Below, piece after piece: positions 1 through 64,000 of a stretch of DNA of 64,000 nt. The first letter of the stretch is position 1. Each line of letters opens with the position of its first letter. Where the stretch lies: contig NZ_AP021889.1 of assembly GCF_011398355.1 (NCBI RefSeq), forward strand, positions 2,232,001-2,296,000, written 5' to 3'. The notes under the pieces were generated by a model, which saw only the letters and a program-made list of their open reading frames with translations, made no database searches and was not told the DNA's origin. The translations under genes were made by a program, and so were the position numbers. The DNA is from Thiosulfatimonas sediminis. GTDB lineage: Bacteria; Pseudomonadota; Gammaproteobacteria; Thiomicrospirales; Thiomicrospiraceae.

Positions 1-64
1 TGGTGTACTTGCCTTAATTCGCCGTAAAACCCATGCGCCACGAGTGGAGGAGGCCAAGGCATGA
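1..64 (+). CDS. ccmF: C-terminal end of CcmF, cytochrome c heme lyase subunit (partial)
   Basis: The window opens inside a reading frame (first full codon at base 2) that encodes about 20 residues ending RRKTHAPRVEEAKA and stops at TGA 62-64. The stop overlaps the ATG of the next gene (ATGA). CcmF precedes ccmG in most gammaproteobacterial ccm operons, so the assignment rests on position and on the basic tail after a membrane segment. Too little is visible to confirm the family. Confidence 0.6.
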   Translation, partial: GVLALIRRKTHAPRVEEAKA

Positions 65-594
65 AAAAGCAGAGCCTACCGCTGATTATTTTTGGCGCTT
101 TGGTGGTGATTCTGGCGATTGGCTTAACCCTTGACCCCAAAGCAGTGCCCTCACCTTTAATCGGTAAACCGGCTGCGCAATTCAGCCTGCCGGAACTGTA
201 TACACAAGAACCTTTTTCGCCAACGCAGCTTAAAGGCGAAACGTGGATTCTAAATATCTGGGCATCTTGGTGCGTTTCATGCCGTCAAGAACATGAAGTA
301 CTGGTGGCGTTTTCCCAGAAAAACACCACCAAAATCATCGGCTTGAATTATAAAGACACACCGGATGAGGCCAAAGCGTGGCTAAAAGAGTTTGGTAATC
401 CTTACCAAATTACCATTGAGGATGCGCAGGGCCGTGCCGGCATTGACTGGGGAGTTTATGGCGTACCAGAAACCTTTGTGATTGATGCGCAAGGGATTAT
501 CCGCCACAAATTCACCGGCCCAATGACCCAGCAACGCGTCGATAAAGAGTTGCTGCCATTACTCGCTCAAATCGCTCAGGAGTCTACCCTATGA
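61..594 (+). CDS. ccmG: CcmG/DsbE, periplasmic thioredoxin-like thiol:disulfide oxidoreductase
   Basis: A membrane-tethered thioredoxin-fold protein that keeps apocytochrome c or CcmH cysteines reduced during heme attachment. An N-terminal hydrophobic anchor (about residues 7-23) is followed by the active site WASWCVSC (C71, C74) and the cis-proline segment GVPETFVID (P136). At 177 aa it has the usual family length. It overlaps ccmF by ATGA and ccmH by four bases, so the genes are translationally coupled. The many CXXCH proteins downstream are likely clients. Confidence 0.95.
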   Translation: MKKQSLPLIIFGALVVILAIGLTLDPKAVPSPLIGKPAAQFSLPELYTQEPFSPTQLKGETWILNIWASWCVSCRQEHEVLVAFSQKNTTKIIGLNYKDTPDEAKAWLKEFGNPYQITIEDAQGRAGIDWGVYGVPETFVIDAQGIIRHKFTGPMTQQRVDKELLPLLAQIAQESTL

Positions 595-1010
595 ACTTCT
601 TACGTTTAGCACTGTTCACACTCTTTATCAGTGTTAGTTCAGCAAATTATGCGGCCATCGAAACCTATCAATTTACTGACAAACAACAAGAAGAAGATTA
701 TAAGGCGCTCATTTTTGAGCTACGCTGCTTAGTCTGCCAGAATCAAAACTTGGCGGACTCAAATGCTGAACTCGCGCAAGATTTACGCAAGCAGGTATTT
801 ACTATGTTGACGGAACAGCAAGCCAGTAAAGCGCAAATCGTCGATTATATGGTGGCGCGCTACGGTGAATTTGTAATGTACAAGCCTCCAATGGAGCCAA
901 ACACCTACTTACTTTGGCTTGGGCCTTTCCTATTTCTACTGATTGGCCTTGGTATCCTGATTCGCATCATCCGCAGCAATCAACACAATTCCTCGGCTGA
1001 AAAGCCTTAA
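591..1010 (+). CDS. ccmH: CcmH (CcmL), cytochrome c maturation thioreductase
   Basis: A small periplasmic redox protein of the heme lyase complex. It has a signal peptide (about residues 1-21), the diagnostic motif LRCLVCQNQN (C46, C49) and a C-terminal membrane helix (about 104-124). The start overlaps ccmG (ATGA). It is the short form (139 aa) without the TPR extension of E. coli CcmH; the TPR part is the separate next gene, ccmI. Confidence 0.95.
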   Translation: MNFLRLALFTLFISVSSANYAAIETYQFTDKQQEEDYKALIFELRCLVCQNQNLADSNAELAQDLRKQVFTMLTEQQASKAQIVDYMVARYGEFVMYKPPMEPNTYLLWLGPFLFLLIGLGILIRIIRSNQHNSSAEKP

Positions 1011-1026
1011 GACTGGATAGAGATTT

Positions 1027-2061
1027 ATGACAAGTTTAGCCATGTGGTTTTCACTGATTTTGATCATTGCCCTCGCAATCATCCTAATTCCTTTTTTGCG
1101 CCAACGTGCTGAACCAGACAGCACCACCACACAAAAGCAAAATAAATTCGCACTGATCGGCATCGCCCTATTTGTTCCGGTCTTTTCGATGGCGGCTTAC
1201 TTCACTCTCGGCACGCCGGAATTTGCTGAAATGCAAGACGCCAAACCACCGCAACAAATCACCTTGGTCGATAAACTCGAAGAAAAATTGGCACATAATC
1301 CAAAGGATTTAGCGGGCTGGTTATTACTAGGACGTTCTTCGATGATTACCGAAGACTATGATAAAGCGATTATGGCATTTGAACGAGCCTTGAAACTGGA
1401 CCCCAACAACATTAATGCCCTTATTCCTCTCGCCGATGCTTTAGCCGTTAAAGCCAACGGACGCTTAGACGGACGTTCACACGATTTGCTAAAACAAGCT
1501 TTCGCTATCGACCCAGAAAACCGTATGACATTATGGTTACTCGGCATGGCTGAAAAGCAACAAGGCAACGATTCTCGGGCGGCAATATTATGGGAAACAC
1601 TGTATCAAAAACTGCCGGACACCGATGCCGATAAACCGATTATTGCCCGACTATTGCAAACGGTTGGCGTGCAAGTTGCCACAAATACCGTGAACGAAAC
1701 CCCAAAAACCATGAAGACCACTAGCGACATCCACCCAGAACAGATCGAAATCGCCATCGAAATTCCGGACGAGCTAAAAAATTCTTGGTCAGGAGCAACC
1801 GTATTTATTTATGCCAAAGAGCCAACAGGCATGCCAATGCCAATTGCCGCACAAAAAATTTCCTTGGTAGAATTGCCTAAGCGCGTTACCCTAGGCGCCA
1901 AAGATGAAATCATGCCAAACCGGAAATTAAGCGATTTCAAACAGTTAACCATTGGCATCCGCATTACCGACAGCAATAAAATGAATCAAGGCGATGTTTT
2001 ATTCTTAAATGAACAAACTTGGCAAGGACAGGAATTAATTAATTTTATAATCAAAAGCTAA
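1027..2061 (+). CDS. ccmI: CcmI, TPR-containing apocytochrome c chaperone
   Basis: Holds the C-terminus of apocytochrome c for the heme lyase complex. Two N-terminal membrane helices (about residues 5-24 and 42-62) are followed by TPR-like repeats (GWLLLGRSSMITEDYDKAIMAF and later copies, about 95-200) and a C-terminal periplasmic domain of the kind found in longer CcmI proteins. It begins 16 bases after ccmH and is the last gene of the ccm operon visible here. Confidence 0.9.
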   Translation: MTSLAMWFSLILIIALAIILIPFLRQRAEPDSTTTQKQNKFALIGIALFVPVFSMAAYFTLGTPEFAEMQDAKPPQQITLVDKLEEKLAHNPKDLAGWLLLGRSSMITEDYDKAIMAFERALKLDPNNINALIPLADALAVKANGRLDGRSHDLLKQAFAIDPENRMTLWLLGMAEKQQGNDSRAAILWETLYQKLPDTDADKPIIARLLQTVGVQVATNTVNETPKTMKTTSDIHPEQIEIAIEIPDELKNSWSGATVFIYAKEPTGMPMPIAAQKISLVELPKRVTLGAKDEIMPNRKLSDFKQLTIGIRITDSNKMNQGDVLFLNEQTWQGQELINFIIKS

Positions 2062-2160
2062 TATTATTGATTTGTAAAATAAGCATTATGTATACCGCAT
2101 AAATTTTCCTTTCTTTACCCATAAAATTATTTTCACTAAGATAGCGCCAACGAAAGACTC

Positions 2161-2189
2161 TTGAGAAAATTTTAAGCAAATTTTCTCAA
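2161..2189. other. Perfect 12-bp inverted repeat between ccmI and the tetraheme cytochrome
   Basis: TTGAGAAAATTT (2161-2172) and its exact complement (2178-2189) flank a 5-base loop. No T-run follows on either strand, so it is not a standard intrinsic terminator. It lies 45 bases upstream of the tetraheme gene start and could be an operator, a leader hairpin or a weak terminator. Confidence 0.55.
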
Positions 2190-2233
2190 AGCGTTGACGA
2201 AACCGAATCACCACATAAAAGATATTACTTAAA

Positions 2234-2791
2234 ATGTTTAATAAAAAAACTGGGCTTTTCGCAATTATCTTCCTTCTGGGCTTCGCCTCTTTCGGCGCAA
2301 TGAATGCCTTCTTTTCTTACACCAACACAACCGAATTCTGTACCTCTTGTCACAGTATGAAAATCAACCTGGCAGAGTATCAAGAAACGGTACATTACAA
2401 AAACGCCGCCGGTGTTCGTGCCGAATGTGCTGATTGCCATGTACCAAAAGAGTTCTTTCCGAAATTGAAAGCAAAAATCATTGCCGCTAAAGACGTTTAC
2501 CACGAGTTTATCGGCGATTTTGCTGTCAGTGATGAGATTAAAAACGACCCTGAACTTTATCTTGCCCATTACAACAAACACCGTTGGGATATGGCCAACG
2601 CAGTTTGGGATAAAATGCGCGCATCAGATTCGCGTGAGTGCAAAACATGTCACTCTTTCTCAGCGATGGATTTTGAAGAACAAGGTAAATCTGCTGCACG
2701 TAAACACCCTCGTGCGATGGAAGACGGTAAAACCTGTATCGACTGCCATAAAGGCATTGCTCACCACGAGCCGGATGATCCAAGTCTGTAA
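2234..2791 (+). CDS. NapC/NirT-family tetraheme cytochrome c
   Basis: A membrane-anchored multiheme cytochrome of the type that exchanges electrons between the quinone pool and periplasmic redox partners. One N-terminal helix (about residues 8-26) is followed by four CXXCH sites at C36, C65, C136 and C168. At 185 aa it matches small NapC/NirT/NrfH-like proteins. No clear Shine-Dalgarno is visible and no nitrate or nitrite reductase genes are nearby. Instead it stands between the ccm operon and sulfide dehydrogenase genes, so a role in periplasmic sulfur electron flow is possible but only inferred from location. Confidence 0.85.
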   Translation: MFNKKTGLFAIIFLLGFASFGAMNAFFSYTNTTEFCTSCHSMKINLAEYQETVHYKNAAGVRAECADCHVPKEFFPKLKAKIIAAKDVYHEFIGDFAVSDEIKNDPELYLAHYNKHRWDMANAVWDKMRASDSRECKTCHSFSAMDFEEQGKSAARKHPRAMEDGKTCIDCHKGIAHHEPDDPSL

Positions 2792-2917
2792 GCCCTAACC
2801 CCACTATTACAAAAAAATTCAAGCGTGCTCTCTGGATTGAAAGTACGCTTAATACGGCCTTAGGCCACTTTACAAAAAACCAGTTATTCTGGAAAGCACA
2901 CTTCTGAGGAGGAGTAT

Positions 2918-3514
2918 ATGAAAAAAGCTAATCTTAGCTTGCTTGCGAGCGCAGTTCTAGCTGGCTCAATGGTAGCCTCTACTGCTGCAGTTGCTATGGA
3001 TCGCGGCGAAATGCTAGCGAATACTTGTGCCGGCTGTCACGGTCCGGGCGGTATCTCTCATGGTCCGGCTACCCCAAGCATTGCAGGTAATAGCAATACC
3101 TATTTCGTTGAATCAATGGAAGCCTATAAATCAGGTGAGCGTCCTTCAACGATCATGGGTCGAATCGCAAAAGGCTACAGCACGGCAGATTTTGAAGCCA
3201 TGGCAACGTATTTTGCAGCTCAAAAATACATCTCTGCAGAACAGTCTACTGATGCAAGCATGGCAAAAGTTGGCGAGAAGTTGCACGACAAATACTGTGA
3301 AAAATGTCACGCCGAAGCCGGTAAACAGGCTGAAGACGAGTCTGGTTTCCTAGCAGGACAATGGAAGCCTTACCTGCAGTACAACCTACATGACTTTGCT
3401 GTCTCTAAAAATCGTGAAATGCCTAAGAAAATGGCCACTAAACTTAACGAGCTTTATGAGAAACACGGTCAAGAAGGTTTAGATCAACTTGTCGAATTCT
3501 ACGCAACTAAATAA
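2918..3514 (+). CDS. fccA: Diheme cytochrome c subunit of flavocytochrome c sulfide dehydrogenase
   Basis: Electron-accepting subunit of FCSD in the periplasm. It has a Sec signal peptide ending near AVA (residue 26) and two class I heme sites, CAGCH (C37) and CEKCH (C127), each in its own domain. This matches the diheme FccA of Allochromatium-type enzymes, unlike the two monoheme versions further on. A strong ribosome site (GAGGAGGAG) precedes the ATG, and the flavoprotein gene follows after 17 bases. The first domain (ERPSTIMGRIAKGYS) resembles the monoheme paralogs. Confidence 0.88.
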   Translation: MKKANLSLLASAVLAGSMVASTAAVAMDRGEMLANTCAGCHGPGGISHGPATPSIAGNSNTYFVESMEAYKSGERPSTIMGRIAKGYSTADFEAMATYFAAQKYISAEQSTDASMAKVGEKLHDKYCEKCHAEAGKQAEDESGFLAGQWKPYLQYNLHDFAVSKNREMPKKMATKLNELYEKHGQEGLDQLVEFYATK

Positions 3515-3531
3515 GCCCCGGAGAGAAGAGC

Positions 3532-4833
3532 ATGACTAATATTTCAAGACGTAACCTTCTTAAAGCGTCGGCTGCCGGTGCGGCAGGTGTTGCAGCAGCA
3601 GGCATCTCAGCAAAAGCGATGGCGAAAAGCAACGGTAAACGCGTTGTGATCGTAGGTGGTGGTATCGGTGGTGCAACCACGGCACAATACCTAAAGAAAA
3701 TGGATCCATCTATCGATGTAACCCTAGTTGAATACAACAAAGATTACTACACCTGTTTTATGTCAAACGAAGTTATCGGTGGTAACCGCGACATCAAATC
3801 GATTCAATTTGGTTATGACAAACTGCAAGCCAAAGGAATCAAAGTCGTTCTTGATACCGTTACCGATATCGATGCAAAAGGCCAAACAGTAAAAACCAAA
3901 GGCGGTAAATCACTTCCTTATGACCGTTGTATCGTTTCTCCAGGTGTTGATTACAAATGGGAAGCTATCGAAGGCTTTAACGCTGAAGTTGCTGCCAATA
4001 GCATTCCTCACGCATGGAAAGCAGGTCCGCAAACTAAATTGCTACGTAAGCAACTAGAAGAGATGAAAGACGGTGGTACAGTGGTTGTTGTTGCACCACC
4101 AAACCCATTCCGCTGCCCTCCTGGACCTTACGAGCGTGTATCGCAAATTGCTGCATACCTAAAAGAAAACAAGCCAAAGTCTAAAATCGTTGTTTTAGAT
4201 CCAAAGCCAAAATTCTCTAAGTTCGGTCTATTCATGGACGGCTGGAAACGTCACTACGGGTACGGTACTGACAGCAGCATGATCACTTGGATCAACTCTG
4301 AAAACGGTGGTGCGGTATCAGCCGTTGACGTAGCGTCTAAAACCGTTACAGCAAAAGCAGGTAAATTCACGGGTGACGTAGTCAACATCATCCCACCTCA
4401 AAAAGCAGGCAAAATTGCGTTCACCGCTGGTCTAACCAATGAGTCTGGTTGGTGTCCTGTTGATCACAAAACGTTTGAATCGACCATTCACAAAAACATT
4501 CACGTTGTGGGTGATTCTTCAATCGCTGCACCAATGCCGAAGTCTGGATATGCAGCCAACTCACAAGCGAAAGTTTGTGCGGCAGCCGTGGCTTCATTGC
4601 TAAACGGAACGACAATGGTTGAGCCTTCATGGGTCAATACTTGTTATTCTGTTATCGCTCCAGGTAAGGACGGTATCTCTGTTGCAATGGTTTATGCTTA
4701 TAAAGATGGCAAAATCGTTAAAGTTGAAGGTTCTGGTGGTCTTACTGGTGCTTACGATGCCGAGCTACGTAAACGTGAAGTTCTTTACGCGCACTCATGG
4801 TTCGAAAACATTACTGCGGATACTTTCGGTTAA
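3532..4833 (+). CDS. fccB: Flavocytochrome c sulfide dehydrogenase, flavoprotein subunit (copy 1)
   Basis: Oxidises sulfide in the periplasm and passes electrons to the FccA heme. A canonical twin-arginine signal (SRRNLLK, residues 5-11, cleavage near AMA) is followed by the dinucleotide-binding motif VVIVGGGIGGATT (38-50). The Cys in YYTCFMSNEV (C75) corresponds to the residue that covalently binds FAD in Allochromatium FccB. C195 (PFRCPPGPYER) and C371 (VNTCYSV) correspond to its redox disulfide. At 433 aa it is full length. It is paired with the diheme fccA just upstream. Confidence 0.93.
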   Translation: MTNISRRNLLKASAAGAAGVAAAGISAKAMAKSNGKRVVIVGGGIGGATTAQYLKKMDPSIDVTLVEYNKDYYTCFMSNEVIGGNRDIKSIQFGYDKLQAKGIKVVLDTVTDIDAKGQTVKTKGGKSLPYDRCIVSPGVDYKWEAIEGFNAEVAANSIPHAWKAGPQTKLLRKQLEEMKDGGTVVVVAPPNPFRCPPGPYERVSQIAAYLKENKPKSKIVVLDPKPKFSKFGLFMDGWKRHYGYGTDSSMITWINSENGGAVSAVDVASKTVTAKAGKFTGDVVNIIPPQKAGKIAFTAGLTNESGWCPVDHKTFESTIHKNIHVVGDSSIAAPMPKSGYAANSQAKVCAAAVASLLNGTTMVEPSWVNTCYSVIAPGKDGISVAMVYAYKDGKIVKVEGSGGLTGAYDAELRKREVLYAHSWFENITADTFG

Positions 4834-4852
4834 TCGAAAACGTCAGGCAGTT

Positions 4853-4883
4853 AAAAAAAACCCGCATTTCGCGGGTTTTTTTA
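4853..4883. terminator. Bidirectional intrinsic terminator between convergent fccB genes
   Basis: CCCGC-ATTTC-GCGGG (4861-4875) is flanked by an A-run (4853-4860) and a T-run (4876-4882). It can end transcription from both fccB copy 1 (+) and fccB copy 2 (-). Confidence 0.9.
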
Positions 4884-4896
4884 TGGCTGAAACAAA

Positions 4897-6201
4897 CTAT
4901 GCGTTCCAAATATCCATGGTGATCGATTTATACCAAGCACGAGCATAATCAGCCTCCATCTTACGTTCTTGCAAGCTAGCACTCATCGGCGACACGCCGC
5001 CGGCACCTTTGATTTCAGCGATACGGTTATCACGATTTTCATAGACTCCGACGATGCTGATACCCCAATCCTTGCTAACCAAGCTGTAGCAGGTGTTGAC
5101 GTTGCGGGTTTGCGGCATCGGTAAATCACGTAAAGCAGACACGATGGCTGCTGCGCACATCTTCCCCTGACTGGATGCCGAATGCCCTGATTTTGGCATG
5201 GCACCGGCTATCGCCGAATCACCGATGACATAAATATCTTTCTGTAAGCTCGACTCAAAGGTATCTTGATTAACCGGACACCATCCTGTCGCATCAGTCA
5301 AACCGGCTGTGAACGCGATTTTGCCCGCTTTCTGCGCTGGAATAACGTTAATCACATCCGCAGTAACCGTATCAAAATCACTGTAAACGGTTTTATTGGC
5401 GACGTCGATTTTACTGACCGTTGCGCCATCTTGCGCGCCGTACCACTCAATCATTTCACCGTACAACTCTTGCCAGCCCTGATGGAACAAAGCCTGTTTG
5501 GAAAACTTGGTTTTGGGGTCCAAAATCATAATCGTTGCGCGCGGATTATGTTCTTTAAAATAGGCCGCAATCATCGAGATTCGCTCGTAAGGTCCCGGCG
5601 CACAACGGTATGGATTGGGCGGCGCAACCATTAAAAAGCGACCACCTTGCGGCATCTCTTTAATCTGTTTTGCCAATAACTCGGTTTGCGTCCCGGCCTG
5701 CCAAGCGTGCGGCAGAATTTGCGCGGCCTCTTTCGAATAGCCGTCAATCGCATCATATTTAAAGTCGATGCCCGGAGAAACCACCAGTTTGTCGTAACTG
5801 AGCACATCGCCATTCTCTAAGGTTACGGTCTTACTCTGTGCATCCACCGCCGTTGCCATTTGATGAATAACGCGCACCTGATGCTTAGCGATCAAATTCG
5901 TATAGTCATGCGTTAAAGACTGCACATCCACCAACCCAGCCAAATACCAATTCGATCCCGGACAAGTCATGTAGGTGGTTTTTGGCTCAATCAAGGTCAC
6001 CTCGATTTCTGCATCAAAACGTTTCAAATACTTTGCCACGGTTGCACCGCCAAAACCACCGCCGATTACAACCACTTTTTGTACTCTGGACGCCTTAACC
6101 GTGCTGTTATGGGAACAGCCGTGCAAAGCGCCGATTAAAGGGAAAGAGATCCCACTTGCCGCTAACCCTTTAATTAAACTACGTCGATTTAATGTGTTCA
6201 T
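4897..6201 (-). CDS. fccB: Flavocytochrome c sulfide dehydrogenase, flavoprotein subunit (copy 2), possible Tat lipoprotein
   Basis: An FCSD flavoprotein with an Rossmann motif (VVVIGGGFGGATV, about 43-55), FAD-linking Cys in YMTCPGSNWYLAG (C80) and the disulfide pair C200 (YRCAPGPYER) and C371 (NTCYSLV). The segment after the FAD Cys (CPGSNWYLAG) differs from copy 1 (CFMSNEVIGG), marking another subclass shared with copy 3. The signal has RRSLIK (6-11) and ends LHGC (C29, Ser at +2), which resembles a lipobox, although His at -2 is unusual. It follows the monoheme fccA by 20 bases. Confidence 0.92.
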   Translation of the reverse strand: MNTLNRRSLIKGLAASGISFPLIGALHGCSHNSTVKASRVQKVVVIGGGFGGATVAKYLKRFDAEIEVTLIEPKTTYMTCPGSNWYLAGLVDVQSLTHDYTNLIAKHQVRVIHQMATAVDAQSKTVTLENGDVLSYDKLVVSPGIDFKYDAIDGYSKEAAQILPHAWQAGTQTELLAKQIKEMPQGGRFLMVAPPNPYRCAPGPYERISMIAAYFKEHNPRATIMILDPKTKFSKQALFHQGWQELYGEMIEWYGAQDGATVSKIDVANKTVYSDFDTVTADVINVIPAQKAGKIAFTAGLTDATGWCPVNQDTFESSLQKDIYVIGDSAIAGAMPKSGHSASSQGKMCAAAIVSALRDLPMPQTRNVNTCYSLVSKDWGISIVGVYENRDNRIAEIKGAGGVSPMSASLQERKMEADYARAWYKSITMDIWNA

Positions 6202-6221
6202 ATTCTCATCATCCTGCGAGT

Positions 6222-6548
6222 TTACGGTTTCAATGAACCTAAATAGGCTGCGATTGCGTCAATGTCGTCATCGCTATAACCCAATAGATGGCGTTGCATG
6301 ATGGTAGTCGCACGCTCACCCGACTTCATCGCCTTAAGCTGTTGAGCCATCATTTCGGCCGGATATCCGGCAAGAGGCGGAATCGCTCCGCCAGAATACT
6401 GCCCTTCGGCACCGTGACACTGAAAACAGGTCGTCGCCCACAACTCCGCCTTACTGATTGGCTGTAAACCTCCCGACTGTGCCATCGCCTGCTGTGCGAC
6501 AGCCATCGAAGACAAGGCTGCTGTGAGCATGATGATTTTTACTTTCAT
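6222..6548 (-). CDS. fccA: Monoheme cytochrome c subunit of FCSD (copy 2)
   Basis: A periplasmic class I cytochrome of 108 aa. It has a signal peptide ending near AMAQ, one heme site CFQCH, and a downstream Met (ATTIMQRHLLGYSDDD) that can be the axial ligand. I chose the ATG at 6548 because TAGGAATC lies just upstream and it leaves a normal signal peptide; a longer frame to 6629 would add an unlikely extension. It is the partner of the fccB that follows on the same strand, and is very similar to the copy on the other side of the intergenic region. Confidence 0.9.
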   Translation of the reverse strand: MKVKIIMLTAALSSMAVAQQAMAQSGGLQPISKAELWATTCFQCHGAEGQYSGGAIPPLAGYPAEMMAQQLKAMKSGERATTIMQRHLLGYSDDDIDAIAAYLGSLKP

Positions 6549-7169
6549 TCTGATTCCTAACTCATTTTGCCCAATACACAAAAGCACTTGACGTCGTACA
6601 AACCCGACAACAAATACCAAAAAGAACAAAATCCTCTTACATGCACATAAGAATTACTAATAAAAAATTCCTTGAAGACTAGATAAAAAAAACTTATAGA
6701 TGGATTATCGGATTATCTAGCAAGACATGGCGTGTATATCAACAGCGAAAAAAAACAACTTTAAAGTCAAATAGTTACATATTATTAAGAACATCGTATT
6801 TTGAATGGATTCTTTGTCTGACTAAACAAAAAACAATTTTTCTCGGAACAATTCCCTCACAGATTGCACTCATTTAATTTTTGTATCTATGCATAATTTA
6901 TTATTATTAAAAACAGGAAAAACCCAACTAAGTAAAGGGTCTAAAGAGTCAAAATTATATACATATATCTGGTTTTACCGCCATTTATTGACAATTAAGT
7001 CGCCATTAATATTAGGTTAAACTTAAATAAAGAGGGCTAATTAGATGTAATAGAATTATCTATTAGAAATTCGCGCTCGTAATTGGAGAATAGCCTGAGT
7101 TTGCAGAAACAAGTCCAACGAAACAAAAACTGCAACTGAGAATAAGAAGACTACTCAATAGAGGTTTTT
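6549..7169. promoter_or_regulatory. AT-rich divergent control region between two monoheme fccAB operons
   Basis: These 620 bases hold no convincing gene. They separate two similar sulfide dehydrogenase operons transcribed outward, so both promoters should lie here. Visible elements are a spaced inverted repeat CTAGATAA (6679-6686) / TTATCTAG (6713-6720), a compact dyad AATAGA-ATTA-TCTATT (7049-7064), and a sigma-70-like promoter for the right-hand operon (listed separately). Such a length suggests regulator binding or long leaders. Confidence 0.6.
6988..7015 (+). promoter_or_regulatory. Candidate sigma-70 promoter for fccAB copy 3
   Basis: TTGACA (6988-6993), a 16-base spacer and TATTAG (7010-7015). 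It implies a leader of about 150 bases before the cytochrome start at 7170, containing the dyad at 7049-7064. The -35 is perfect and the -10 is moderate. Confidence 0.4.
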
Positions 7170-7490
7170 ATGAAAAAAACACAATCACGCCTTGCGAAGA
7201 TGCTGGCTATTGCTGCTTTAGCGTCACTTTCGCTATCAGCTCATGCGGGAGATATCACTAACGCAGAATTATCTGCAACCACCTGTTTCCAGTGCCATGG
7301 TGCCGAAGGTAAATCAGCGGGCGGCGCAATTCCGCCACTAGCCGGTTACCCTGAAAAAATCATGGTACAACAGCTGCTTGATTTTAAATCCGGTAAGCGT
7401 CCATCTACTGTTATGGGTCGTCATATGAAAGGGTATTCCGATGACGAAATTCGTGCGATTGCTCAATATCTTGGCAGTCTAAAACCTTAA
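7170..7490 (+). CDS. fccA: Monoheme cytochrome c subunit of FCSD (copy 3)
   Basis: A 106-aa periplasmic cytochrome with a signal peptide (to about AHAG), one CFQCH heme site and a probable axial Met in STVMGRHMKGYSDDE. An AGAGG ribosome site precedes the ATG. It is nearly parallel in sequence to copy 2 (GGAIPPLAGYP, YLGSLKP ending), so the two operons arose by duplication. The fccB gene follows after about 18 bases. Confidence 0.92.
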   Translation: MKKTQSRLAKMLAIAALASLSLSAHAGDITNAELSATTCFQCHGAEGKSAGGAIPPLAGYPEKIMVQQLLDFKSGKRPSTVMGRHMKGYSDDEIRAIAQYLGSLKP

Positions 7491-7508
7491 TTAACAGTGG
7501 AGCATATT

Positions 7509-8840
7509 ATGTTAAAACGTAGATCTTTAATTAAAGCAATGGCGGCCACCGGATTTGGTGGGACTCTTATTGCCGCGCTTCCAGGCTGTTCTCTGCCTAA
7601 AGTACCTATGCTAGGTGAAATGGGCGCAAAAACTCGTAAGGCTGGTGAGCCTGCACATGTTGTCGTTATTGGTGGCGGTTTCGGTGGTGCATCAGTTGCT
7701 AAATACCTTAAACGTTTCGATAGTTCGGTAAACGTCACCCTGATCGAACCTAAACAGAACTACATGACGTGTCCTGGTTCTAACTGGTACCTAGCCGGTT
7801 TGGTTGATGCAAAATTCATCACTCACAACTATGACGCACTGAAAACAAAACACGGTGTCAGCGTAATTCACTCAATGGTAACGAAAGTTAGTCCATCTGC
7901 GATGCAAGTCACCTTGAAAGATGGCCGCGTTCTTGATTATGACCGTCTTGTTGTTTCTCCAGGTATCGACTTCAATTACGATGCGATTGAAGGTTATTCG
8001 GAAGCCAACATCAATGACATTCCGCACGCTTACCAAGCCGGTCCGCAAACGGAAATTCTGTATAAGCAACTGCGTGAGATGCCACAAGGCGGTACTTTCG
8101 TTATGTGTCCTCCTGGTAACCCGTTCCGTTGCCCTCCAGGACCTTACGAGCGTGCTTCAATGGTTGCTGACTTCTTCAAGCGTGAAAACCCAACCGCGAA
8201 AATTGTTATCTTGGATGCCAAAGAAAAGTTCTCTAAACAAGGTCTATTCCAAGAAGGTTGGGCACAACTTTACGGCGATATGATTGAATGGATTCCAGCG
8301 TCTTCAGGCGGTAAAGTATTGCGCGTTGACGCGGCGACCAAAACCGTCTTCACTGACTTTGGTGAGCACAAAGCAGATGTATTAAACATCATCCCACCGC
8401 AGAAAGCCGGTAAGATTGCGTTCACAGCAGGTCTAACCAATGAAAAAGGCTGGTGCCCAATCAACCAAAAAACCTTTGAATCGACGATTCACCCTAACAT
8501 CCATGTTATCGGTGACTCTTCTATCTCAGGTAAAATGCCTAAATCGGGTCACTCAGCAGCCAGCCAAGGTAAAATGTGCGCAGCGGCAATCGTTTCGCTA
8601 CTCAATGGCAAAGACGTTCCAGTCGGCAAAAACGTTAACACCTGCTACAGCTTAGTTAGCGCAGACTACGGTATTTCCGTTGCTGCAGTCTATGTGTTGA
8701 ATGCCGAAGGCCAAATCGTTGGCGTGAAAGACGCTGGTGGTGTAAGTCCGAAAGGTGCTGACACAGCCTTCCGTCTAATGGAAGCGAAGTACGCTGACGG
8801 TTGGTATAAAGCAATCGCAATGGATCTTTGGAAGAGCTAA
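7509..8840 (+). CDS. fccB: Flavocytochrome c sulfide dehydrogenase, flavoprotein subunit (copy 3), possible Tat lipoprotein
   Basis: A third FCSD flavoprotein. I start it at ATG 7509 because GTGGAG just upstream is the ribosome site; the in-frame GTG at 7497 is part of that site. The signal has KRRSLIK (residues 3-9) and ends LPGC (C27, Ser at +2), a possible lipobox with an unusual Pro. Rossmann motif VVVIGGGFGGASV (51-63), FAD-linking C88 in YMTCPGSNWYLAG, and the disulfide cysteines in FRCPPGPYER and NTCYSLV are all present. It resembles copy 2 more than copy 1. Confidence 0.93.
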   Translation: MLKRRSLIKAMAATGFGGTLIAALPGCSLPKVPMLGEMGAKTRKAGEPAHVVVIGGGFGGASVAKYLKRFDSSVNVTLIEPKQNYMTCPGSNWYLAGLVDAKFITHNYDALKTKHGVSVIHSMVTKVSPSAMQVTLKDGRVLDYDRLVVSPGIDFNYDAIEGYSEANINDIPHAYQAGPQTEILYKQLREMPQGGTFVMCPPGNPFRCPPGPYERASMVADFFKRENPTAKIVILDAKEKFSKQGLFQEGWAQLYGDMIEWIPASSGGKVLRVDAATKTVFTDFGEHKADVLNIIPPQKAGKIAFTAGLTNEKGWCPINQKTFESTIHPNIHVIGDSSISGKMPKSGHSAASQGKMCAAAIVSLLNGKDVPVGKNVNTCYSLVSADYGISVAAVYVLNAEGQIVGVKDAGGVSPKGADTAFRLMEAKYADGWYKAIAMDLWKS

Positions 8841-8879
8841 TCACTTGCTTTTTTGAAATTCCTAAGCATTGCTTAGAAC

Positions 8880-8909
8880 AAAAAAACCGAGCCTAGGCTC
8901 GGTTTTTTT
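8880..8909. terminator. Bidirectional intrinsic terminator between fccB copy 3 and clpB
   Basis: A palindromic stem CCGAGCCTAGGCTCGG (8887-8902) flanked by an A-run and a T-run, placed between convergent genes. Confidence 0.9.
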
Positions 8910-8944
8910 GATTTCTACCTATCGAGAATAAGATAGGTTTAAGT

Positions 8945-11512
8945 TTAATGAAATACTAAATCGCCATTTTCGATGGTAACGCGTACCGTGCTACCAGGGA
9001 TAAAGGCGCCAGACAAGATTTTCTGTGCCAAAGGATTTTCCAGACGTTGCTGAATAACCCGTTTCAATGGACGTGCGCCAAACAACGGATCAAATCCAGC
9101 CTCACCCAACACATCCAATGCCTCGTCGGCAATTTCAAAACCAATATCATTGGCTGCCAAACGCTTGGTCAAATGTTGCAACTGAATCGAGGTAATCGCA
9201 CGAATCTGCTCGCGACCTAGTGGATGGAAGACCACAATATCGTCGATACGGTTAATAAATTCTGGACGGAAATAGCCGCCGACCACGTCCATTACATCCG
9301 CTTTCATCTCATCATAAGAAGCGGTTGCCGCTTTCTCTTGAATCAATTGCGAACCCAAATTAGAGGTCATTACAATAACCGTGTTCTTAAAGTCCACCGT
9401 ACGCCCCTGACCATCGGTTAAACGACCGTCATCCAACACCTGCAATAATATGTTGAACACATCCGGATGCGCTTTCTCAACCTCATCCAGCAAAATCACC
9501 GAATACGGTTTACGACGCACCGCTTCAGTAAGATAACCGCCCTGCTCGTAACCGACATACCCCGGAGGCGCACCGACCAGACGAGCCACCGAATGTTTCT
9601 CCATAAACTCCGACATATCAATACGCACAATCGCATCGCTGGTATCAAACAAGAAATCTGCCAACGCTTTGGTTAGCTCAGTCTTCCCTACCCCAGTTGG
9701 CCCCAAAAACAGGAAAGACCCGTTCGGTCGATTCGGGTCGGCCAAACCAGCACGCGAACGACGAATCGCATCGGAAACCGCTTTGACCGCTTCCGCTTGG
9801 CCAACCACTTGCTTTTCCAAAGCCGATTCCATCTGCAGCAATTTCTCACGCTCACCTTCTAACATCTTCGCCACTGGAATACCTGTCCAACGCGCCACCA
9901 CATCAGCGATTTCCATCTCCGTAACCTGGTTGCGCAACAAACGGTTGCCGCCATCGTCTTGTGCTTGTTGCTCCGCCGCCTCAGCATCGCGAATTTTCGC
10001 CTCTAAATCGGGTATACGGCCATGCTGGATTTCAGCCATCTTTTCCCAATTACCACTACGCTGCGCCATTTCCAATTCGGTACGTGCCGCATCAAGCTGT
10101 TCTTTCCACTGTTGAGCGCCTTGTAAAGCGGCTTTATCACGTTTCCAGATTTCTTCTAAATCGGAATACTCTTTTTCTAGCTCAGCCACTTCGTCATTCA
10201 AACTCAGTAGACGTTTTTTAGAGGCGTCATCTTTCTCTTTTTTCAACGCCAATTGTTCGATTTTCAGTTGAATCAGACGACGATCAAGCTTATCCATCAC
10301 TTCTGGCTTGGAATCAATTTCCATCCGAATCCGCGATGCCGCCTCGTCAATCAAATCAATCGCTTTATCGGGAAGCTGACGATCGGTGATGTAGCGTTGC
10401 GACAACTTCGCTGCCGCGACAATCGCTGGGTCGGTAATCGCCACCCCATGGTGAATCTCATAACGCTCTTTCAAACCACGCAGAATCGCGATAGTGTCTT
10501 CTTCAGTCGGTTCATCGACCAGCACTTTTTGGAAACGACGCTCCAGTGCCGCATCTTTTTCAATGTTTTGGCGATATTCATCCAAAGTGGTCGCACCGAT
10601 ACAATGTAGCTCACCGCGCGCCAAAGCGGGCTTAAGCATATTACCGGCGTCCATCGACCCTTCAGTCTTTCCGGCACCAACCATGGTGTGAATCTCGTCG
10701 ATGAACAGAATCACTTGGCCTTCTTGTTTCTCCAAATCTTTCAACAAGGCTTTTAAACGTTCTTCAAACTCACCGCGGTATTTCGCTCCTGCCAACAAAC
10801 CGGCCAAATCCAAAGATAAGAGGCGTTTGTTTTTTAGACCTTCCGGCACTTCACCGTTAACGATACGTTGTGCCAGACCTTCAACGATGGCGGTTTTACC
10901 GACACCCGGCTCACCAATCAAAACTGGGTTATTTTTAGTACGGCGTTGCAGTACTTGAATGGCACGGCGAATTTCATCGTCACGGCCAATAACCGGATCG
11001 AGCTTGCCTTGCTCGGCACGCGCGGTTAAATCCAAGGTATATTTTTCTAACGCCTGACGGTTCTGTTCTGAATGTTGATCTTGCACGCTCTCACCCCCAC
11101 GAATCTGTTCAATTGCTTGTGCTAATTTCTGTTTATCCGCGCCAGCTTGCTTAAAAACTTCGGTCGCTTGGTCTTGCACTTCCAAAAGTGCGGTGAAAAA
11201 CAGTTCGCTGGCGATAAACTTGTCGCCACGTTTTTGCGCCTGTTTGTCCATTAAGGTTAGAATAGATCCCGCTTTGGGCGAGAGTTGTGAATTGCTGTTG
11301 CCACTTACGGTCGGCAGTTGTTGAATTTTCTGCGCAACTTTACTGCGAAGCCCGTCAATATCGACTTGCGCTAATCGCAATAAACTCGCCTGTTCATCAA
11401 GCAGAACCGCTAAAATGTGCAATGCTTCAATATAGGCGTGATCTTTCCCGACTGCCAGCGATTGCGCTTGCATCAGTACGGATTGAAATTGAGAAGTAAA
11501 CTTATCTTGCAT
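8945..11512 (-). CDS. clpB: ClpB, protein disaggregase (Hsp100 ATPase)
   Basis: A hexameric AAA+ machine that extracts proteins from aggregates together with DnaK. It has an N-terminal Clp repeat domain (about 1-145), a first AAA+ domain with GEPGVGKT, the coiled-coil middle domain (about 405-525), and a second AAA+ domain with [14 protein letters not shown]. At 855 aa it has normal length. Transcription probably starts from the heat-shock promoter found just upstream. Confidence 0.97.
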
Positions 11513-11555
11513 AATACCCTCATTAAAAGTGCAGTGATTTTTGTCTAGTTTAGTT

Positions 11556-11581
11556 ATAGGGCTAAATTTTTCGCTTTCAAG
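11556..11581 (-). promoter_or_regulatory. Sigma-32 (RpoH) heat-shock promoter of clpB
   Basis: Reading on the minus strand: CTTGAA (11581-11576), a 14-base spacer, CCCTAT (11561-11556). This matches the RpoH consensus CTTGAA - N11-15 - CCCCAT with one mismatch and lies about 44 bases upstream of the clpB start. Confidence 0.8.
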
Positions 11582-11634
11582 TTACCACAAACAATTTCCT
11601 TAGTTTTTATCAAGAAATAGCGTTTTATCATTCT

Positions 11635-12540
11635 ATGGACAATTCATTTTTCGTGCTTTCCAAACTGGCTTGGGCGTTATTAAGCCCGAGTAATCTCATC
11701 TTGATTTTGTTTGCCGTCGGCACGCTGTTTTTGCTGTTCAATCGCACCCACATCGCCAAATGGCTATTGCTGCCGACGTCTGTAATCGCTTTAAGCATTA
11801 TGAGTTACCCGACTGCCGATTGGTTAATGCAGCCATTGGAATCACGTTTTGCACAACCGCAGCAGCTACCAGAAAAAATCGATGGCATTATCGTCTTAGG
11901 CGGTGGTGAAGACATTATCCGTTCGGCGAGTTGGAATGTGGCCGAACTCGGCCAAGGCGGCGATCGGTTTATTGCGGCGTCGAAATTAAGTATCGATTAC
12001 CCGAAAACAAACATCATCTACGCAGGGGGGAATAGCTCGGTGCAGAAAGAAGGTATGCAAAATCAGCTCAATATCGAACAGCAGATTTTCAGCGCGATGG
12101 GCGTTAATTTGGAACGGGTGATTATCGAAAAGCAAGCACATAATACCTATGAAAATTTCGTCAATATCAAACCGCTATTGCCGAAAACAGCAGATGACAA
12201 ACTCGGCACTTACCTTTTAGTGACCTCTGCTTTTCACATGCCGCGCTCGGTCGGCATCGCCCGAAAACAAGGGATTAATGTCATTCCTTATCCGGTCGAT
12301 TACCGCTCATCTAGCGCCGAACAACGGGTTTGGGGATTGGATTTCTATGACCATCTGCAAGTCTTAGAACCCGCTTGGAAAGAGTGGATCGGCTTAGTGG
12401 TATATTTTCTGACTGATAAAACCAGCTCTCTTTTCCCAGGCCCTTTGCCGCATGACGCTAGCCTGGAAATTCACCCGAACAACGACACCTTCTACCAGGA
12501 ATCTGAAAAAACAATACAAAACAAAACTGCCGCTAAATGA
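11635..12540 (+). CDS. YdcF/ElyC-family (DUF218) membrane protein
   Basis: Two N-terminal membrane helices (about residues 13-33 and 40-60) are followed by a DUF218 domain (IDGIIVLGGGED, later LLVTSAFHMPRSV). The family includes E. coli ElyC, SanA and YdcF, linked to envelope integrity and peptidoglycan or common-antigen lipid carrier balance; the biochemical activity is not settled. At 301 aa it is closer to ElyC in topology. Its 3' end overlaps the hemN 3' end by 8 bases (convergent). Confidence 0.75.
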   Translation: MDNSFFVLSKLAWALLSPSNLILILFAVGTLFLLFNRTHIAKWLLLPTSVIALSIMSYPTADWLMQPLESRFAQPQQLPEKIDGIIVLGGGEDIIRSASWNVAELGQGGDRFIAASKLSIDYPKTNIIYAGGNSSVQKEGMQNQLNIEQQIFSAMGVNLERVIIEKQAHNTYENFVNIKPLLPKTADDKLGTYLLVTSAFHMPRSVGIARKQGINVIPYPVDYRSSSAEQRVWGLDFYDHLQVLEPAWKEWIGLVVYFLTDKTSSLFPGPLPHDASLEIHPNNDTFYQESEKTIQNKTAAK

Positions 12541-13915
12541 CCTTAGAAAAACGGTTTTGCATCTCCGGTTTTAGATAAGCATCAAATACCATGCAGATAT
12601 TGCGAATCAATAGTCGCCCTTTCGTGGTGACAAAGATATCGCTCGCCGAGATTTCAATTAAACCGTCTTCAGTCATCGGTTGCAGATTATTCAACTCTTT
12701 GGCGAAATACTCTTCGAAACGAATATTCCAGCGCTTATCCAACTGTGCGAAGTTCAAATGAAAATGCGAAATCAAACGGGTAATCACATCGCGTCGTAGC
12801 TCATCATCTTCAGTTAACTGCACTCCGCGGTAAACCGCCAGATGCCCTGCGTCAATCGCCTGATAGTATTCAGCCAAGGTTTTACGATTCTGCGCATAGG
12901 TGTTGTTGATTAATGAAATCGAGGTCGCCCCCATGCCGACTAAATCACATTCAGCATGGGTCGAATAGCCTTGAAAATTACGATACAGAGTTTCATTACG
13001 TTGTGCTATCGCCAGCTCATCATCGGGCTTGGCGAAATGATCCATGCCGATATAGATATAACCGGCTTGTAAAAGACGTTCGCTAGCGGCATGCAAAATT
13101 GCCAATTTTTCATCCGCGCTTGGCATATCCGCTTCGTTCATCTTTTTCTGGGTCGGGAACAGACTAGGCATATGCGCGTAATTAAAAATCGAAAAACGAT
13201 CCGGTTCGGCTTCCAGCACTCGATCTAGCGTTTTGACAAAACCTGCTTCGGTTTGATGCGGCAAACCATAAATCAAATCGACATTGACGGATAAAAAGCC
13301 GGCATCGCGAGCGCCATTCAACACTTCGAATGTCTGCTCTTGACTCTGAATGCGATTGACCGCTTTCTGCACCTTCTCGTCAAAGTCCTGCACCCCGAGA
13401 CTCATACGGTTGAAACCTAATTCCCGCAACAATTTAATCGATTCACGGTCGGCTTCGCGCGGATCGATTTCAATTGAATATTCACCGGAATCATCGTCCA
13501 ACAAAGTGAAATGCTGACGGGTTTTTTCCATTAACAGACGCATTTCATCGTTATTCAGAAACGTCGGTGTTCCTCCGCCCCAATGCAACTGCTCGACCAC
13601 TCGACTGGAATCAAATAACTCGGCTTGCATTTCAATTTCTTTAAACAGTCGTTCTAAATAAGGTGTGGTTTTCGAGCGATCCCGCGTCCAAACTTTATTA
13701 CAGGCACAGAAGAAACAAACCGTATCGCAAAAAGGAATATGAAAATACAGCGACAGGCCACGACCGGACTGGTTACTGCGTTGCACAGCTTGACGATAGT
13801 CATCTAAAGAGAAACTTTCATCGAACTGTAAAGCGGTTGGATAAGAGGTATATCTTGGGCCAGTCTGGTTATAGCGTTTAATCAATTGATGATCAAATTC
13901 AATACTTGGTTTCAC
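12533..13915 (-). CDS. hemN: HemN, oxygen-independent coproporphyrinogen III oxidase
   Basis: A radical-SAM enzyme that converts coproporphyrinogen III to protoporphyrinogen IX without oxygen, supplying heme for the many cytochromes encoded nearby. The cluster motif CxxxCxxC is C63, C67, C70 (PFCDTVCFFC), followed by CNKVWTRDRSKTTPYLERL, and GGGTPTFL lies near 115. At 460 aa it is the true HemN length rather than a HemW-type paralog. The start codon is GTG at 13915. Confidence 0.95.
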   Translation of the reverse strand: MKPSIEFDHQLIKRYNQTGPRYTSYPTALQFDESFSLDDYRQAVQRSNQSGRGLSLYFHIPFCDTVCFFCACNKVWTRDRSKTTPYLERLFKEIEMQAELFDSSRVVEQLHWGGGTPTFLNNDEMRLLMEKTRQHFTLLDDDSGEYSIEIDPREADRESIKLLRELGFNRMSLGVQDFDEKVQKAVNRIQSQEQTFEVLNGARDAGFLSVNVDLIYGLPHQTEAGFVKTLDRVLEAEPDRFSIFNYAHMPSLFPTQKKMNEADMPSADEKLAILHAASERLLQAGYIYIGMDHFAKPDDELAIAQRNETLYRNFQGYSTHAECDLVGMGATSISLINNTYAQNRKTLAEYYQAIDAGHLAVYRGVQLTEDDELRRDVITRLISHFHLNFAQLDKRWNIRFEEYFAKELNNLQPMTEDGLIEISASDIFVTTKGRLLIRNICMVFDAYLKPEMQNRFSKVI

Positions 13916-14245
13916 GGTTTGCTCTCAACTTTACGCGGGGTTTCGCAAGGATAAGGCAAGTCTGAAATGAATAAGTTATTCTCGCTCAAGAGCGAGCCAA
14001 GCGCCTACGGGCAAAAACCAAGCTAGCCGAACTTGATATGCATTATTCCACTTGAATGAATTACCCGCTACTTAAGCAGATTAACGAACTAAAATTACGT
14101 AGTTGTGGTATTTTTACTTAAGGAAAGTAGGATCAGGCTATAAAGCCTGTTTAAAGTGCGCTTTGCCGCTTCATTAAAACGAATCGAAAATTATTCAGCG
14201 CCTCCTGAACAACAAAATTCATATCTCTACACTGGCCGCATCACT
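13916..14245. other. Intergenic region between divergent hemN and the hybrid kinase
   Basis: No gene is recognised. It contains a GC-rich hairpin CTCGCTC-AA-GAGCGAG (13981-13996) and a short AGGCTATAAAGCCT hairpin around 14136-14149. A GTG at 14156 could start the kinase 30 residues earlier. Confidence 0.5.
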
Positions 14246-17200
14246 ATGTCTTTTAAACATCTTCTTAAATCACTGCTCGAAGTGCATCGCTACCCATTCG
14301 GTGCATGGATTGTTCTGTTCATTTCACTGGCACTGACGGCAATCGCTTGGAAAATCTCTCAAGATGCGATTCTTGAGAAGGCTGAAACCCGCTTTAACTT
14401 GAACAGTGATGAAATTGCCGCCGCAATTACCGAACGACTGCACACCTATGAAATGGCAATCCGCTCAGGCAAGGCTTACTTTGATTCCTCGCAGGAAGTG
14501 ACCCGTGAAGAGTGGAATCAGTTTGTGAGCAGTTTAAAAATCGAATACCGTTTTCCGGGTATACAAGGCTTGGGATACAGTGAATTTATCAAACCAGATG
14601 AACTCGATGCGCACGTTGCTAAAATTCGTGCTGAAGGCTTCCCAAACTACAGCGTACGTCCGCCTGGAAAACGGGATATGTATACCTCCATCGTATTTCT
14701 TGAACCATTTGATTGGCGCAATAAACGCGCCTTCGGTTACGACATGTATTCGCAAGAAACGCGCCGTGAAGCGATGAATCGCGCTCGTGATACGGGCTCA
14801 GCCGCCGTTTCAGGACAAGTCACTTTAGTACAAGAAACCACCACTGATGTGCAGTACGGTTTTTTGCTCTATGAGCCGGTTTATCGCAAAAATGCAGAAA
14901 TCCTAACCTTAGAACAACGCCGTGAAGCAATTATCGGTTACGTCTACAGCCCTTTTCGCGCCAAAGATTTTATGCAAGGGATTTTGAATTTCAGCCATCG
15001 AGGGCTTTACCTCGAACTGTATGATGGCAATTTACCAAACGAAAACTCAGTGCTCTATAAAACCAACGGCATTGAAACCCTTAAAAACAGCAATGAACTT
15101 ACCTTTTCACGAACTCTGACACTCAATCATAGCCAACGCGTGTGGAGCCTTAAAATTACGGCTGGGCCGGAATACTTGGCGCAAGACACCAGCCTTCAAC
15201 CTACCATGGTTGGGATATTAGGTGTCATTATCGATCTCTTGTTATTTGCAATTATCACTTATATGGGACGAAAAGAACGCCTGCTCGAAGAACATAGCGC
15301 AGCGCTCATCCATGCCAAGCAAGTCGCTGAAACAGCCAGCTCAGCAAAATCGAATTTCTTAGCCGCAATGAGCCATGAAATCCGCACCCCAATGAACGGG
15401 GTTATCGGCATGATCGAGGTACTTAATCAAAGCAGCTTGAAAGGCGATCAAGTTGACATGGTGCGTACCATTCAGGAATCGGCCAACGGACTGCTGTTAA
15501 TCATTAACGACATTCTCGACTTCTCAAAAATCGAAGCCGGCAAGATGGAACTCAACATTGAACCCATCTCAATCGAACATGAAGTCGATAAGGTGGCACT
15601 CCTTTTGGATCGCTCAGCGCGCAAGCAAAAGGTGCAAATTAATGTCTTTATCGATCCAGAAATCCCCTCAGTCGTGAACGGAGACGCACTGCGTTTACGG
15701 CAAATTATTACCAATTTACTGGGCAATGCGATTAAATTTTCCACTAACCGTGATAAGCCCAGTAACGTTATCGTAAAGGTCATTCTCGAACACCTCGAAA
15801 ATAAGCAAGCTTGGGTAAAACTGAGCGTAGAGGACAATGGCATCGGCATTAGCCCAGAATTGCAACAAAAATTGTTTCAACCGTTTGAGCAAGCCGACCG
15901 CTCAACCACGCGCAGCTTTGGAGGGACTGGCTTAGGACTCTCCATCAGCAAACAATTGGTGCAGATGATGGGTGGCACTATCGACGTAGAAAGCGTTCCA
16001 AATCAGGGCAGTACTTTCACCTGCGAGCTACCTTTCAAGGTATTACAAGAGCACTCAATTGAGAGCCATCTCCAACAACCCGATTTGACCCAGCTTCATT
16101 GCACACTTATTTCAAAGAATCAGCAGGATGGTAACTTTCAAAACATTTTGCGTTATTTAACCGCAGCTGGCATGCACATCCAAACAGCAAGCAGTATTCA
16201 AAAAGCGGCTGAGCTAACGCCAGAAGCGGATATCTGGCTGGTGGATTGCCTTGAAAAACTGCCAAGCCTTAATCGTTTACATCCTTATTTAGATAAATAC
16301 CCACAGATTAGAATCTTGCTGCTTAGTCAATATGTCGCGAATAGCGACCGCATTCGTAGTAGTCGAAAATTACATGATCGCGTTTTTCAATCAGATGGCA
16401 ATCTCCTTACGCGCAGCGCATTATTTCGTTTTATTGCTCTGGGTGCCGGCTTAGTGGAGCAAACAATAACGGAATCCGAGGACTCCACGCAACGCTTAGT
16501 GATCAATGTACCGAGCCGTGAAGAAGCTATTAATAATAAGCAGTTGATATTAGTCGCCGAGGATAACGAGGTGAATCAAAACGTCATTCGTCGCCAACTT
16601 GCGCTCTTGGGTTATATGTCAGATATTGTCAACAATGGATCGGAAGCATTGGAAAGTTGGTATAGCGGTGAATATTCGTTGATACTAACCGATTTACATA
16701 TGCCTTTAATGGATGGTATTCAGCTAACCGAAGCAATCCGCACCGAAGAAAAACGTGTCAATGCGCCACTTGCAATCCCGATTATCGCGCTGACGGCCAA
16801 TGCCCTCAAAGGCGAAGAAGACAAATGCCGAGAAGTGGGAATGAACGATTACTTGGTTAAACCCGCGTTAATCTCTGAAATTCAACAAGCTTTAGAGACT
16901 TGGCTACCAGCCACTGAAACCACCACCAAAAATACGGCAGATCAGCGTATACGGACTCTACAAGAGCCACCGCATTTTGATATTCATGTGCTTTTTGAAT
17001 TAGTTGGCGACGACCAAGAAATTGTTGACTCTCTGCTGCAAGATTTTGAAACCAACACCAAAAAAACGATTTCAGAACTGCAAGCGGCGCAAGAAGCCAA
17101 TAACCTAGAGCAAATCGGGCAATTAGCGCACCGTTTGAAATCTTCTGCCGCTTCAGTTGGCGCGCTTAAATTACGTTTAATCTGTATCGAACTACAACAA

Positions 17201-17338
17201 AAGGCAGAAAAGGCTGACAAAAATCAAGCCGATCGTTTGAACAGCTTGAACGAAATCATTGATTTACTGGAAGCAGAAACAACAATGCTCCTCGCCGCGA
17301 TTCAGAAATACCGCCGCGACAGCGTGGCCACTGATTAA
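14246..17338 (+). CDS. Hybrid sensor histidine kinase: CHASE - HisKA - HATPase - REC-like - REC - Hpt
   Basis: A membrane-bound multistep phosphorelay kinase (1030 aa from ATG 14246; an in-frame GTG at 14156 is an alternative but the ATG puts the first helix close to the N-terminus). Order: helix (about 15-38), extracellular CHASE sensor (about 60-290), second helix (about 318-340), HisKA with H377 (MSHEIRTPMNG), HATPase (GTGLGLSI), a degenerate receiver (about 620-740), an intact receiver with D816 (ILTDLHMPLMDG) and an Hpt domain with H962 (LAHRLKSSAASVG). The ligand is unknown and no separate regulator gene is adjacent. Confidence 0.9.
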   Translation: MSFKHLLKSLLEVHRYPFGAWIVLFISLALTAIAWKISQDAILEKAETRFNLNSDEIAAAITERLHTYEMAIRSGKAYFDSSQEVTREEWNQFVSSLKIEYRFPGIQGLGYSEFIKPDELDAHVAKIRAEGFPNYSVRPPGKRDMYTSIVFLEPFDWRNKRAFGYDMYSQETRREAMNRARDTGSAAVSGQVTLVQETTTDVQYGFLLYEPVYRKNAEILTLEQRREAIIGYVYSPFRAKDFMQGILNFSHRGLYLELYDGNLPNENSVLYKTNGIETLKNSNELTFSRTLTLNHSQRVWSLKITAGPEYLAQDTSLQPTMVGILGVIIDLLLFAIITYMGRKERLLEEHSAALIHAKQVAETASSAKSNFLAAMSHEIRTPMNGVIGMIEVLNQSSLKGDQVDMVRTIQESANGLLLIINDILDFSKIEAGKMELNIEPISIEHEVDKVALLLDRSARKQKVQINVFIDPEIPSVVNGDALRLRQIITNLLGNAIKFSTNRDKPSNVIVKVILEHLENKQAWVKLSVEDNGIGISPELQQKLFQPFEQADRSTTRSFGGTGLGLSISKQLVQMMGGTIDVESVPNQGSTFTCELPFKVLQEHSIESHLQQPDLTQLHCTLISKNQQDGNFQNILRYLTAAGMHIQTASSIQKAAELTPEADIWLVDCLEKLPSLNRLHPYLDKYPQIRILLLSQYVANSDRIRSSRKLHDRVFQSDGNLLTRSALFRFIALGAGLVEQTITESEDSTQRLVINVPSREEAINNKQLILVAEDNEVNQNVIRRQLALLGYMSDIVNNGSEALESWYSGEYSLILTDLHMPLMDGIQLTEAIRTEEKRVNAPLAIPIIALTANALKGEEDKCREVGMNDYLVKPALISEIQQALETWLPATETTTKNTADQRIRTLQEPPHFDIHVLFELVGDDQEIVDSLLQDFETNTKKTISELQAAQEANNLEQIGQLAHRLKSSAASVGALKLRLICIELQQKAEKADKNQADRLNSLNEIIDLLEAETTMLLAAIQKYRRDSVATD

Positions 17339-17413
17339 CGAATGAAGGATAGAAATTGACAGCGCGCGACGTTTTTACCTGAGCAAAAACGTCCAGCTGA
17401 CGCTTAAAAAAGC

Positions 17414-19636
17414 TTAACGCTCAATACTGCGAATTAACCAAGCTTGGTGAATCTTACTGTTGCGCTTAAAGTCTTCCGGCATAGTTTGATGCGTAATGTC
17501 TTGCACATCAAACTGCAAGGTAATCAGTTCATCCAACTTAAATTTACGTAAATTGTTTGAGAACAGCATCACCCCATTTGGGTTCAAGAGTTGCATTGCT
17601 TTACGAATCATCCAACCGTGATCACGCTGAACATCTAAAATACCTTCCATCTTTTTCGATGACGAAAATGACGGTGGATCCATAAAAATAACATCAAATT
17701 TCTGTTGCGGATTTTCCGCCTGCTCAGTCAACCAAGCAATCACATCGGCTCTCTCCAACTGATGCTTAAGTTCATCCACTTTGTTAGCCCAAAAATTATT
17801 CTGCGCCCAAAACAGATAGGTTCTTGACATATCAACACTCAAACTCGATTTTGCTCCGGCGACTGCCGCTTCAACACTGGCGGTTGCGGTATAACAGAAC
17901 AGGTTCAGTAAGCTTTTACCGCGCGATAATTCCGCTAATTTAGCCCTTACGTCGCGGTGATCCAAAAACAAGCCGGTATCCAAATAATCAGTGAAATTAA
18001 CCCGCACTTTTGTATCGTTTTCTAACACCGTATAGTAAGCTTTTTGCTCATCCATCCGTTCATACTGCGCGGTGCCTTTTTGGCGCTCACGCACCTTAAA
18101 GACAATCCGATCAACCGCAATGTCGAACACATCCGGCAGCACCGACATCACTTGATACAGCCGACTTTTTGCCTTACCACGGTCAACCGTCTTCGGTGGT
18201 GCATACTCATTAACCACTAACCACTCACCGGCTTCCAGCGTGTGGTAATAATCAATTGCCACAGAGTACTCTGGCATATCCGCATCATACACACGATAAG
18301 CAAAGACATGATTACGCTCGGCCCATTTACGCAATGCTTTAAAATTCTTGCGCAACCGGTTGGCAACCATCTGCGCACCATCGCTCTGCCCCAATAACGG
18401 AAAAAACTCTTGTACTTGTGCCGCGAGTTCAATTCCACCTTTTAAAGCCGGTTCCCGATGCGCTTGCTCATTAATATCAAAACGCAGTAATTTACACTCC
18501 ATCGGACCATTGGCAAAATTATGCGAACGCTTGGCTTTAATACCAAGATACATTCCCAATTCTGGGTTACAGGTTAACAATGCCGCTTGCCAATCTGAAA
18601 ATTCACTTTTCAGATAATCACCCAAAGCAGTATACAAGTGCTTGACGTCCTCAAGTTCGCCCAAACGCTCACCATACGGCGGGTTACAAATGACTAAGCC
18701 CGGTTGCCAATCGCCCCAACGTCGACCTTGTTCAACGGTCATCTGCTTCACTTCAATACTGTCAGAGTAGCCGGCTTTAGCAATCGCCTCTTCAGCAATC
18801 GCCAAAGATTTATGGGATGCGTCTGAACCATAAATATCTGGCAAATGACGCAACCCCTCTTCCTCGCGCTGTTCCGCTTCGGTAATGAGCTGCTCCCACA
18901 GTGCTTTATCGTGCTGCTTCCAGTAATTCAATTGCATATCTCGGGCTTTAATCAAACCAGGAGCCAGATCGGAAGCGATCATAGCCGCTTCAACCAGAAA
19001 CGTACCAGAACCACACATCGGGTCATAGAGTACGCCGCCCGCTTTGGCGATTTCCGGCCAACCAGCACGTAATAAAATTGCGGCCGCGACATTCTCTTTT
19101 AAAGGCGCTTCAACTTGCTGACCATCACGATAACCGCGCTGATGCAGACTATAGCCCACTAAATCAATACTTAAGGTTAACTCGTTGCGATTTAGGTGGC
19201 CATGTACTCGTAACTGCGGGTGCTTTTTATCGACAATTGGACGTTCATCACTGTTATCACGAAAAAAATCAACAATGCCATCTTTGATTTTCAAAGCACC
19301 ATAATGCGTATGATCAATCCCCATGCCTTTACCGGAAAAACTCACCGAGAAAGTACCAAATCCGTCCATGTGTTCTAACCAATTTAACTTAGCCACTTCT
19401 TCGGTTAAAGCTTCTTGATTTTCTAATTTTGTCTCTAAGATAACCATGAAAATTCGGTTCGCGGTGCGCGACCACAAACAGCAACGGTACAGAGTTTCCA
19501 GATCGGCACGGAAACTAACACCTCGCGGTTGCGCTCTGGCATCACTTACCCCTAAGCTGAGTAGCTCTTCGCGGCAAAGTTCGTTTAACCCTTGTGCTGT
19601 GGTTGCAAAACAAGAGAGCTGATCGACAGTTGACAT
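17414..19636 (-). CDS. rlmL: RlmL (RlmKL), bifunctional 23S rRNA methyltransferase
   Basis: Two fused methyltransferases that modify 23S rRNA at G2445 (m2G) and G2069 (m7G) in E. coli numbering. An N-terminal THUMP region (about 1-160) leads to a first domain with DPMCGSGTFLVEAA and NPPYGERLG, then a second with LLNLFCYTATASV and DPPSFSSSKKM. I start at ATG 19636 (MSTVDQLSC) because AAGGAA precedes it and the family begins there; the frame stays open to 19780 but that part looks non-coding. The length is 740 aa. Confidence 0.93.
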   Translation of the reverse strand: MSTVDQLSCFATTAQGLNELCREELLSLGVSDARAQPRGVSFRADLETLYRCCLWSRTANRIFMVILETKLENQEALTEEVAKLNWLEHMDGFGTFSVSFSGKGMGIDHTHYGALKIKDGIVDFFRDNSDERPIVDKKHPQLRVHGHLNRNELTLSIDLVGYSLHQRGYRDGQQVEAPLKENVAAAILLRAGWPEIAKAGGVLYDPMCGSGTFLVEAAMIASDLAPGLIKARDMQLNYWKQHDKALWEQLITEAEQREEEGLRHLPDIYGSDASHKSLAIAEEAIAKAGYSDSIEVKQMTVEQGRRWGDWQPGLVICNPPYGERLGELEDVKHLYTALGDYLKSEFSDWQAALLTCNPELGMYLGIKAKRSHNFANGPMECKLLRFDINEQAHREPALKGGIELAAQVQEFFPLLGQSDGAQMVANRLRKNFKALRKWAERNHVFAYRVYDADMPEYSVAIDYYHTLEAGEWLVVNEYAPPKTVDRGKAKSRLYQVMSVLPDVFDIAVDRIVFKVRERQKGTAQYERMDEQKAYYTVLENDTKVRVNFTDYLDTGLFLDHRDVRAKLAELSRGKSLLNLFCYTATASVEAAVAGAKSSLSVDMSRTYLFWAQNNFWANKVDELKHQLERADVIAWLTEQAENPQQKFDVIFMDPPSFSSSKKMEGILDVQRDHGWMIRKAMQLLNPNGVMLFSNNLRKFKLDELITLQFDVQDITHQTMPEDFKRNSKIHQAWLIRSIER

Positions 19637-19753
19637 TGGAAATTCCTTATTAATCTTAGTGCTGCTCATTTTAGCCGTTTTTGGCTTTTTCTTTAGCCCT
19701 GTTTCAGTAGAATAGAAAAACAATTTAAAATCAAAATACCTAACGAGGCATAC

Positions 19754-21061
19754 ATGGCGGCTATCGACAAAACTCTGCATAAAATTTGGCGCAATTCAAA
19801 AAACACATTTCTGACCACTAGCCGTGTTATTACGCTCAATCTTGCGCTTTTTGGTACCGCCGTCTCAGCCGCTGATGAACCGCAGTTTAGCGCTCAAGAC
19901 CAGCAACAATTTCAAATGTGGTTGACGGAATTTCGACAAGAAGCGGCAGCTCATGGCATTTCAGAAAACACCTTAAACCAAGCGCTAAGCAACTTAACAT
20001 TAAGCGATAAAGTGCTGCAAATGGATCGCAAGCAACCAGAATTTACGCGCACTTTTTTCGAGTATTTAAATCGCGCTGTGTCTGAAACCCGCATCGAAAA
20101 CGGCCGACAGAACTTCATACAACAACGTCAAGTGCTTGATAAAATTGAACAAATCTATGGCATTCCGGGCGCCTACCTAGTGGCTTTTTGGGGCATGGAA
20201 ACCAATTTTGGAAGTTACACGGGATACGATCCGATTATCCAGTCACTGGCGACTTTGGCATTTGACCCTCGCCGCAGTGGCTTTTTCCGCAATGAGCTGC
20301 TCGCCGCCCTAACCATTATAGATCGCGGTGATGTCACACTAAGCGAGATGCAAGGCTCTTGGGCAGGCGCGATGGGACAAGTACAATTTATGCCCAGCAA
20401 TTACCTAAAATACGCTATTGACGGCGACGGTGATGGAAAAGCAAACCTCTGGAAAAGCACGCCTGATGCACTTTACTCGGCGGCACATTTCCTCAAAGAA
20501 CTTGGCTGGCAAGCTGGGCAAGAATGGGGCATTGAAGTGGCACTACCAAAAGGCTTTGACCTCTCTCTAGCGGACAACAAAACGTGGCGAACAATAGCCG
20601 AATGGCAGCAACTCGGCTTAAAAAGCAGTGACAACCAAGAAATCAGCACCCTCATTAACCCACAAATTGAAGAAGCCATCTTAGTCCTACCAAGCGATTA
20701 TCGTGGCCCGGCTTTTTTAACCTTTAAAAATTTTAAAGTGATTAAACGATGGAATAACTCCACCAATTACGCCATTGGCGTTGGCTATCTGGCCAATCAA
20801 ATCCGTTACCAAGCCACACTCAGCAAAAGCCAACCAAGTGACGATAAAGGACTTAACCGAGAGCAGGTGATTGAAATTCAAACCTTGCTAAATACCCTAG
20901 GATTTGATGTCGGTAAGGCCGACGGTATTGCAGGCGGCATGACTCGTTCTGGCTTACGTAACTTCCAAAAATCGATTGCTATTCCGGCAGATGGCTACCC
21001 ATCAATTCGGATGTTGAACTATTTACGCGCTGCCGTAAAAACCCCACAGCCGGAAAACTAA
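19754..21061 (+). CDS. mltB: MltB-family lytic murein transglycosylase with a peptidoglycan-binding domain
   Basis: Cleaves peptidoglycan glycan strands in the periplasm. A hydrophobic segment (about residues 22-38) ends AVSAA, acting as a signal peptide after a long positive n-region. The SLT_2 catalytic domain follows (about 48-340), with the catalytic Glu in FWGMETNFGSY and QGSWAGAMGQVQFMPS. A PG_binding_1 domain closes the protein (about 365-425, NREQVIEIQTLLNTLGFDVG). No lipobox is visible, unlike E. coli MltB. Symbol given for the family, not orthology. Confidence 0.87.
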   Translation: MAAIDKTLHKIWRNSKNTFLTTSRVITLNLALFGTAVSAADEPQFSAQDQQQFQMWLTEFRQEAAAHGISENTLNQALSNLTLSDKVLQMDRKQPEFTRTFFEYLNRAVSETRIENGRQNFIQQRQVLDKIEQIYGIPGAYLVAFWGMETNFGSYTGYDPIIQSLATLAFDPRRSGFFRNELLAALTIIDRGDVTLSEMQGSWAGAMGQVQFMPSNYLKYAIDGDGDGKANLWKSTPDALYSAAHFLKELGWQAGQEWGIEVALPKGFDLSLADNKTWRTIAEWQQLGLKSSDNQEISTLINPQIEEAILVLPSDYRGPAFLTFKNFKVIKRWNNSTNYAIGVGYLANQIRYQATLSKSQPSDDKGLNREQVIEIQTLLNTLGFDVGKADGIAGGMTRSGLRNFQKSIAIPADGYPSIRMLNYLRAAVKTPQPEN

Positions 21062-21332
21062 ATGATGCCAACGAAATGCGCTGGCACAACGCCTCAACAG
21101 AACAAAACCAAAGCAGTCGATTTTGTTTTTTGGCTATTGCAGGCGCGCCTAGTCATTTTGCACAATCGATTATTGAAGGAGCTTAAGAAATGCGGTTGAA
21201 AAACCAAAGAACTATTTGAAAAAACCTAGACAGCGAAAACGCAGCCTATCAAAGGCGAATAACTTGAAAAACTCACTGATCCGTCCAGCAAGGAAGCAAA
21301 AAAGTCCAAGTTATGCGCCGCAACCCAGGCCA

Positions 21333-22112
21333 TTAAATTTGATCGTACTGAATCTCTCGTAAATAACGCTCATCGTCGAACTGCAATCCTAATTCCGTTA
21401 AAGGATTGATGTTTGCCAACAAAGCACCGCCATCTGAAAAATGATGACTTAAATCCATACCCTGTACCAACTGAGCAATCAAGCCATCAAATTCGAATGA
21501 ATCCCGACTCAACTCTAGTAAGTTAATCAAACTTCGAGCGCCCTCCCCCCCCAAAATAGACGGGACTGAAATTGACTGTTCGTCACTCACCGACGCATAC
21601 ACTTCACCATGAATAGCTTCTTCTAAACTTAATTCAGTCGCCGAACTCGCCGACTCAACCAAATTGACTGCTAATAAATCCTGTGTTTGCATCTCATCAG
21701 AAGCCAGATCAAGATAAAGCGAATGATCTTCCGATAGCGGCGAATCGACAAACACGTTTTTATCCAACGATTGACCAAGTAAATTATTTAGATTACTGAG
21801 TAATTTCGTCAAAACATGATCAGGATCGGCCAATGCAATCTGCACAATCGCGTGCTGAAAGCTTGCAGCATTCGTAAGCGCTTCAGTCCCACTATCCAGA
21901 AACAGGCCTAAAACATCTTGGTCGACAAATAACTTCTGCTGCGCTCCGATTAATACGTCGCCGTGACCATGACTTAAGATGCATTCTGAATTCGCCGCCG
22001 TGACAACCATAGAATTTATGGCGACTTGATCACCAACCTGCGCACCACGAGATTCACCATTGGTCACAATGGACACAACACCTGAAACAGATTGTACAAT
22101 TGCAACTTGCAT
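21333..22112 (-). CDS. Free-standing protein resembling the retention module of LapA-type adhesins
   Basis: The first 80 or so residues read like the N-terminal retention module of large type I secreted adhesins: VAIVQSVSGVVSIV, then GESRGAQVGDQVAINSMVVTAANSEC. In LapA-type adhesins this module plugs the outer-membrane secretion pore and is cut by LapG. Here the rest (about 180 residues) is acidic with no long repeats, no Gly-rich RTX motif and no obvious C-terminal secretion signal, and the protein ends at 259 aa. It may be a truncated adhesin or a small protein with the same fold. No lapBCDEG genes are in the window. Confidence 0.55.
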   Translation of the reverse strand: MQVAIVQSVSGVVSIVTNGESRGAQVGDQVAINSMVVTAANSECILSHGHGDVLIGAQQKLFVDQDVLGLFLDSGTEALTNAASFQHAIVQIALADPDHVLTKLLSNLNNLLGQSLDKNVFVDSPLSEDHSLYLDLASDEMQTQDLLAVNLVESASSATELSLEEAIHGEVYASVSDEQSISVPSILGGEGARSLINLLELSRDSFEFDGLIAQLVQGMDLSHHFSDGGALLANINPLTELGLQFDDERYLREIQYDQI

Positions 22113-22475
22113 GATTCACCATCCTGACTGCCAAAGGGTAAAATTTCTTTTCCCCTAAATAGTACGTAAAGACAGGAAAGATTCCTATTGTACGTAGGTA
22201 CAATAAAAAGTGAAAACTTGAAAAGATAGCGCGCTATCGTGGCTTAAGAGATGTTTTTAAAAAAATATTTTTAAAACATTAAAATAAAAATGAACGCGTT
22301 ACTGAATTAGGAGATGATTTTTGTGCATTAAAATGTCGGCAGTGCTTTCTTTCCGCAAAGGAAAACTCCAGGCCATCCGCGAAAACCTTCGCTCGCCAGA
22401 ATTTTCTATGGCTTTTTAAATTAAAAAGGCTCCACAAGGGAGCCTTTTAACAAGTCAGAATAGATAACTATCTGA
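22113..22475. promoter_or_regulatory. Upstream region of the retention-module gene with two dyads
   Basis: No gene is seen. A perfect dyad ATTGTAC-GTAG-GTACAAT (22187-22204) lies about 75-90 bases upstream of the start at 22112, and a perfect 14-bp palindrome GATAGCGCGCTATC lies at 22225-22238. Both look like operators or small hairpins. The terminator of the next gene upstream occupies 22418-22448. Confidence 0.5.
22418..22448 (-). terminator. Intrinsic terminator after the Gly/Leu-rich gene
   Basis: A 10-bp stem AAAAGGCTCC (22424-22433) / GGAGCCTTTT (22439-22448). On the minus strand it is followed by TTTTTAATTT and lies 27 bases after the stop codon at 22476. Confidence 0.85.
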
Positions 22476-23489
22476 TTATAGACCTAAGTCTAAAGCACCA
22501 CCTAGACCACCAGCAAGACCGCCGTTGCCAAGGTCAAGGATAGCTAGGATTCCACCGTTTGAACTTTCAGCAGAAGCTTCAGCAGAAGCAGAAGAACCAG
22601 TTAGACCGCCTAGAAGGTCTAGACCACCTAGAAGACTGTCTAGAGGGTTAGCGCCACCAAGATCTAGAACATCAGTTAGGTCACCAAGACCGCCAAGACC
22701 GCCAAGACCACCAAGATCACCTAAACCGCCAGCAGGAATCATTGAACCGATGATACCCGTATCAGTGTCTAGAAGACCATTGAAAGTCGTGTATGCAGGT
22801 AGCACATCATGCGCAATACCAGCGATTGCCATTGCATCGTCACCCAACATTTTAGGGAAAATACCTGGAATGATTGCACCGTCGGTACCAGTAGCGTGGT
22901 TGAACAATTGAACCACTTTATCTAGTGAATCTTCACCAGTGCGACCATCAACTTCTTCAGAGCTGAAAGTTGTTCCAGCAGGAACTGTTCCTTTAAGTAG
23001 GTGACCACCTAGTGAAATTTCATGCAGCAGATCAGTAACTGGTTTAATTGGACCTGCATTACCTGCACTGTCAACTACGAAAGTAGATACGAAAGTGCTG
23101 ATAACTGGTTCAGTTAACGGAATACGCTTAAGATGACCAACCATTGCACCCAATGCATCACCACCAAGTTCTGATTCAGAGTTTGCTGGTGCTAACGCAT
23201 CAATAAACGCTTTGATAGTTGGTGAACCAACTAATTTACCTTTAACGATTTCAACTGGGTCAGCCGCTGGAGAAATTGTGTGTGCGATGTCAATAATTGA
23301 AGAACCGCCTGGAACTTCATTTTTAACAAAACCAATCACGTCCATAATGTTCGTTGATTTTTCGCCTTCAAAACCAAATGCAGAATCTTCAAATCCAGTA
23401 GGTGCTTTTGTTTTTAAAATATTAACTACTGAGAAAAGTGCGTCTGAGTTGTCAGCTTTGTTTTGGTCAATGATTCGATCTAGTGCCAT
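22476..23489 (-). CDS. Gly/Leu-rich protein of unknown function
   Basis: A 337-aa protein that I do not recognise. It has no signal peptide. The N-terminal two thirds are mixed helical-type sequence without known motifs. From about residue 253 it becomes low-complexity: GGLGDLGGLGGLGGLGDL, then DLGGANPLDSLLGGLDLLGG, an Ala/Ser/Glu patch (SSASAEASAESS), and a Gly/Leu end (GGLAGGLGGALDLGL). A good ribosome site (CGGAG) and its own terminator suggest a monocistronic, well expressed gene. The absence of a Sec signal, the Gly-rich tail and the neighbouring adhesin-like gene would fit a type I secretion substrate, but this is speculation. Confidence 0.75.
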   Translation of the reverse strand: MALDRIIDQNKADNSDALFSVVNILKTKAPTGFEDSAFGFEGEKSTNIMDVIGFVKNEVPGGSSIIDIAHTISPAADPVEIVKGKLVGSPTIKAFIDALAPANSESELGGDALGAMVGHLKRIPLTEPVISTFVSTFVVDSAGNAGPIKPVTDLLHEISLGGHLLKGTVPAGTTFSSEEVDGRTGEDSLDKVVQLFNHATGTDGAIIPGIFPKMLGDDAMAIAGIAHDVLPAYTTFNGLLDTDTGIIGSMIPAGGLGDLGGLGGLGGLGDLTDVLDLGGANPLDSLLGGLDLLGGLTGSSASAEASAESSNGGILAILDLGNGGLAGGLGGALDLGL

Positions 23490-24162
23490 CTTGATATACT
23501 CCGAATATTTTTTTGAAATAATTGTTTAGCAGGCTTATAAGGTGCGCGTTAATTAAGTGCTTTTTTTCACGCTGCCTGATTCGACGAACACATACTACCT
23601 AATAGAGTAAATATTCTCTACAACAAATTAGGGTTTTTTTTACTCCTTATGTACTAAAAATAAAATTAACCTTATTTTTCAATAACTTAAAAATAAAAAA
23701 CGTCTATCATATTTTTCTATTATTACATCAAAATATTATTTTTAAGCATACTCTAATACGTACATACAACGCATTAAATACACAAAATAAGCGTAGTTAA
23801 AGTAGTGAAATGCTTTTTCTATGAATTACGTAACACAAAAATACAGAGTCGTAATTTTTCGTACAGAAAAACCAACCTAGATCTACTTTTTTGCTTTTTC
23901 AGGAATTTAACAACCCTTATAAGACATTCACCCAACCAACCGGTAGGTTGCAAAAGATTTAAATTGAACAAAGAAAAGTTTTCGGCATGGAGTATCGCCA
24001 AAAACCGCTATCGCAGGATGCAATAAGATGACATGAAGAGGTGTTACAAAGCTTAGTTTAGAGTGGCCTCTCCATAGCAGTCGCTATGAATGTCGAGGCA
24101 AACCAAGAATTGACTTCTTGAGAAACCTCGCCGAAGTCAATGCGGACTTATTCTGTTTCACC
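23490..24162. other. Long AT-rich intergenic region with hairpins, no clear gene
   Basis: Between the Gly/Leu-rich gene and lspA. The part next to the Gly/Leu-rich start (23520-23760) is very AT-rich and should hold its promoter. Small open frames near 23805-24026 on both strands look accidental. Near lspA there are two hairpins: CATAGC-AGTC-GCTATG (about 24073-24088) and ATTGACTTC (24109-24117) / GAAGTCAAT (24133-24141). Confidence 0.5.
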
Positions 24163-24648
24163 CTAAGTCGGTGACGACTCTTTGCGAAAGAAAAGTTCGT
24201 GAACAATTAATAAGATTGCCCCCAAACTGATCGCAATATCGGCAATATTAAAAGTCGCGTAATGCCAGGTACCAATATAAAAGTCAATAAAGTCCGTCAC
24301 ACGTCCTTCTAAGATACGGTCAATGACATTGCCAATTGCCCCACCAATGACCAGATTCAATGCGAGACTTTCAGTGGTCAACTTCGCCGGTAATTTTTTC
24401 AACCACCAGAGCATAAAAGCGGTCATTACAAATGCCAAGCCAACAAAAAACCAGCGCTGCCAACCACCAGAATCGGCCAGAAAACTAAATGCTGCGCCAT
24501 AGTTATACGCCAGCGTCCAATTCAAGTGGTCGATCACCGGCACCGGCTCACCAAAGGTTAAATGCGTGACCGCCAAATATTTAGTGATATGGTCGATGAC
24601 GATGACCAACACAGCAATCCATAACGTTTTTAACGCGGTAGAAGCCAT
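24163..24648 (-). CDS. lspA: LspA, prolipoprotein signal peptidase (signal peptidase II)
   Basis: An inner-membrane aspartyl protease that removes the signal peptide of lipid-modified prolipoproteins. It has four membrane helices, and both catalytic Asp motifs are present: GGAIGNVIDR and the conserved FNIADIAIS. At 161 aa it has normal length. GGGAAG lies 4 bases before the ATG. It follows ileS on the same strand, the usual order, but here 322 bases and two hairpins separate them, so it may have its own promoter. Confidence 0.96.
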   Translation of the reverse strand: MASTALKTLWIAVLVIVIDHITKYLAVTHLTFGEPVPVIDHLNWTLAYNYGAAFSFLADSGGWQRWFFVGLAFVMTAFMLWWLKKLPAKLTTESLALNLVIGGAIGNVIDRILEGRVTDFIDFYIGTWHYATFNIADIAISLGAILLIVHELFFRKESSPT

Positions 24649-24671
24649 ATAACTTCCCTTTTTAAAGTTAT

Positions 24672-24706
24672 AAAAAAACCACGAAGAATATTCTCTTACG
24701 TGGTTT
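24672..24706 (-). terminator. Terminator-like hairpin just upstream of lspA
   Basis: AAACCACG (24676-24683) pairs with CGTGGTTT (24699-24706); on the minus strand a T-run follows the stem. It lies between ileS and lspA, about 20 bases upstream of the lspA start, so it may end ileS transcription or act as an attenuator. Confidence 0.65.
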
Positions 24707-24754
24707 CAGAGTATTGAACATTCAATATGTTATTTCGTTTGGTGAATGGCTTGA

Positions 24755-24820
24755 GGTATTTCTAAGCGAAAAATGAGCGCTTACGAAGAATAAGCGTCCA
24801 TTTTTCAACAACGAAATACC
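24755..24820. repeat. Long three-part imperfect hairpin between ileS and lspA
   Basis: Nested arms: GGTATTTC (24755-24762) / GAAATACC (24813-24820), GAAAAATG (24768-24775) / CATTTTTC (24799-24806), and CGCTTA (24778-24783) / TAAGCG (24791-24796) around a 7-base loop. Flanking bases extend the pairing further (GCTTGA / CGAGC). It could be a mobile palindromic repeat or a stable RNA structure. No T-run follows. Confidence 0.65.
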
Positions 24821-24970
24821 CGAGCTAAATGCCAAAAAAATCTACAAATTTCAACCGTTGTGAGAGACGCGAAGACAAGACAAAAATTGCAAAAATACGC
24901 AGTTCACATGTGAGTATATGAGCAAATTTTTATGATTTTTTAACGCTCTATTTGCGCTTCGCAACAAGTT

Positions 24971-27820
24971 TTAAGCGAAGTGACGAACTTCACCCTCTCC
25001 CTCGATATTATCCACACAGCGCTGACATAAATCTTCATGTCCAGCAATCGAACCAACCTCCTCGCGATGGTGCCAACAACGGCCACACTTGGCGTGTTCA
25101 GTTGCCCCGGCGTCAACCCAAAGACCAGGCATTTCTGAAGCCAATGCGCTTGCTGTTTTTTGAGCTGCCGGCAAAAGTTTTGCCTCGGAAGTAATCAAAA
25201 CGAAACGCAACTCATCCGCCAACTGTTCGATCTTCGCGTAAAGTGCGTCCTCTGCATATAAAGTCACTTGCGCAGTTAAAGACGCTTTGATTAATTTATC
25301 ATTACGCAACTGCTCTAGCTGCTTGGCAACCGCAGAGCGCACTTCCATAATCACCGCCCAATACGCCGAGTTCATTGCGGTACTTTCATCCAATACCGTC
25401 AAGCCGTCATACCAAGTGGCAACAAACACGGTTTTTTCACGCTCACCTGGAATGAAACTCCACAGCTCTTCGGCAGTAAAACTAAGGATAGGCGCAATCC
25501 AACGAGTCATCGCTTCGACTACGTGATACAGCGCAGTTTGTGCCGAGCGGCGCGCCAAACCATCTGTTTTACAGGTATATTGTCGGTCTTTAATCACGTC
25601 TAAATAGAAGGCACCCAACTCGATTGAACAAAAATGCGTGACTTTTTGGTAAATCGTCAAGAAGTTATAACTGTCATACGCCTCAATAATCTCTTGCTGT
25701 AACTTCGCAGCATGGCCAATGACCCATTTATCCAACGGCAGCAAATCGTCATAAGCGACCATATCGGCAGCAGGATTAAAGCCATTAATATTAGCCAACA
25801 AAAAGCGCGCGGTATTACGGATACGGCGATACGAATCGGCGGTACGGTTAATGATTTCATCGGAGACCGTCATCTCATAGCGGTAATCGGCAGCAGAAAT
25901 CCATAAACGTAAAATGTCTGCGCCATATTTATTCGAAATATCCTGTGGTGCAACCACATTGCCTTTCGACTTAGACATTTTCTTACCATCTTTGTCTACC
26001 GCAAAACCGTGCGTCAACACCTGCTTATAAGGCGCCTTGCCATCCGTTGCCAAAGCGCTTAGCAATGACGATTGGAACCAGCCGCGATGCTGATCCGAAC
26101 CTTCCAGATACAAATCGGCCGGAGCAGACAGTTCCGCACGCTCGTTTAATACCGTTTGGTGCGTAATTCCAGAATCAAACCAAACATCCAAAATATCGGT
26201 GACTTGCTCATAATCCTCAGCAGTATCGCCAAGGAACTCAACCATATCCAAGTCATACCAAGCATCAATTGACTTCTGCTCAACCAAATCGGCAACTCGC
26301 TGCATTAATGCAACCGTGTCGGGATGCATTTCACCAGTGACTTTATGAACAAAGATGGCAATCGGCACACCCCAGAACCGCTGGCGCGAAATACACCAAT
26401 CAGGGCGCCCTTCAATCATTCCCTCGATACGGTTTTGACCCCATTCAGGGACCCACTTGACGGTCGGAATGGCTTGCATAGCGCCATCACGTAACCCCGC
26501 CTGCTGCATTGAAATAAACCATTGCGGCGTCGCACGGAAAATCAATGGCGTTTTAGTACGCCAGCAGTGCGGATAACTGTGCTCGATAATTTCGATATGC
26601 AATAAAGCATGCTGTTCTTTAAGCACTTCCAGCACATGGTCGTCGACTTTAAGAACATTCTCGCCCTCGAAAATCGGCGTACCGGCAACATAGTTACCGT
26701 TATTATCGACAGGACAATCTACTTCTAAATCGTACTTTTTACCAACCTCGAAATCCTCAACACCGTGACCGGGTGCTGTATGCACACAACCTGTACCAGC
26801 ATCAGTGGTAACGTGTTCACCCAAAATCAGCGGCACAATACGCGTATAAAATGGGTGTTGTAGGCGAATCAACTCAAATTGCTCGCCGCGACCGTAAGCA
26901 ATCACTTGATAGCTTTCAAAGCCCCAACGGTCCATCGCATCCTTAATCATCGCTTCCGCTAGGAAAAGACGCTCTGGACCGTTTTCACCGTGCACCTGAA
27001 CGACTGAATACTCCAGCTCCGGATTAATCGCTACCGCTTGGTTAGCCGGTAAAGTCCAAGGCGTTGTTGTCCAAATAACCACAGACAAAGGCCCTTCACC
27101 GGTATGGTCTTCCACATGATGACATCGCTTAAAGAAAGCATCTTCATCAATAACCTTAAAACGCACGTCAATCGATTTAGAGCGTTTATTTTCGTACTCC
27201 ACTTCCGCTTCCGCCAAAGCAGAACGACCACCAACCGACCAATACACCGGTTTAGTGCCTTTCATCAAATGGCCGTTCTCAATGATTTTTGCCAAAGCAC
27301 GGATTTCATCCGCTTCAAACTTAAAGTCTTTGGTCAAATAGGGTTTATCCCAATCCGCCATAATACCCAGACGTTGGAAGTCGGCCATCTGCCCTTCCAC
27401 TTGCTCTTGTGCATAATCTCGGCACGCTTGACGAAATTCGGTGGCACCAATTTTTTGCCCAACCTTGCCTTTTTTCTTCTCGACATTCAACTCAATCGGC
27501 AAGCCATGGCAATCCCATCCAGGCACAAACGGTGCATCAAATCCACTCAACCCTTTCGACTTCACAATCATGTCTTTCAACACTTTGTTGACCGCATGAC
27601 CGATATGAATATTGCCGTTAGCATACGGCGGCCCATCATGCAAAATGAACTTCGGCCGGCCGGCCATGTGCGCACGCACCGTGTCATACAGATTCTCACT
27701 CAGCCAAGCAGAGACTTGCTCTGGCTCGCGATTCGGCAAATTGCCGCGCATCGGAAAATCCGTTTCTGGCAAGTTTAAAGTCGGTTTATAGTCGGTTTGT
27801 GCTGTCTTGTCGTTGCTCAT
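24971..27820 (-). CDS. ileS: Isoleucyl-tRNA synthetase
   Basis: Charges tRNA-Ile. A class I synthetase of 949 aa with the HIGH signature ([13 protein letters not shown], about 67-79), an editing domain, the KMSKS loop ([10 protein letters not shown]) and a C-terminal zinc finger ([10 protein letters not shown] ... CQRCVDN). This is the bacterial type with the C-terminal Zn site. It follows ribF on the same strand. Confidence 0.98.
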
Positions 27821-27864
27821 GCATTAACTCTCTAAATCTCAGAAGATTAGCGGCGTACCGCAAC

Positions 27865-28803
27865 TTAAATACTAAAAAATTGTCGCGCTTGTTGCGCATC
27901 TTGACGAATCTGAGCAGTCAGTTCATCAAGGCTGTTAAATTTCATTTCCGAACGGATAAAATGATGCAAAGTCACCGCAATATGCCGCCCATATAAATCT
28001 TGTTGCCAATCAAAAAGATGGACTTCAATCGACGGACGGACGCCATCCACCGTTGGGCGCAACCCAATATTCGCCACACCAGGCCACGGTTTATCGGCTA
28101 TCCCATCCACGGTCACGGCAAACACCCCTTGTACCGGCATTTGAATACGCTTTGGGTTTAGATTCAGCGTTGGAAACCCAATGGTTCTGCCTAATTTCTG
28201 ACCATGAATCACTCGTCCATTAAAACCAAAAGGAGCGCCCATCAGTTGTTCAACCGCCGTTAAATTCGGTTTGGCCAATTCAGCACGAATCCGCGTACTA
28301 CTGACACGCTCCAATCCTTGACAATGGGTTGGCATATCGGTGACATGAAAACCGTATTTTTGACCTTGTTGCGATAAAAAAGCGTAGTCACCTTGGCGCT
28401 GCTTGCCAAACCGAAAATCATCACCGACCACTAAATGCTTAACCGCCAAATCATCCAATAAAATCTGTTCTACAAATTCGGCCGCACTTAAATTAGCAAA
28501 AGCAGCATTAAAGGCCACACATAGCACATAGTCGATATTGGTTGAAGCAAACGCCTGCAGTTTTTCACGCAAATTCATTAAACGCACCGGTGCTTGTTGC
28601 GGCGCAAAAAATTCAATTGGTAAGGGTTCAAACACCATTACCACGCTCGGCAGTTGGCGCGCTTTGGCTTGTTCACACAAAGCGTTGAGAACGTTACGGT
28701 GACCAAGATGAATACCATCAAAATTGCCGATGGTCAGCACACAGCCATTGGCAAAAACCGGTTTAACGCATTTTAAATTGTGCAGTCCGCGAATCAGTTG
28801 CAT
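27865..28803 (-). CDS. ribF: RibF, bifunctional riboflavin kinase / FAD synthetase
   Basis: Makes FMN and FAD, including the FAD used by the FccB enzymes. The N-terminal nucleotidyltransferase domain has GNFDGIHLGHRNVL (about 26-39) and the C-terminal flavokinase domain has RVIHGQKLGRTIGFPTLNL (about 198-216). At 312 aa it has normal length. It lies between murJ and ileS, all on the minus strand, the classic gammaproteobacterial order. Confidence 0.96.
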   Translation of the reverse strand: MQLIRGLHNLKCVKPVFANGCVLTIGNFDGIHLGHRNVLNALCEQAKARQLPSVVMVFEPLPIEFFAPQQAPVRLMNLREKLQAFASTNIDYVLCVAFNAAFANLSAAEFVEQILLDDLAVKHLVVGDDFRFGKQRQGDYAFLSQQGQKYGFHVTDMPTHCQGLERVSSTRIRAELAKPNLTAVEQLMGAPFGFNGRVIHGQKLGRTIGFPTLNLNPKRIQMPVQGVFAVTVDGIADKPWPGVANIGLRPTVDGVRPSIEVHLFDWQQDLYGRHIAVTLHHFIRSEMKFNSLDELTAQIRQDAQQARQFFSI

Positions 28804-28894
28804 ACTTTTCTAAGTTAGTTAGGGGCTTTGCCGGAAAAAGTAGACCGCCGATTATAGCCGATAGCCCCCTACAAGTCAGTGCTAACTAAGCGGT

Positions 28895-30430
28895 TTATTT
28901 GGCTTTTTTCAACAAACTGCGCGGATGCAACCCCACCGCCAAAAGCGCGCCAGCGTATACCACAACAGCACCCAAAACCAGTGTCATCAGCCAACCAAGT
29001 CGCTGCCAAACATCAAACGCCAACCAGGCGCTGACGCTCGGATTTAACCAAACCAAAAAACCAACCAAGATCATATTGGCGAACAAAATTTGTCCGCCCA
29101 ACTTTAACCACCCAGACAAGGGCGAGAAAACCCCTTGCTTACGCAAATACCAATACAGCAAGCCAGCATTTACAAACGCCGATATCGACGTTGCCGCTGC
29201 CAAGCCAACGTGAGCAAACGGGCCAATCAGCAACAGATTAAACACCATATTCGTCACTAAGGCGACTATGGCTACCTTAACCGGAGTTTTCATATCTTTG
29301 CGCGCATAAAACGCCGGTGCCAGAATTTTCACCAAAATAAAACCGAGCAAACCAAAAGAGTATGCCATCAAACTGGCGCCAGACATCGTGACATCATGTT
29401 CACTAAAAGCACCGTAAAAGAACAAAGTCACTATCAGAGGTTGCGCTAGAAGCAACAATCCGAACATCGCCGGCACCCCAACGAGAAAAACCAAACGCAA
29501 GGCCGAATCCAAATCTTGCTGAAACCCTTGCCAGTTTTGATTAGCGGCTTTTTTCGACAGCCCAGGCAATACGACCGTCGCTAAAGCCACGCCGAATACG
29601 CCCAACGGAAATTCCATTAAGCGATCCGAATAGTACAACCAAGAGACCGAGCCGGTAACCAAAAACGACGCCAAAATGGTGTCCACTAACAAGTTAATCT
29701 GAGCCACAGAAACCCCAAAAAGTGCCGGCAACATCAAGCGTTTTACTTCGCTCACCCCTGGGTCAGATTGACGCGTTGGATGTGGCAACAAACCCAACTT
29801 ATACAGAAACGGCAGATGAAATAGCAGTTGCACCACTCCAGCAACCAAGACCCCCCATGCCAGCGCCATTATCGGCACATCCAATAATGGCGAAACAAAA
29901 ATAGCAAAACTAATCAGCACCAAATTCAGAAACACCGGTGTAAATGCAGGCACCGCAAATTGGTTATAGGTATTCATGATTGCCGAGGAAAACGCGACTA
30001 ACGAAATCAACAAAAGATAGGGAAAAGTAATCGCCAACATATCGGCAGCAAGATTAAACTTTTCTGGATCATCCATAAACCCTGGCGCAAACACCATCAT
30101 CCACAGCGACGAGCCGAAGACCCCGAAGGCGGTCAAAACCAACAAGATACCGCCAAGCCGGAAACTGATGGCATTGACCAGATGTTTAACCGCCTCTTGA
30201 CCACGCTTCTCTTTGGCTTCCGCCAATACCGGCACAAACGCCTGTGAAAATGCCCCCTCAGCAAACAAGCGGCGAAAAAAGTTAGGGATTTTGAACGCCA
30301 CAAAAAACGCATCTGCTCCAGCAGAGGCACCAAAATAACGGGCAATCACCATATCGCGAACAAATCCGAGGATTCGAGAAATCATCGTCATGCCGCCGAC
30401 GGTTGCCGCTGCTTTAATCATTCCCTTCAA
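28895..30430 (-). CDS. murJ: MurJ (MviN), lipid II flippase
   Basis: A polytopic MOP-superfamily protein with about 14 helices that moves lipid II across the inner membrane. It has the N-terminal signature SRILGFVRDMVIARYFGASAG. The start could be TTG 30430 (spaced well from AGGGCAGG) or ATG 30421; the family N-terminus fits either. At 511 aa it is normal. It is first in the murJ-ribF-ileS-lspA group. Confidence 0.95.
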   Translation of the reverse strand: MKGMIKAAATVGGMTMISRILGFVRDMVIARYFGASAGADAFFVAFKIPNFFRRLFAEGAFSQAFVPVLAEAKEKRGQEAVKHLVNAISFRLGGILLVLTAFGVFGSSLWMMVFAPGFMDDPEKFNLAADMLAITFPYLLLISLVAFSSAIMNTYNQFAVPAFTPVFLNLVLISFAIFVSPLLDVPIMALAWGVLVAGVVQLLFHLPFLYKLGLLPHPTRQSDPGVSEVKRLMLPALFGVSVAQINLLVDTILASFLVTGSVSWLYYSDRLMEFPLGVFGVALATVVLPGLSKKAANQNWQGFQQDLDSALRLVFLVGVPAMFGLLLLAQPLIVTLFFYGAFSEHDVTMSGASLMAYSFGLLGFILVKILAPAFYARKDMKTPVKVAIVALVTNMVFNLLLIGPFAHVGLAAATSISAFVNAGLLYWYLRKQGVFSPLSGWLKLGGQILFANMILVGFLVWLNPSVSAWLAFDVWQRLGWLMTLVLGAVVVYAGALLAVGLHPRSLLKKAK

Positions 30431-30813
30431 GTGTGCCTGCCCTTATCAAAACTGCTTCAAATAAAGCGCATTTTAACAGAGCCAGCCGTGCTTTGAACGG
30501 CTTCGCAAATACCGTCGATGAATCTATAAAACACACACACAAAAGCCTTTTTACATTTGCAGAGATACAGAACGGCGAAATGATGCTGTAACAGATGCAA
30601 GTTGGACTTATTTCAGAGTATCCCTCGTATTGCCGCCTTGCAAAACCTGACTGAAATCAATCAAGACGTATTCTGGATTTCCTTGGCCAGCGTCAAGGCT
30701 TATTCGATGACAAAATCCGCTCTAAATCTTCAGCAGGCACTACTGAATTATGCGAATATAACTTTGGGCTCGGCGCTGTTCGAGGTTCTGTGAACACACC
30801 AAAAGGAAACGCC
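30431..30813. other. Divergent intergenic region, murJ / acetolactate synthase-like
   Basis: About 380 bases. A hairpin AGCCGT-GCTTTGA-ACGGCT lies near 30484-30502. An open frame from a TTG at 30602 to 30793 (63 codons) has no ribosome site or family resemblance and is probably accidental. The promoters of both neighbours should be here. Confidence 0.45.
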
Positions 30814-32445
30814 ATGAAAGCGGCAGAACTGTTTGTACGTTGTTTAGAAAACGAAGAAGTGGAATTTATTTTTGGCATCCCTGGGGAAGAAAATCTGGAT
30901 TTGATGGACGCACTACTCAATAGTCCAATTAAATTCATTCTCACCCGCCACGAACAAGGTGCTGCTTTTATGGCTGATGTGTACGGACGCTTAACCGGTA
31001 AAGCCGGTGTCTGCTTATCCACCCTTGGCCCTGGAGCGACCAACTTAGTCACTGGCGTTGCAGATGCCAATATGGATCGCGCCCCCGTGGTCGCGATTGC
31101 CGGACAAGCCAGCTCGAACCGATTACACAAAGAGAGTCATCAGGTATTAGACTTAGTGAATTTATTTGAACCAATTACCAAATACTCTACACAGATTCTC
31201 ACCCCAGAAGTGATTCCAGAAGTGGTACGTAAAGCCTTCAAGGTCGCAGAAGCGGAAAAACCCGGCTGTAGCTTTATTGATTTTCCAGAAAACATTGCCG
31301 CCAAGCGTCTCACTAAAAAACCGTTAAAGCGCCAAAGTCCACTGCCGTCATTTGCCAATACCGCCAAAATCACGCAAGCGGCGGATTTAATTAGCCAATC
31401 ACGCTTTCCAATGATTATCGCTGGTAACGGCGTGATTCGCTCCAATGCCAGTCATGCACTCATCGAATTTGCCACCAAATTAAACATCCCAGTTGCCACA
31501 ACGTTTATGGCCAAAGGCGCACTGCCTTGTAACAATCCGCTCTCTTTAGGCACCATCGGCTTACAAGCCCACGATTATATTGCTTGCGGTATTGACCGCG
31601 CCGATGTGGTGATCTGCATCGGCTATGATATAGTCGAATATCACCCGAATTTATGGAATAAAAATCCGGATTTAAAAATCATCCACATTGACTCTAAACC
31701 TGCGGAAGTCGATGAGTATTACATTGTCGAAGCCGGATTGATTGGCGATATCAGCAACGCATTACAAGGCATCGCCGCCGAAAGTAACCGTCATACCAAC
31801 AGCCCCTATTTACCGATTAAACGGGAAATCGAAAACCATTTTCACGAATTTGATCAAGACAGCGGTTATCCAGTCAAACCGCAAAAAATTCTCTATGACT
31901 TGCGCCAAGCGTTGGATGCCGAAGACATTGTCATATCGGATGTTGGGGCCCATAAAATGTGGGTAGCGCGGATGTATCAAACCCTAGCGCCCAACACCTG
32001 CATTATCTCGAACGGTTTTGCTTCAATGGGTATCGCACTTCCCGGAGCCATTGCCGCCAAGCTGGCTAGACCAGAGCGCGTGGCGCTCGCGGTAACCGGA
32101 GACGCCGGTTTTATGATGAATATGCAAGAAATTGAAACTGCAGTGCGTCTAAAAATTCCAATTATCGTATTAATTTGGAACGATGCCAGTTACGGCTTGA
32201 TTAAGTGGAAACAGATGAATCAATTTGGTCGGGAAAGCAATATCGCCTTTACCAATCCAGATTTTATTAAATTAGCGGATGCATTTGGTGCCAAAGGCTA
32301 CCGTATCGAATCGACGGAACAGTTATTGCCAACCTTACAACAAGCGATTGCCGATAATTGCGTGGTGTTAATCGACTGCCCAGTAGACTATTCAGAAAAC
32401 CTCAAGTTAACAGAAGAACTCGGCAAGATGGTCTGTCCAGTGTAA
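30814..32445 (+). CDS. alsS: Acetolactate synthase, AlsS-like (ThDP-dependent)
   Basis: Condenses two pyruvates to 2-acetolactate. The catalytic Glu lies in LTRHEQGAAFMADVYGR, the central domain follows, and the ThDP-binding motif is GDAGFMMNMQE ... WND. The C-terminal DCPVDYSENLKL matches catabolic AlsS better than biosynthetic IlvB/IlvI, and no small regulatory subunit gene is adjacent. I start at ATG 30814 because AGGA lies just upstream; an in-frame GTG at 30790 is less likely. The length is 543 aa. It is a single gene, closed by a terminator. Other ThDP enzymes cannot be fully ruled out. Confidence 0.8.
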   Translation: MKAAELFVRCLENEEVEFIFGIPGEENLDLMDALLNSPIKFILTRHEQGAAFMADVYGRLTGKAGVCLSTLGPGATNLVTGVADANMDRAPVVAIAGQASSNRLHKESHQVLDLVNLFEPITKYSTQILTPEVIPEVVRKAFKVAEAEKPGCSFIDFPENIAAKRLTKKPLKRQSPLPSFANTAKITQAADLISQSRFPMIIAGNGVIRSNASHALIEFATKLNIPVATTFMAKGALPCNNPLSLGTIGLQAHDYIACGIDRADVVICIGYDIVEYHPNLWNKNPDLKIIHIDSKPAEVDEYYIVEAGLIGDISNALQGIAAESNRHTNSPYLPIKREIENHFHEFDQDSGYPVKPQKILYDLRQALDAEDIVISDVGAHKMWVARMYQTLAPNTCIISNGFASMGIALPGAIAAKLARPERVALAVTGDAGFMMNMQEIETAVRLKIPIIVLIWNDASYGLIKWKQMNQFGRESNIAFTNPDFIKLADAFGAKGYRIESTEQLLPTLQQAIADNCVVLIDCPVDYSENLKLTEELGKMVCPV

Positions 32446-32457
32446 TTACGATAGGCA

Positions 32458-32486
32458 CAAAAAAACCGGGACTCGCCCGGTTTTTT
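32458..32486. terminator. Bidirectional intrinsic terminator between alsS and rpsT
   Basis: CCGGG-ACTCG-CCCGG (32466-32480) flanked by an A-run and a T-run, between convergent genes. Confidence 0.9.
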
Positions 32487-32507
32487 ACACTTAATCAAGC
32501 TGGACAA

Positions 32508-32771
32508 TTACGCCAATGCTTTGATACGAGCGTTGATGCGGCTCTTAGAACGCGCAGCTTTGTTTTTGTGAATGATGCCTTTACGCGCCATACCGTCAAG
32601 TTTTGACTGCGCTGTACGGAATAATTCATTTGCTTGCTCTTTGTTACCAGCTTGGATTGCAGATAACACTTTTTTTACTGCAGTACGCATATCAGAACGC
32701 ATTGCTACGTTATGTTGACGATTTTTTTCTGCTTGGCGAGCGCGTTTAGTCGCTTGTGCTGAGTTTGCCAT
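32508..32771 (-). CDS. rpsT: Ribosomal protein S20
   Basis: An 87-aa basic protein of the 30S subunit, beginning [20 protein letters not shown] and ending in the usual Lys/Arg-rich helices ([17 protein letters not shown]). A GGAG ribosome site precedes the ATG. It is transcribed alone from the promoter at 32916-32943 through a leader of about 135 bases. Confidence 0.98.
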
Positions 32772-32884
32772 TTTTAAAACTCCAATTCGTTTTTACGTGT
32801 TAAGGATCCGTAGACCTATCTTTAACAATTAACACAACATCTAAAACCCTGAAAAATCAAAACGTTAGATGACTACTTGTGACC

Positions 32885-32901
32885 GTACGAATTATTCGTA
32901 C
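32885..32901. other. Perfect dyad in the rpsT leader
   Basis: GTACGAAT-T-ATTCGTAC, 8-base arms around one base. It lies just downstream of the predicted rpsT transcription start, so it could be an operator or a 5' hairpin of the S20 mRNA. Confidence 0.5.
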
Positions 32902-32915
32902 ATTTGAGAAGCGGT

Positions 32916-32943
32916 ATTATCCAATTTTTAACCACAAAGTCAA
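32916..32943 (-). promoter_or_regulatory. Sigma-70 promoter of rpsT
   Basis: On the minus strand TTGACT (32943-32938), a 16-base spacer and GATAAT (32921-32916). Confidence 0.65.
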
Positions 32944-32992
32944 TTGTTTAGCATGGATTCATCGGTTTTTAACAAACCGGCGGCTTGTGGCA

Positions 32993-33019
32993 AAAAGCTG
33001 TGGTAAATCATTCCGATAA
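32993..33019 (+). promoter_or_regulatory. Candidate sigma-28 (FliA) flagellar promoter of motAB
   Basis: AAAA (32993-32996), a 15-base spacer, TCCGATAA (33012-33019), close to the FliA consensus TAAA - N15 - GCCGATAA. It lies 54 bases before the motA start, and motAB are usually late flagellar genes. Confidence 0.55.
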
Positions 33020-33073
33020 ATCAAGTTTTCTGCTGTAATGTTGAAACTCATCCATCCGTAATATTGAGAACAC

Positions 33074-33868
33074 ATGAATATATCTGTCAGCGCGCTGTTT
33101 GGTTTTATTCTCGGCATGGGGTTATTCATTGCCGCGATTATTCTAAATACCGATAACTACTTGATGTTTTTCAGCCTCTCCAGCCTACTCATGGTTGCCG
33201 GAGGAACCATCGCCGCCGCAATGATTTCTTACGATGGTCGCTATGTCGCCTTAGCATTTAAAGAGATGGGGTCAACAATCATTAACTCGAACGTCAGCGC
33301 GGTCAAACTATACGAAGACGTTGGCATCTTAATCGACTGGTCAAAAATCATCCGCAGCCAAGGCCTGATTCGGCTTGAAAAAGTTATTGAAATGCCTGAA
33401 GAAGGTCAGAGCTTCCTCAACCAATCGTTTATTTTTTTACTCTCCGGCTATAAAGGCTCGCACCTCAACAACTTACTCCAACACTCGCGTGAATCTATCT
33501 ATGAGAGCAATATGCGTCCGGCTAAGGTTCTACTGACTATGGCAGCAACTGCGCCGGCATTTGGCATGGTCGGTACCTTAGTTGGATTAATTATTATGCT
33601 CAATTCAATGGAAGGCGACCCATCCAAAATAGGCAGCGGCTTAGCGGTGGCACTGTTAACCACACTATATGGCGTTTTGATGGCACAGCTCATTCTCAAA
33701 CCCGCAGCGCGTAAATTGGAACACAAACAAGACCTAGAAGCACAGCGCAATCAGATTCTGACCGAAGGCATTGTCCTACTCTCAGAAGGCGCATCGCCGT
33801 CACTCATTGAAGACACCATGAACTCTTATCTACACCCACGCTTTCAATTTCGTCGTGCGGAGCGTTAA
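33074..33868 (+). CDS. motA: MotA/PomA-type flagellar stator subunit
   Basis: Inner-membrane stator protein that forms the ion channel with MotB and pushes on the rotor. Four helices: two near the N-terminus (about 4-22 and 30-50) and two later (about 150-172 and 185-205), with the MotA/TolQ/ExbB motif GMVGTLVGLIIML. At 264 aa it is nearer PomA (about 253) than E. coli MotA. The motB start lies 2 bases after its stop. No other flagellar genes are in the window. Confidence 0.9.
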   Translation: MNISVSALFGFILGMGLFIAAIILNTDNYLMFFSLSSLLMVAGGTIAAAMISYDGRYVALAFKEMGSTIINSNVSAVKLYEDVGILIDWSKIIRSQGLIRLEKVIEMPEEGQSFLNQSFIFLLSGYKGSHLNNLLQHSRESIYESNMRPAKVLLTMAATAPAFGMVGTLVGLIIMLNSMEGDPSKIGSGLAVALLTTLYGVLMAQLILKPAARKLEHKQDLEAQRNQILTEGIVLLSEGASPSLIEDTMNSYLHPRFQFRRAER

Positions 33869-33870
33869 GA

Positions 33871-34566
33871 ATGCACTATCACAATGACCAAGGCGCTTAC
33901 CAATCGGCCAAACTCAAAAAACCAAAAGAGGAAGAACAGAACGAATGGCTGGTTACCTATGCCGATGCGATGACGTTGATTTTGGGGTTTTTTATTTTGA
34001 TTTTATCGATGTCGATTATCAATCAAAATCGTTTTGAAGAGGTGGCACAAGGGTTAAATGACGGTTTACTGAAAAAAGAACAAGAGATTAAGCCATTAAA
34101 AGCACTGAATGCCAATCTTAAGTATACCCTCCTGCAACACAGTATCTTGCCGCAAGACGCTTTAGAAATGGGCGACAATTATTTAAAAATCAACCTACCA
34201 GGCAGTATGCTATTTGCCACCGGCTCCGCCGAACTTGGCAGCAAATCCAAAAAACTTTTGGCAGACATAGCGCATAACATTGAAGGGTTTGAACTTCCGG
34301 ATTTTAATATCGAAATTGAAGGCCATACCGACAATATCCCGATTAACACCCCCCGCTTCCCGTCTAACTGGGAGCTCTCCTCCAGCCGCGCCATCAGCGT
34401 ACTGCACGTCTTTCTGGCTCAAGGCATTGACGGTAACAAACTCAAAGCCATTGGCTATGCCGATACGCGCCCGACAGCGCCCAACTTAGATGCACAAGGC
34501 AATCCCATAGCCAACAACCAACAACAAAACCGTCGCGTTGAAATCAAAATCGCCAAAAATATCTAA
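33871..34566 (+). CDS. motB: MotB/PomB-type flagellar stator subunit with an OmpA-like domain
   Basis: Anchors the stator to peptidoglycan and carries the ion-binding Asp. A cytoplasmic N-terminus leads to the single helix YADAMTLILGFFILILSMS with that Asp in YADAMT, then a linker and an OmpA-type peptidoglycan-binding domain (IEGHTDNIPI, about 150-159; ending NRRVEIKIAKN). At 231 aa it is short compared with E. coli MotB (308), because the linker is short. Ion specificity cannot be told safely from sequence alone. Confidence 0.9.
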   Translation: MHYHNDQGAYQSAKLKKPKEEEQNEWLVTYADAMTLILGFFILILSMSIINQNRFEEVAQGLNDGLLKKEQEIKPLKALNANLKYTLLQHSILPQDALEMGDNYLKINLPGSMLFATGSAELGSKSKKLLADIAHNIEGFELPDFNIEIEGHTDNIPINTPRFPSNWELSSSRAISVLHVFLAQGIDGNKLKAIGYADTRPTAPNLDAQGNPIANNQQQNRRVEIKIAKNI

Positions 34567-34805
34567 ACAGAATGAGGATTAAAAACCTTTAAAAATTGAA
34601 AAAAGGCTTGCCAACGAAGGGCGTTGAAACGAAAAAAAGCGTTTTGCTTCAGTCTCGATGTTACAAAAAGCGCGCCTTATGCAGAATCAAGGCACTGCAG
34701 CATACTGAAAATGAAATAGTTGTTTCAAGAAAGGCAAGTTTTTGCGACCTGTACAGATGAATACACGGGCAAGAACTTAACGCAGAGATTGAAAAAAGAA
34801 CATTT

Positions 34806-35276
34806 TCACTCGCGGTGATAAGGATGGTTATTGATGACCGACCAAGCCCGATAGATTTGTTCCGCCACCAAAATGCGCACCATCGGATGGGGCATCGTCA
34901 GTTTGGACAACCCCCATTTCCACTGCGCTTGTTGCAACAGCGACTCATCCAAACCGTCTGGACCACCAACAATTAGAGCAACGTCTTGACCACCGCCAAG
35001 CCACTCCTCCATTTTATCAGCAAGCCCTTTAGTGGTTACCTGCTGGCCATGCTCATCCAAGACAATCAAACGCGCACCTTTCGGCACGGCGTCCAAGATA
35101 CGTTTGGCTTCTTCGGTTTTCATTTTATCGACAGAGCTGCTTTTGCCACGATTGGCCATCGGCAGTTCAACCAATTTTAAACTGCACGCTTTAGGCAGGC
35201 GTTTGGCATATTCTTGATACCCTTCTTGCACCCACTTCGGCATTTTTTGGCCGACCGTAATAAAGTGAATAACCAT
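34806..35276 (-). CDS. rlmH: RlmH, 23S rRNA pseudouridine-1915 N3-methyltransferase
   Basis: A SPOUT-family methyltransferase acting on helix 69 of 23S rRNA in assembled ribosomes. It has LIVGGPDGLDESLL and the C-terminal HPMVRILVAEQIYRAWSVINNHPYHRE typical of the family. At 156 aa it has exact family length. It is last in the leuS-lptE-holA-proA-nadD-rsfS-rlmH series. Confidence 0.97.
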   Translation of the reverse strand: MVIHFITVGQKMPKWVQEGYQEYAKRLPKACSLKLVELPMANRGKSSSVDKMKTEEAKRILDAVPKGARLIVLDEHGQQVTTKGLADKMEEWLGGGQDVALIVGGPDGLDESLLQQAQWKWGLSKLTMPHPMVRILVAEQIYRAWSVINNHPYHRE

Positions 35277-35288
35277 AAATTACCCTAG

Positions 35289-35651
35289 TTATTCAGCTGC
35301 CGCCTCGGTCTGTCCCGCTTTAGGTTTAATATCCCAAAGTTTTTCCAAAGCATAATGCGCGCGCGCCGACTCGGTCATAATGTGCACAATCACATTTCCC
35401 AAATCGACTAGAACCCAATCCGCTTGTGGGCCGCCTTCAACGCCCATCGGCGGCTCACCGGCTTCTTTAAACGCTTTTTCCAAATGCCCGCCCATCGCAC
35501 GCACGTGGGTAGTTGAGGTTCCGGTGCACACAATCATCGCATCGGCAAAGGAACTGACCCCTTGAATATCAATCACTTGAATGTCACGCCCTTTGCTGTC
35601 ATCTAAAGTACCGACCGCTAATTCTTGAATCTGTTGTAACGACATCGTCAT
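35289..35651 (-). CDS. rsfS: RsfS, ribosome silencing factor
   Basis: Binds L14 and blocks subunit joining during starvation. It has the DUF143/Iojap core VIDIQGVSSFADAMIVCTGTSTTHVRAM and ADWVLVDLGNVIVHIMT. I start at ATG 35651 (MTMSLQQIQ), with GGAG about 12 bases upstream; the open frame continues into nadD, which is unlikely to be translated. The length is 120 aa. Confidence 0.94.
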   Translation of the reverse strand: MTMSLQQIQELAVGTLDDSKGRDIQVIDIQGVSSFADAMIVCTGTSTTHVRAMGGHLEKAFKEAGEPPMGVEGGPQADWVLVDLGNVIVHIMTESARAHYALEKLWDIKPKAGQTEAAAE

Positions 35652-35679
35652 TGTAGTTTTGTTCTCCTGTCTTTCGACC

Positions 35680-36324
35680 TTATTGCTCGTCCGGCTGAGC
35701 GCGGTACAAAGCATACTTTTGAATGTATTGATTAACCCGAAAAGGGGTTAAATAGTCCGGTGGAATGCCCTTTCGGATATCCGCACGGATCGCCGTCGAA
35801 CTGATTGCCAATTGCGTAATTGGCAACTCCATTATCTGTCCATATAATTGGCTAAATTGCGTCACCGCCCGTTGCTGAAAAAGACGGGCTTCCTGACCAG
35901 CAAATCCCAAATTGTCACCTGGTCGGTGCATCACCACCAAATTCGCTAACTCTAAAATCTCTTGCCATTGATGCCATGTGCAAAATTTGCCGTAAGCATC
36001 CATGCCCATCATCAGCACCAAACTGGTTGAGCCATCCGCATAATGCGGTTTTAACTGGCGCAAAGTGTCCACCATAAAAGACGGACCACCTCGCTCAATT
36101 TCAATGGTGTCTAAAAAAAACTGCGGCTGCGCTTCAATCGCCAAAGCAATCATTGCGCAACGCTGCTGCGCGGAAACACTTGGCGTGCCACGATGCACTG
36201 GCTGATAACAAGGCACAAAACGTACCTGCTCCATACCCACTTTTTGCATCACCTCTAAGGCGGCGCGCAAATGCCCGTAATGAATCGGATCAAAAGTCCC
36301 GCCATTAATACCGATAAAACGCAT
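35680..36324 (-). CDS. nadD: NadD, nicotinate-mononucleotide adenylyltransferase
   Basis: Makes deamido-NAD from nicotinate mononucleotide. It begins MRFIGINGGTFDPIHYGHLR, containing the nucleotidyltransferase motif (GTFDPIHYGH), and has the late motif ISSTAIRADIRKG. At 214 aa it has normal length. Only one base separates it from the proA stop, so the two are probably co-transcribed. Confidence 0.97.
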   Translation of the reverse strand: MRFIGINGGTFDPIHYGHLRAALEVMQKVGMEQVRFVPCYQPVHRGTPSVSAQQRCAMIALAIEAQPQFFLDTIEIERGGPSFMVDTLRQLKPHYADGSTSLVLMMGMDAYGKFCTWHQWQEILELANLVVMHRPGDNLGFAGQEARLFQQRAVTQFSQLYGQIMELPITQLAISSTAIRADIRKGIPPDYLTPFRVNQYIQKYALYRAQPDEQ

Positions 36325-36325
36325 T

Positions 36326-37591
36326 TTACTGACGAATATGACCGTCGCCCAAGACGATATACTTTTGCGACGTCAACCCTTCCAAGCCAACCGGACCACG
36401 GGCGTGAAACTTATCGGTACTGATACCGATTTCCGCCCCCAAACCATATTCAAAGCCATCCGCAAAACGGGTCGAAGCATTAACCATTACTGAGCTGGAA
36501 TCCACTTCTGCCAAAAAACGGCGCGAGGTAGAAAAATTTTCAGTGATTATCGACTCCGTATGGCCAGAACTAAACTGCGCAATGTGATCCATTGCCGCGT
36601 CAACATCCGCCACCACACGAATCGACAAAATCGGCGCCAGATACTCCGTTGCCCAATCTTCTTGCGTGGCGGGCTTGGCATTAATCAACGCACAGGTCTG
36701 CGCACAACCGCGCAACTCAACCGCTTTCGTTGCATAAAGCTCAGCCAATTTCGGCAAAATTTCAGCAGCACGCGCCTCGGCAATCAACAAAGTTTCCATC
36801 GCATTACAAACACCGTAACGATGTGTTTTTGCATTAAACGCCACATCCAGTGCTTTTTGCGCATCGGCATCCACATCAATATACACATGGCAAATGCCAT
36901 CCAAATGTTTGATGACCGGTACGCGCGCGCCTTGTGAAATGCGCTCAATTAAGCCTTTACCGCCACGTGGAATAATCACATCGACAAACTCCGGCATCGC
37001 AATCAAATGACCGACTGCCGCACGATCAGTGGTCTCCAAAACTTGCACAGCAGTGGCCGGCAAACCGGCAACTTCCAATCCAGCAGCAATACATTTCGCC
37101 AACGCTTGGTTGGAGTATTTGGCCTCCGAGCCGCCGCGTAAAATAGCCGCATTGCCGGATTTAAGACATAAAGCCGCCGCATCAACCGTCACATTTGGGC
37201 GCGACTCGTAAATAATCCCAACCACGCCCAATGGCACGCGCATCTTACCCACTTGAATACCGGACGGACGAAAAGACATATCGGAAATTTCACCAACAGG
37301 GTCTTGCAACGCTGCAATTTGGCGTAAACCTTCGGCCATACCGGCAATCACTTTATCGCTTAACGCTAAACGGTCCAGCATGGCAGCATCCAAACCACTC
37401 TCTTTACCGGCCGTTAAATCTTTGGCATTTTCTGTTTGTAAAATCACCGCTTGCTGCTCAATCTGCTCAGCAATCGCCAAGAGAGCTTGATTTTTCATAC
37501 GTGTATTGGCGCGCAACAACTGGCGCGATGCGGCGCGGGCTTTCTGCCCCAAATCCATCATGTACTGTTCAATATTCATTTTTAAACTCAT
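36326..37591 (-). CDS. proA: ProA, glutamate-5-semialdehyde dehydrogenase
   Basis: Second step of proline synthesis, reducing gamma-glutamyl phosphate. An aldehyde dehydrogenase-fold protein of 421 aa with the catalytic Cys in [11 protein letters not shown] and [17 protein letters not shown] at the end. The start is [11 protein letters not shown] at 37591, or ATG 37579. Its placement between holA and nadD, without proB, is seen in some gammaproteobacteria. Confidence 0.96.
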
Positions 37592-37599
37592 TTATTCGA

Positions 37600-38646
37600 T
37601 TAGGATGCGATTTTTATCACTAATGCTTTCAATGCTGCCCAAACTTCAGGGTCGCTATTATTGGCATCGATGCCTTTAATTTTCAAATCCACTTGCAACG
37701 CCACTTGCAAATACGTCTGCCAAGCCGTAGAACTTTGTCGCTGTAATGCCTGACGATATTGCGCCTGATTGACCTGCCAAACACCGCACTGTTTAAATGC
37801 CTGCCCCAAAGAAGCTTGCTGCGCCAACAGCTGTAATTCAGTCAAAACGCGTAATTCTCGACTGAGTAGCCATAAAATAATTGGCGCTTCAATCCCCTCT
37901 TGCCGCAATCTTTGCAGAATCTGCAACGCACTGCTGCGCTGACCTTTGAGCATCGCTTCGCTCAAAGCAAACAGTTGATAATGCGCTTGATCAACCACAT
38001 TTTGCAAAATCATCTCAGCATCCACCGCCTGCAAAGAACCTTCGTTTGGCGGTAATAACAACGACAACTTAATCAACTCTTGATCGGCGGCCAATAAATT
38101 CCCTTCGGTACGTTCCGCCAATAAACTGGCCGCTTCTTGAGTCAGCTGCAAGGCGTAGTTTTGCGCCCTTTGCGCCACCCATTGCGGCAAAGCATCTTGC
38201 GCTACCGGCTTGGTTTGCACCACCAAACCAGCCGCCTCAATCGCTTGGACCCATTTACTTTTTATCTGCCGACTGTCAAGTTTTTCACAAAACAGCAAAA
38301 TCACCATTTCGGGATTCGGTGCAAAACGAGCGTGATATTGACAAAACTGCTGAATGAAATCGCCACCCTCTTTGCCCGGCGAACCTTTAGGCATATTAAC
38401 CACTAAAAACTGACGCTCGGCAAACAACGAACCCGACTGGGTTTCCATCTGGAGTGCCTGCCAATCAAAACCGGCGTCAACCTCGAAAGTTTCACCGCCG
38501 ATAAAGCCTTGCTGTTTAAGACGTCGTCGCAAAGCATCGCCGCAATCGCGCAGATACAATGGTTCCTCACCATAAAACAGAAAGATCGGCGTTAGCGCAA
38601 ACTGCGCCGTTTGCACTTGCTTTAAAAACGCGGGAGCCGGAATCAA
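37600..38646 (-). CDS. holA: HolA, DNA polymerase III delta subunit
   Basis: Opens the sliding clamp as part of the clamp loader. It has an N-terminal AAA-like fold without Walker motifs (FLFYGEEPLYLRDCGDALR) and the family GEEP..L motif. At 348 aa it has normal length. It seems to start at TTG 38646, 6 bases after the lptE stop, with weak GTAAGCGG upstream. Confidence 0.93.
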   Translation of the reverse strand: MIPAPAFLKQVQTAQFALTPIFLFYGEEPLYLRDCGDALRRRLKQQGFIGGETFEVDAGFDWQALQMETQSGSLFAERQFLVVNMPKGSPGKEGGDFIQQFCQYHARFAPNPEMVILLFCEKLDSRQIKSKWVQAIEAAGLVVQTKPVAQDALPQWVAQRAQNYALQLTQEAASLLAERTEGNLLAADQELIKLSLLLPPNEGSLQAVDAEMILQNVVDQAHYQLFALSEAMLKGQRSSALQILQRLRQEGIEAPIILWLLSRELRVLTELQLLAQQASLGQAFKQCGVWQVNQAQYRQALQRQSSTAWQTYLQVALQVDLKIKGIDANNSDPEVWAALKALVIKIAS

Positions 38647-38652
38647 AACCGC

Positions 38653-39201
38653 TTACCAACTCAACGATTGCAAACGGCGCACAATCTGCTCGGCAATATC
38701 TTGCGCCATCAACTGGTTAATTTCGTACAACTCTTGATTGGCCGCCATCAACCCTTGGGGGTCAAGTTGACGATCACGATAAGCAAAAGCCTCGTCACTC
38801 AACAAGCGCTCTCCCTTGATATTCAAGACCTGATAGGGCTGCACCCAGCGGATAAACTCCGCCGTGGTTTCACCGATTGCCGACACAGCCGTACGTTTCT
38901 GCTGCTTTTTCGTCCCTTCAAGCACTAAAAACAGCTCTTGCCGCATGTCTGCCTCGTTCGCGGTAGGCAGAGACACAATCACCTGCACCGTTTGCAAATC
39001 GATTGACTTCGGCAATAAATCGGCAATGCTCTCTTTAATCGCGCCGTCAGTAGTCGCATCAGTACGCAGCGCAATGCTTTGCAACTGCGGATTAGCAAAG
39101 ACACCCTCGCTACCACGCAGTTGAAAACTGCACGCAGTTAACTGCAGGCTTAACAGCAGCAGTAGCGCCGACCAGATGAATTTTACGCGATGCTGTAGCA
39201 T
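38653..39201 (-). CDS. lptE: LptE, LPS-assembly lipoprotein
   Basis: Outer-membrane lipoprotein that plugs LptD and helps insert lipopolysaccharide. The signal peptide ends in the lipobox LTAC (C24), followed by SFQLRGSEG, which matches the family start (CGFxLRG). At 182 aa it has normal length. It sits directly after leuS, as in E. coli. Confidence 0.92.
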   Translation of the reverse strand: MLQHRVKFIWSALLLLLSLQLTACSFQLRGSEGVFANPQLQSIALRTDATTDGAIKESIADLLPKSIDLQTVQVIVSLPTANEADMRQELFLVLEGTKKQQKRTAVSAIGETTAEFIRWVQPYQVLNIKGERLLSDEAFAYRDRQLDPQGLMAANQELYEINQLMAQDIAEQIVRRLQSLSW

Positions 39202-39205
39202 TGCT

Positions 39206-41815
<2,610 letters not shown>

Positions 41816-41953
41816 TTAAGTCCTTTAACCGAGTTTTATTGCGCCACAACAAGCCCGATATCGGTTATCTTGCGGATGGCGAAAAATTCGTTGCTAACAA
41901 AAAATAATAAGTTCAGTATTATATGGGAATCGTTTCTAAAACTGGGAGAAAAA

Positions 41954-42343
41954 ATGCGTGTCAATAAAATGTTAAAAGCCTACCGCACCCTATTCAACTA
42001 CGCCAAAGAAAAGGCCTATATCGCCGAATATCAAACTTGGCAACATTTGGGCCATACCATCGAGAAAGCGGAACAAGTCGAGCACGACCTGGCTGAGCTA
42101 AGTGCAAAAGAGTTTGCTCAAGTACAACGAGACCTGCACACCGACATGATGCAATTGGCGGAATACTTGGCGGATGTTCAACAAGGGGTCAAAGAATTTT
42201 TAGACATGGACCTGCCGGTACTGGAAAAACTGCTGATCGACAAAGCGATGAGCCTAGCAGACCCGACCGAAATCACCGTATTGCGGATGCGCATCGCGGC
42301 CGCCATGGACGATGAACACCCGATGTTTGATAAACCGCACTAA
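41954..42343 (+). CDS. YbeL-like (DUF1451) helical protein lacking the zinc ribbon
   Basis: A 129-aa, mostly helical acidic protein starting MRVNKMLKAYRTLF, with GGGAG 8 bases upstream. The segment LSAKEFAQVQRDLHTDMMQLAEYLADV resembles the helical half of E. coli YbeL (DUF1451), and ybeL is also the divergent neighbour of leuS in E. coli. The C-terminal CxxC zinc ribbon of YbeL is absent; the protein ends HPMFDKPH. Function unknown. The frame is open much further upstream into leuS, but the ribosome site fixes this start. Confidence 0.7.
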   Translation: MRVNKMLKAYRTLFNYAKEKAYIAEYQTWQHLGHTIEKAEQVEHDLAELSAKEFAQVQRDLHTDMMQLAEYLADVQQGVKEFLDMDLPVLEKLLIDKAMSLADPTEITVLRMRIAAAMDDEHPMFDKPH

Positions 42344-42390
42344 GATGACAGCGCTAAGTTTGAGATTAGCACATTAGGTTATTTATTAGC

Positions 42391-43926
42391 CTAATGACGT
42401 CTTAACAGCAAACGGCCACCCAGCGTAAAGAGCAGAATCAGGCCTATCAGCAGTAAAATCGGCAACCACTGCCACTGCGCATAGGGCGTCAAGCCTTGAT
42501 AAGGTTGAATTTCGCCGCGTAGCACCGCCAATTGATAAGGGGCAACCTGCGCTTTAATTTGGCCATCCACGCCAACAATCACGGTAAATCCGGTATTGGT
42601 GGCGCGCGCAATTTCGCGACCCAATTCCAAAGCACGCATTTGCACATCTTGCAGCTGCTGATGCGGCTCTAGGGTGTGCGCAAACCAGCCATCATTTGAC
42701 ACGGTAATAAAATATTCCGCCACCGGTAATTGTCGCGCCAACTCTTCTCCAAACGCCATTTCAAAACAGATACTCAAGCCCACCTGATGATTGCCAATTT
42801 GCAACGGCATCTGACTGGCATCACCATGACTAAAAAACGAAAACGGAATATCAAACAGCTTGGCAATCGGCGCAAAGAAAGCATCAAACGGGAAATATTC
42901 GCTAAACGGGACTAAATGACGCTTATGGTAACGCTGCTCTAAATTTCCGAGATTGACCAATGCGTTATAGACCGCATCACCGTTTGGATCGCCATCAACC
43001 ACGCCGACAAGAATGTCTTTTTTAAACAGTTGCGCATCACGAATAAACGTTTGCAAAGCGCCTTTCTCAACAACAGCTAAATAATTCGCAACCGCGGTTT
43101 CCGGCCAGACAATCACATCCGCGTCCAGATTGGCTTTGGTCAGTTGGGTATAGCGCTCCAGCGATGGCACTAAAGCTTGCGTAGTCCACTTAAGCTGCTG
43201 CGGCACATTACCTTGCACCAAAGCAATGTCCACCGGCTTAGCAACTGGACTGACCCACTGAATCTGCTGCAAAAGACCGCCACTCGACCAGAGCAGACAA
43301 ATCACTAAGCTACTCAAAACCCACGAGCGTTTTAAATACAACAGCGCCAGCGCACCAGCACTGACAGCGACCACCCAGCTAACACCCCAAACACCAAAAA
43401 TCGGGGCATAGCCATCCAACCAAGAATGCAGGTGGCTCACACCAATTAACAAGAACGGGTAACCGCCGAAAAGCGTCCCGCGTAGCAATTCAAACAACAC
43501 CCATACAACCGGAAACAACCCCAGCATAGCCAAAGTACGACTGCCTCGCAGTTTCACCGCAAAATAGCCCGCTGCCGTTAAAAACAACGCGTGATAGAGC
43601 ACCCAACTTAAAGTCAGCAGCACCGCAATTGGCAAGACAACACCGGAATACACATAAATGCTTTTAAACAACCAACTCAGACCAACCCCAAAAAAACCTA
43701 GGCCAAAGTACAAGCCAAGCTTGGCACCATCTTTAGCGGTGGGCGACTTTTGCCAAAGCACAAATAAGCCCGCCAACGTAAGCAACATCACCGGTGCAAT
43801 CGCCAAAGGGGCAAAAGCACTGACCGAAACCGCGCCTAATAAAAGCGCAAGCCAATGGGATTTATTCGGTTTAAAGCGCGCTAAACCGCTTGTTATAGCC
43901 TGCCAAGCTCGGGTTAATTTGTTCAC
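42391..43926 (-). CDS. lnt: Lnt, apolipoprotein N-acyltransferase
   Basis: Adds the third acyl chain to lipoproteins in the inner membrane. About seven N-terminal helices are followed by the nitrilase-like domain with the catalytic triad region VWPETAV (Glu), a Lys in KRHLVPFSEYFP, and the Cys in GLSICFEMAF. I prefer GTG 43926 because AGAG lies 6 bases upstream; a TTG at 43944 is an alternative. The end nearly meets ybeL-like, with a weak dyad CATTAGG / CCTAATG (about 42371-42395) overlapping its stop. Confidence 0.95.
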   Translation of the reverse strand: MNKLTRAWQAITSGLARFKPNKSHWLALLLGAVSVSAFAPLAIAPVMLLTLAGLFVLWQKSPTAKDGAKLGLYFGLGFFGVGLSWLFKSIYVYSGVVLPIAVLLTLSWVLYHALFLTAAGYFAVKLRGSRTLAMLGLFPVVWVLFELLRGTLFGGYPFLLIGVSHLHSWLDGYAPIFGVWGVSWVVAVSAGALALLYLKRSWVLSSLVICLLWSSGGLLQQIQWVSPVAKPVDIALVQGNVPQQLKWTTQALVPSLERYTQLTKANLDADVIVWPETAVANYLAVVEKGALQTFIRDAQLFKKDILVGVVDGDPNGDAVYNALVNLGNLEQRYHKRHLVPFSEYFPFDAFFAPIAKLFDIPFSFFSHGDASQMPLQIGNHQVGLSICFEMAFGEELARQLPVAEYFITVSNDGWFAHTLEPHQQLQDVQMRALELGREIARATNTGFTVIVGVDGQIKAQVAPYQLAVLRGEIQPYQGLTPYAQWQWLPILLLIGLILLFTLGGRLLLRRH

Positions 43927-43950
43927 GTGATTCTCTATTTTCAAATTCCA

Positions 43951-43979
43951 TAAAAAAGGCTAGAGATTGCCTCTAGCCG
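43951..43979 (-). terminator. Intrinsic terminator after corC, before lnt
   Basis: GGCTAGAG (43958-43965) / CTCTAGCC (43971-43978), followed on the minus strand by TTTTTT. It lies 27 bases after the corC stop, so lnt may be partly uncoupled from corC. Confidence 0.8.
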
Positions 43980-44005
43980 TTTTCATTTATCGATGCTTGG
44001 CTGGC

Positions 44006-44875
44006 TTAGAGCGCCTGCTGCACTAAGCCTTCCTCACCATCGACTGCTGCGGATTTTGCCGGACGCACTTCAAACAATTCAGCACGACGTTCACTGGCCT
44101 TAACCACCCGGATGACAATACCATCCACAGCAAACTCTTCGGCCACCGCTGGTACATGGCCAAACTGAATAGCCAAAAACCCACCAATGGTCTCGGTCAA
44201 GTCCTCATCCAACTGCACTTTAAAGAAACGGTTAAATTCATCCATTGGCGTAAACGCACTCACCGAAAATATTTCTCCGGTACGTTTCTGAATGTTCGCG
44301 CTCTCTTCTTCATCATGCTCATCTTCAATGTCACCCACAATTTGTTCGATAACATCTTCGATGGTCACCAATCCAGCCAACTCGCCGTATTCGTCCACCA
44401 CCAACGCCATGTGATTACGACTCTCTTTAAAATCGCGCAACAACACATTCAAACGCTTACTTTCTGGCACAAAATTCGGCTCACGATAAATTGCCTGCAA
44501 ATCCTCTTTGGTATTGAGCTCGCCCTTAACCACCTTACGGAACACATCTTTAGCGAGCACCACACCAACGATTTTGGTGTCATCAATCACCGGATAGCGC
44601 GAATGCGAGCTTTCCAACATATCTTCTAAAATACCTTCCAAAGGTTCGGAAGCGTCAATCAACTCAATCTGTGGGCGCGGTACCATAATATCGCGCACGC
44701 GCGATTCGGAAACCTCTAACACCCCTTGAATCATCGCCAAAGCATCAGCATCAATCACACCATGGTGATGCGCTGCACGCATCATTTCGACTAAATCTTC
44801 TCGGCTCTCCGGCTCGTCAGAAAACACTTTGCCCAGACGGTCTAACCACGAAGAGCCGCTACTACTGTCACTCAT
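44006..44875 (-). CDS. corC: CorC/YbeX-type CBS-domain protein
   Basis: A soluble protein with two CBS domains (IMVPRPQIELIDASEPLEGILEDM and VDEYGELAGLVTIEDVIEQIVGDI) and a C-terminal CorC/HlyC domain (TIGGFLAIQFGHVP). The family is tied to Mg/Co efflux through CorA and, as YbeX, to ribosome metabolism. At 289 aa it has normal length. It sits in the conserved ybeZ-ybeY-ybeX-lnt order. Confidence 0.93.
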   Translation of the reverse strand: MSDSSSGSSWLDRLGKVFSDEPESREDLVEMMRAAHHHGVIDADALAMIQGVLEVSESRVRDIMVPRPQIELIDASEPLEGILEDMLESSHSRYPVIDDTKIVGVVLAKDVFRKVVKGELNTKEDLQAIYREPNFVPESKRLNVLLRDFKESRNHMALVVDEYGELAGLVTIEDVIEQIVGDIEDEHDEEESANIQKRTGEIFSVSAFTPMDEFNRFFKVQLDEDLTETIGGFLAIQFGHVPAVAEEFAVDGIVIRVVKASERRAELFEVRPAKSAAVDGEEGLVQQAL

Positions 44876-44922
44876 TAGTGAAATATTATCCTTTTATTAA
44901 TCAAATAAACGCTCTACGCAAG

Positions 44923-45402
44923 TTACATTTCATCTTGCGCATAGGGGTCATCAAACCCCAAAGCGTGCATAATGTCACGTTCAAGATTTTCCATCTCCAA
45001 CGCTTCAACTTCTTCTATATGGTCATAGCCTTGCAAATGCAAGGTGCCGTGCACAATCATGTGCGCCCAATGCGCTTCCAGCGGTTTGTTCTGTTCGCGT
45101 GCTTCATCGGCAACCACATCCGCGCAAATTACCAAATCACCCAAATAGGGCAACTCTTCGCCCAACTCCAACAAACCGGGCGGCTGCTCAAACGGAAACG
45201 ACAACACATTCGTTGGTTTATCCATGCCGCGATAGTCGTTGTTTAAGGCCTGACTTTCAGCGCCATCGACAATACGCACCACCATTTCTACCGTTTGGTA
45301 AGCATGGTCATGCTGCAAAGCCGCCTGCACCCATTTTTCGCACTGCGCTTGAGTGGGCATGGCTTGCGGCTCAATGGCCCATTGCAAATCGATTTCTAAC
45401 AT
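44923..45402 (-). CDS. ybeY: YbeY, endoribonuclease / rRNA maturation factor
   Basis: A zinc-dependent RNase for 16S rRNA maturation and ribosome quality control. It has the metal motif [15 protein letters not shown] (H-x3-H-x5-H) and [11 protein letters not shown]. At 159 aa it has normal length. One base separates it from ybeZ. Confidence 0.96.
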
Positions 45403-45403
45403 A

Positions 45404-46444
45404 CTAAACTCCGCGACAAGAGGATGAAACTGGTGGGGTTGCGTTTAAATCGGCACTCTTTTTTTGTTGTGCGCGCTCTTTATCTTGTGCTTGTTTACGG
45501 TCGTAACGATCATACGCATGAACAATTTTTTGCACCAAGCGATGACGCACCACATCTTGCGTCTGATAAAAGGTAAATCCAATACCCTCCACCCCATCAA
45601 GCACTTCGATCACATGGCGCAAACCGGATTTTTGGCTACGCGGCAAATCGCACTGGGTAATGTCACCGGTAATCACCGCGGTCGAACCAAAACCAATGCG
45701 TGTCAAAAACATCTTCATCTGCTCAGTGCTGGTGTTTTGCGCCTCATCCAGAATAATAAACGACTCGTTCAGCGTACGCCCGCGCATAAATGCTAAGGGG
45801 GCAACCTCAATCACATTTTTTTCCATTAAGCGCTCTACGGTCTCAAAGCCCATCATTTCAAACAGCGCATCAAACAGTGGACGCAGATAAGGATCAACTT
45901 TTTGAGTTAAATCACCCGGTAAAAAACCGAGTTTTTCTCCGGCTTCGACCGCTGGGCGAGTCAGAATAATGCGCCTTACCTTTTCGTTTTCCAACGCCTC
46001 GACGGCACAAGCGACCGCCAGATAGGTTTTTCCTGTACCGGCCGGACCTATGCCAAAGTTAACATCGTGACGTTGAATCGACTGAATATAATCGGCTTGA
46101 TTTTTATTACGCGTTTTAATGGTTTTACGGCGTGTCTTAATCAACGCCTCATCCGCTAACGCCTGCGCTTGGTCATGACCAAACTGATGCAACACCAAAT
46201 GCACCTTTTCCGGCATCAAAGTTTCGGCAGCCGTCAGACGAAACAATTCACGCACCACCTCTTCGGCTTTATGGATTCGCTCCGCCAAACCGGTAATCGC
46301 AAACAAAAAACCACGGTGATTGATTTCCACACCAAGACGCAATTCAACTTGCCCTAAATGCTCGCTTTGCCAGCCGCATAAATTTTGCAGGCGTTCATTA
46401 TCTTCCGGCGCAAGCCGAAACTGAATAGTGTGCAGAGTTGTCAA
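45404..46444 (-). CDS. ybeZ: YbeZ, PhoH-like ATPase
   Basis: A P-loop ATPase that works with YbeY. Walker A is [12 protein letters not shown] (about 136-147) and Walker B is [10 protein letters not shown]. The start is a TTG at 46444, well supported by AGAGGT 6 bases upstream; there is no ATG in a suitable place. At 346 aa it has normal length. Confidence 0.94.
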
Positions 46445-46481
46445 AAACCGACCTCTTGGTTAAAACATAGCATAGGTTAGA

Positions 46482-46510
46482 AAAAAACAACGCCCAAAGG
46501 CGGGCGTTGT
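46482..46510 (-). terminator. Intrinsic terminator after miaB
   Basis: ACAACGCCC (46488-46496) pairs with GGGCGTTGT (46502-46510); on the minus strand a run of seven T follows. It lies 40 bases after the miaB stop and upstream of ybeZ, so the ybeZ operon needs its own promoter or readthrough. Confidence 0.85.
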
Positions 46511-46549
46511 TAACTTGAATAGACTTATTTAATACGGATTTAGCACAAT

Positions 46550-47977
46550 TTACAAGGCATGAAATTGTGACACGCCAAACTTATCCGCTTCCGGCGTGGC
46601 CACAATCACCCCTTTTAAAGAATTGGCAAACGCTTCGGTAATTTTGACATCCACAAACTGACCAATCAAATCCGGTGAACCTTCGGCATTCACCACGCGG
46701 TTGTTTTCCGTACGGCCGGCGATTTCGGTAAACGAATTACGCGACAAACGCTCCACCAGAATACGCTGCACCGTGCCGACCATCGATTCGGAAATCTCTG
46801 CGGTCTGCTTATTCAACAGCTCCTGCAAATGATAGAGACGACGTTTTTTCTTATCCATCGTTTCATCATCTGGGTAAGATGCCGCCGGCGTTCCTGGACG
46901 CGCCGAATAGATGAAACTAAACGAACGGTCGTAGTTTAACTCCTCCACCAACTTTAAGGTCTCCTTAAAGTCGTCGCAGGTCTCGCCCGGAAAGCCGACG
47001 ATAAAATCGCCCGACAAACTTAAATGCGGACGAATCTTACGGATTTTACGAATGGTTGATTTGTACTCGATCGCCATGTGATTGCGTTTCATCATCGCCA
47101 AAATGCGATCAGATCCGGTTTGGATTGGCAGATGCAGATGCGACACCAACTCAGGCACTTCCGCATAACAATCAATCAGCGACTGGGTCATCTCGTTCGG
47201 GTGCGAGGTGGTGTAACGAATCCGGTCGATGCCGTCGATGGTGCGCATTCCATGAATCAACACCGCCAAATCAGCAATTTCACCGTCCGCCATCGTGCCG
47301 CGATAAGCATTCACATTCTGCCCAAGCAGATTGATTTCACGCACACCTTGCTCGGCAAGCGTACGAATCTCGCGCATGACATCTTCAAACGGACGACTGA
47401 CTTCTTCGCCGCGGGTATAAGGCACCACGCAGAAGGTGCAATATTTCGAGCACCCTTCCATCACCGAGACCATCGCCGATACACCGTTGACTTCCGGCTC
47501 CGGCAAGTTATCGAACTTCTCGATTTCCGGGAAAGAGATGTCGATAACCGCCTTTTTCTTCTTAATCGTCTCATCGCCGCGCATACGTAACGCTTCATCA
47601 ATCATTGCCGGTAGACGATGCAGAGTTTGCGGGCCGAAAATCACATCCACACTGGGCGCACGCTGACGGATGACATTGCCTTCCTGTGAAGCCACACAGC
47701 CACCAACACCAATGACGCGGTTCGGCTTTTTCGCTTTCCATTTCGACCAACGACCTAACTCGGAGAAAACTTTCTCTTGTGCTTTTTCACGCACCGAGCA
47801 GGTGTTCATCAACACCACATCGGCGTCTTCCGGGTCTTCCACCAAGGCTAAACCGTAAGTTTTTTGCAACAGACTCGCCATCTTGTCCGAATCATACTCG
47901 TTCATCTGACAGCCGTAAGTAATCACATACAGACCGCCCTCAAAAGGCGAACCATTGGCAGAAGAAGCTTGTGACAT
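46550..47977 (-). CDS. miaB: MiaB, tRNA-2-methylthio-N6-dimethylallyladenosine synthase
   Basis: A radical-SAM methylthiotransferase acting at A37 of tRNAs that read UNN codons. Order: UPF0004 domain with Cys residues in [23 protein letters not shown] and GGCVASQEG; radical-SAM motif [19 protein letters not shown] domain at the end. At 475 aa it has normal length. Confidence 0.97.
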
Positions 47978-48109
47978 GCAATACTCTCGCGTTAAACACC
48001 CGCCAAACCCCTGACAAGGCTCGCTAGGTGACTGAAATTACTAAAAATTTTAAGGTCGCGTATTTTAACACAGAGTCTCCGCAAGATTGCAGTGCTTTTT
48101 TCAAGACAA

Positions 48110-48130
48110 TAAAAAACCCGCCGGAGCGGG
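48110..48130 (-). terminator. Intrinsic terminator after the PulG-like pilin gene
   Basis: CCCGC-CGGA-GCGGG (48117-48130); on the minus strand TTTTTTATT follows. It lies 33 bases after the stop at 48164 and marks one edge of the pilin island. Confidence 0.85.
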
Positions 48131-48163
48131 TTATTTATTACCTAACATATTTGTAACATTAAA

Positions 48164-48772
48164 TTAGTATTGAATGCAAAGTTCTCCTGCTGCAACTGGA
48201 AATGGAGTCGTTAGAGCAGTTCCAGTAGCAATAACATAATAAATTGCTCCAGATGTTGCTTTAGTATCATCAGACCCAAGACCATCGTCATATCGAGAGT
48301 CAACTAGACGCATTTGTGCTTGATCCAAACCTTTTTGACAAATTACTAACCCACCAGTAGCCGAAAAAATCGTGATATCGCCACCAAAAGAATTAATAGG
48401 AGCATCTGTCCCTGAACCTGACATAAATCCAGTACGACGCAAGTGATCCCAAGCCTGCACACCCTCTGTTGTGCTGATAACACCATCACCATTACCTTCA
48501 GTTACATCTGCGCCTGTGTGACCATCTGCGTCTGCATCATCCCCTGGTAGTGAACGAAAACGATCCTGATAACCAAGAACTGCTGCAGAAATACCATCCG
48601 AATCTGTTTTAACAGCTTTAAGTTTAGTGTTTTCAATCAATTCCTGCCCTTTAAGTACACCACCTAAAAGCAGACCGATAATGACCAGTACGATTGCGAT
48701 TTCAACAAGTGTGAAACCTTTTTGTGCTTGGCGTTGTTTACGCTTTGCGATTAATTTTTCAATAGAATTCAT
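48164..48772 (-). CDS. Type IV prepilin / PulG-like pseudopilin
   Basis: A 202-aa protein with a type III signal: leader MNSIEKLIAKRKQRQAQKG, cut before FTLVEIAIVLVIIG, with Glu at +5. The body begins LLLGGVLKGQELIENTKLKAV, common in PilA/PulG-like proteins, then LPGDDADADGHTGADV and EGNGDG, an Asp/Gly loop that looks suited to calcium. A Cys pair (C151-region VICQKG and C200 ELCIQY) may form a disulfide. GGAGAGAG precedes the ATG. It has its own terminator and is separated from the kinase gene by 250 bases, so it may be the major subunit, expressed alone. Confidence 0.85.
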   Translation of the reverse strand: MNSIEKLIAKRKQRQAQKGFTLVEIAIVLVIIGLLLGGVLKGQELIENTKLKAVKTDSDGISAAVLGYQDRFRSLPGDDADADGHTGADVTEGNGDGVISTTEGVQAWDHLRRTGFMSGSGTDAPINSFGGDITIFSATGGLVICQKGLDQAQMRLVDSRYDDGLGSDDTKATSGAIYYVIATGTALTTPFPVAAGELCIQY

Positions 48773-49022
48773 ATGCTCTCTCCATCTTTTTTATAAACCG
48801 TGACCGCTACCATAGTAAACAATACTTACCTGAATGTACCGATTACTAACACTAAGTCTGCTTTCTATTTAATAGAGATAGGTAGGTAAAAACAAGAGCA
48901 CTTTTGGGGTAGTTGCAAAGAACTTAACTGATATTAAGTAATTGTAAATTCACCCGCAAAAACGGCATTCATTCCAACGGTATAGCAACAATCATTTAAT
49001 TGCTGCAGATATAACACACTTA

Positions 49023-50105
49023 TCACTCTAAGCGCTCTTTAGGCACGCTGATAACAAAACCAAAGTGCTGGCTGGTTTGGTGGAATTTAATTTCACCGGC
49101 AACCTGCTTTAGCAGTTCGCGCGCTAAAAACAATCCCAAACCCAAGCCACTTGCGCTGGTTGTCCAAAAAGGCTCAAACATCCGCTCTGGATGCAGCATT
49201 AAACCGGGAATGTTGCGGTTTTGAATTTGAATTTCAACTTTATTGGGCTGGGCGTTATCCGCAACATAGATTGTTAATTCATTGCCAACATTGTGGTCGC
49301 GAAAATTGCCCAGCACATTTTTAAACACCTCTAAAAGCAACTCTCGGCGCATCACCACTTCTGCAGAGCCCAGCACTTTACAAGGCAGGTCAAACATCTG
49401 TACCACTTCTTTAAGCACTTCCGTGACATCAAACGTAGTCTGTTTTTCTTTCGACAGACTGGGGTCTTTCATGGTTTGAATCGTTTTTTGAGCGCGTTCT
49501 GCCATGGTTGGCAAGGTCTTTTTTAAACGCGCGACTAGACGAATTTTATCCTCGTCCGATTCGATACGCTCCACTTGCGTACTGAGCAAGCTAATAAACT
49601 GGGCGATGTTCTTAATCTCATGCTGTACAAACATCTGATAACGCTCCAAGCGCTTTTGCGTAGAGGTAACCTGCTGTTCTTTGAGAAGAATGTCTTGTTC
49701 CAAAATATTAAAAAACGTTTGTAGCACTAAGTTGTGCATAGTGCCGACACGAGCCACTTTGCGCGGCAGACGTAAAACCACGTCAAACGCCATTTGACCA
49801 TGTTCAAACTGTTTGTATTCTTGAATGGAATGACTTTCTGTCGGCTCGCCAAGCTGTATTTGCTTATCTTCACCAAACCAGCGGATTTTGGCCGCTATTT
49901 GCTGCACACCAATGGCGTGCAACACGGGCCAAGCCTTGCGAAAAAAGTTAATCGCATCATGTTCGAGCTTGTGATTTAAGGCGTGCAGCTCGCTCAATGC
50001 CAAACTTAAACGACGCGTATTACGCACATAAAAAAAGCCGACAAGAGCGCTGCCGGAAAGAATAGCGGTAGCAACTACCGCACTGACAATTTCGAATGAG
50101 GTCAC
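49023..50105 (-). CDS. Membrane sensor histidine kinase next to pseudopilin genes
   Basis: A 360-aa kinase with one N-terminal helix (about 6-26), a cytosolic linker, an H-box HEIKNIAQFISLLSTQ (about 177) and a C-terminal HATPase ending SGLGLGLFLARELLKQVAGEI. The N-box region is EVFKNVLGNFRDHN, and the usual DxGxG G1 box is replaced by a segment around QNRNIPG, so ATP binding may be atypical. The form resembles PrsK-like kinases, but no PEP-CTERM genes are here. The response regulator gene lies just upstream on the same strand. Confidence 0.8.
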   Translation of the reverse strand: MTSFEIVSAVVATAILSGSALVGFFYVRNTRRLSLALSELHALNHKLEHDAINFFRKAWPVLHAIGVQQIAAKIRWFGEDKQIQLGEPTESHSIQEYKQFEHGQMAFDVVLRLPRKVARVGTMHNLVLQTFFNILEQDILLKEQQVTSTQKRLERYQMFVQHEIKNIAQFISLLSTQVERIESDEDKIRLVARLKKTLPTMAERAQKTIQTMKDPSLSKEKQTTFDVTEVLKEVVQMFDLPCKVLGSAEVVMRRELLLEVFKNVLGNFRDHNVGNELTIYVADNAQPNKVEIQIQNRNIPGLMLHPERMFEPFWTTSASGLGLGLFLARELLKQVAGEIKFHQTSQHFGFVISVPKERLE

Positions 50106-50281
50106 GGAAAAAGCTCAAATCAGAAGCATGGTATTCTTTTAAGAAAAACCAAAACAGATTTTGGTATCCATTGGTATGCAAAAGAGAGACCGCGAACGCT
50201 TAATAGCCACGCAATGACCGGCATTGCGGGAGCGCACAGCAATCTAATTCTTAAATTGAACCCTATTGCTAATCTAGGGAA

Positions 50282-50905
50282 TTACTGCCCTTCATACTCT
50301 GGGCGCTCAATATTGTATTTTTTAATTAGATAATAGACGTTTTCACGCTTTAATCCGAGACGACGTGCGGATTCATGCACATTGAAATTCGTGTCTGCCA
50401 AAATTTGACGCAGCATTTTCTCTTCCGCTTGATTACGCACCGGCTTCACGCCTTCGCCAATCGGGGCATTAATCTGCATTTTTTGAATACCTTCATCGGT
50501 ACGCAATTTTTGATTTTGTTGGTAGAACAACGTGGCGCGCTTTACCGCTAAAACCAACGCAGATTCACTTATCGGCTTTTCTAAGAAATCAAAAGCCCCC
50601 TCTTTCAGTACTACATACGAAGTTGCCTGCGCATCTTGCCCAGTTAAAACAATAACCAATGTCATCGGATGGTAAATCCCAATCCAATTCAATACATCAA
50701 CACCTTCTTTAGTCGTGTGCTCATGCGGCGGCATACCCATATCCAATACGACGATTGGGTATTCAAAATTTTCAAACGCTGCTTTAGCGGTTGTTTGTGA
50801 CTCTGCCTCGTCTACTTCATACCCTTCTGACTCTAAAGCAAAAGCCACCATCCCACGTAATGCAGGATCATCATCTACTAAAAGAACTTTTAATGATTCG
50901 CTCAC
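50282..50905 (-). CDS. Response regulator: REC plus Fis-type HTH, no AAA+ domain
   Basis: A 207-aa regulator. The receiver has acidic DDD (about 11-13), phospho-acceptor D55 in IVVLDMGMPPHEH, Thr in VIVLTGQDA and Lys in FDFLEKPIS. The C-terminal HTH (VHESARRLGLKRENVYYLIKKYNI) is like the Fis-type DNA-binding end of NtrC proteins, but the sigma-54 AAA+ domain is missing, replaced by a short linker. It probably pairs with the kinase that follows and controls the flanking pilin genes; that is inferred from position. Confidence 0.85.
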   Translation of the reverse strand: MSESLKVLLVDDDPALRGMVAFALESEGYEVDEAESQTTAKAAFENFEYPIVVLDMGMPPHEHTTKEGVDVLNWIGIYHPMTLVIVLTGQDAQATSYVVLKEGAFDFLEKPISESALVLAVKRATLFYQQNQKLRTDEGIQKMQINAPIGEGVKPVRNQAEEKMLRQILADTNFNVHESARRLGLKRENVYYLIKKYNIERPEYEGQ

Positions 50906-50972
50906 ACGAACTCTCCAAATTTACGTATTTCTCGCCAATAGTTTAGCTTTATATTCAATGCATGCAAGATTT

Positions 50973-52562
50973 TTAGTCTTTAAGCTGGATAATACTGAAA
51001 TTTCTAAACTTCCCAGAATTGTCCGAGATGCTTTCGTTAATTAACGCCTCAAATTCTGCAACAGTCATATTTTCAACTTCAATCGTATTATTGCCCGACT
51101 CTCCATCAACAATAGCATCATCGCCAAAAGACAAATTACCTGAGGCAGCAGTAAAGCGCATCGTATCGTTACCGTCACCCATATCAATCTCTCCATTCAT
51201 TACTGAACCATGGAACGTTAAGGTGTCATTATCACTCTCTTTGTTATCCTTACCACCAGAAGAGACTGTCGCACCATCCTGAATGGTTCCATAAATATCA
51301 ATAGTATCGTTACCATCTCCGGCATCAAAGGTGCCGGAGACACCACTTTCTATAATCGCGATATCAGAGCCCGTACCCAAAGTAACGACACCAATAATAG
51401 ACCCTTCAACGGTTAAGCGATCATTGCCATCGCCTAAATCGGCGTTACCACCCGAAACCACACTGCCTTCAAGATACAATCGATCGTCACCGTCTTTTAA
51501 ATTAACCACCGCAGACAAATCACCAGCCTCGGCACCGTCGCCATCAATAACATCGCCATTTTCATCTTGCTTGGCTCCGATATAGAACGAATTATCCTCA
51601 CCATTACCAACGTTCAAATCGTTTGCATTATCGACATTTCGCAAATAGATAACCTCATAACCAGCATAACCAGGGCCTGTCGGCTCCAACGTCAAACCAT
51701 TTAAACGATCTAATACTTGCTGTTTGATTTCGTAAGCAGAAATAGTGACCAACTGATCGTCATACTCGCCACTGGAGAAATAATTTTTTAATAAGTACAG
51801 GTCGCCATCGCAATTTTCTTGATCACGTGCGCTCCAGTTATTGCTATTGCACTCTGCAAGCCCTTGTCCAGAACCATTTTCATTAAATGCCACTATCACA
51901 GCTGGGATATCTTCGACTTCAATCTGTGTTGCATCGGTCGCCGCAGAACAACTGTCAGTGGTATTTTTACAGATAACATAATTCTTGTCCGCGGTTGCGG
52001 GAACTTGACTGGTTGGAGGCGTATCTAACCCAAATAACGGCAATGTAATCGCAATTTTAAAATTAGATGGTTTGGCTGTATTGGCATCAGAAGCGACTAA
52101 TTGATTGGCAAAATAACTCGGTTCAAACCGTCCATACAACTCTTCTGCCGTGGTGCCGGTTACAGCAACCATTTGCGCTTGACTGGTTACATCAAGCGTA
52201 ACACCATAAGCAAATACGTTCCCGTAGTCATCACTCGAATCCGCGCGAGAGCGCCCTATGTCAATATAGGGCACTGTTCCGATCGCTGAAGCGCACGCTT
52301 TAGAATCTGCATCACGATTTTCTCGACCATCCCCATCAGTATCCGGACAAGGCATATGATAATTCACCATAACAAAGTCAAGAGTGGCACGTTTGGTAAG
52401 CTGCAAGTTATTCATCGTGTGATTCTGCTTGACGTTATCTAAATAAGCGCCAATAGAAGAGACACCAGCACCGAAAATTAAACCAACAATCACTAACACA
52501 ATGGCGATTTCAACTAAAGTAAAGCCCCGTTGACACCTAGCTTTCAAGACTTGAACGCTCAT
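50973..52562 (-). CDS. Pseudopilin with an RTX-like Asp/Gly repeat tail
   Basis: A 529-aa protein joining two known parts. The N-terminus is a prepilin signal (leader of 13 residues ending QRG, then FTLVEIAIVLVIVG, Glu at +5). PCPDTDGDG sits at 71-79, then YGNVFAYGV, AVIVAFNENGSG and ENCDGD, shared with two paralogs. From about 357 to 497 (bases about 51494-51070) come repeats with cores DGDDRLYLEG, GDGNDRLTVEG, GTGSDIAIIES, GDGNDTIDIYG, SDNDTLTFHG and GDGNDTMRFTA, like calcium-binding RTX repeats but spaced about 20-25 residues apart. The ATG overlaps the TGA of the previous gene, so the two are coupled. Confidence 0.85.
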   Translation of the reverse strand: MSVQVLKARCQRGFTLVEIAIVLVIVGLIFGAGVSSIGAYLDNVKQNHTMNNLQLTKRATLDFVMVNYHMPCPDTDGDGRENRDADSKACASAIGTVPYIDIGRSRADSSDDYGNVFAYGVTLDVTSQAQMVAVTGTTAEELYGRFEPSYFANQLVASDANTAKPSNFKIAITLPLFGLDTPPTSQVPATADKNYVICKNTTDSCSAATDATQIEVEDIPAVIVAFNENGSGQGLAECNSNNWSARDQENCDGDLYLLKNYFSSGEYDDQLVTISAYEIKQQVLDRLNGLTLEPTGPGYAGYEVIYLRNVDNANDLNVGNGEDNSFYIGAKQDENGDVIDGDGAEAGDLSAVVNLKDGDDRLYLEGSVVSGGNADLGDGNDRLTVEGSIIGVVTLGTGSDIAIIESGVSGTFDAGDGNDTIDIYGTIQDGATVSSGGKDNKESDNDTLTFHGSVMNGEIDMGDGNDTMRFTAASGNLSFGDDAIVDGESGNNTIEVENMTVAEFEALINESISDNSGKFRNFSIIQLKD

Positions 52563-53416
52563 TTAAATCTCCTTGAGGCAACCATCGCTTTTTTTGCCTG
52601 AAATAAGGTTATCGGTACAAGATAATCGCGATCTAAGCCTTTTTGCGTTTTTATAAATTCATCATCGCCATCACAATTTTCTTTTTCATTGCTGTTTAAG
52701 TCAGAGGGGCAGTTGGCATTATTTGCCTGATCGCCATTTGCCCCCCATGAAATGACCACAGCTAAAACGCCTGTATCTTCAATCGTACCCGTAACGTCAT
52801 CTAACTTTACTTCGAGGGCATCGGTTGTTGGTGTATAAAGATTTCCATAAGGCGAATAATTCCCATTAAGGGTTGCACCAATCCAAGTACCGCCGTTCGG
52901 ACATAAACCGAGATCATCGCAAGCCACTTCATTCGTTGAGGTGCAGATTTGCAAGCCTGCATCTTCTAAAACACCAGAACGCCCAAAAAAACTCGCTGAC
53001 TCGCAAACATTAACCGTTTTCGTTGTATCTGAGGCGGATGCAATAACCTTGTAAAAATAACCATTACCCCAAGCATCGCTCGATTTTGTGCCCAATTCAT
53101 TGTAAGGCAGACCACCCGAATCCGCAGAACAGACATCACTGACAGCAGACAACGGTGTGGTTTTTGATGGATTTTCATAACCATCACCGTCAGTATCAGG
53201 ACATGGAAGACGAAAGTTAACCGCTACATAAGTTTCCATCGCATCTTGAATAAGTTTATTTTCATAAATCTGCTGGATGCGGTGATCCGTTTCAAAAAAC
53301 AATTTAAACACCCCATTAAATATAAGCAACAATATGCCGAGTATGACAATTGCCAAAGCCAATTCAAGCAGTGAAAATCCACGAATCAAAACACGCTTAG
53401 AAATACTCAACGGCAT
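52559..53416 (-). CDS. Pseudopilin with PCPDTDGDG and ENCDGD motifs (paralog B)
   Basis: A 285-aa prepilin-like protein: leader of 13 residues ending IRG, then FSLLELALAIVILG with Glu at +5. PCPDTDGDGYEN starts at 71, followed by SDAWGNGYFYKV, AVVISWGANG and KENCDGDDEF. I start at ATG 53416: GGGGAG is 7 bases upstream, and this gives the same leader length and motif position as its two paralogs. It overlaps the end of the upstream gene by 10 bases and the start of the RTX-tailed gene by 4, so the three genes are one unit. Confidence 0.85.
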   Translation of the reverse strand: MPLSISKRVLIRGFSLLELALAIVILGILLLIFNGVFKLFFETDHRIQQIYENKLIQDAMETYVAVNFRLPCPDTDGDGYENPSKTTPLSAVSDVCSADSGGLPYNELGTKSSDAWGNGYFYKVIASASDTTKTVNVCESASFFGRSGVLEDAGLQICTSTNEVACDDLGLCPNGGTWIGATLNGNYSPYGNLYTPTTDALEVKLDDVTGTIEDTGVLAVVISWGANGDQANNANCPSDLNSNEKENCDGDDEFIKTQKGLDRDYLVPITLFQAKKAMVASRRFK

Positions 53417-54387
53417 ACACCAACTCCCCATTGATACCAGCTAGTGTCAGCCCCCCCCCAATAAAACCAGTTTTGAGATAATTTCCACTGATCAATTGTA
53501 TCTGTACTCGGTCCGTAAACTGGATCGACACTGCCATCACCATCATTATCTTGATAGTCTGCGTAATCCATTACAAACTTGGATTTTTCCCGACAAGTTC
53601 TACGCGCCATCAAGGGTAACCAATGTTGCTGATAATTAATCGCGACCAACTTATCAATGGTTGGGTCTTCGGAAGTAATGCTGCTATTGGGAATAGAATA
53701 GAAAAAATTTGAGCCACTTATGGTCAACTCATTTAAGGCATTGTCGCTTCCAGGATCAACAATAAATGCGATAAATCCACCTGAACCGTTCAGAGTTAAT
53801 CCTGCTTCACCATCCGCCTCTGCTTCTAACTTCGAAACGGTTAAAGGGGCAAACAAGCCATCTTCATCAATTGCCGTTGCAGCATCATCAGTAAAATCAA
53901 GACTCGGCAAAACATAACGCTTATCAACATAATAAAGATATTTTTTTTGCGCTGCGAACGCCATTGTTTCTGACGCATTTGTGTTGGCCGTGACTCTGGG
54001 TAAATAACCCGACAACAGTAAGCTAGCATCCCCCGTACTGCAATTATTCCAATCTGCTAAACCATCAGGCGTCGTCCCGCCCACCCCATCAGGACAAGGA
54101 AAGTATCCAATTCCAATCGGCGGTTTTACCGTCGCCGTCAAATTTTCACCATGATAAAGTTCAGGAGTTAAAGCAGCAAATTGCAACAAACGGTCTTTAG
54201 CTTGATTTAATTCGATAAAATTGGCTTCAATCGCTTTATTCTTGAAAGTACCAATAATCGAGCCTTGCTTAGATGACAACCAAAGCACTGCAATGATGGC
54301 AATAACCACAATAATAAGAATGATTGCCACACCTTTTTGACGGTGGGGTTTATAAAGCTTAGGTGTTATGGACTTGAAAGAATGCAT
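53407..54387 (-). CDS. GspK/PilX-like large companion protein (module 2)
   Basis: A protein of about 326 aa with a basic start and one helix (KGVAIILIIVVIAIIAVLWL, about 18-37). It resembles a pilin N-terminus but lacks the +5 Glu, as GspK-type tip pseudopilins do. It carries YFPCPDGVGG (from 95), a weaker form of the island's PCPD motif, and several acidic loops (DYQDNDGDGSVDPVYG) that could bind calcium. The start is ATG 54387, or a GTG nine bases further up. I do not recognise the family beyond this; PilX-like is an analogy. Confidence 0.7.
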   Translation of the reverse strand: MHSFKSITPKLYKPHRQKGVAIILIIVVIAIIAVLWLSSKQGSIIGTFKNKAIEANFIELNQAKDRLLQFAALTPELYHGENLTATVKPPIGIGYFPCPDGVGGTTPDGLADWNNCSTGDASLLLSGYLPRVTANTNASETMAFAAQKKYLYYVDKRYVLPSLDFTDDAATAIDEDGLFAPLTVSKLEAEADGEAGLTLNGSGGFIAFIVDPGSDNALNELTISGSNFFYSIPNSSITSEDPTIDKLVAINYQQHWLPLMARRTCREKSKFVMDYADYQDNDGDGSVDPVYGPSTDTIDQWKLSQNWFYWGGADTSWYQWGVGVCR

Positions 54388-54482
54388 AAAAACCACTGAT
54401 AGAATACGTATATTTCTAAAAGCTTAGTATAGTCTTCTTTTACGCTAATCGCATTTAAAGTTCTTATTATCGATTAACTGGA

Positions 54483-55382
54483 CTATTCGAAAGCGCCGCG
54501 CTTGATAAGCGCCATTTTGGCTTGATTTACGGTAAACCATTGCACATAATCTTTGTTTTCACCAGAAGGATGGTAAACGAAACGGCGATCGCCGTCGCAG
54601 TTTTCAATCTCTTCGACAGGTGCATTGTTACAGCTTGCAGAATTTACTGTACTACCGTTTTCTCCCCATGAAATGACCACTGCAATCACACCCTCCTCAA
54701 CCGTATCACCCGTTGAATCTTCCAATATCAAATTATAGCTGCCGACAACCGTTCCAAATGGCGGCGTGTTCAAGTGAAAATAAGGAGCAAGAGAATCCGG
54801 ATTAATGCTCATAAATGGCATTGGCCGCGGGTCAATATCATTCACACAAGCCTGCGCACAAACATCATCACAAGTTGACGCTCCGGAATTTTCGGCACAA
54901 TAAAAAAGATGCGAGCTTGGGCAGAACCATAAATCTTCAACACCTCTTAAACCAGAGCTGCCAAACACACTGGCCGTCTGGCAGACCTGATTAATATAAA
55001 CACCCGACTCGGCACGTTGATGCACACGATAATAATAAGGATTACCCCAAGCATCATGTGAGGGCAAATCCAAATCACGGCTTGGCAAAGTACCTTCGCG
55101 ATTTTTACAAACTGAAATGCCATTACTCAATTGACGATTTTCGCGACTGTCACCATCGGTATCCGGGCATGGCAAATGCAAATTCACACGCAAATAAGTC
55201 TCTAAGGCTTTAACGATAGCAATTTGATTCGCATCTTCTTGACGTGGCGCCTTTAGCTTGACATCCACCATATAGGCATCCACTAAAAACGTCGCTGCCA
55301 TCGTTAGGATGAGCAATGCTATCGTTACCTCAATCAGGGTGAAGCCCCGTTCAAAAGTCATGCGCCACATTGTGCGCGCCAT
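54483..55382 (-). CDS. Pseudopilin with PCPDTDGDS and ENCDGD motifs (paralog A)
   Basis: A 299-aa prepilin-like protein: 13-residue leader ending ERG, then FTLIEVTIALLIL with Glu at +5. PCPDTDGDSREN starts at 71, followed by HDAWGNPYYYRV, a Cys-rich part with several cysteines near the middle (CAENSGASTCDDVCAQAC), AVVISWGENG and IENCDGDRRF. The start at 55382 gives the same spacing as the other two paralogs; ATG 55370 and 55361 are alternatives, the last overlapping the upstream stop (ATGA). It forms module 1 with the gene before it. Confidence 0.85.
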   Translation of the reverse strand: MARTMWRMTFERGFTLIEVTIALLILTMAATFLVDAYMVDVKLKAPRQEDANQIAIVKALETYLRVNLHLPCPDTDGDSRENRQLSNGISVCKNREGTLPSRDLDLPSHDAWGNPYYYRVHQRAESGVYINQVCQTASVFGSSGLRGVEDLWFCPSSHLFYCAENSGASTCDDVCAQACVNDIDPRPMPFMSINPDSLAPYFHLNTPPFGTVVGSYNLILEDSTGDTVEEGVIAVVISWGENGSTVNSASCNNAPVEEIENCDGDRRFVYHPSGENKDYVQWFTVNQAKMALIKRGAFE

Positions 55383-56281
55383 CCACCGCCGGCAGGATTA
55401 TTTGCTGGATGATACGCATTTAACCAATGCGCTTGTGCGTTTGCTAAAGCAGGATAAACGTTTAAACCATTGTTAAAGCGCTTTAGAGTAACACAAGCGC
55501 GAATACTCATTAACACACGCCACTCTTCCAAAGTGACGCCAATGATTTGATCAAGATTTTCGTCTCTGCTTAACACCCTTCTCGGCGAAACAAACTTGAA
55601 ATCGCCATCCGCATTTGATGCATCCAACCCATCATTTCCGGCATCAATGATCAGCAACACATAACCATCAACCCCATTTAACTGCAAACGCGGGGCAACG
55701 CTTTCTAGTATCGAGGGACTTAACGGGGAGAAACGATTTTGCCCATCATTAAAGTAGTAACCATTCTGAAAGCTAAAACGCTCATCTAAAACATAAAAAT
55801 ATCGCTTAGCCGGTGCAAAATAAAACTGTCTGCTGACAATTTTCTGTGGCACATAGCCCATACACGCGGCCATGCCATTACAATTCGCCCCACCTGAATT
55901 AGTTAACGGGTCGGGAACAAAACCGGTCTGCAAAGGATTAGAAGCACTGGGCAGAAATTGATTACCGCAGGTCGTTTCTGCGCCTAATAAAAAACCATCA
56001 CCATCCAAATCTGGGCACGGAAAATAACCTGCCCCAGGCACTTCATCGGCGGCTAACAGTTGAGAACTGCTGTTGGTAAGATAAATTTCGGGATGAAGAA
56101 CGGCAAACATCAACAATCGCTGTTTAACCTGTAACATAAGATGATGTTGCTGGCTGAGCTGCTTGCTCGAAAAATAGGCAATTAAATTTTTAAAATAACT
56201 GCTGGCTAGAAGGGCGATAAGCATGACTAACACCATTGAAACCAACAATAACACCATGCCTTTTTGTGAACTCTGGCTCAT
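55358..56281 (-). CDS. GspK/PilX-like large companion protein (module 1)
   Basis: A 307-aa protein with a short basic start and one helix (KGMVLLLVSMVLVMLIALLAS, about 7-27), again pilin-like but without the +5 Glu. It has YFPCPDLDGDGF (from 86), DAGNDGLDASNADGDF and RVLSRDENLDQIIGV. The second companion has matching parts (IVDPGSDNALNE; DPTIDKLVAI), so the two are paralogs. It is the first gene of the series and overlaps the next pseudopilin. Confidence 0.7.
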   Translation of the reverse strand: MSQSSQKGMVLLLVSMVLVMLIALLASSYFKNLIAYFSSKQLSQQHHLMLQVKQRLLMFAVLHPEIYLTNSSSQLLAADEVPGAGYFPCPDLDGDGFLLGAETTCGNQFLPSASNPLQTGFVPDPLTNSGGANCNGMAACMGYVPQKIVSRQFYFAPAKRYFYVLDERFSFQNGYYFNDGQNRFSPLSPSILESVAPRLQLNGVDGYVLLIIDAGNDGLDASNADGDFKFVSPRRVLSRDENLDQIIGVTLEEWRVLMSIRACVTLKRFNNGLNVYPALANAQAHWLNAYHPANNPAGGGWRAQCGA

Positions 56282-56407
56282 AACAAACCTCTGGAAAACC
56301 CACCAAAAGTTAGTTATAGCACTTTATCACCACCACTATAATCACAATTATCTATCACTAAGTACACTATATTTTTATATAAGAAAATACTGCAAAACAT
56401 CTGGACG

Positions 56408-56441
56408 AAAAAAAACCCCGTAAGGCGAACCTAACGGGGTT
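56408..56441 (-). terminator. Intrinsic terminator after the porin gene
   Basis: CCCCGT-AAGG-CGAA-CCT-AACGGGG (56416-56439), with a run of eight T on the minus strand. It is 45 bases after the porin stop and lies just upstream of the pilin island. Confidence 0.85.
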
Positions 56442-56485
56442 TAAGGCACTAGACTAACTTGTACTGACTGACGTCAGCGCAACAA

Positions 56486-57391
56486 TTAGAATTTGTGAAC
56501 CATACCTAGGATGTATTCAGCGTCCGCTTTACCTACGTCTTGACGATCAGCCATGTAGATGTAAGCAGTAGTTTTCTTACCTAAAGAGTAATTAAGACCT
56601 ACAGCAAAAGCATCTTCATCAGAGTTAGTTGTATCGTTAGAAGTCATCACGTATTTAACTTTCGGCATAAATTTACCGATTTTGTAACCGGCTTGTAGCT
56701 GAGTGAAGTTACCTTCAGCAGTATCATTACCAGAGTTATCTTGGTACATAACAGAAGTGATTAAACCACCAGTTTTATATTGCGCACCAACACGAACGTA
56801 AGTGATGTCCATATCAGCTTCTTGGTAAGCCGCAGCTAGGTATAGACCGTCTTTGGTTGAACCGTAAGTTACCGCAACGTTGTTCCAGTTATTAGTTTTG
56901 TCTTCATCTAGAACCGCAGCAGCAAGCACTTTAACGCCACCGAAAGATGGAGAAACGTATGCTAGTACATCAGTTGCACGGATTTCAGCGCTGTCTAGAC
57001 CGTTAGTCAGGTTTTTGATATCAGCCGCACCGTCTGGGAACAAGTCAGTTACTTGAGTCATTTTAGTTGGTGTGTCATGACGACCCATAAGAACCGTACC
57101 AAAACCACCAGCCAAACCTAGGTACTGGTTACGAGCTGAAAGAGATGCACCGGAACCATCAGCAACGGTATCTATTGAAAACTCAATACCGTAAACCGCT
57201 TTAAGCCCGTCACCTAGGTCTTCAGAACCTTTAACACCCATGCGAGAATCAGTAGAGTTTACAGTTCCGTCTTGACCGTCAATTTTTGCGTAGTTTAGGT
57301 TTAGTTGACCGTAAAGAGTTGGGGCATCAGCCATTGCTACTGGAGCGGCGATTGCAGAAGCGATTGCTAGAGCGATTAAATTCTTTTTCAT
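56486..57391 (-). CDS. General outer-membrane porin (Gram-negative porin family)
   Basis: A 301-aa beta-barrel channel protein. The Sec signal MKKNLIALAIASAIAAPVAMA is followed by APTLYGQLNLNYAKID, and alternating strands run through to the last strand AEYILGMVHKF, ending with Phe as porins do. The N-terminal part SRMGVKGSEDLGDGLKAVYGIEFS is typical of Porin_4-type trimeric porins. It is a single gene with a good promoter and terminator, suggesting strong expression. Its substrate cannot be told. Confidence 0.9.
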   Translation of the reverse strand: MKKNLIALAIASAIAAPVAMADAPTLYGQLNLNYAKIDGQDGTVNSTDSRMGVKGSEDLGDGLKAVYGIEFSIDTVADGSGASLSARNQYLGLAGGFGTVLMGRHDTPTKMTQVTDLFPDGAADIKNLTNGLDSAEIRATDVLAYVSPSFGGVKVLAAAVLDEDKTNNWNNVAVTYGSTKDGLYLAAAYQEADMDITYVRVGAQYKTGGLITSVMYQDNSGNDTAEGNFTQLQAGYKIGKFMPKVKYVMTSNDTTNSDEDAFAVGLNYSLGKKTTAYIYMADRQDVGKADAEYILGMVHKF

Positions 57392-57453
57392 TTTTAATTC
57401 CTTAATTTATTTTGTTTTACGCTAACGGACTAGGTCGCGTTTGCTTGATGCCT

Positions 57454-57482
57454 AATATAGGGATTTAAAAAATTCCGCGCAA
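57454..57482 (-). promoter_or_regulatory. Sigma-70 promoter of the porin gene
   Basis: On the minus strand TTGCGC (57482-57477), a 17-base spacer, TATATT (57459-57454), about 62 bases before the start codon. Confidence 0.65.
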
Positions 57483-57607
57483 CCCTTGTTTTGTTTTTTT
57501 ACCACAAAGATTCATTGTGTTGTATTTTTACAACACAACAACCTACCAATGACCACAGTCGGCGCAACAAGAGCGCCACGTCCAACAAAAAATGAAATTA
57601 TTGGCAT

Positions 57608-57636
57608 AAAAAAACCCGCACAAGGCGGGTTTTTTC
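57608..57636. terminator. Intrinsic terminator after rpsI
   Basis: CCCGC (57615-57619) / GCGGG (57625-57629) with an A-run on one side and a T-run on the other. It is 33 bases after the rpsI stop and ends the rplM-rpsI unit. Confidence 0.9.
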
Positions 57637-57669
57637 TGTCCAAAACAATTGGTGTTGTAAAAATACCAA

Positions 57670-58062
57670 TTAACGTTTTGAGAACTGCGGACGACGACGT
57701 GCTTTGCGTAGACCGACTTTTTTACGCTCAACTTGACGCGCGTCACGAGTTAATAAACCACGCGCACGTAATGCTGGACGGTTTTCTTCACTAAAAGTGA
57801 CTAGCGCACGCGCTAAACCGTGGCGAATTGCACCAGCCTGACCAGTTGTACCACCACCAACAACAGTGATGTAAGCATCAAACTGTTCTAGGCTTTCGGT
57901 TGCTTGTAGAGGCTGATTGATCACCATTAGGTCAGTTTCACGAGCGAAATATTCTGTGATATCACGACCGTTTACGACCATTTTGCCAGATCCAGCGCGT
58001 AGGAATACACGTGCTACTGAGCTCTTACGACGACCTGTACCGTAAAATTGTTCTGTTGCCAT
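57670..58062 (-). CDS. rpsI: Ribosomal protein S9
   Basis: A 130-aa basic protein of the 30S subunit, starting [20 protein letters not shown] and ending in the invariant RRPQFSKR tail that reaches the P site. It lies 11 bases after rplM, as in E. coli. Confidence 0.98.
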
Positions 58063-58073
58063 CTTTCTACCCC

Positions 58074-58502
58074 TTAAATATCAAGCGCTTTTGGTTGTTG
58101 AGCAGTATGCGGATGTTCAGTTCCAGCATACACTTTTAGCTTTTTGAACATTGCACGACCTAAAGGCCCTTTTGGCAACATCCCTTTAACCGCAAACTCG
58201 ATTGGGCGGCTAGGCGCTTTATCAATCAACTTTTCAAAGTTGGTTGATTTTAAGTTACCTACATAGCCCGTTACATGGTGGTACATTTTGTCTTTACGCT
58301 TGTTACCAGTAACAGCAACTTTCTCAGCATTAACAACAACAATGTAATCACCACAATCAGCGTGCGGAGTGTACTCAGGCTTATGCTTACCACGTAGACG
58401 AGTAGCAATTTCCGCAGCAAGACGACCTAACGTTTTACCATCGGCGTCAACAACATACCAGTCGCGTTTGATTTCAGCTGGTTTTGCAACAAATGTTTTC
58501 AT
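58074..58502 (-). CDS. rplM: Ribosomal protein L13
   Basis: A 142-aa 50S assembly protein, starting [20 protein letters not shown], with [25 protein letters not shown]. First gene of rplM-rpsI. It has a leader of about 105 bases from the predicted promoter; the leader holds a small palindrome TAAACG-G-CGTTTA (about 58547-58560), perhaps used in autoregulation. Confidence 0.98.
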
Positions 58503-58612
58503 AATTTGTTCCTAAAATAATTAAATGTAATCCAAATCCTAAGAAGCTAAACGGCGTTTAACTCCACTTACTGTTTAACGGGCAATAAGGGGAAGGATTA
58601 ATTAGGTGCGAG

Positions 58613-58641
58613 ATTATACAAGTGCCGTTCAATATACGCAA
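58613..58641 (-). promoter_or_regulatory. Sigma-70 promoter of rplM-rpsI
   Basis: On the minus strand TTGCGT (58641-58636), a 17-base spacer, TATAAT (58618-58613). Confidence 0.75.
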
Positions 58642-58779
58642 TGCTTTTATCAAAAGATTTTTCACTCAAGTATTTGAAATTACGCGAAAATCAAATCAAC
58701 AAATCGCACTCGATAAAAAACCGGATATCCACGTTTTTCAATCACGACAGCAAACGGAATTTACAACAAAAAGAGAAGA

Positions 58780-58856
58780 TGGTGGGCCTTCACGGACTTG
58801 AACCGTGGACCTGCCGATTATGAGTCGGATGCTCTAACCAACTGAGCTAAAGGCCC
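58780..58856 (-). tRNA. tRNA with CAU anticodon, probably tRNA-Ile2 (lysidine type)
   Basis: 77 nt including an encoded CCA. The acceptor stem GGGCCTT / AAGGCCC pairs perfectly, the D arm is GCTCAGTTGGTTAGAGC, the T arm has GTTCAAGTCC and the anticodon loop is CTCATAA. The anticodon stem (CGACTCATAATCG) and T arm look more like E. coli tRNA-Ile(CAU) than elongator tRNA-Met, so I favour the isoleucine tRNA that TilS modifies to lysidine. The outermost anticodon-stem pair is a T-C mismatch. Elongator Met is the alternative. Confidence 0.85.
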
Positions 58857-58951
58857 CAAATAGACTGCTATCAGACAACAGCAGATAAAGTGCGCGCTAT
58901 TATAACGACATTCCTAAAAGGTGGAAAGTTTTTAGCTTGCGAAAACATAAA

Positions 58952-58980
58952 CAAAAAACCCGTCCTTTAAAAGACGGGCT
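58952..58980 (-). terminator. Intrinsic terminator after rpoD
   Basis: CCCGTC (58959-58964) / GACGGG (58973-58978), followed on the minus strand by a T-run. It ends the rpsU-yqeY-dnaG-rpoD unit. Confidence 0.9.
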
Positions 58981-59006
58981 TGATTGGGAGGTTGAAGGCT
59001 GAACGA

Positions 59007-60791
59007 TTAATCCAAGAAACTTTTCAGACGCTCTGCACGACTTGGGTGACGTAACTTGCGTAACGCCTTGGCTTCAATTTGACGAATACGCTCGCGCGTT
59101 ACATCAAACTGTTTACCCACTTCCTCCAAAGTATGGTCGGTATTCATGCTCAACCCAAAACGCATACGCAATACTTTCGCTTCTCGCGGCGTTAGGGTAG
59201 ACAACATTTCTGTCACGGTTTCGTTCATACCAACCGCATCCGCAGCTTCTTGCGGCGAAAGGATGTTTGAATCTTCAATAAAATCACCCAATGAAGAATC
59301 TTCATCATCACCAATCGGCGTTTCCATCGAAATCGGCTCTTTAGCAATTTTCATCACCTTGCGAATTTTATCTTCCGGCATCTCCATCTCGATCGCCAAC
59401 TCTTCAGGTGTCGGCTCGCGCCCCATCTTCTGTAGCAGCTGACGCTGAATACGATTCAATTTGTTAATCGTTTCAATCATATGCACAGGAATACGGATAG
59501 TACGGGCTTGGTCGGCAATTGAGCGCGTAATCGCTTGACGAATCCACCACGTTGCGTACGTAGAGAACTTATATCCACGGCGATATTCAAACTTATCAAC
59601 CGCTTTCATTAAACCGATGTTACCTTCTTGGATCAAATCCAAGAATTGCAGACCGCGGTTGGTGTATTTTTTCGCAATCGAAATAACCAAACGTAAGTTC
59701 GCTTCAATCATTTCGCGTTTAGCAGTACGCGTATTATTCTCGGCTTTGCTTAAATCTTTATAAACCGACTTATACAAAGTAATCGGCATACGCTCTGATT
59801 TTTCAATCATTGCCAAGCGTTTTTGAGCACGTTTCACATCTTGGCGATGCTCTTCGAGCTGCGCTTTTAAATCAGGACACAAAACTTGCAGACGATCAAC
59901 CAAATCAATTTCGGTTTCACGACCGACAAACTCTTCTAGGAACACTTTACGCGGCACTTTAATACGACGCTGCACCAAATCGACAACAACGCGCTCTTGC
60001 TCACGAATCAAAGAGATACGCTCTTTAATTCCGCGAATCATGCCATTAGAGAATAATGGCGTGATTTTAATCCCTTTAAGATGGGTAACAATCGCCTCAC
60101 GCTTATCCAGAACTTGCTGGTCATCACCACCAAGCTTCTTCTCAAGAACCAAGGCTTCTTCTTGTAACTTCTTCAGCTTCTCGACAAAACGCGCCAACTC
60201 TTCTTCGTCGATACCATCGTCTTTAACATCCGTGTTATCGCTATCCGGCGACAACTCTTCCACCGGCACATCAATCAAATCTTCTGGGCGGATAAAGCCT
60301 TGCACAACATCAGCAATCTTACCGTCGCCAGTGTCCATGCGCGAAAACGCGTCCAAAATGCTTTTTGAAAACACCGGATATTGCGCCAAAGCATCCAGCA
60401 TATCGCGGATACCCCATTCGATTCGCTTGGCAATTTCAATCTCGCCGTGACGGGTCAAAAGATCAACTGAACCCATTTCACGCATATACATCCGCACCGG
60501 ATCGGTAGTACGACCAAACTCGCTATCAACCTCCGCCAATGCCGAAATCGCCGCTTCCGCAGCCGCATCATCAAAAGCACCGCCGTCACCAGACATCAGC
60601 TCATCTTCGTCCGGAGCACTGTCGAACATACGAATGCCAAAGTCTTTCAGAATGGTTAGAACCTGACCTAACTGATCTTCTTCGATATCATCTGGCAAAA
60701 CATCATTCACATCGGCAAAGGTTAGGTAGCCAAGCTCCTTTGCACGCTCGATCAGATCAATTAACTGCTGCTTTCTTTCGACTTTGGTCAT
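59007..60791 (-). CDS. rpoD: RpoD, primary sigma factor (sigma-70)
   Basis: Directs RNA polymerase to housekeeping promoters. A 594-aa protein with region 1.1, region 1.2 ([29 protein letters not shown]), the long non-conserved region typical of proteobacteria, region 2 ([22 protein letters not shown]), region 3, and region 4 ([32 protein letters not shown]). The strong promoters called in this window fit its consensus. Confidence 0.98.
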
Positions 60792-60961
60792 GTTTTGTCC
60801 CGAATTAAAATTCTAAGTATACGAGAAGGGTTTTTTGCTAAGCTTTATTGAGCTTTGTAAAAAACGAACTCGCTATTATATCAATTTTTTCAATGTTTTA
60901 GAATGTGTATTTATTAGTAGACCGATATCTTTTTCGTCAGAACACACCACTAACACACTGC

Positions 60962-62740
60962 CTAGAGCCCTTTTATAAGCTGATTTAACCGCAGCATTTC
61001 CTGCTCGCTCCAACCCTTTTGCCCCAACCCCAGCACATCTAACTTCTTCGCTAAATCCACCACCAATTCACGCAATTCATTTGCCAAAAAAGTAGGGTCG
61101 TCCGGCAAATCGACATTCAGCAATTGCGGTAACATTCCGCCAAACCCATATTCTTGCAACAGCTCCACCATCGGCTCAAGATTATCGGTCGTTATCACAC
61201 AATTGCGCATGTGCTGCAGAGTTGCAGCCAAAAGACGGTAGTCAGCCTGCTCCTGTTGCTGCAAACTTTGCACCAGCTCTATAGAGAATATCTGGCTCCA
61301 TTGGGCATTTTTCAAGAGCACGCGGATAATTTTTAATGGCACGCTCAATACTTTTAGCGGCATTTGCGCAGTTTGATTACGTACGGGAAACCCTTTACGC
61401 CCCGGAGCAGAACCAGCGCGCAAGCCAATTTCCTTGCCCAACTTCCAGTCCTGCATGGCAACCAAGTTCGCCACCTCTTCCAACAGCGCAACCTGATAAA
61501 CCCCGCGCGCTTTGTGCAAGTAAGGAGCAGCCAAGGCCGCATAACGCTGCCGCCCCTCAACACTTTGAATATCTCCGCCCAATCGCGCCTGCAAACCTTG
61601 CAACAAAAACTGAGACAGCGATAAGGCATTCGCCATACGCTGTTTAAAACCGGCCAAACCCTCTTTACGCACCATCGAATCAGGGTCTTCCCCTTGTGGT
61701 AAAAACAGGAATTTTACCAAACGCTCTCCTTCCATCATCGGCAGAGCGATATCCAAGGCTTTCCAAGCAGCTTTGGTTCCTGCTTCATCACCATCAAAAC
61801 AGAACACCACTTGATTCACCTGACGAAACAGCAAGTCCAAATGCTCTGGCGTAGTCGCGGTACCGAGTGTCGCCACCGCATTGCGGATACCAAATTGTGC
61901 CAAAGCAACCACATCCATATACCCCTCAACCACCAAAATCTCATCCACTTGAACACGACTTTGGCGCATTTCGTAGAGACCATACAAGGTATGACTTTTA
62001 TGGAAAATCGGCGTTTCCGGCGAGTTAAGATATTTTGGCTGCCCCTGATCAAGAATCCGCCCACCAAAGGCGATATAACGTCCGCGACCATCGCGAATAG
62101 GAAACATAATACGCTCTCGAAAACGATCATAAATCTTACCGTCGTCTTTGCGTATCAACATACCCACTTCAACCAACTGTTGCTGCAGCTTTCCGTCAGC
62201 GGCCAGACCTTTAATTAAAGTATCCCAACCCGGTGGCGCAAAACCAATCTTAAACTCTTTCGCAATCTCAGCCGTTAAACCGCGCTGCTTAAGATACGTT
62301 TTAGCCCGTTGCGACTGTGCGTGATCACGCAACTGCATACGATAAAAATGCGCAGCTAACTGCATCACATCGTACAAATCCCGCTGCTGCTGTTGACGTT
62401 TTTCGGCTTGTTGGCGCTTTTGCGGCGTTTGCTGTTCACGTGGCACAGACATTCCATACATTGCCGCGAGCGACTCAATCGCTTCGACAAAACTCAGGCC
62501 GTCATACTCCATCAGAAAAGTCAGCGCATCACCAGAAGCACCGCAACCAAAACAATGGTAGAACTGCTTTTGCTGATTAACATTAAAGGACGGGGTTTTT
62601 TCATCATGAAACGGACAGCACGCCTTATAGGTCGCACCCGCCTTTTTTAACGGCACACGCTGACTAATCACCTGCACAACATCAGCGCGCGCTAAAAGCG
62701 AATCAATAAAAGGCTTGGGAATGCTACCGCTGTACGCCAT
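60962..62740 (-). CDS. dnaG: DnaG, DNA primase
   Basis: Makes RNA primers at the replication fork. It has the N-terminal CHC2 zinc finger (CCPFHDEKTPSFNVNQQKQ with FYHCFGCG, about 41-65), a Toprim core (VVEGYMDVVAL, FCFDGDEAG) and a C-terminal helicase-binding domain. At 592 aa it has normal length. Middle gene of the macromolecular synthesis operon. Confidence 0.97.
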   Translation of the reverse strand: MAYSGSIPKPFIDSLLARADVVQVISQRVPLKKAGATYKACCPFHDEKTPSFNVNQQKQFYHCFGCGASGDALTFLMEYDGLSFVEAIESLAAMYGMSVPREQQTPQKRQQAEKRQQQQRDLYDVMQLAAHFYRMQLRDHAQSQRAKTYLKQRGLTAEIAKEFKIGFAPPGWDTLIKGLAADGKLQQQLVEVGMLIRKDDGKIYDRFRERIMFPIRDGRGRYIAFGGRILDQGQPKYLNSPETPIFHKSHTLYGLYEMRQSRVQVDEILVVEGYMDVVALAQFGIRNAVATLGTATTPEHLDLLFRQVNQVVFCFDGDEAGTKAAWKALDIALPMMEGERLVKFLFLPQGEDPDSMVRKEGLAGFKQRMANALSLSQFLLQGLQARLGGDIQSVEGRQRYAALAAPYLHKARGVYQVALLEEVANLVAMQDWKLGKEIGLRAGSAPGRKGFPVRNQTAQMPLKVLSVPLKIIRVLLKNAQWSQIFSIELVQSLQQQEQADYRLLAATLQHMRNCVITTDNLEPMVELLQEYGFGGMLPQLLNVDLPDDPTFLANELRELVVDLAKKLDVLGLGQKGWSEQEMLRLNQLIKGL

Positions 62741-62792
62741 AAACAGAATCCGTCCAAAAACGAGAAAGAAAAACTACCACAAAGAGAAAAAC

Positions 62793-62824
62793 AAAAAAAG
62801 CCCGCAACAAAATGTATGCGGGCT
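62793..62824 (-). terminator. Terminator-like hairpin between yqeY and dnaG
   Basis: AGCCCGC (62800-62806) / GCGGGCT (62818-62824), followed on the minus strand by seven T. It is inside the operon, comparable to the partial terminator between rpsU and dnaG in E. coli that lowers primase expression relative to S21. Confidence 0.8.
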
Positions 62825-62849
62825 TCTTTAAAGGCAAACAGATATTGAA

Positions 62850-63299
62850 TTAGGCGCTAAGCTTAGCTTTAATCAGCTTACTTACTTCACCCATATCGGC
62901 ACGACCTTGCATCTGCGGCTTTAACAACCCCATGACTTTCCCCATGTCCTGCATTGATGCAGCGCCAGTAGCATTCATGGCGTCATCAATCAGAGCAGAA
63001 ACTTCCGCTTCACTTAGCGGCTGAGGCATGAAATCTTGAATGACCGTCATTTCATAGGCTTCTTGCTCAGCAAGATCTGGACGCTCTGCGTCAACAAACT
63101 GCTGATGAGAATCTTTACGCTGTTTCATTGCCTTGTCTAAAATGGCAAGAATATCAGCGTCATCATCCAATGTAGTTTGATTATCAATCTCAACCTGCTT
63201 GATGGCGGCTAAAAGACTGCGGACAACACCTAGGCGCGCTTTGTCTTTCGCTTTCATACAAGCTTTCATTTCAGCCGTTAGCTGCTCTTTCATTGACAC
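62850..63299 (-). CDS. yqeY: YqeY / GatB-Yqey domain protein
   Basis: A 149-aa helical protein with MSMKEQLTAEMKACMKAKDKARLGVVRSLLAAIKQVE and the conserved QDFMPQPLSEAEV and MGKVMGLLKPQMQGRADMGEVSKLIKAKL. It resembles the tail domain of GatB; a role in tRNA-dependent amidation is suspected in the family but not shown. It sits between rpsU and dnaG, as in many proteobacteria. Confidence 0.92.
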   Translation of the reverse strand: MSMKEQLTAEMKACMKAKDKARLGVVRSLLAAIKQVEIDNQTTLDDDADILAILDKAMKQRKDSHQQFVDAERPDLAEQEAYEMTVIQDFMPQPLSEAEVSALIDDAMNATGAASMQDMGKVMGLLKPQMQGRADMGEVSKLIKAKLSA

Positions 63300-63317
63300 G
63301 GTGACCAGTCCTCTGGA

Positions 63318-63533
63318 TTAGTAAAGACGACGAGTACGACGAGTTTCGCGAGATAAACGCTTAGCAAGACGCTTAACGGCTGCCGCTTTCATACGCTTAC
63401 GCGCCCAAGTTGGCTTCTCATAGAACTCACGCTTACGCGTTTCAGTTAAAACACCTGCTTTCTCACAAGCACGTTTAAAACGACGTAAAGCTACGTCAAA
63501 TGGTTCGGTATCGCGGATTTTTACGCTTGGCAT
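63318..63533 (-). CDS. rpsU: Ribosomal protein S21
   Basis: A 71-aa basic protein, starting [27 protein letters not shown] and ending in an Arg-rich tail ([14 protein letters not shown]). It takes part in translation initiation at the 30S platform. First gene of the operon with yqeY, dnaG and rpoD. Confidence 0.98.
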
Positions 63534-63881
63534 AATACACCTATAAAATTTTTAAATTCTGGGCTGCCTACATTCCCGCGCAAGAAAAGGGAAAGAGCAG
63601 AAAACGCAGGATTATAAATTTACCCATACGGTTTTGCAAACCTTTTTGTCGATAAAATTACGAATAAACCCGAATTGCTGATTACTCAAACCCATTCAAA
63701 CCTTAACGACAGCGACATCAATTATTTCAATAACTTAGCCAAAACGCCGGTGCCAACGCACCCACAAAACGGCAGCCTTCACCCTAAGCACACAACAAAG
63801 CGCGGGAATGTTCAGCGGTCGACACGCTTTTTTTGTTAAAATCCCGCCATTGTCAATTAATCAGTAAAGAGAAAACCGCTA
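63534..63881. other. Divergent intergenic region, rpsU / tsaD
   Basis: 348 bases without a gene. It contains the strong rpsU promoter (63611-63639). For tsaD, a possible -10 TAAAAT lies at 63837-63842 but no convincing -35 was found. Confidence 0.5.
63611..63639 (-). promoter_or_regulatory. Sigma-70 promoter of the rpsU-yqeY-dnaG-rpoD operon
   Basis: On the minus strand TTGCAA (63639-63634), a 17-base spacer, perfect TATAAT (63616-63611), about 80 bases before the rpsU start. Confidence 0.8.
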
Positions 63882-64000
63882 ATGCTTGTTTTGGGTATCG
63901 AAAGTTCTTGTGATGAAACCGGAATCGCACTCTACGACAGCGAGCAGGGACTGCTTGCACACGCACTTTACAGTCAAATTGAACTGCACGCTCTTTATGG
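63882..64000 (+). CDS. tsaD: TsaD, tRNA threonylcarbamoyladenosine synthesis protein (5' part)
   Basis: Transfers the threonylcarbamoyl group to A37 of ANN-decoding tRNAs. Only the first 39 codons are in the window: [19 protein letters not shown], the unmistakable TsaD/Gcp start. It is divergent from rpsU, the common gammaproteobacterial arrangement. The gene runs past the end of the window. Confidence 0.96.

Follow-up and report, generated by a model that had tools for sequence, protein, structure and literature searches.

Two FccB flavoproteins of a three-copy flavocytochrome c cluster in Thiosulfatimonas sediminis are likely Tat-exported lipoproteins

The window (the whole 64,000-nt stretch of Thiosulfatimonas sediminis DNA that was analysed) carries three copies of FccB, the flavoprotein subunit of flavocytochrome c, and directly upstream of each of them lies a gene for the cytochrome subunit FccA. 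The features of this cluster, with their positions in the window and the evidence used, are as follows.

2918-3514, plus strand: two-heme FccA (two CxxCH sites) paired with copy 1 (sequence, Pfam)
3532-4833, plus strand: FccB copy 1, Tat signal with an AMA signal peptidase I site and no lipobox (sequence, Pfam)
4897-6201, minus strand: FccB copy 2, flavoprotein subunit, 434 aa (Pfam FCSD_central 163 bits, FCSD-flav_bind 88 bits)
6076-6114, minus strand: variable linker of copy 2, residues 30-42 (13 residues), from Cys29 to the first Rossmann strand (sequence)
6115-6117, minus strand: Cys29 codon of copy 2, predicted lipid-modified mature N-terminus (direct reading; Cys in 17/18 clade members)
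6118-6201, minus strand: predicted twin-arginine class II signal peptide of copy 2, residues 1-28, NRRSLIK ... LHG (direct reading; 18-gene clade alignment)
6222-6551, minus strand: FccA partner of copy 2, with one CxxCH heme site and an ordinary AMA signal peptidase I site (sequence, Pfam)
7170-7490, plus strand: FccA partner of copy 3, with one CxxCH heme site and an ordinary AHA signal peptidase I site (sequence, Pfam)
7509-8840, plus strand: FccB copy 3, flavoprotein subunit, predicted Tat lipoprotein, ATG start (Pfam FCSD_central 167 bits)
7509-7586, plus strand: predicted twin-arginine class II signal peptide of copy 3, residues 1-26, KRRSLIK ... LPG (direct reading; clade alignment)
7587-7589, plus strand: Cys27 codon of copy 3, predicted lipid-modified mature N-terminus (direct reading; clade alignment)
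7590-7658, plus strand: linker of copy 3 after Cys27, residues 28-50 (23 residues) (sequence)

Copy 1 lies just outside the segment that the preliminary description of this DNA covered. The three FccB genes of Thiomicrorhabdus marina, a cultured relative, match those of the window in their order and in their orientation. In all three FccB copies the FCSD central and C-terminal flavin-binding domains (PF21706 and PF09242) scored far above cut-off. The solved structures closest to copy 2 were 5n1t and 1fcd, and the model of copy 3 (pLDDT 88.7), with 5n1t as its best Foldseek match (TM 0.98 by target), had the same fold as the enzymes of Allochromatium vinosum (1fcd), Thermochromatium tepidum (3vrd) and Thioalkalivibrio paradoxus (5n1t), with TM values of 0.96-0.98 by target. 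In the A. vinosum FccB, Cys42 presumably binds FAD covalently, and Cys161-Cys337 is taken to be the redox disulfide. The corresponding cysteines of copy 3 (C88, C208 and C379) were invariant in 28 sequences that include both lipobox and Cys-less FccBs, and those of copy 2 align with 1fcd. The covalent-FAD Cys42 of A. vinosum is named in an excerpt of PMC3504083.

The N-terminus of copy 2 reads MNTLNRRSLIKGLAASGISFPLIGALHGC followed by SHNST, with Cys29 directly before Ser. For copy 3 the ORF list gives a GTG start at 7497, which is less likely than the ATG at 7509, since the latter sits behind GGAG; from this ATG the protein begins MLKRRSLIKAMAATGFGGTLIAALPGC followed by SLPKV, with Cys27 directly before Ser. 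In both proteins the twin-arginine motif (NRRSLIK in copy 2, KRRSLIK in copy 3) is followed by an uncharged hydrophobic stretch that ends in LHGC or LPGC, which have the Cys at +1, the Gly/Ala/Ser at -1 and the aliphatic residue at -3 of a lipobox, and the +2 residue is Ser in both. The preliminary description had placed the ends of these RRSLIK signals at C29 and C27, each followed by Ser, and had assigned an ordinary AMA site to copy 1; direct reading bore out both statements, the signal of copy 1 ending in SAKAMA↓KSNG without a Cys. No AxA site was found after the lipobox Cys of copies 2 and 3, including residues 30-42 of copy 2. Residues 14-39 of the copy 3 model had pLDDT values below 50, which is consistent with a flexible tether. 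Two observations count against a Tat lipoprotein signal in these copies: the Pfam TAT_signal family came up in copy 1 alone (E 0.001), and the -2 residues, His in copy 2 and Pro in copy 3, lie outside the PROSITE-type lipobox pattern.

Conservation was analyzed in the smallest starred clade that contains both copies, which holds 18 distinct genes (L006_2, the same gene as L087 with an identical N-terminus, was excluded here and retained in the wider survey below). The Cys was present in 17/18, Leu at -3 in 18/18 and Gly or Ala at -1 in 18/18. By contrast, the surrounding positions were variable (1.6-2.9 bits at residues 18-25 and 27 of copy 2, and 1.6-2.8 bits at residues 30-32), and the -2 position drifts freely among S, Q, P, T, N and H. 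The earlier remark that His and Pro are unusual at -2 therefore holds against the general pattern but not within the clade, where this position is lax, so that these residues count only against the fit to that pattern. Many relatives carry textbook lipoboxes (LTGC, LSGC, LVGC, LAGC and LAAC), so the HGC and PGC endings are better read as forms of a genuine lipobox than as accidents. Loss of the Cys in close homologs, which the preliminary description had named as counting against lipidation, has occurred once: the only clade gene without it (L094) shows instead an ARA↓M signal-peptidase-I-type site, the change expected on a move from signal peptidase II to signal peptidase I.

The survey was then widened to 147 FccB N-termini, drawn from the best 80 of 322 loci matched by copies 2 and 3, 30 further loci, and 40 stretches picked from part of the matches listed across 62 genomes of the same family. 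Among 188 ORF matches, those below 250 bits were dropped, identical sequences were merged and five sequences were set aside, namely three incomplete genes (L096, L111 3-944 and L113 3-950) and two complete ones (L107 and L066). A lipobox-like Cys closing the hydrophobic stretch was found in 81/147 N-termini of this biased sample of related rows (81/149 when L107 and L066, which lack the Cys by eye, are included), and these 81 rows are related sequences rather than 81 independent events. In the 147 N-termini, taken from the start codon up to the Rossmann strand, any other Cys accounted for only 3/5654 residues, and the Cys at the signal end is therefore more than chance. In 80 of the 81 rows it lay 17-23 residues past the start of the twin-arginine motif, as placed by script. 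The -1 residue was Gly in 63 and Ala in 18, although the filter also permitted Ser; the +2 residue was never Asp, and the distance from Cys to domain ranged from 8 to 24 residues (median 12). The general pattern in its PROSITE form fitted 72 of the 81, copies 2 and 3 being outside it. An AxA site between RR+17 and the domain was present in 50/66 Cys-less rows versus 18/81 lipobox rows; in 17/81 it followed the Cys, which counts against the lipoprotein reading. Two rows of the copy 1 type (L090_46 and L093_51; ATGC, then SLA↓S) were counted as lipobox-like and are ambiguous.

The distribution of the trait was followed on a tree built quickly from the mature domain only (LG+G4, with SH-aLRT as the sole support measure), in which several branches are long and some deep forks unsettled. 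About 12 changes of the lipobox trait were required, 10 of them forced by starred branches, versus a mean of 48.5 when the trait was shuffled, and none of 500 shuffles was as low. In the clade with most of the Thioalkalivibrio rows and with the Ectothiorhodospira rows, 5/42 lacked the Cys, which also counts against the lipoprotein reading. Among the 140 rows with an uncut FccA, those with a lipobox comprised 74 one-heme and 2 two-heme partners, and those without it 48 and 16, respectively. However, the tree shows only two changes of heme number, and an independent-pairs test found too few informative pairs, so that the link is an association, and heme number was rejected as independent support for the lipobox. 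A convincing lipobox was seen in FccA itself in two lineages that lack one in FccB (GGC in L047 and TGC in L076), and none was convincing among the 76 lipobox-FccB rows with an FccA, where two automatic matches were rejected by eye.

The genome encodes TatC, Lgt, LspA, Lnt, LolA and a LolC/E-type protein. Two of these genes lie in the window.

24190-24618, minus strand: LspA (signal peptidase II), expected to cleave before Cys29 and Cys27 (PF01252, 141 bits; the only PF01252 match found in the genome)
42556-43707, minus strand: Lnt, apolipoprotein N-acyltransferase (TIGR00546, 280 bits, above cut-off)

LolB scored above cut-off in 0/32 genomes of the genus, with weak sub-cut-off matches in three. 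IspE was sought as a landmark for LolB and dropped, since none scored above cut-off in the genome, which has instead a run of mevalonate-type kinases. We also tried to gauge the -2 position against the genome's other lipoproteins; a scan of 464 kb (the window plus 20 stretches of 20 kb, 400 kb) gave nine candidates among 408 called genes, too few for the purpose, two of them being copies 2 and 3 and several others doubtful.

The preliminary description had proposed that copies 2 and 3 may be Tat-exported lipoproteins. The conservation of the Cys, of Leu at -3 and of Gly or Ala at -1 supports this, and from the sequence features we consider it likely, with a probability of about 0.88, that both are lipidated after Tat export. 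The -3,-1 rule does not forbid L-x-G or V-K-A, so signal peptidase I could process these as ordinary Tat signals close to an incidental Cys (after LHG or LPG, or after VKA in copy 2), which would yield soluble enzymes, and it is true that 66 of the 147 relatives, copy 1 included, have no lipobox and that 50 of these have an AxA site. This is nevertheless quite improbable, because Cys, Leu and Gly/Ala are kept within an otherwise variable stretch in which Cys is so rare elsewhere, AxA is absent downstream of the Cys in copies 2 and 3, and the sole Cys-less close relative has acquired ARA↓M. A conserved Cys does not by itself name its chemistry, and Tat substrates with uncleaved N-terminal anchors, such as Rieske proteins, exist; the Cys might therefore be kept for a disulfide, a metal or a heme contact behind an uncleaved signal anchor. 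We regard this as very improbable, given that the Cys is missing from copy 1-type and other Cys-less relatives that share the domain, whereas the cysteines for FAD and the disulfide did not vary among the 28 sequences of both sorts, that a Cys-to-domain spacing of 8 to 24 residues is unsuited to a structural contact, and that Gly or Ala stands at -1 in 81/81 rows, as for LspA.

The membrane in which the lipoproteins would reside is a separate matter. The residue after the lipidated Cys guides membrane sorting (the +2 rule), and sorting rules vary between bacteria. With Ser at +2 in a genus without a recognised LolB, we infer an outer-membrane location at somewhat better than even odds, and the route is uncertain since LolB exceeded the cut-off in none of the 32 genomes. 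That same result, together with the need for electrons to reach the inner-membrane respiratory chain and the variation in sorting rules, favours a variant of the lipoprotein reading, overlapping with it in its odds, in which the lipidated proteins are retained in the inner membrane. This variant has an appreciable but less than even chance; against it stand Ser at +2 in both copies, the lack of Asp at +2 in the 81 rows, the encoded LolA and LolC/E-type protein, and the outer-membrane lipoproteins that bacteria without LolB still produce (excerpt of PMC11784454).

If copies 2 and 3 are Tat lipoproteins, their folding and FAD binding would take place in the cytoplasm, ahead of export via Tat; Lgt would attach diacylglycerol to the Cys (C29 or C27), LspA would cleave before it and Lnt would add the third acyl chain. 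The folded sulfide dehydrogenase would hang from the lipid by a flexible linker, 13 residues long in copy 2 and 23 in copy 3. FccA, a soluble one-heme protein exported separately with an ordinary signal peptide, would bind FccB, so that the whole FccAB pair would sit on the membrane facing the periplasm, and electrons would pass from sulfide to FAD, to the one heme and to the cytochrome c pool. Copies 2 and 3 would thus probably be membrane-fixed, and copy 1 with its two-heme FccA would probably be the freely diffusing version.

A lipoprotein FccB is already in print: in a study of 2000 the FccB of Ectothiorhodospira vacuolata reportedly had a class II signal, and its one-heme FccA partner an ordinary one; copies 2 and 3, each a lipobox FccB with a one-heme FccA, resemble the enzyme so described. 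The name E. vacuolata resolves at NCBI to E. shaposhnikovii, whose locus (L033; 57% identity to copy 2 over residues 57-432) shows RR ... LAAC, in contrast to LHGC and LPGC here, and one heme; all five Ectothiorhodospira loci have LAAC or LSAC and a one-heme FccA. Our system differs in that one cluster houses two lipobox pairs together with a two-heme pair. A Halothiobacillus locus (L050) carries LAGC, and Thiobacillus sp. W5 is presumably a Halothiobacillus relative. Shewanella DmsA, which we take to be a lipoprotein, can be likened to copies 2 and 3 in its RR motif followed by a lipobox, and the N-terminus of 5n1t as aligned differs from them in having no lipobox Cys. DmsA is tabulated as outer-membrane (PMC3623810), and the flavocytochromes of E. 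vacuolata (2000, J Bacteriol 182:3097) and Thiobacillus sp. W5 (Visser et al. 1997, Arch Microbiol 167:295) are called membrane-bound in the titles of these papers; a one-heme enzyme of a Thiobacillus strain is reported to act as a sulfide dehydrogenase (PMC5744179, with Visser 1997 among its references). Predicted haloarchaeal Tat lipoproteins share the RR motif and lipobox, with 12-21 residues from the second Arg to the Cys, but their -2 residue is Ala in 83.5% (PMC2945643), whereas it is free in the FccB clade. Unlike the predicted tethered one-heme copies 2 and 3, the A. vinosum flavocytochrome c is soluble and two-heme (excerpt of PMC3368242), and FccAB is treated as soluble or periplasmic in excerpts of PMC12010331 and PMC5733100. 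No discussion of an FccB lipobox was found in the portions of the literature searched, the nearest being a scan for LXXC motifs in A. vinosum cytochrome genes (PMC11267869). Membrane-bound flavocytochromes are already known, and copies 2 and 3 are a well-supported new example of them.

Sulfide dehydrogenase tethering may be a trait that evolution has switched on and off and even moved between subunits, a view that we hold tentatively and at close to even odds. This genome would hold both states, with one free two-heme pair and two tethered one-heme pairs. If so, tethered and free pairs may serve different places, e.g., sulfide at the outer membrane versus the periplasm. If many one-heme FccBs of gammaproteobacterial sulfur oxidisers are tethered, copy number alone would be misleading, as the copies would differ in place and in heme count, and the presence of both forms in one cluster would offer a simple system in which to ask why a periplasmic dehydrogenase becomes tied to a membrane.

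The genome around the window is a single 2.72-Mb contig, and three FccAB pairs, each a sulfide-oxidising flavoprotein subunit (FccB) with its cytochrome partner (FccA), are grouped in the window as follows:

2918-3514, plus strand: FccA of copy 1
3532-4833, plus strand: FccB, copy 1
4897-6201, minus strand: FccB, copy 2
6222-6551, minus strand: FccA of copy 2
7170-7490, plus strand: FccA of copy 3
7509-8840, plus strand: FccB, copy 3

In all three FccB copies the FCSD central and flavin-binding domains were far above their Pfam cut-offs, and the closest named relatives of the fcc genes, among the best 80 of 322 loci, were found in Thiomicrorhabdus species. Two more, remoter FccB-like genes are located at G000:C1:1978353-1979648 and 2473136-2474266, and neither carries a lipobox. 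The preliminary description proposed that copies 2 and 3 may be Tat-exported lipoproteins, and direct reading of the sequence confirmed both Tat signals and the Cys that ends each of them (LHGC, Cys29, and LPGC, Cys27). For copy 3 the ATG at 7509 was preferred as the probable start over the GTG at 7497; GGAG lies immediately upstream of it, and with this start the lipobox Cys is residue 27.

FccB relatives were taken from named genomes (the best 80 of 322 loci) and from 62 same-family genomes (30 loci, plus 40 stretches chosen from part of the listed matches), and gave 147 distinct N-termini in which both a twin-arginine motif and the Rossmann strand were recognised. A Cys ended the hydrophobic stretch in 81 of them, although sampling was biased to close relatives, so that such counts are not population frequencies. 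This Cys was located 17-23 residues past the start of the twin-arginine motif in 80 of the 81 and was followed by a linker of 8-24 residues (median 12 over all 81) before the domain, and any other Cys was rare in the N-terminal stretch (3 of 5654 residues in the 147 N-termini). Residue -1 was Gly (63) or Ala (18), and position +2 was occupied by Ala (33), Ser (27), Gly (10), Glu (4), Val (3), Thr (2) or Gln (2), with Asp in none of the 81.

A quick tree was built with the mature domain as its sole input, so that the signal peptide could not influence the topology. The smallest starred clade with copies 2 and 3 (SH-aLRT 96) held 19 rows, i.e., 18 distinct genes, in which Leu at -3 and Gly or Ala at -1 were kept in 18/18. 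The Cys itself was kept in 17; its loss in a close homolog, which the preliminary description regarded as evidence against lipidation, was confined to L094, which reads LSARAM and has an AxA (signal peptidase I-type) site instead. By comparison, the variability was 1.6-2.9 bits over signal residues 18-25 and 27 of copy 2 and 1.6-2.8 bits over residues 30-32, and the first half of the signal was also partly conserved (RR, K11 and G17). The -2 residue was S (5), Q (4), P (4), T (3), N (1) or H (1); since it drifts freely in this clade, the His and Pro of copies 2 and 3, which had raised doubt, are tolerated by these FccB proteins. A conserved Leu, small residue and Cys with a free -2 and a variable linker form the pattern expected of a signal peptidase II substrate rather than of a structural Cys.

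Over all rows, an AxA site between RR+17 and the domain was present in 50 of the 66 Cys-less rows vs 18 of the 81 lipobox rows; in 17 of the 81 it lies downstream of the Cys, so that a type I cut is possible there, and none follows the Cys in copies 2 or 3. Two copy-1-type proteins (L090 and L093, from G050 and G025), in which ATGC is closely followed by SLA|S and the FccA has two hemes, are ambiguous between the two peptidases. The Cys was also missing in 5 of the 42 rows (L035, L038, L041, L042 and L067) of a clade that groups the Ectothiorhodospira rows with the majority of Thioalkalivibrio. We consider it likely, with a probability of 0.88, that copies 2 and 3 are lipoproteins.

A model of copy 3 built from 28 sequences (mean pLDDT 88.7) matched 5n1t, 3vrd and 1fcd with TM values of 0.96-0.98 by target; pLDDT was below 50 for residues 14-39, a segment that includes the Cys and the beginning of the linker. 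The FAD-binding Cys and both disulfide Cys were invariant (28/28). As aligned, the 5n1t protein has no lipobox. According to PMC3368242, the enzyme of A. vinosum (1fcd) is soluble and has two hemes.

The FccA partners of copies 2 and 3 have one heme each and ordinary signals (AMA and AHA, respectively), and that of copy 1 has two hemes. Among 140 rows with an uncut FccA, the partner was one-heme in 74 and two-heme in 2 of the lipobox rows, and 48 and 16, respectively, in the others, but heme number changed just twice on the tree, so that this association is not independently testable. At two loci a convincing lipobox was found in FccA where FccB has none, followed in both by a Pro/Ala-rich linker: VVAGGC with one heme (L047) and LVTGC with two (L076). 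Here the lipid anchor may have moved between subunits; two examples make this a lead but do not establish a rule. Six further automatic FccA matches, four beside an FccB without a lipobox and two beside a lipobox FccB, were rejected by eye as a Cys within a hydrophobic stretch or start-site artefacts.

TatC, Lgt, LspA (signal peptidase II), Lnt and LolA genes were found in the genome, together with a LolC/E-type protein above its cut-off. Two of the three lipoprotein-maturation enzymes are encoded inside the window:

24190-24618, minus strand: LspA
42556-43707, minus strand: Lnt

Ser at +2 denotes an outer-membrane destination under the E. coli rule, and the +2 Ser of copies 2 and 3 points to that membrane by a putative route; we rate this location as somewhat favoured. 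LolB (PF03550) was not found in this genome, nor above the cut-off in any of 32 Thiomicrorhabdus-type genomes (this one and 31 others; weak sub-cut-off matches in 3), and the E. coli control gave a match. In this gammaproteobacterial genus LolB is either very divergent or dispensed with. According to a review (PMC11784454), LolB is confined to gamma- and betaproteobacteria, and bacteria that lack it nonetheless get lipoproteins to the outer membrane; in Caulobacter, a LolA performs both tasks. As a separate observation, three adjacent GHMP-type kinase genes, mevalonate-pathway-like, lie at G000:C1:2128373-2130661 (L183, L185-L187), and IspE gave no match above its cut-off in this genome, whose isoprenoids are probably made via the mevalonate route.

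In E. vacuolata the flavoprotein signal is reportedly of the lipoprotein type and the cytochrome signal normal. NCBI taxonomy places this organism under E. shaposhnikovii, whose FccB has LAAC and whose FccA is one-heme; LAAC or LSAC was present in 5/5 Ectothiorhodospira loci. No survey of lipoboxes across the FccB family came up in the literature search, which did not reach most subscription papers. According to PMC5744179, a strain of Thiobacillus has a one-heme enzyme that acts as a sulfide dehydrogenase. Since membrane-bound flavocytochromes c are reported for E. vacuolata (Kostanjevecki et al. 2000) and Thiobacillus W5 (Visser et al. 1997), the probably tethered FccB of copies 2 and 3 are new members of an already known kind.
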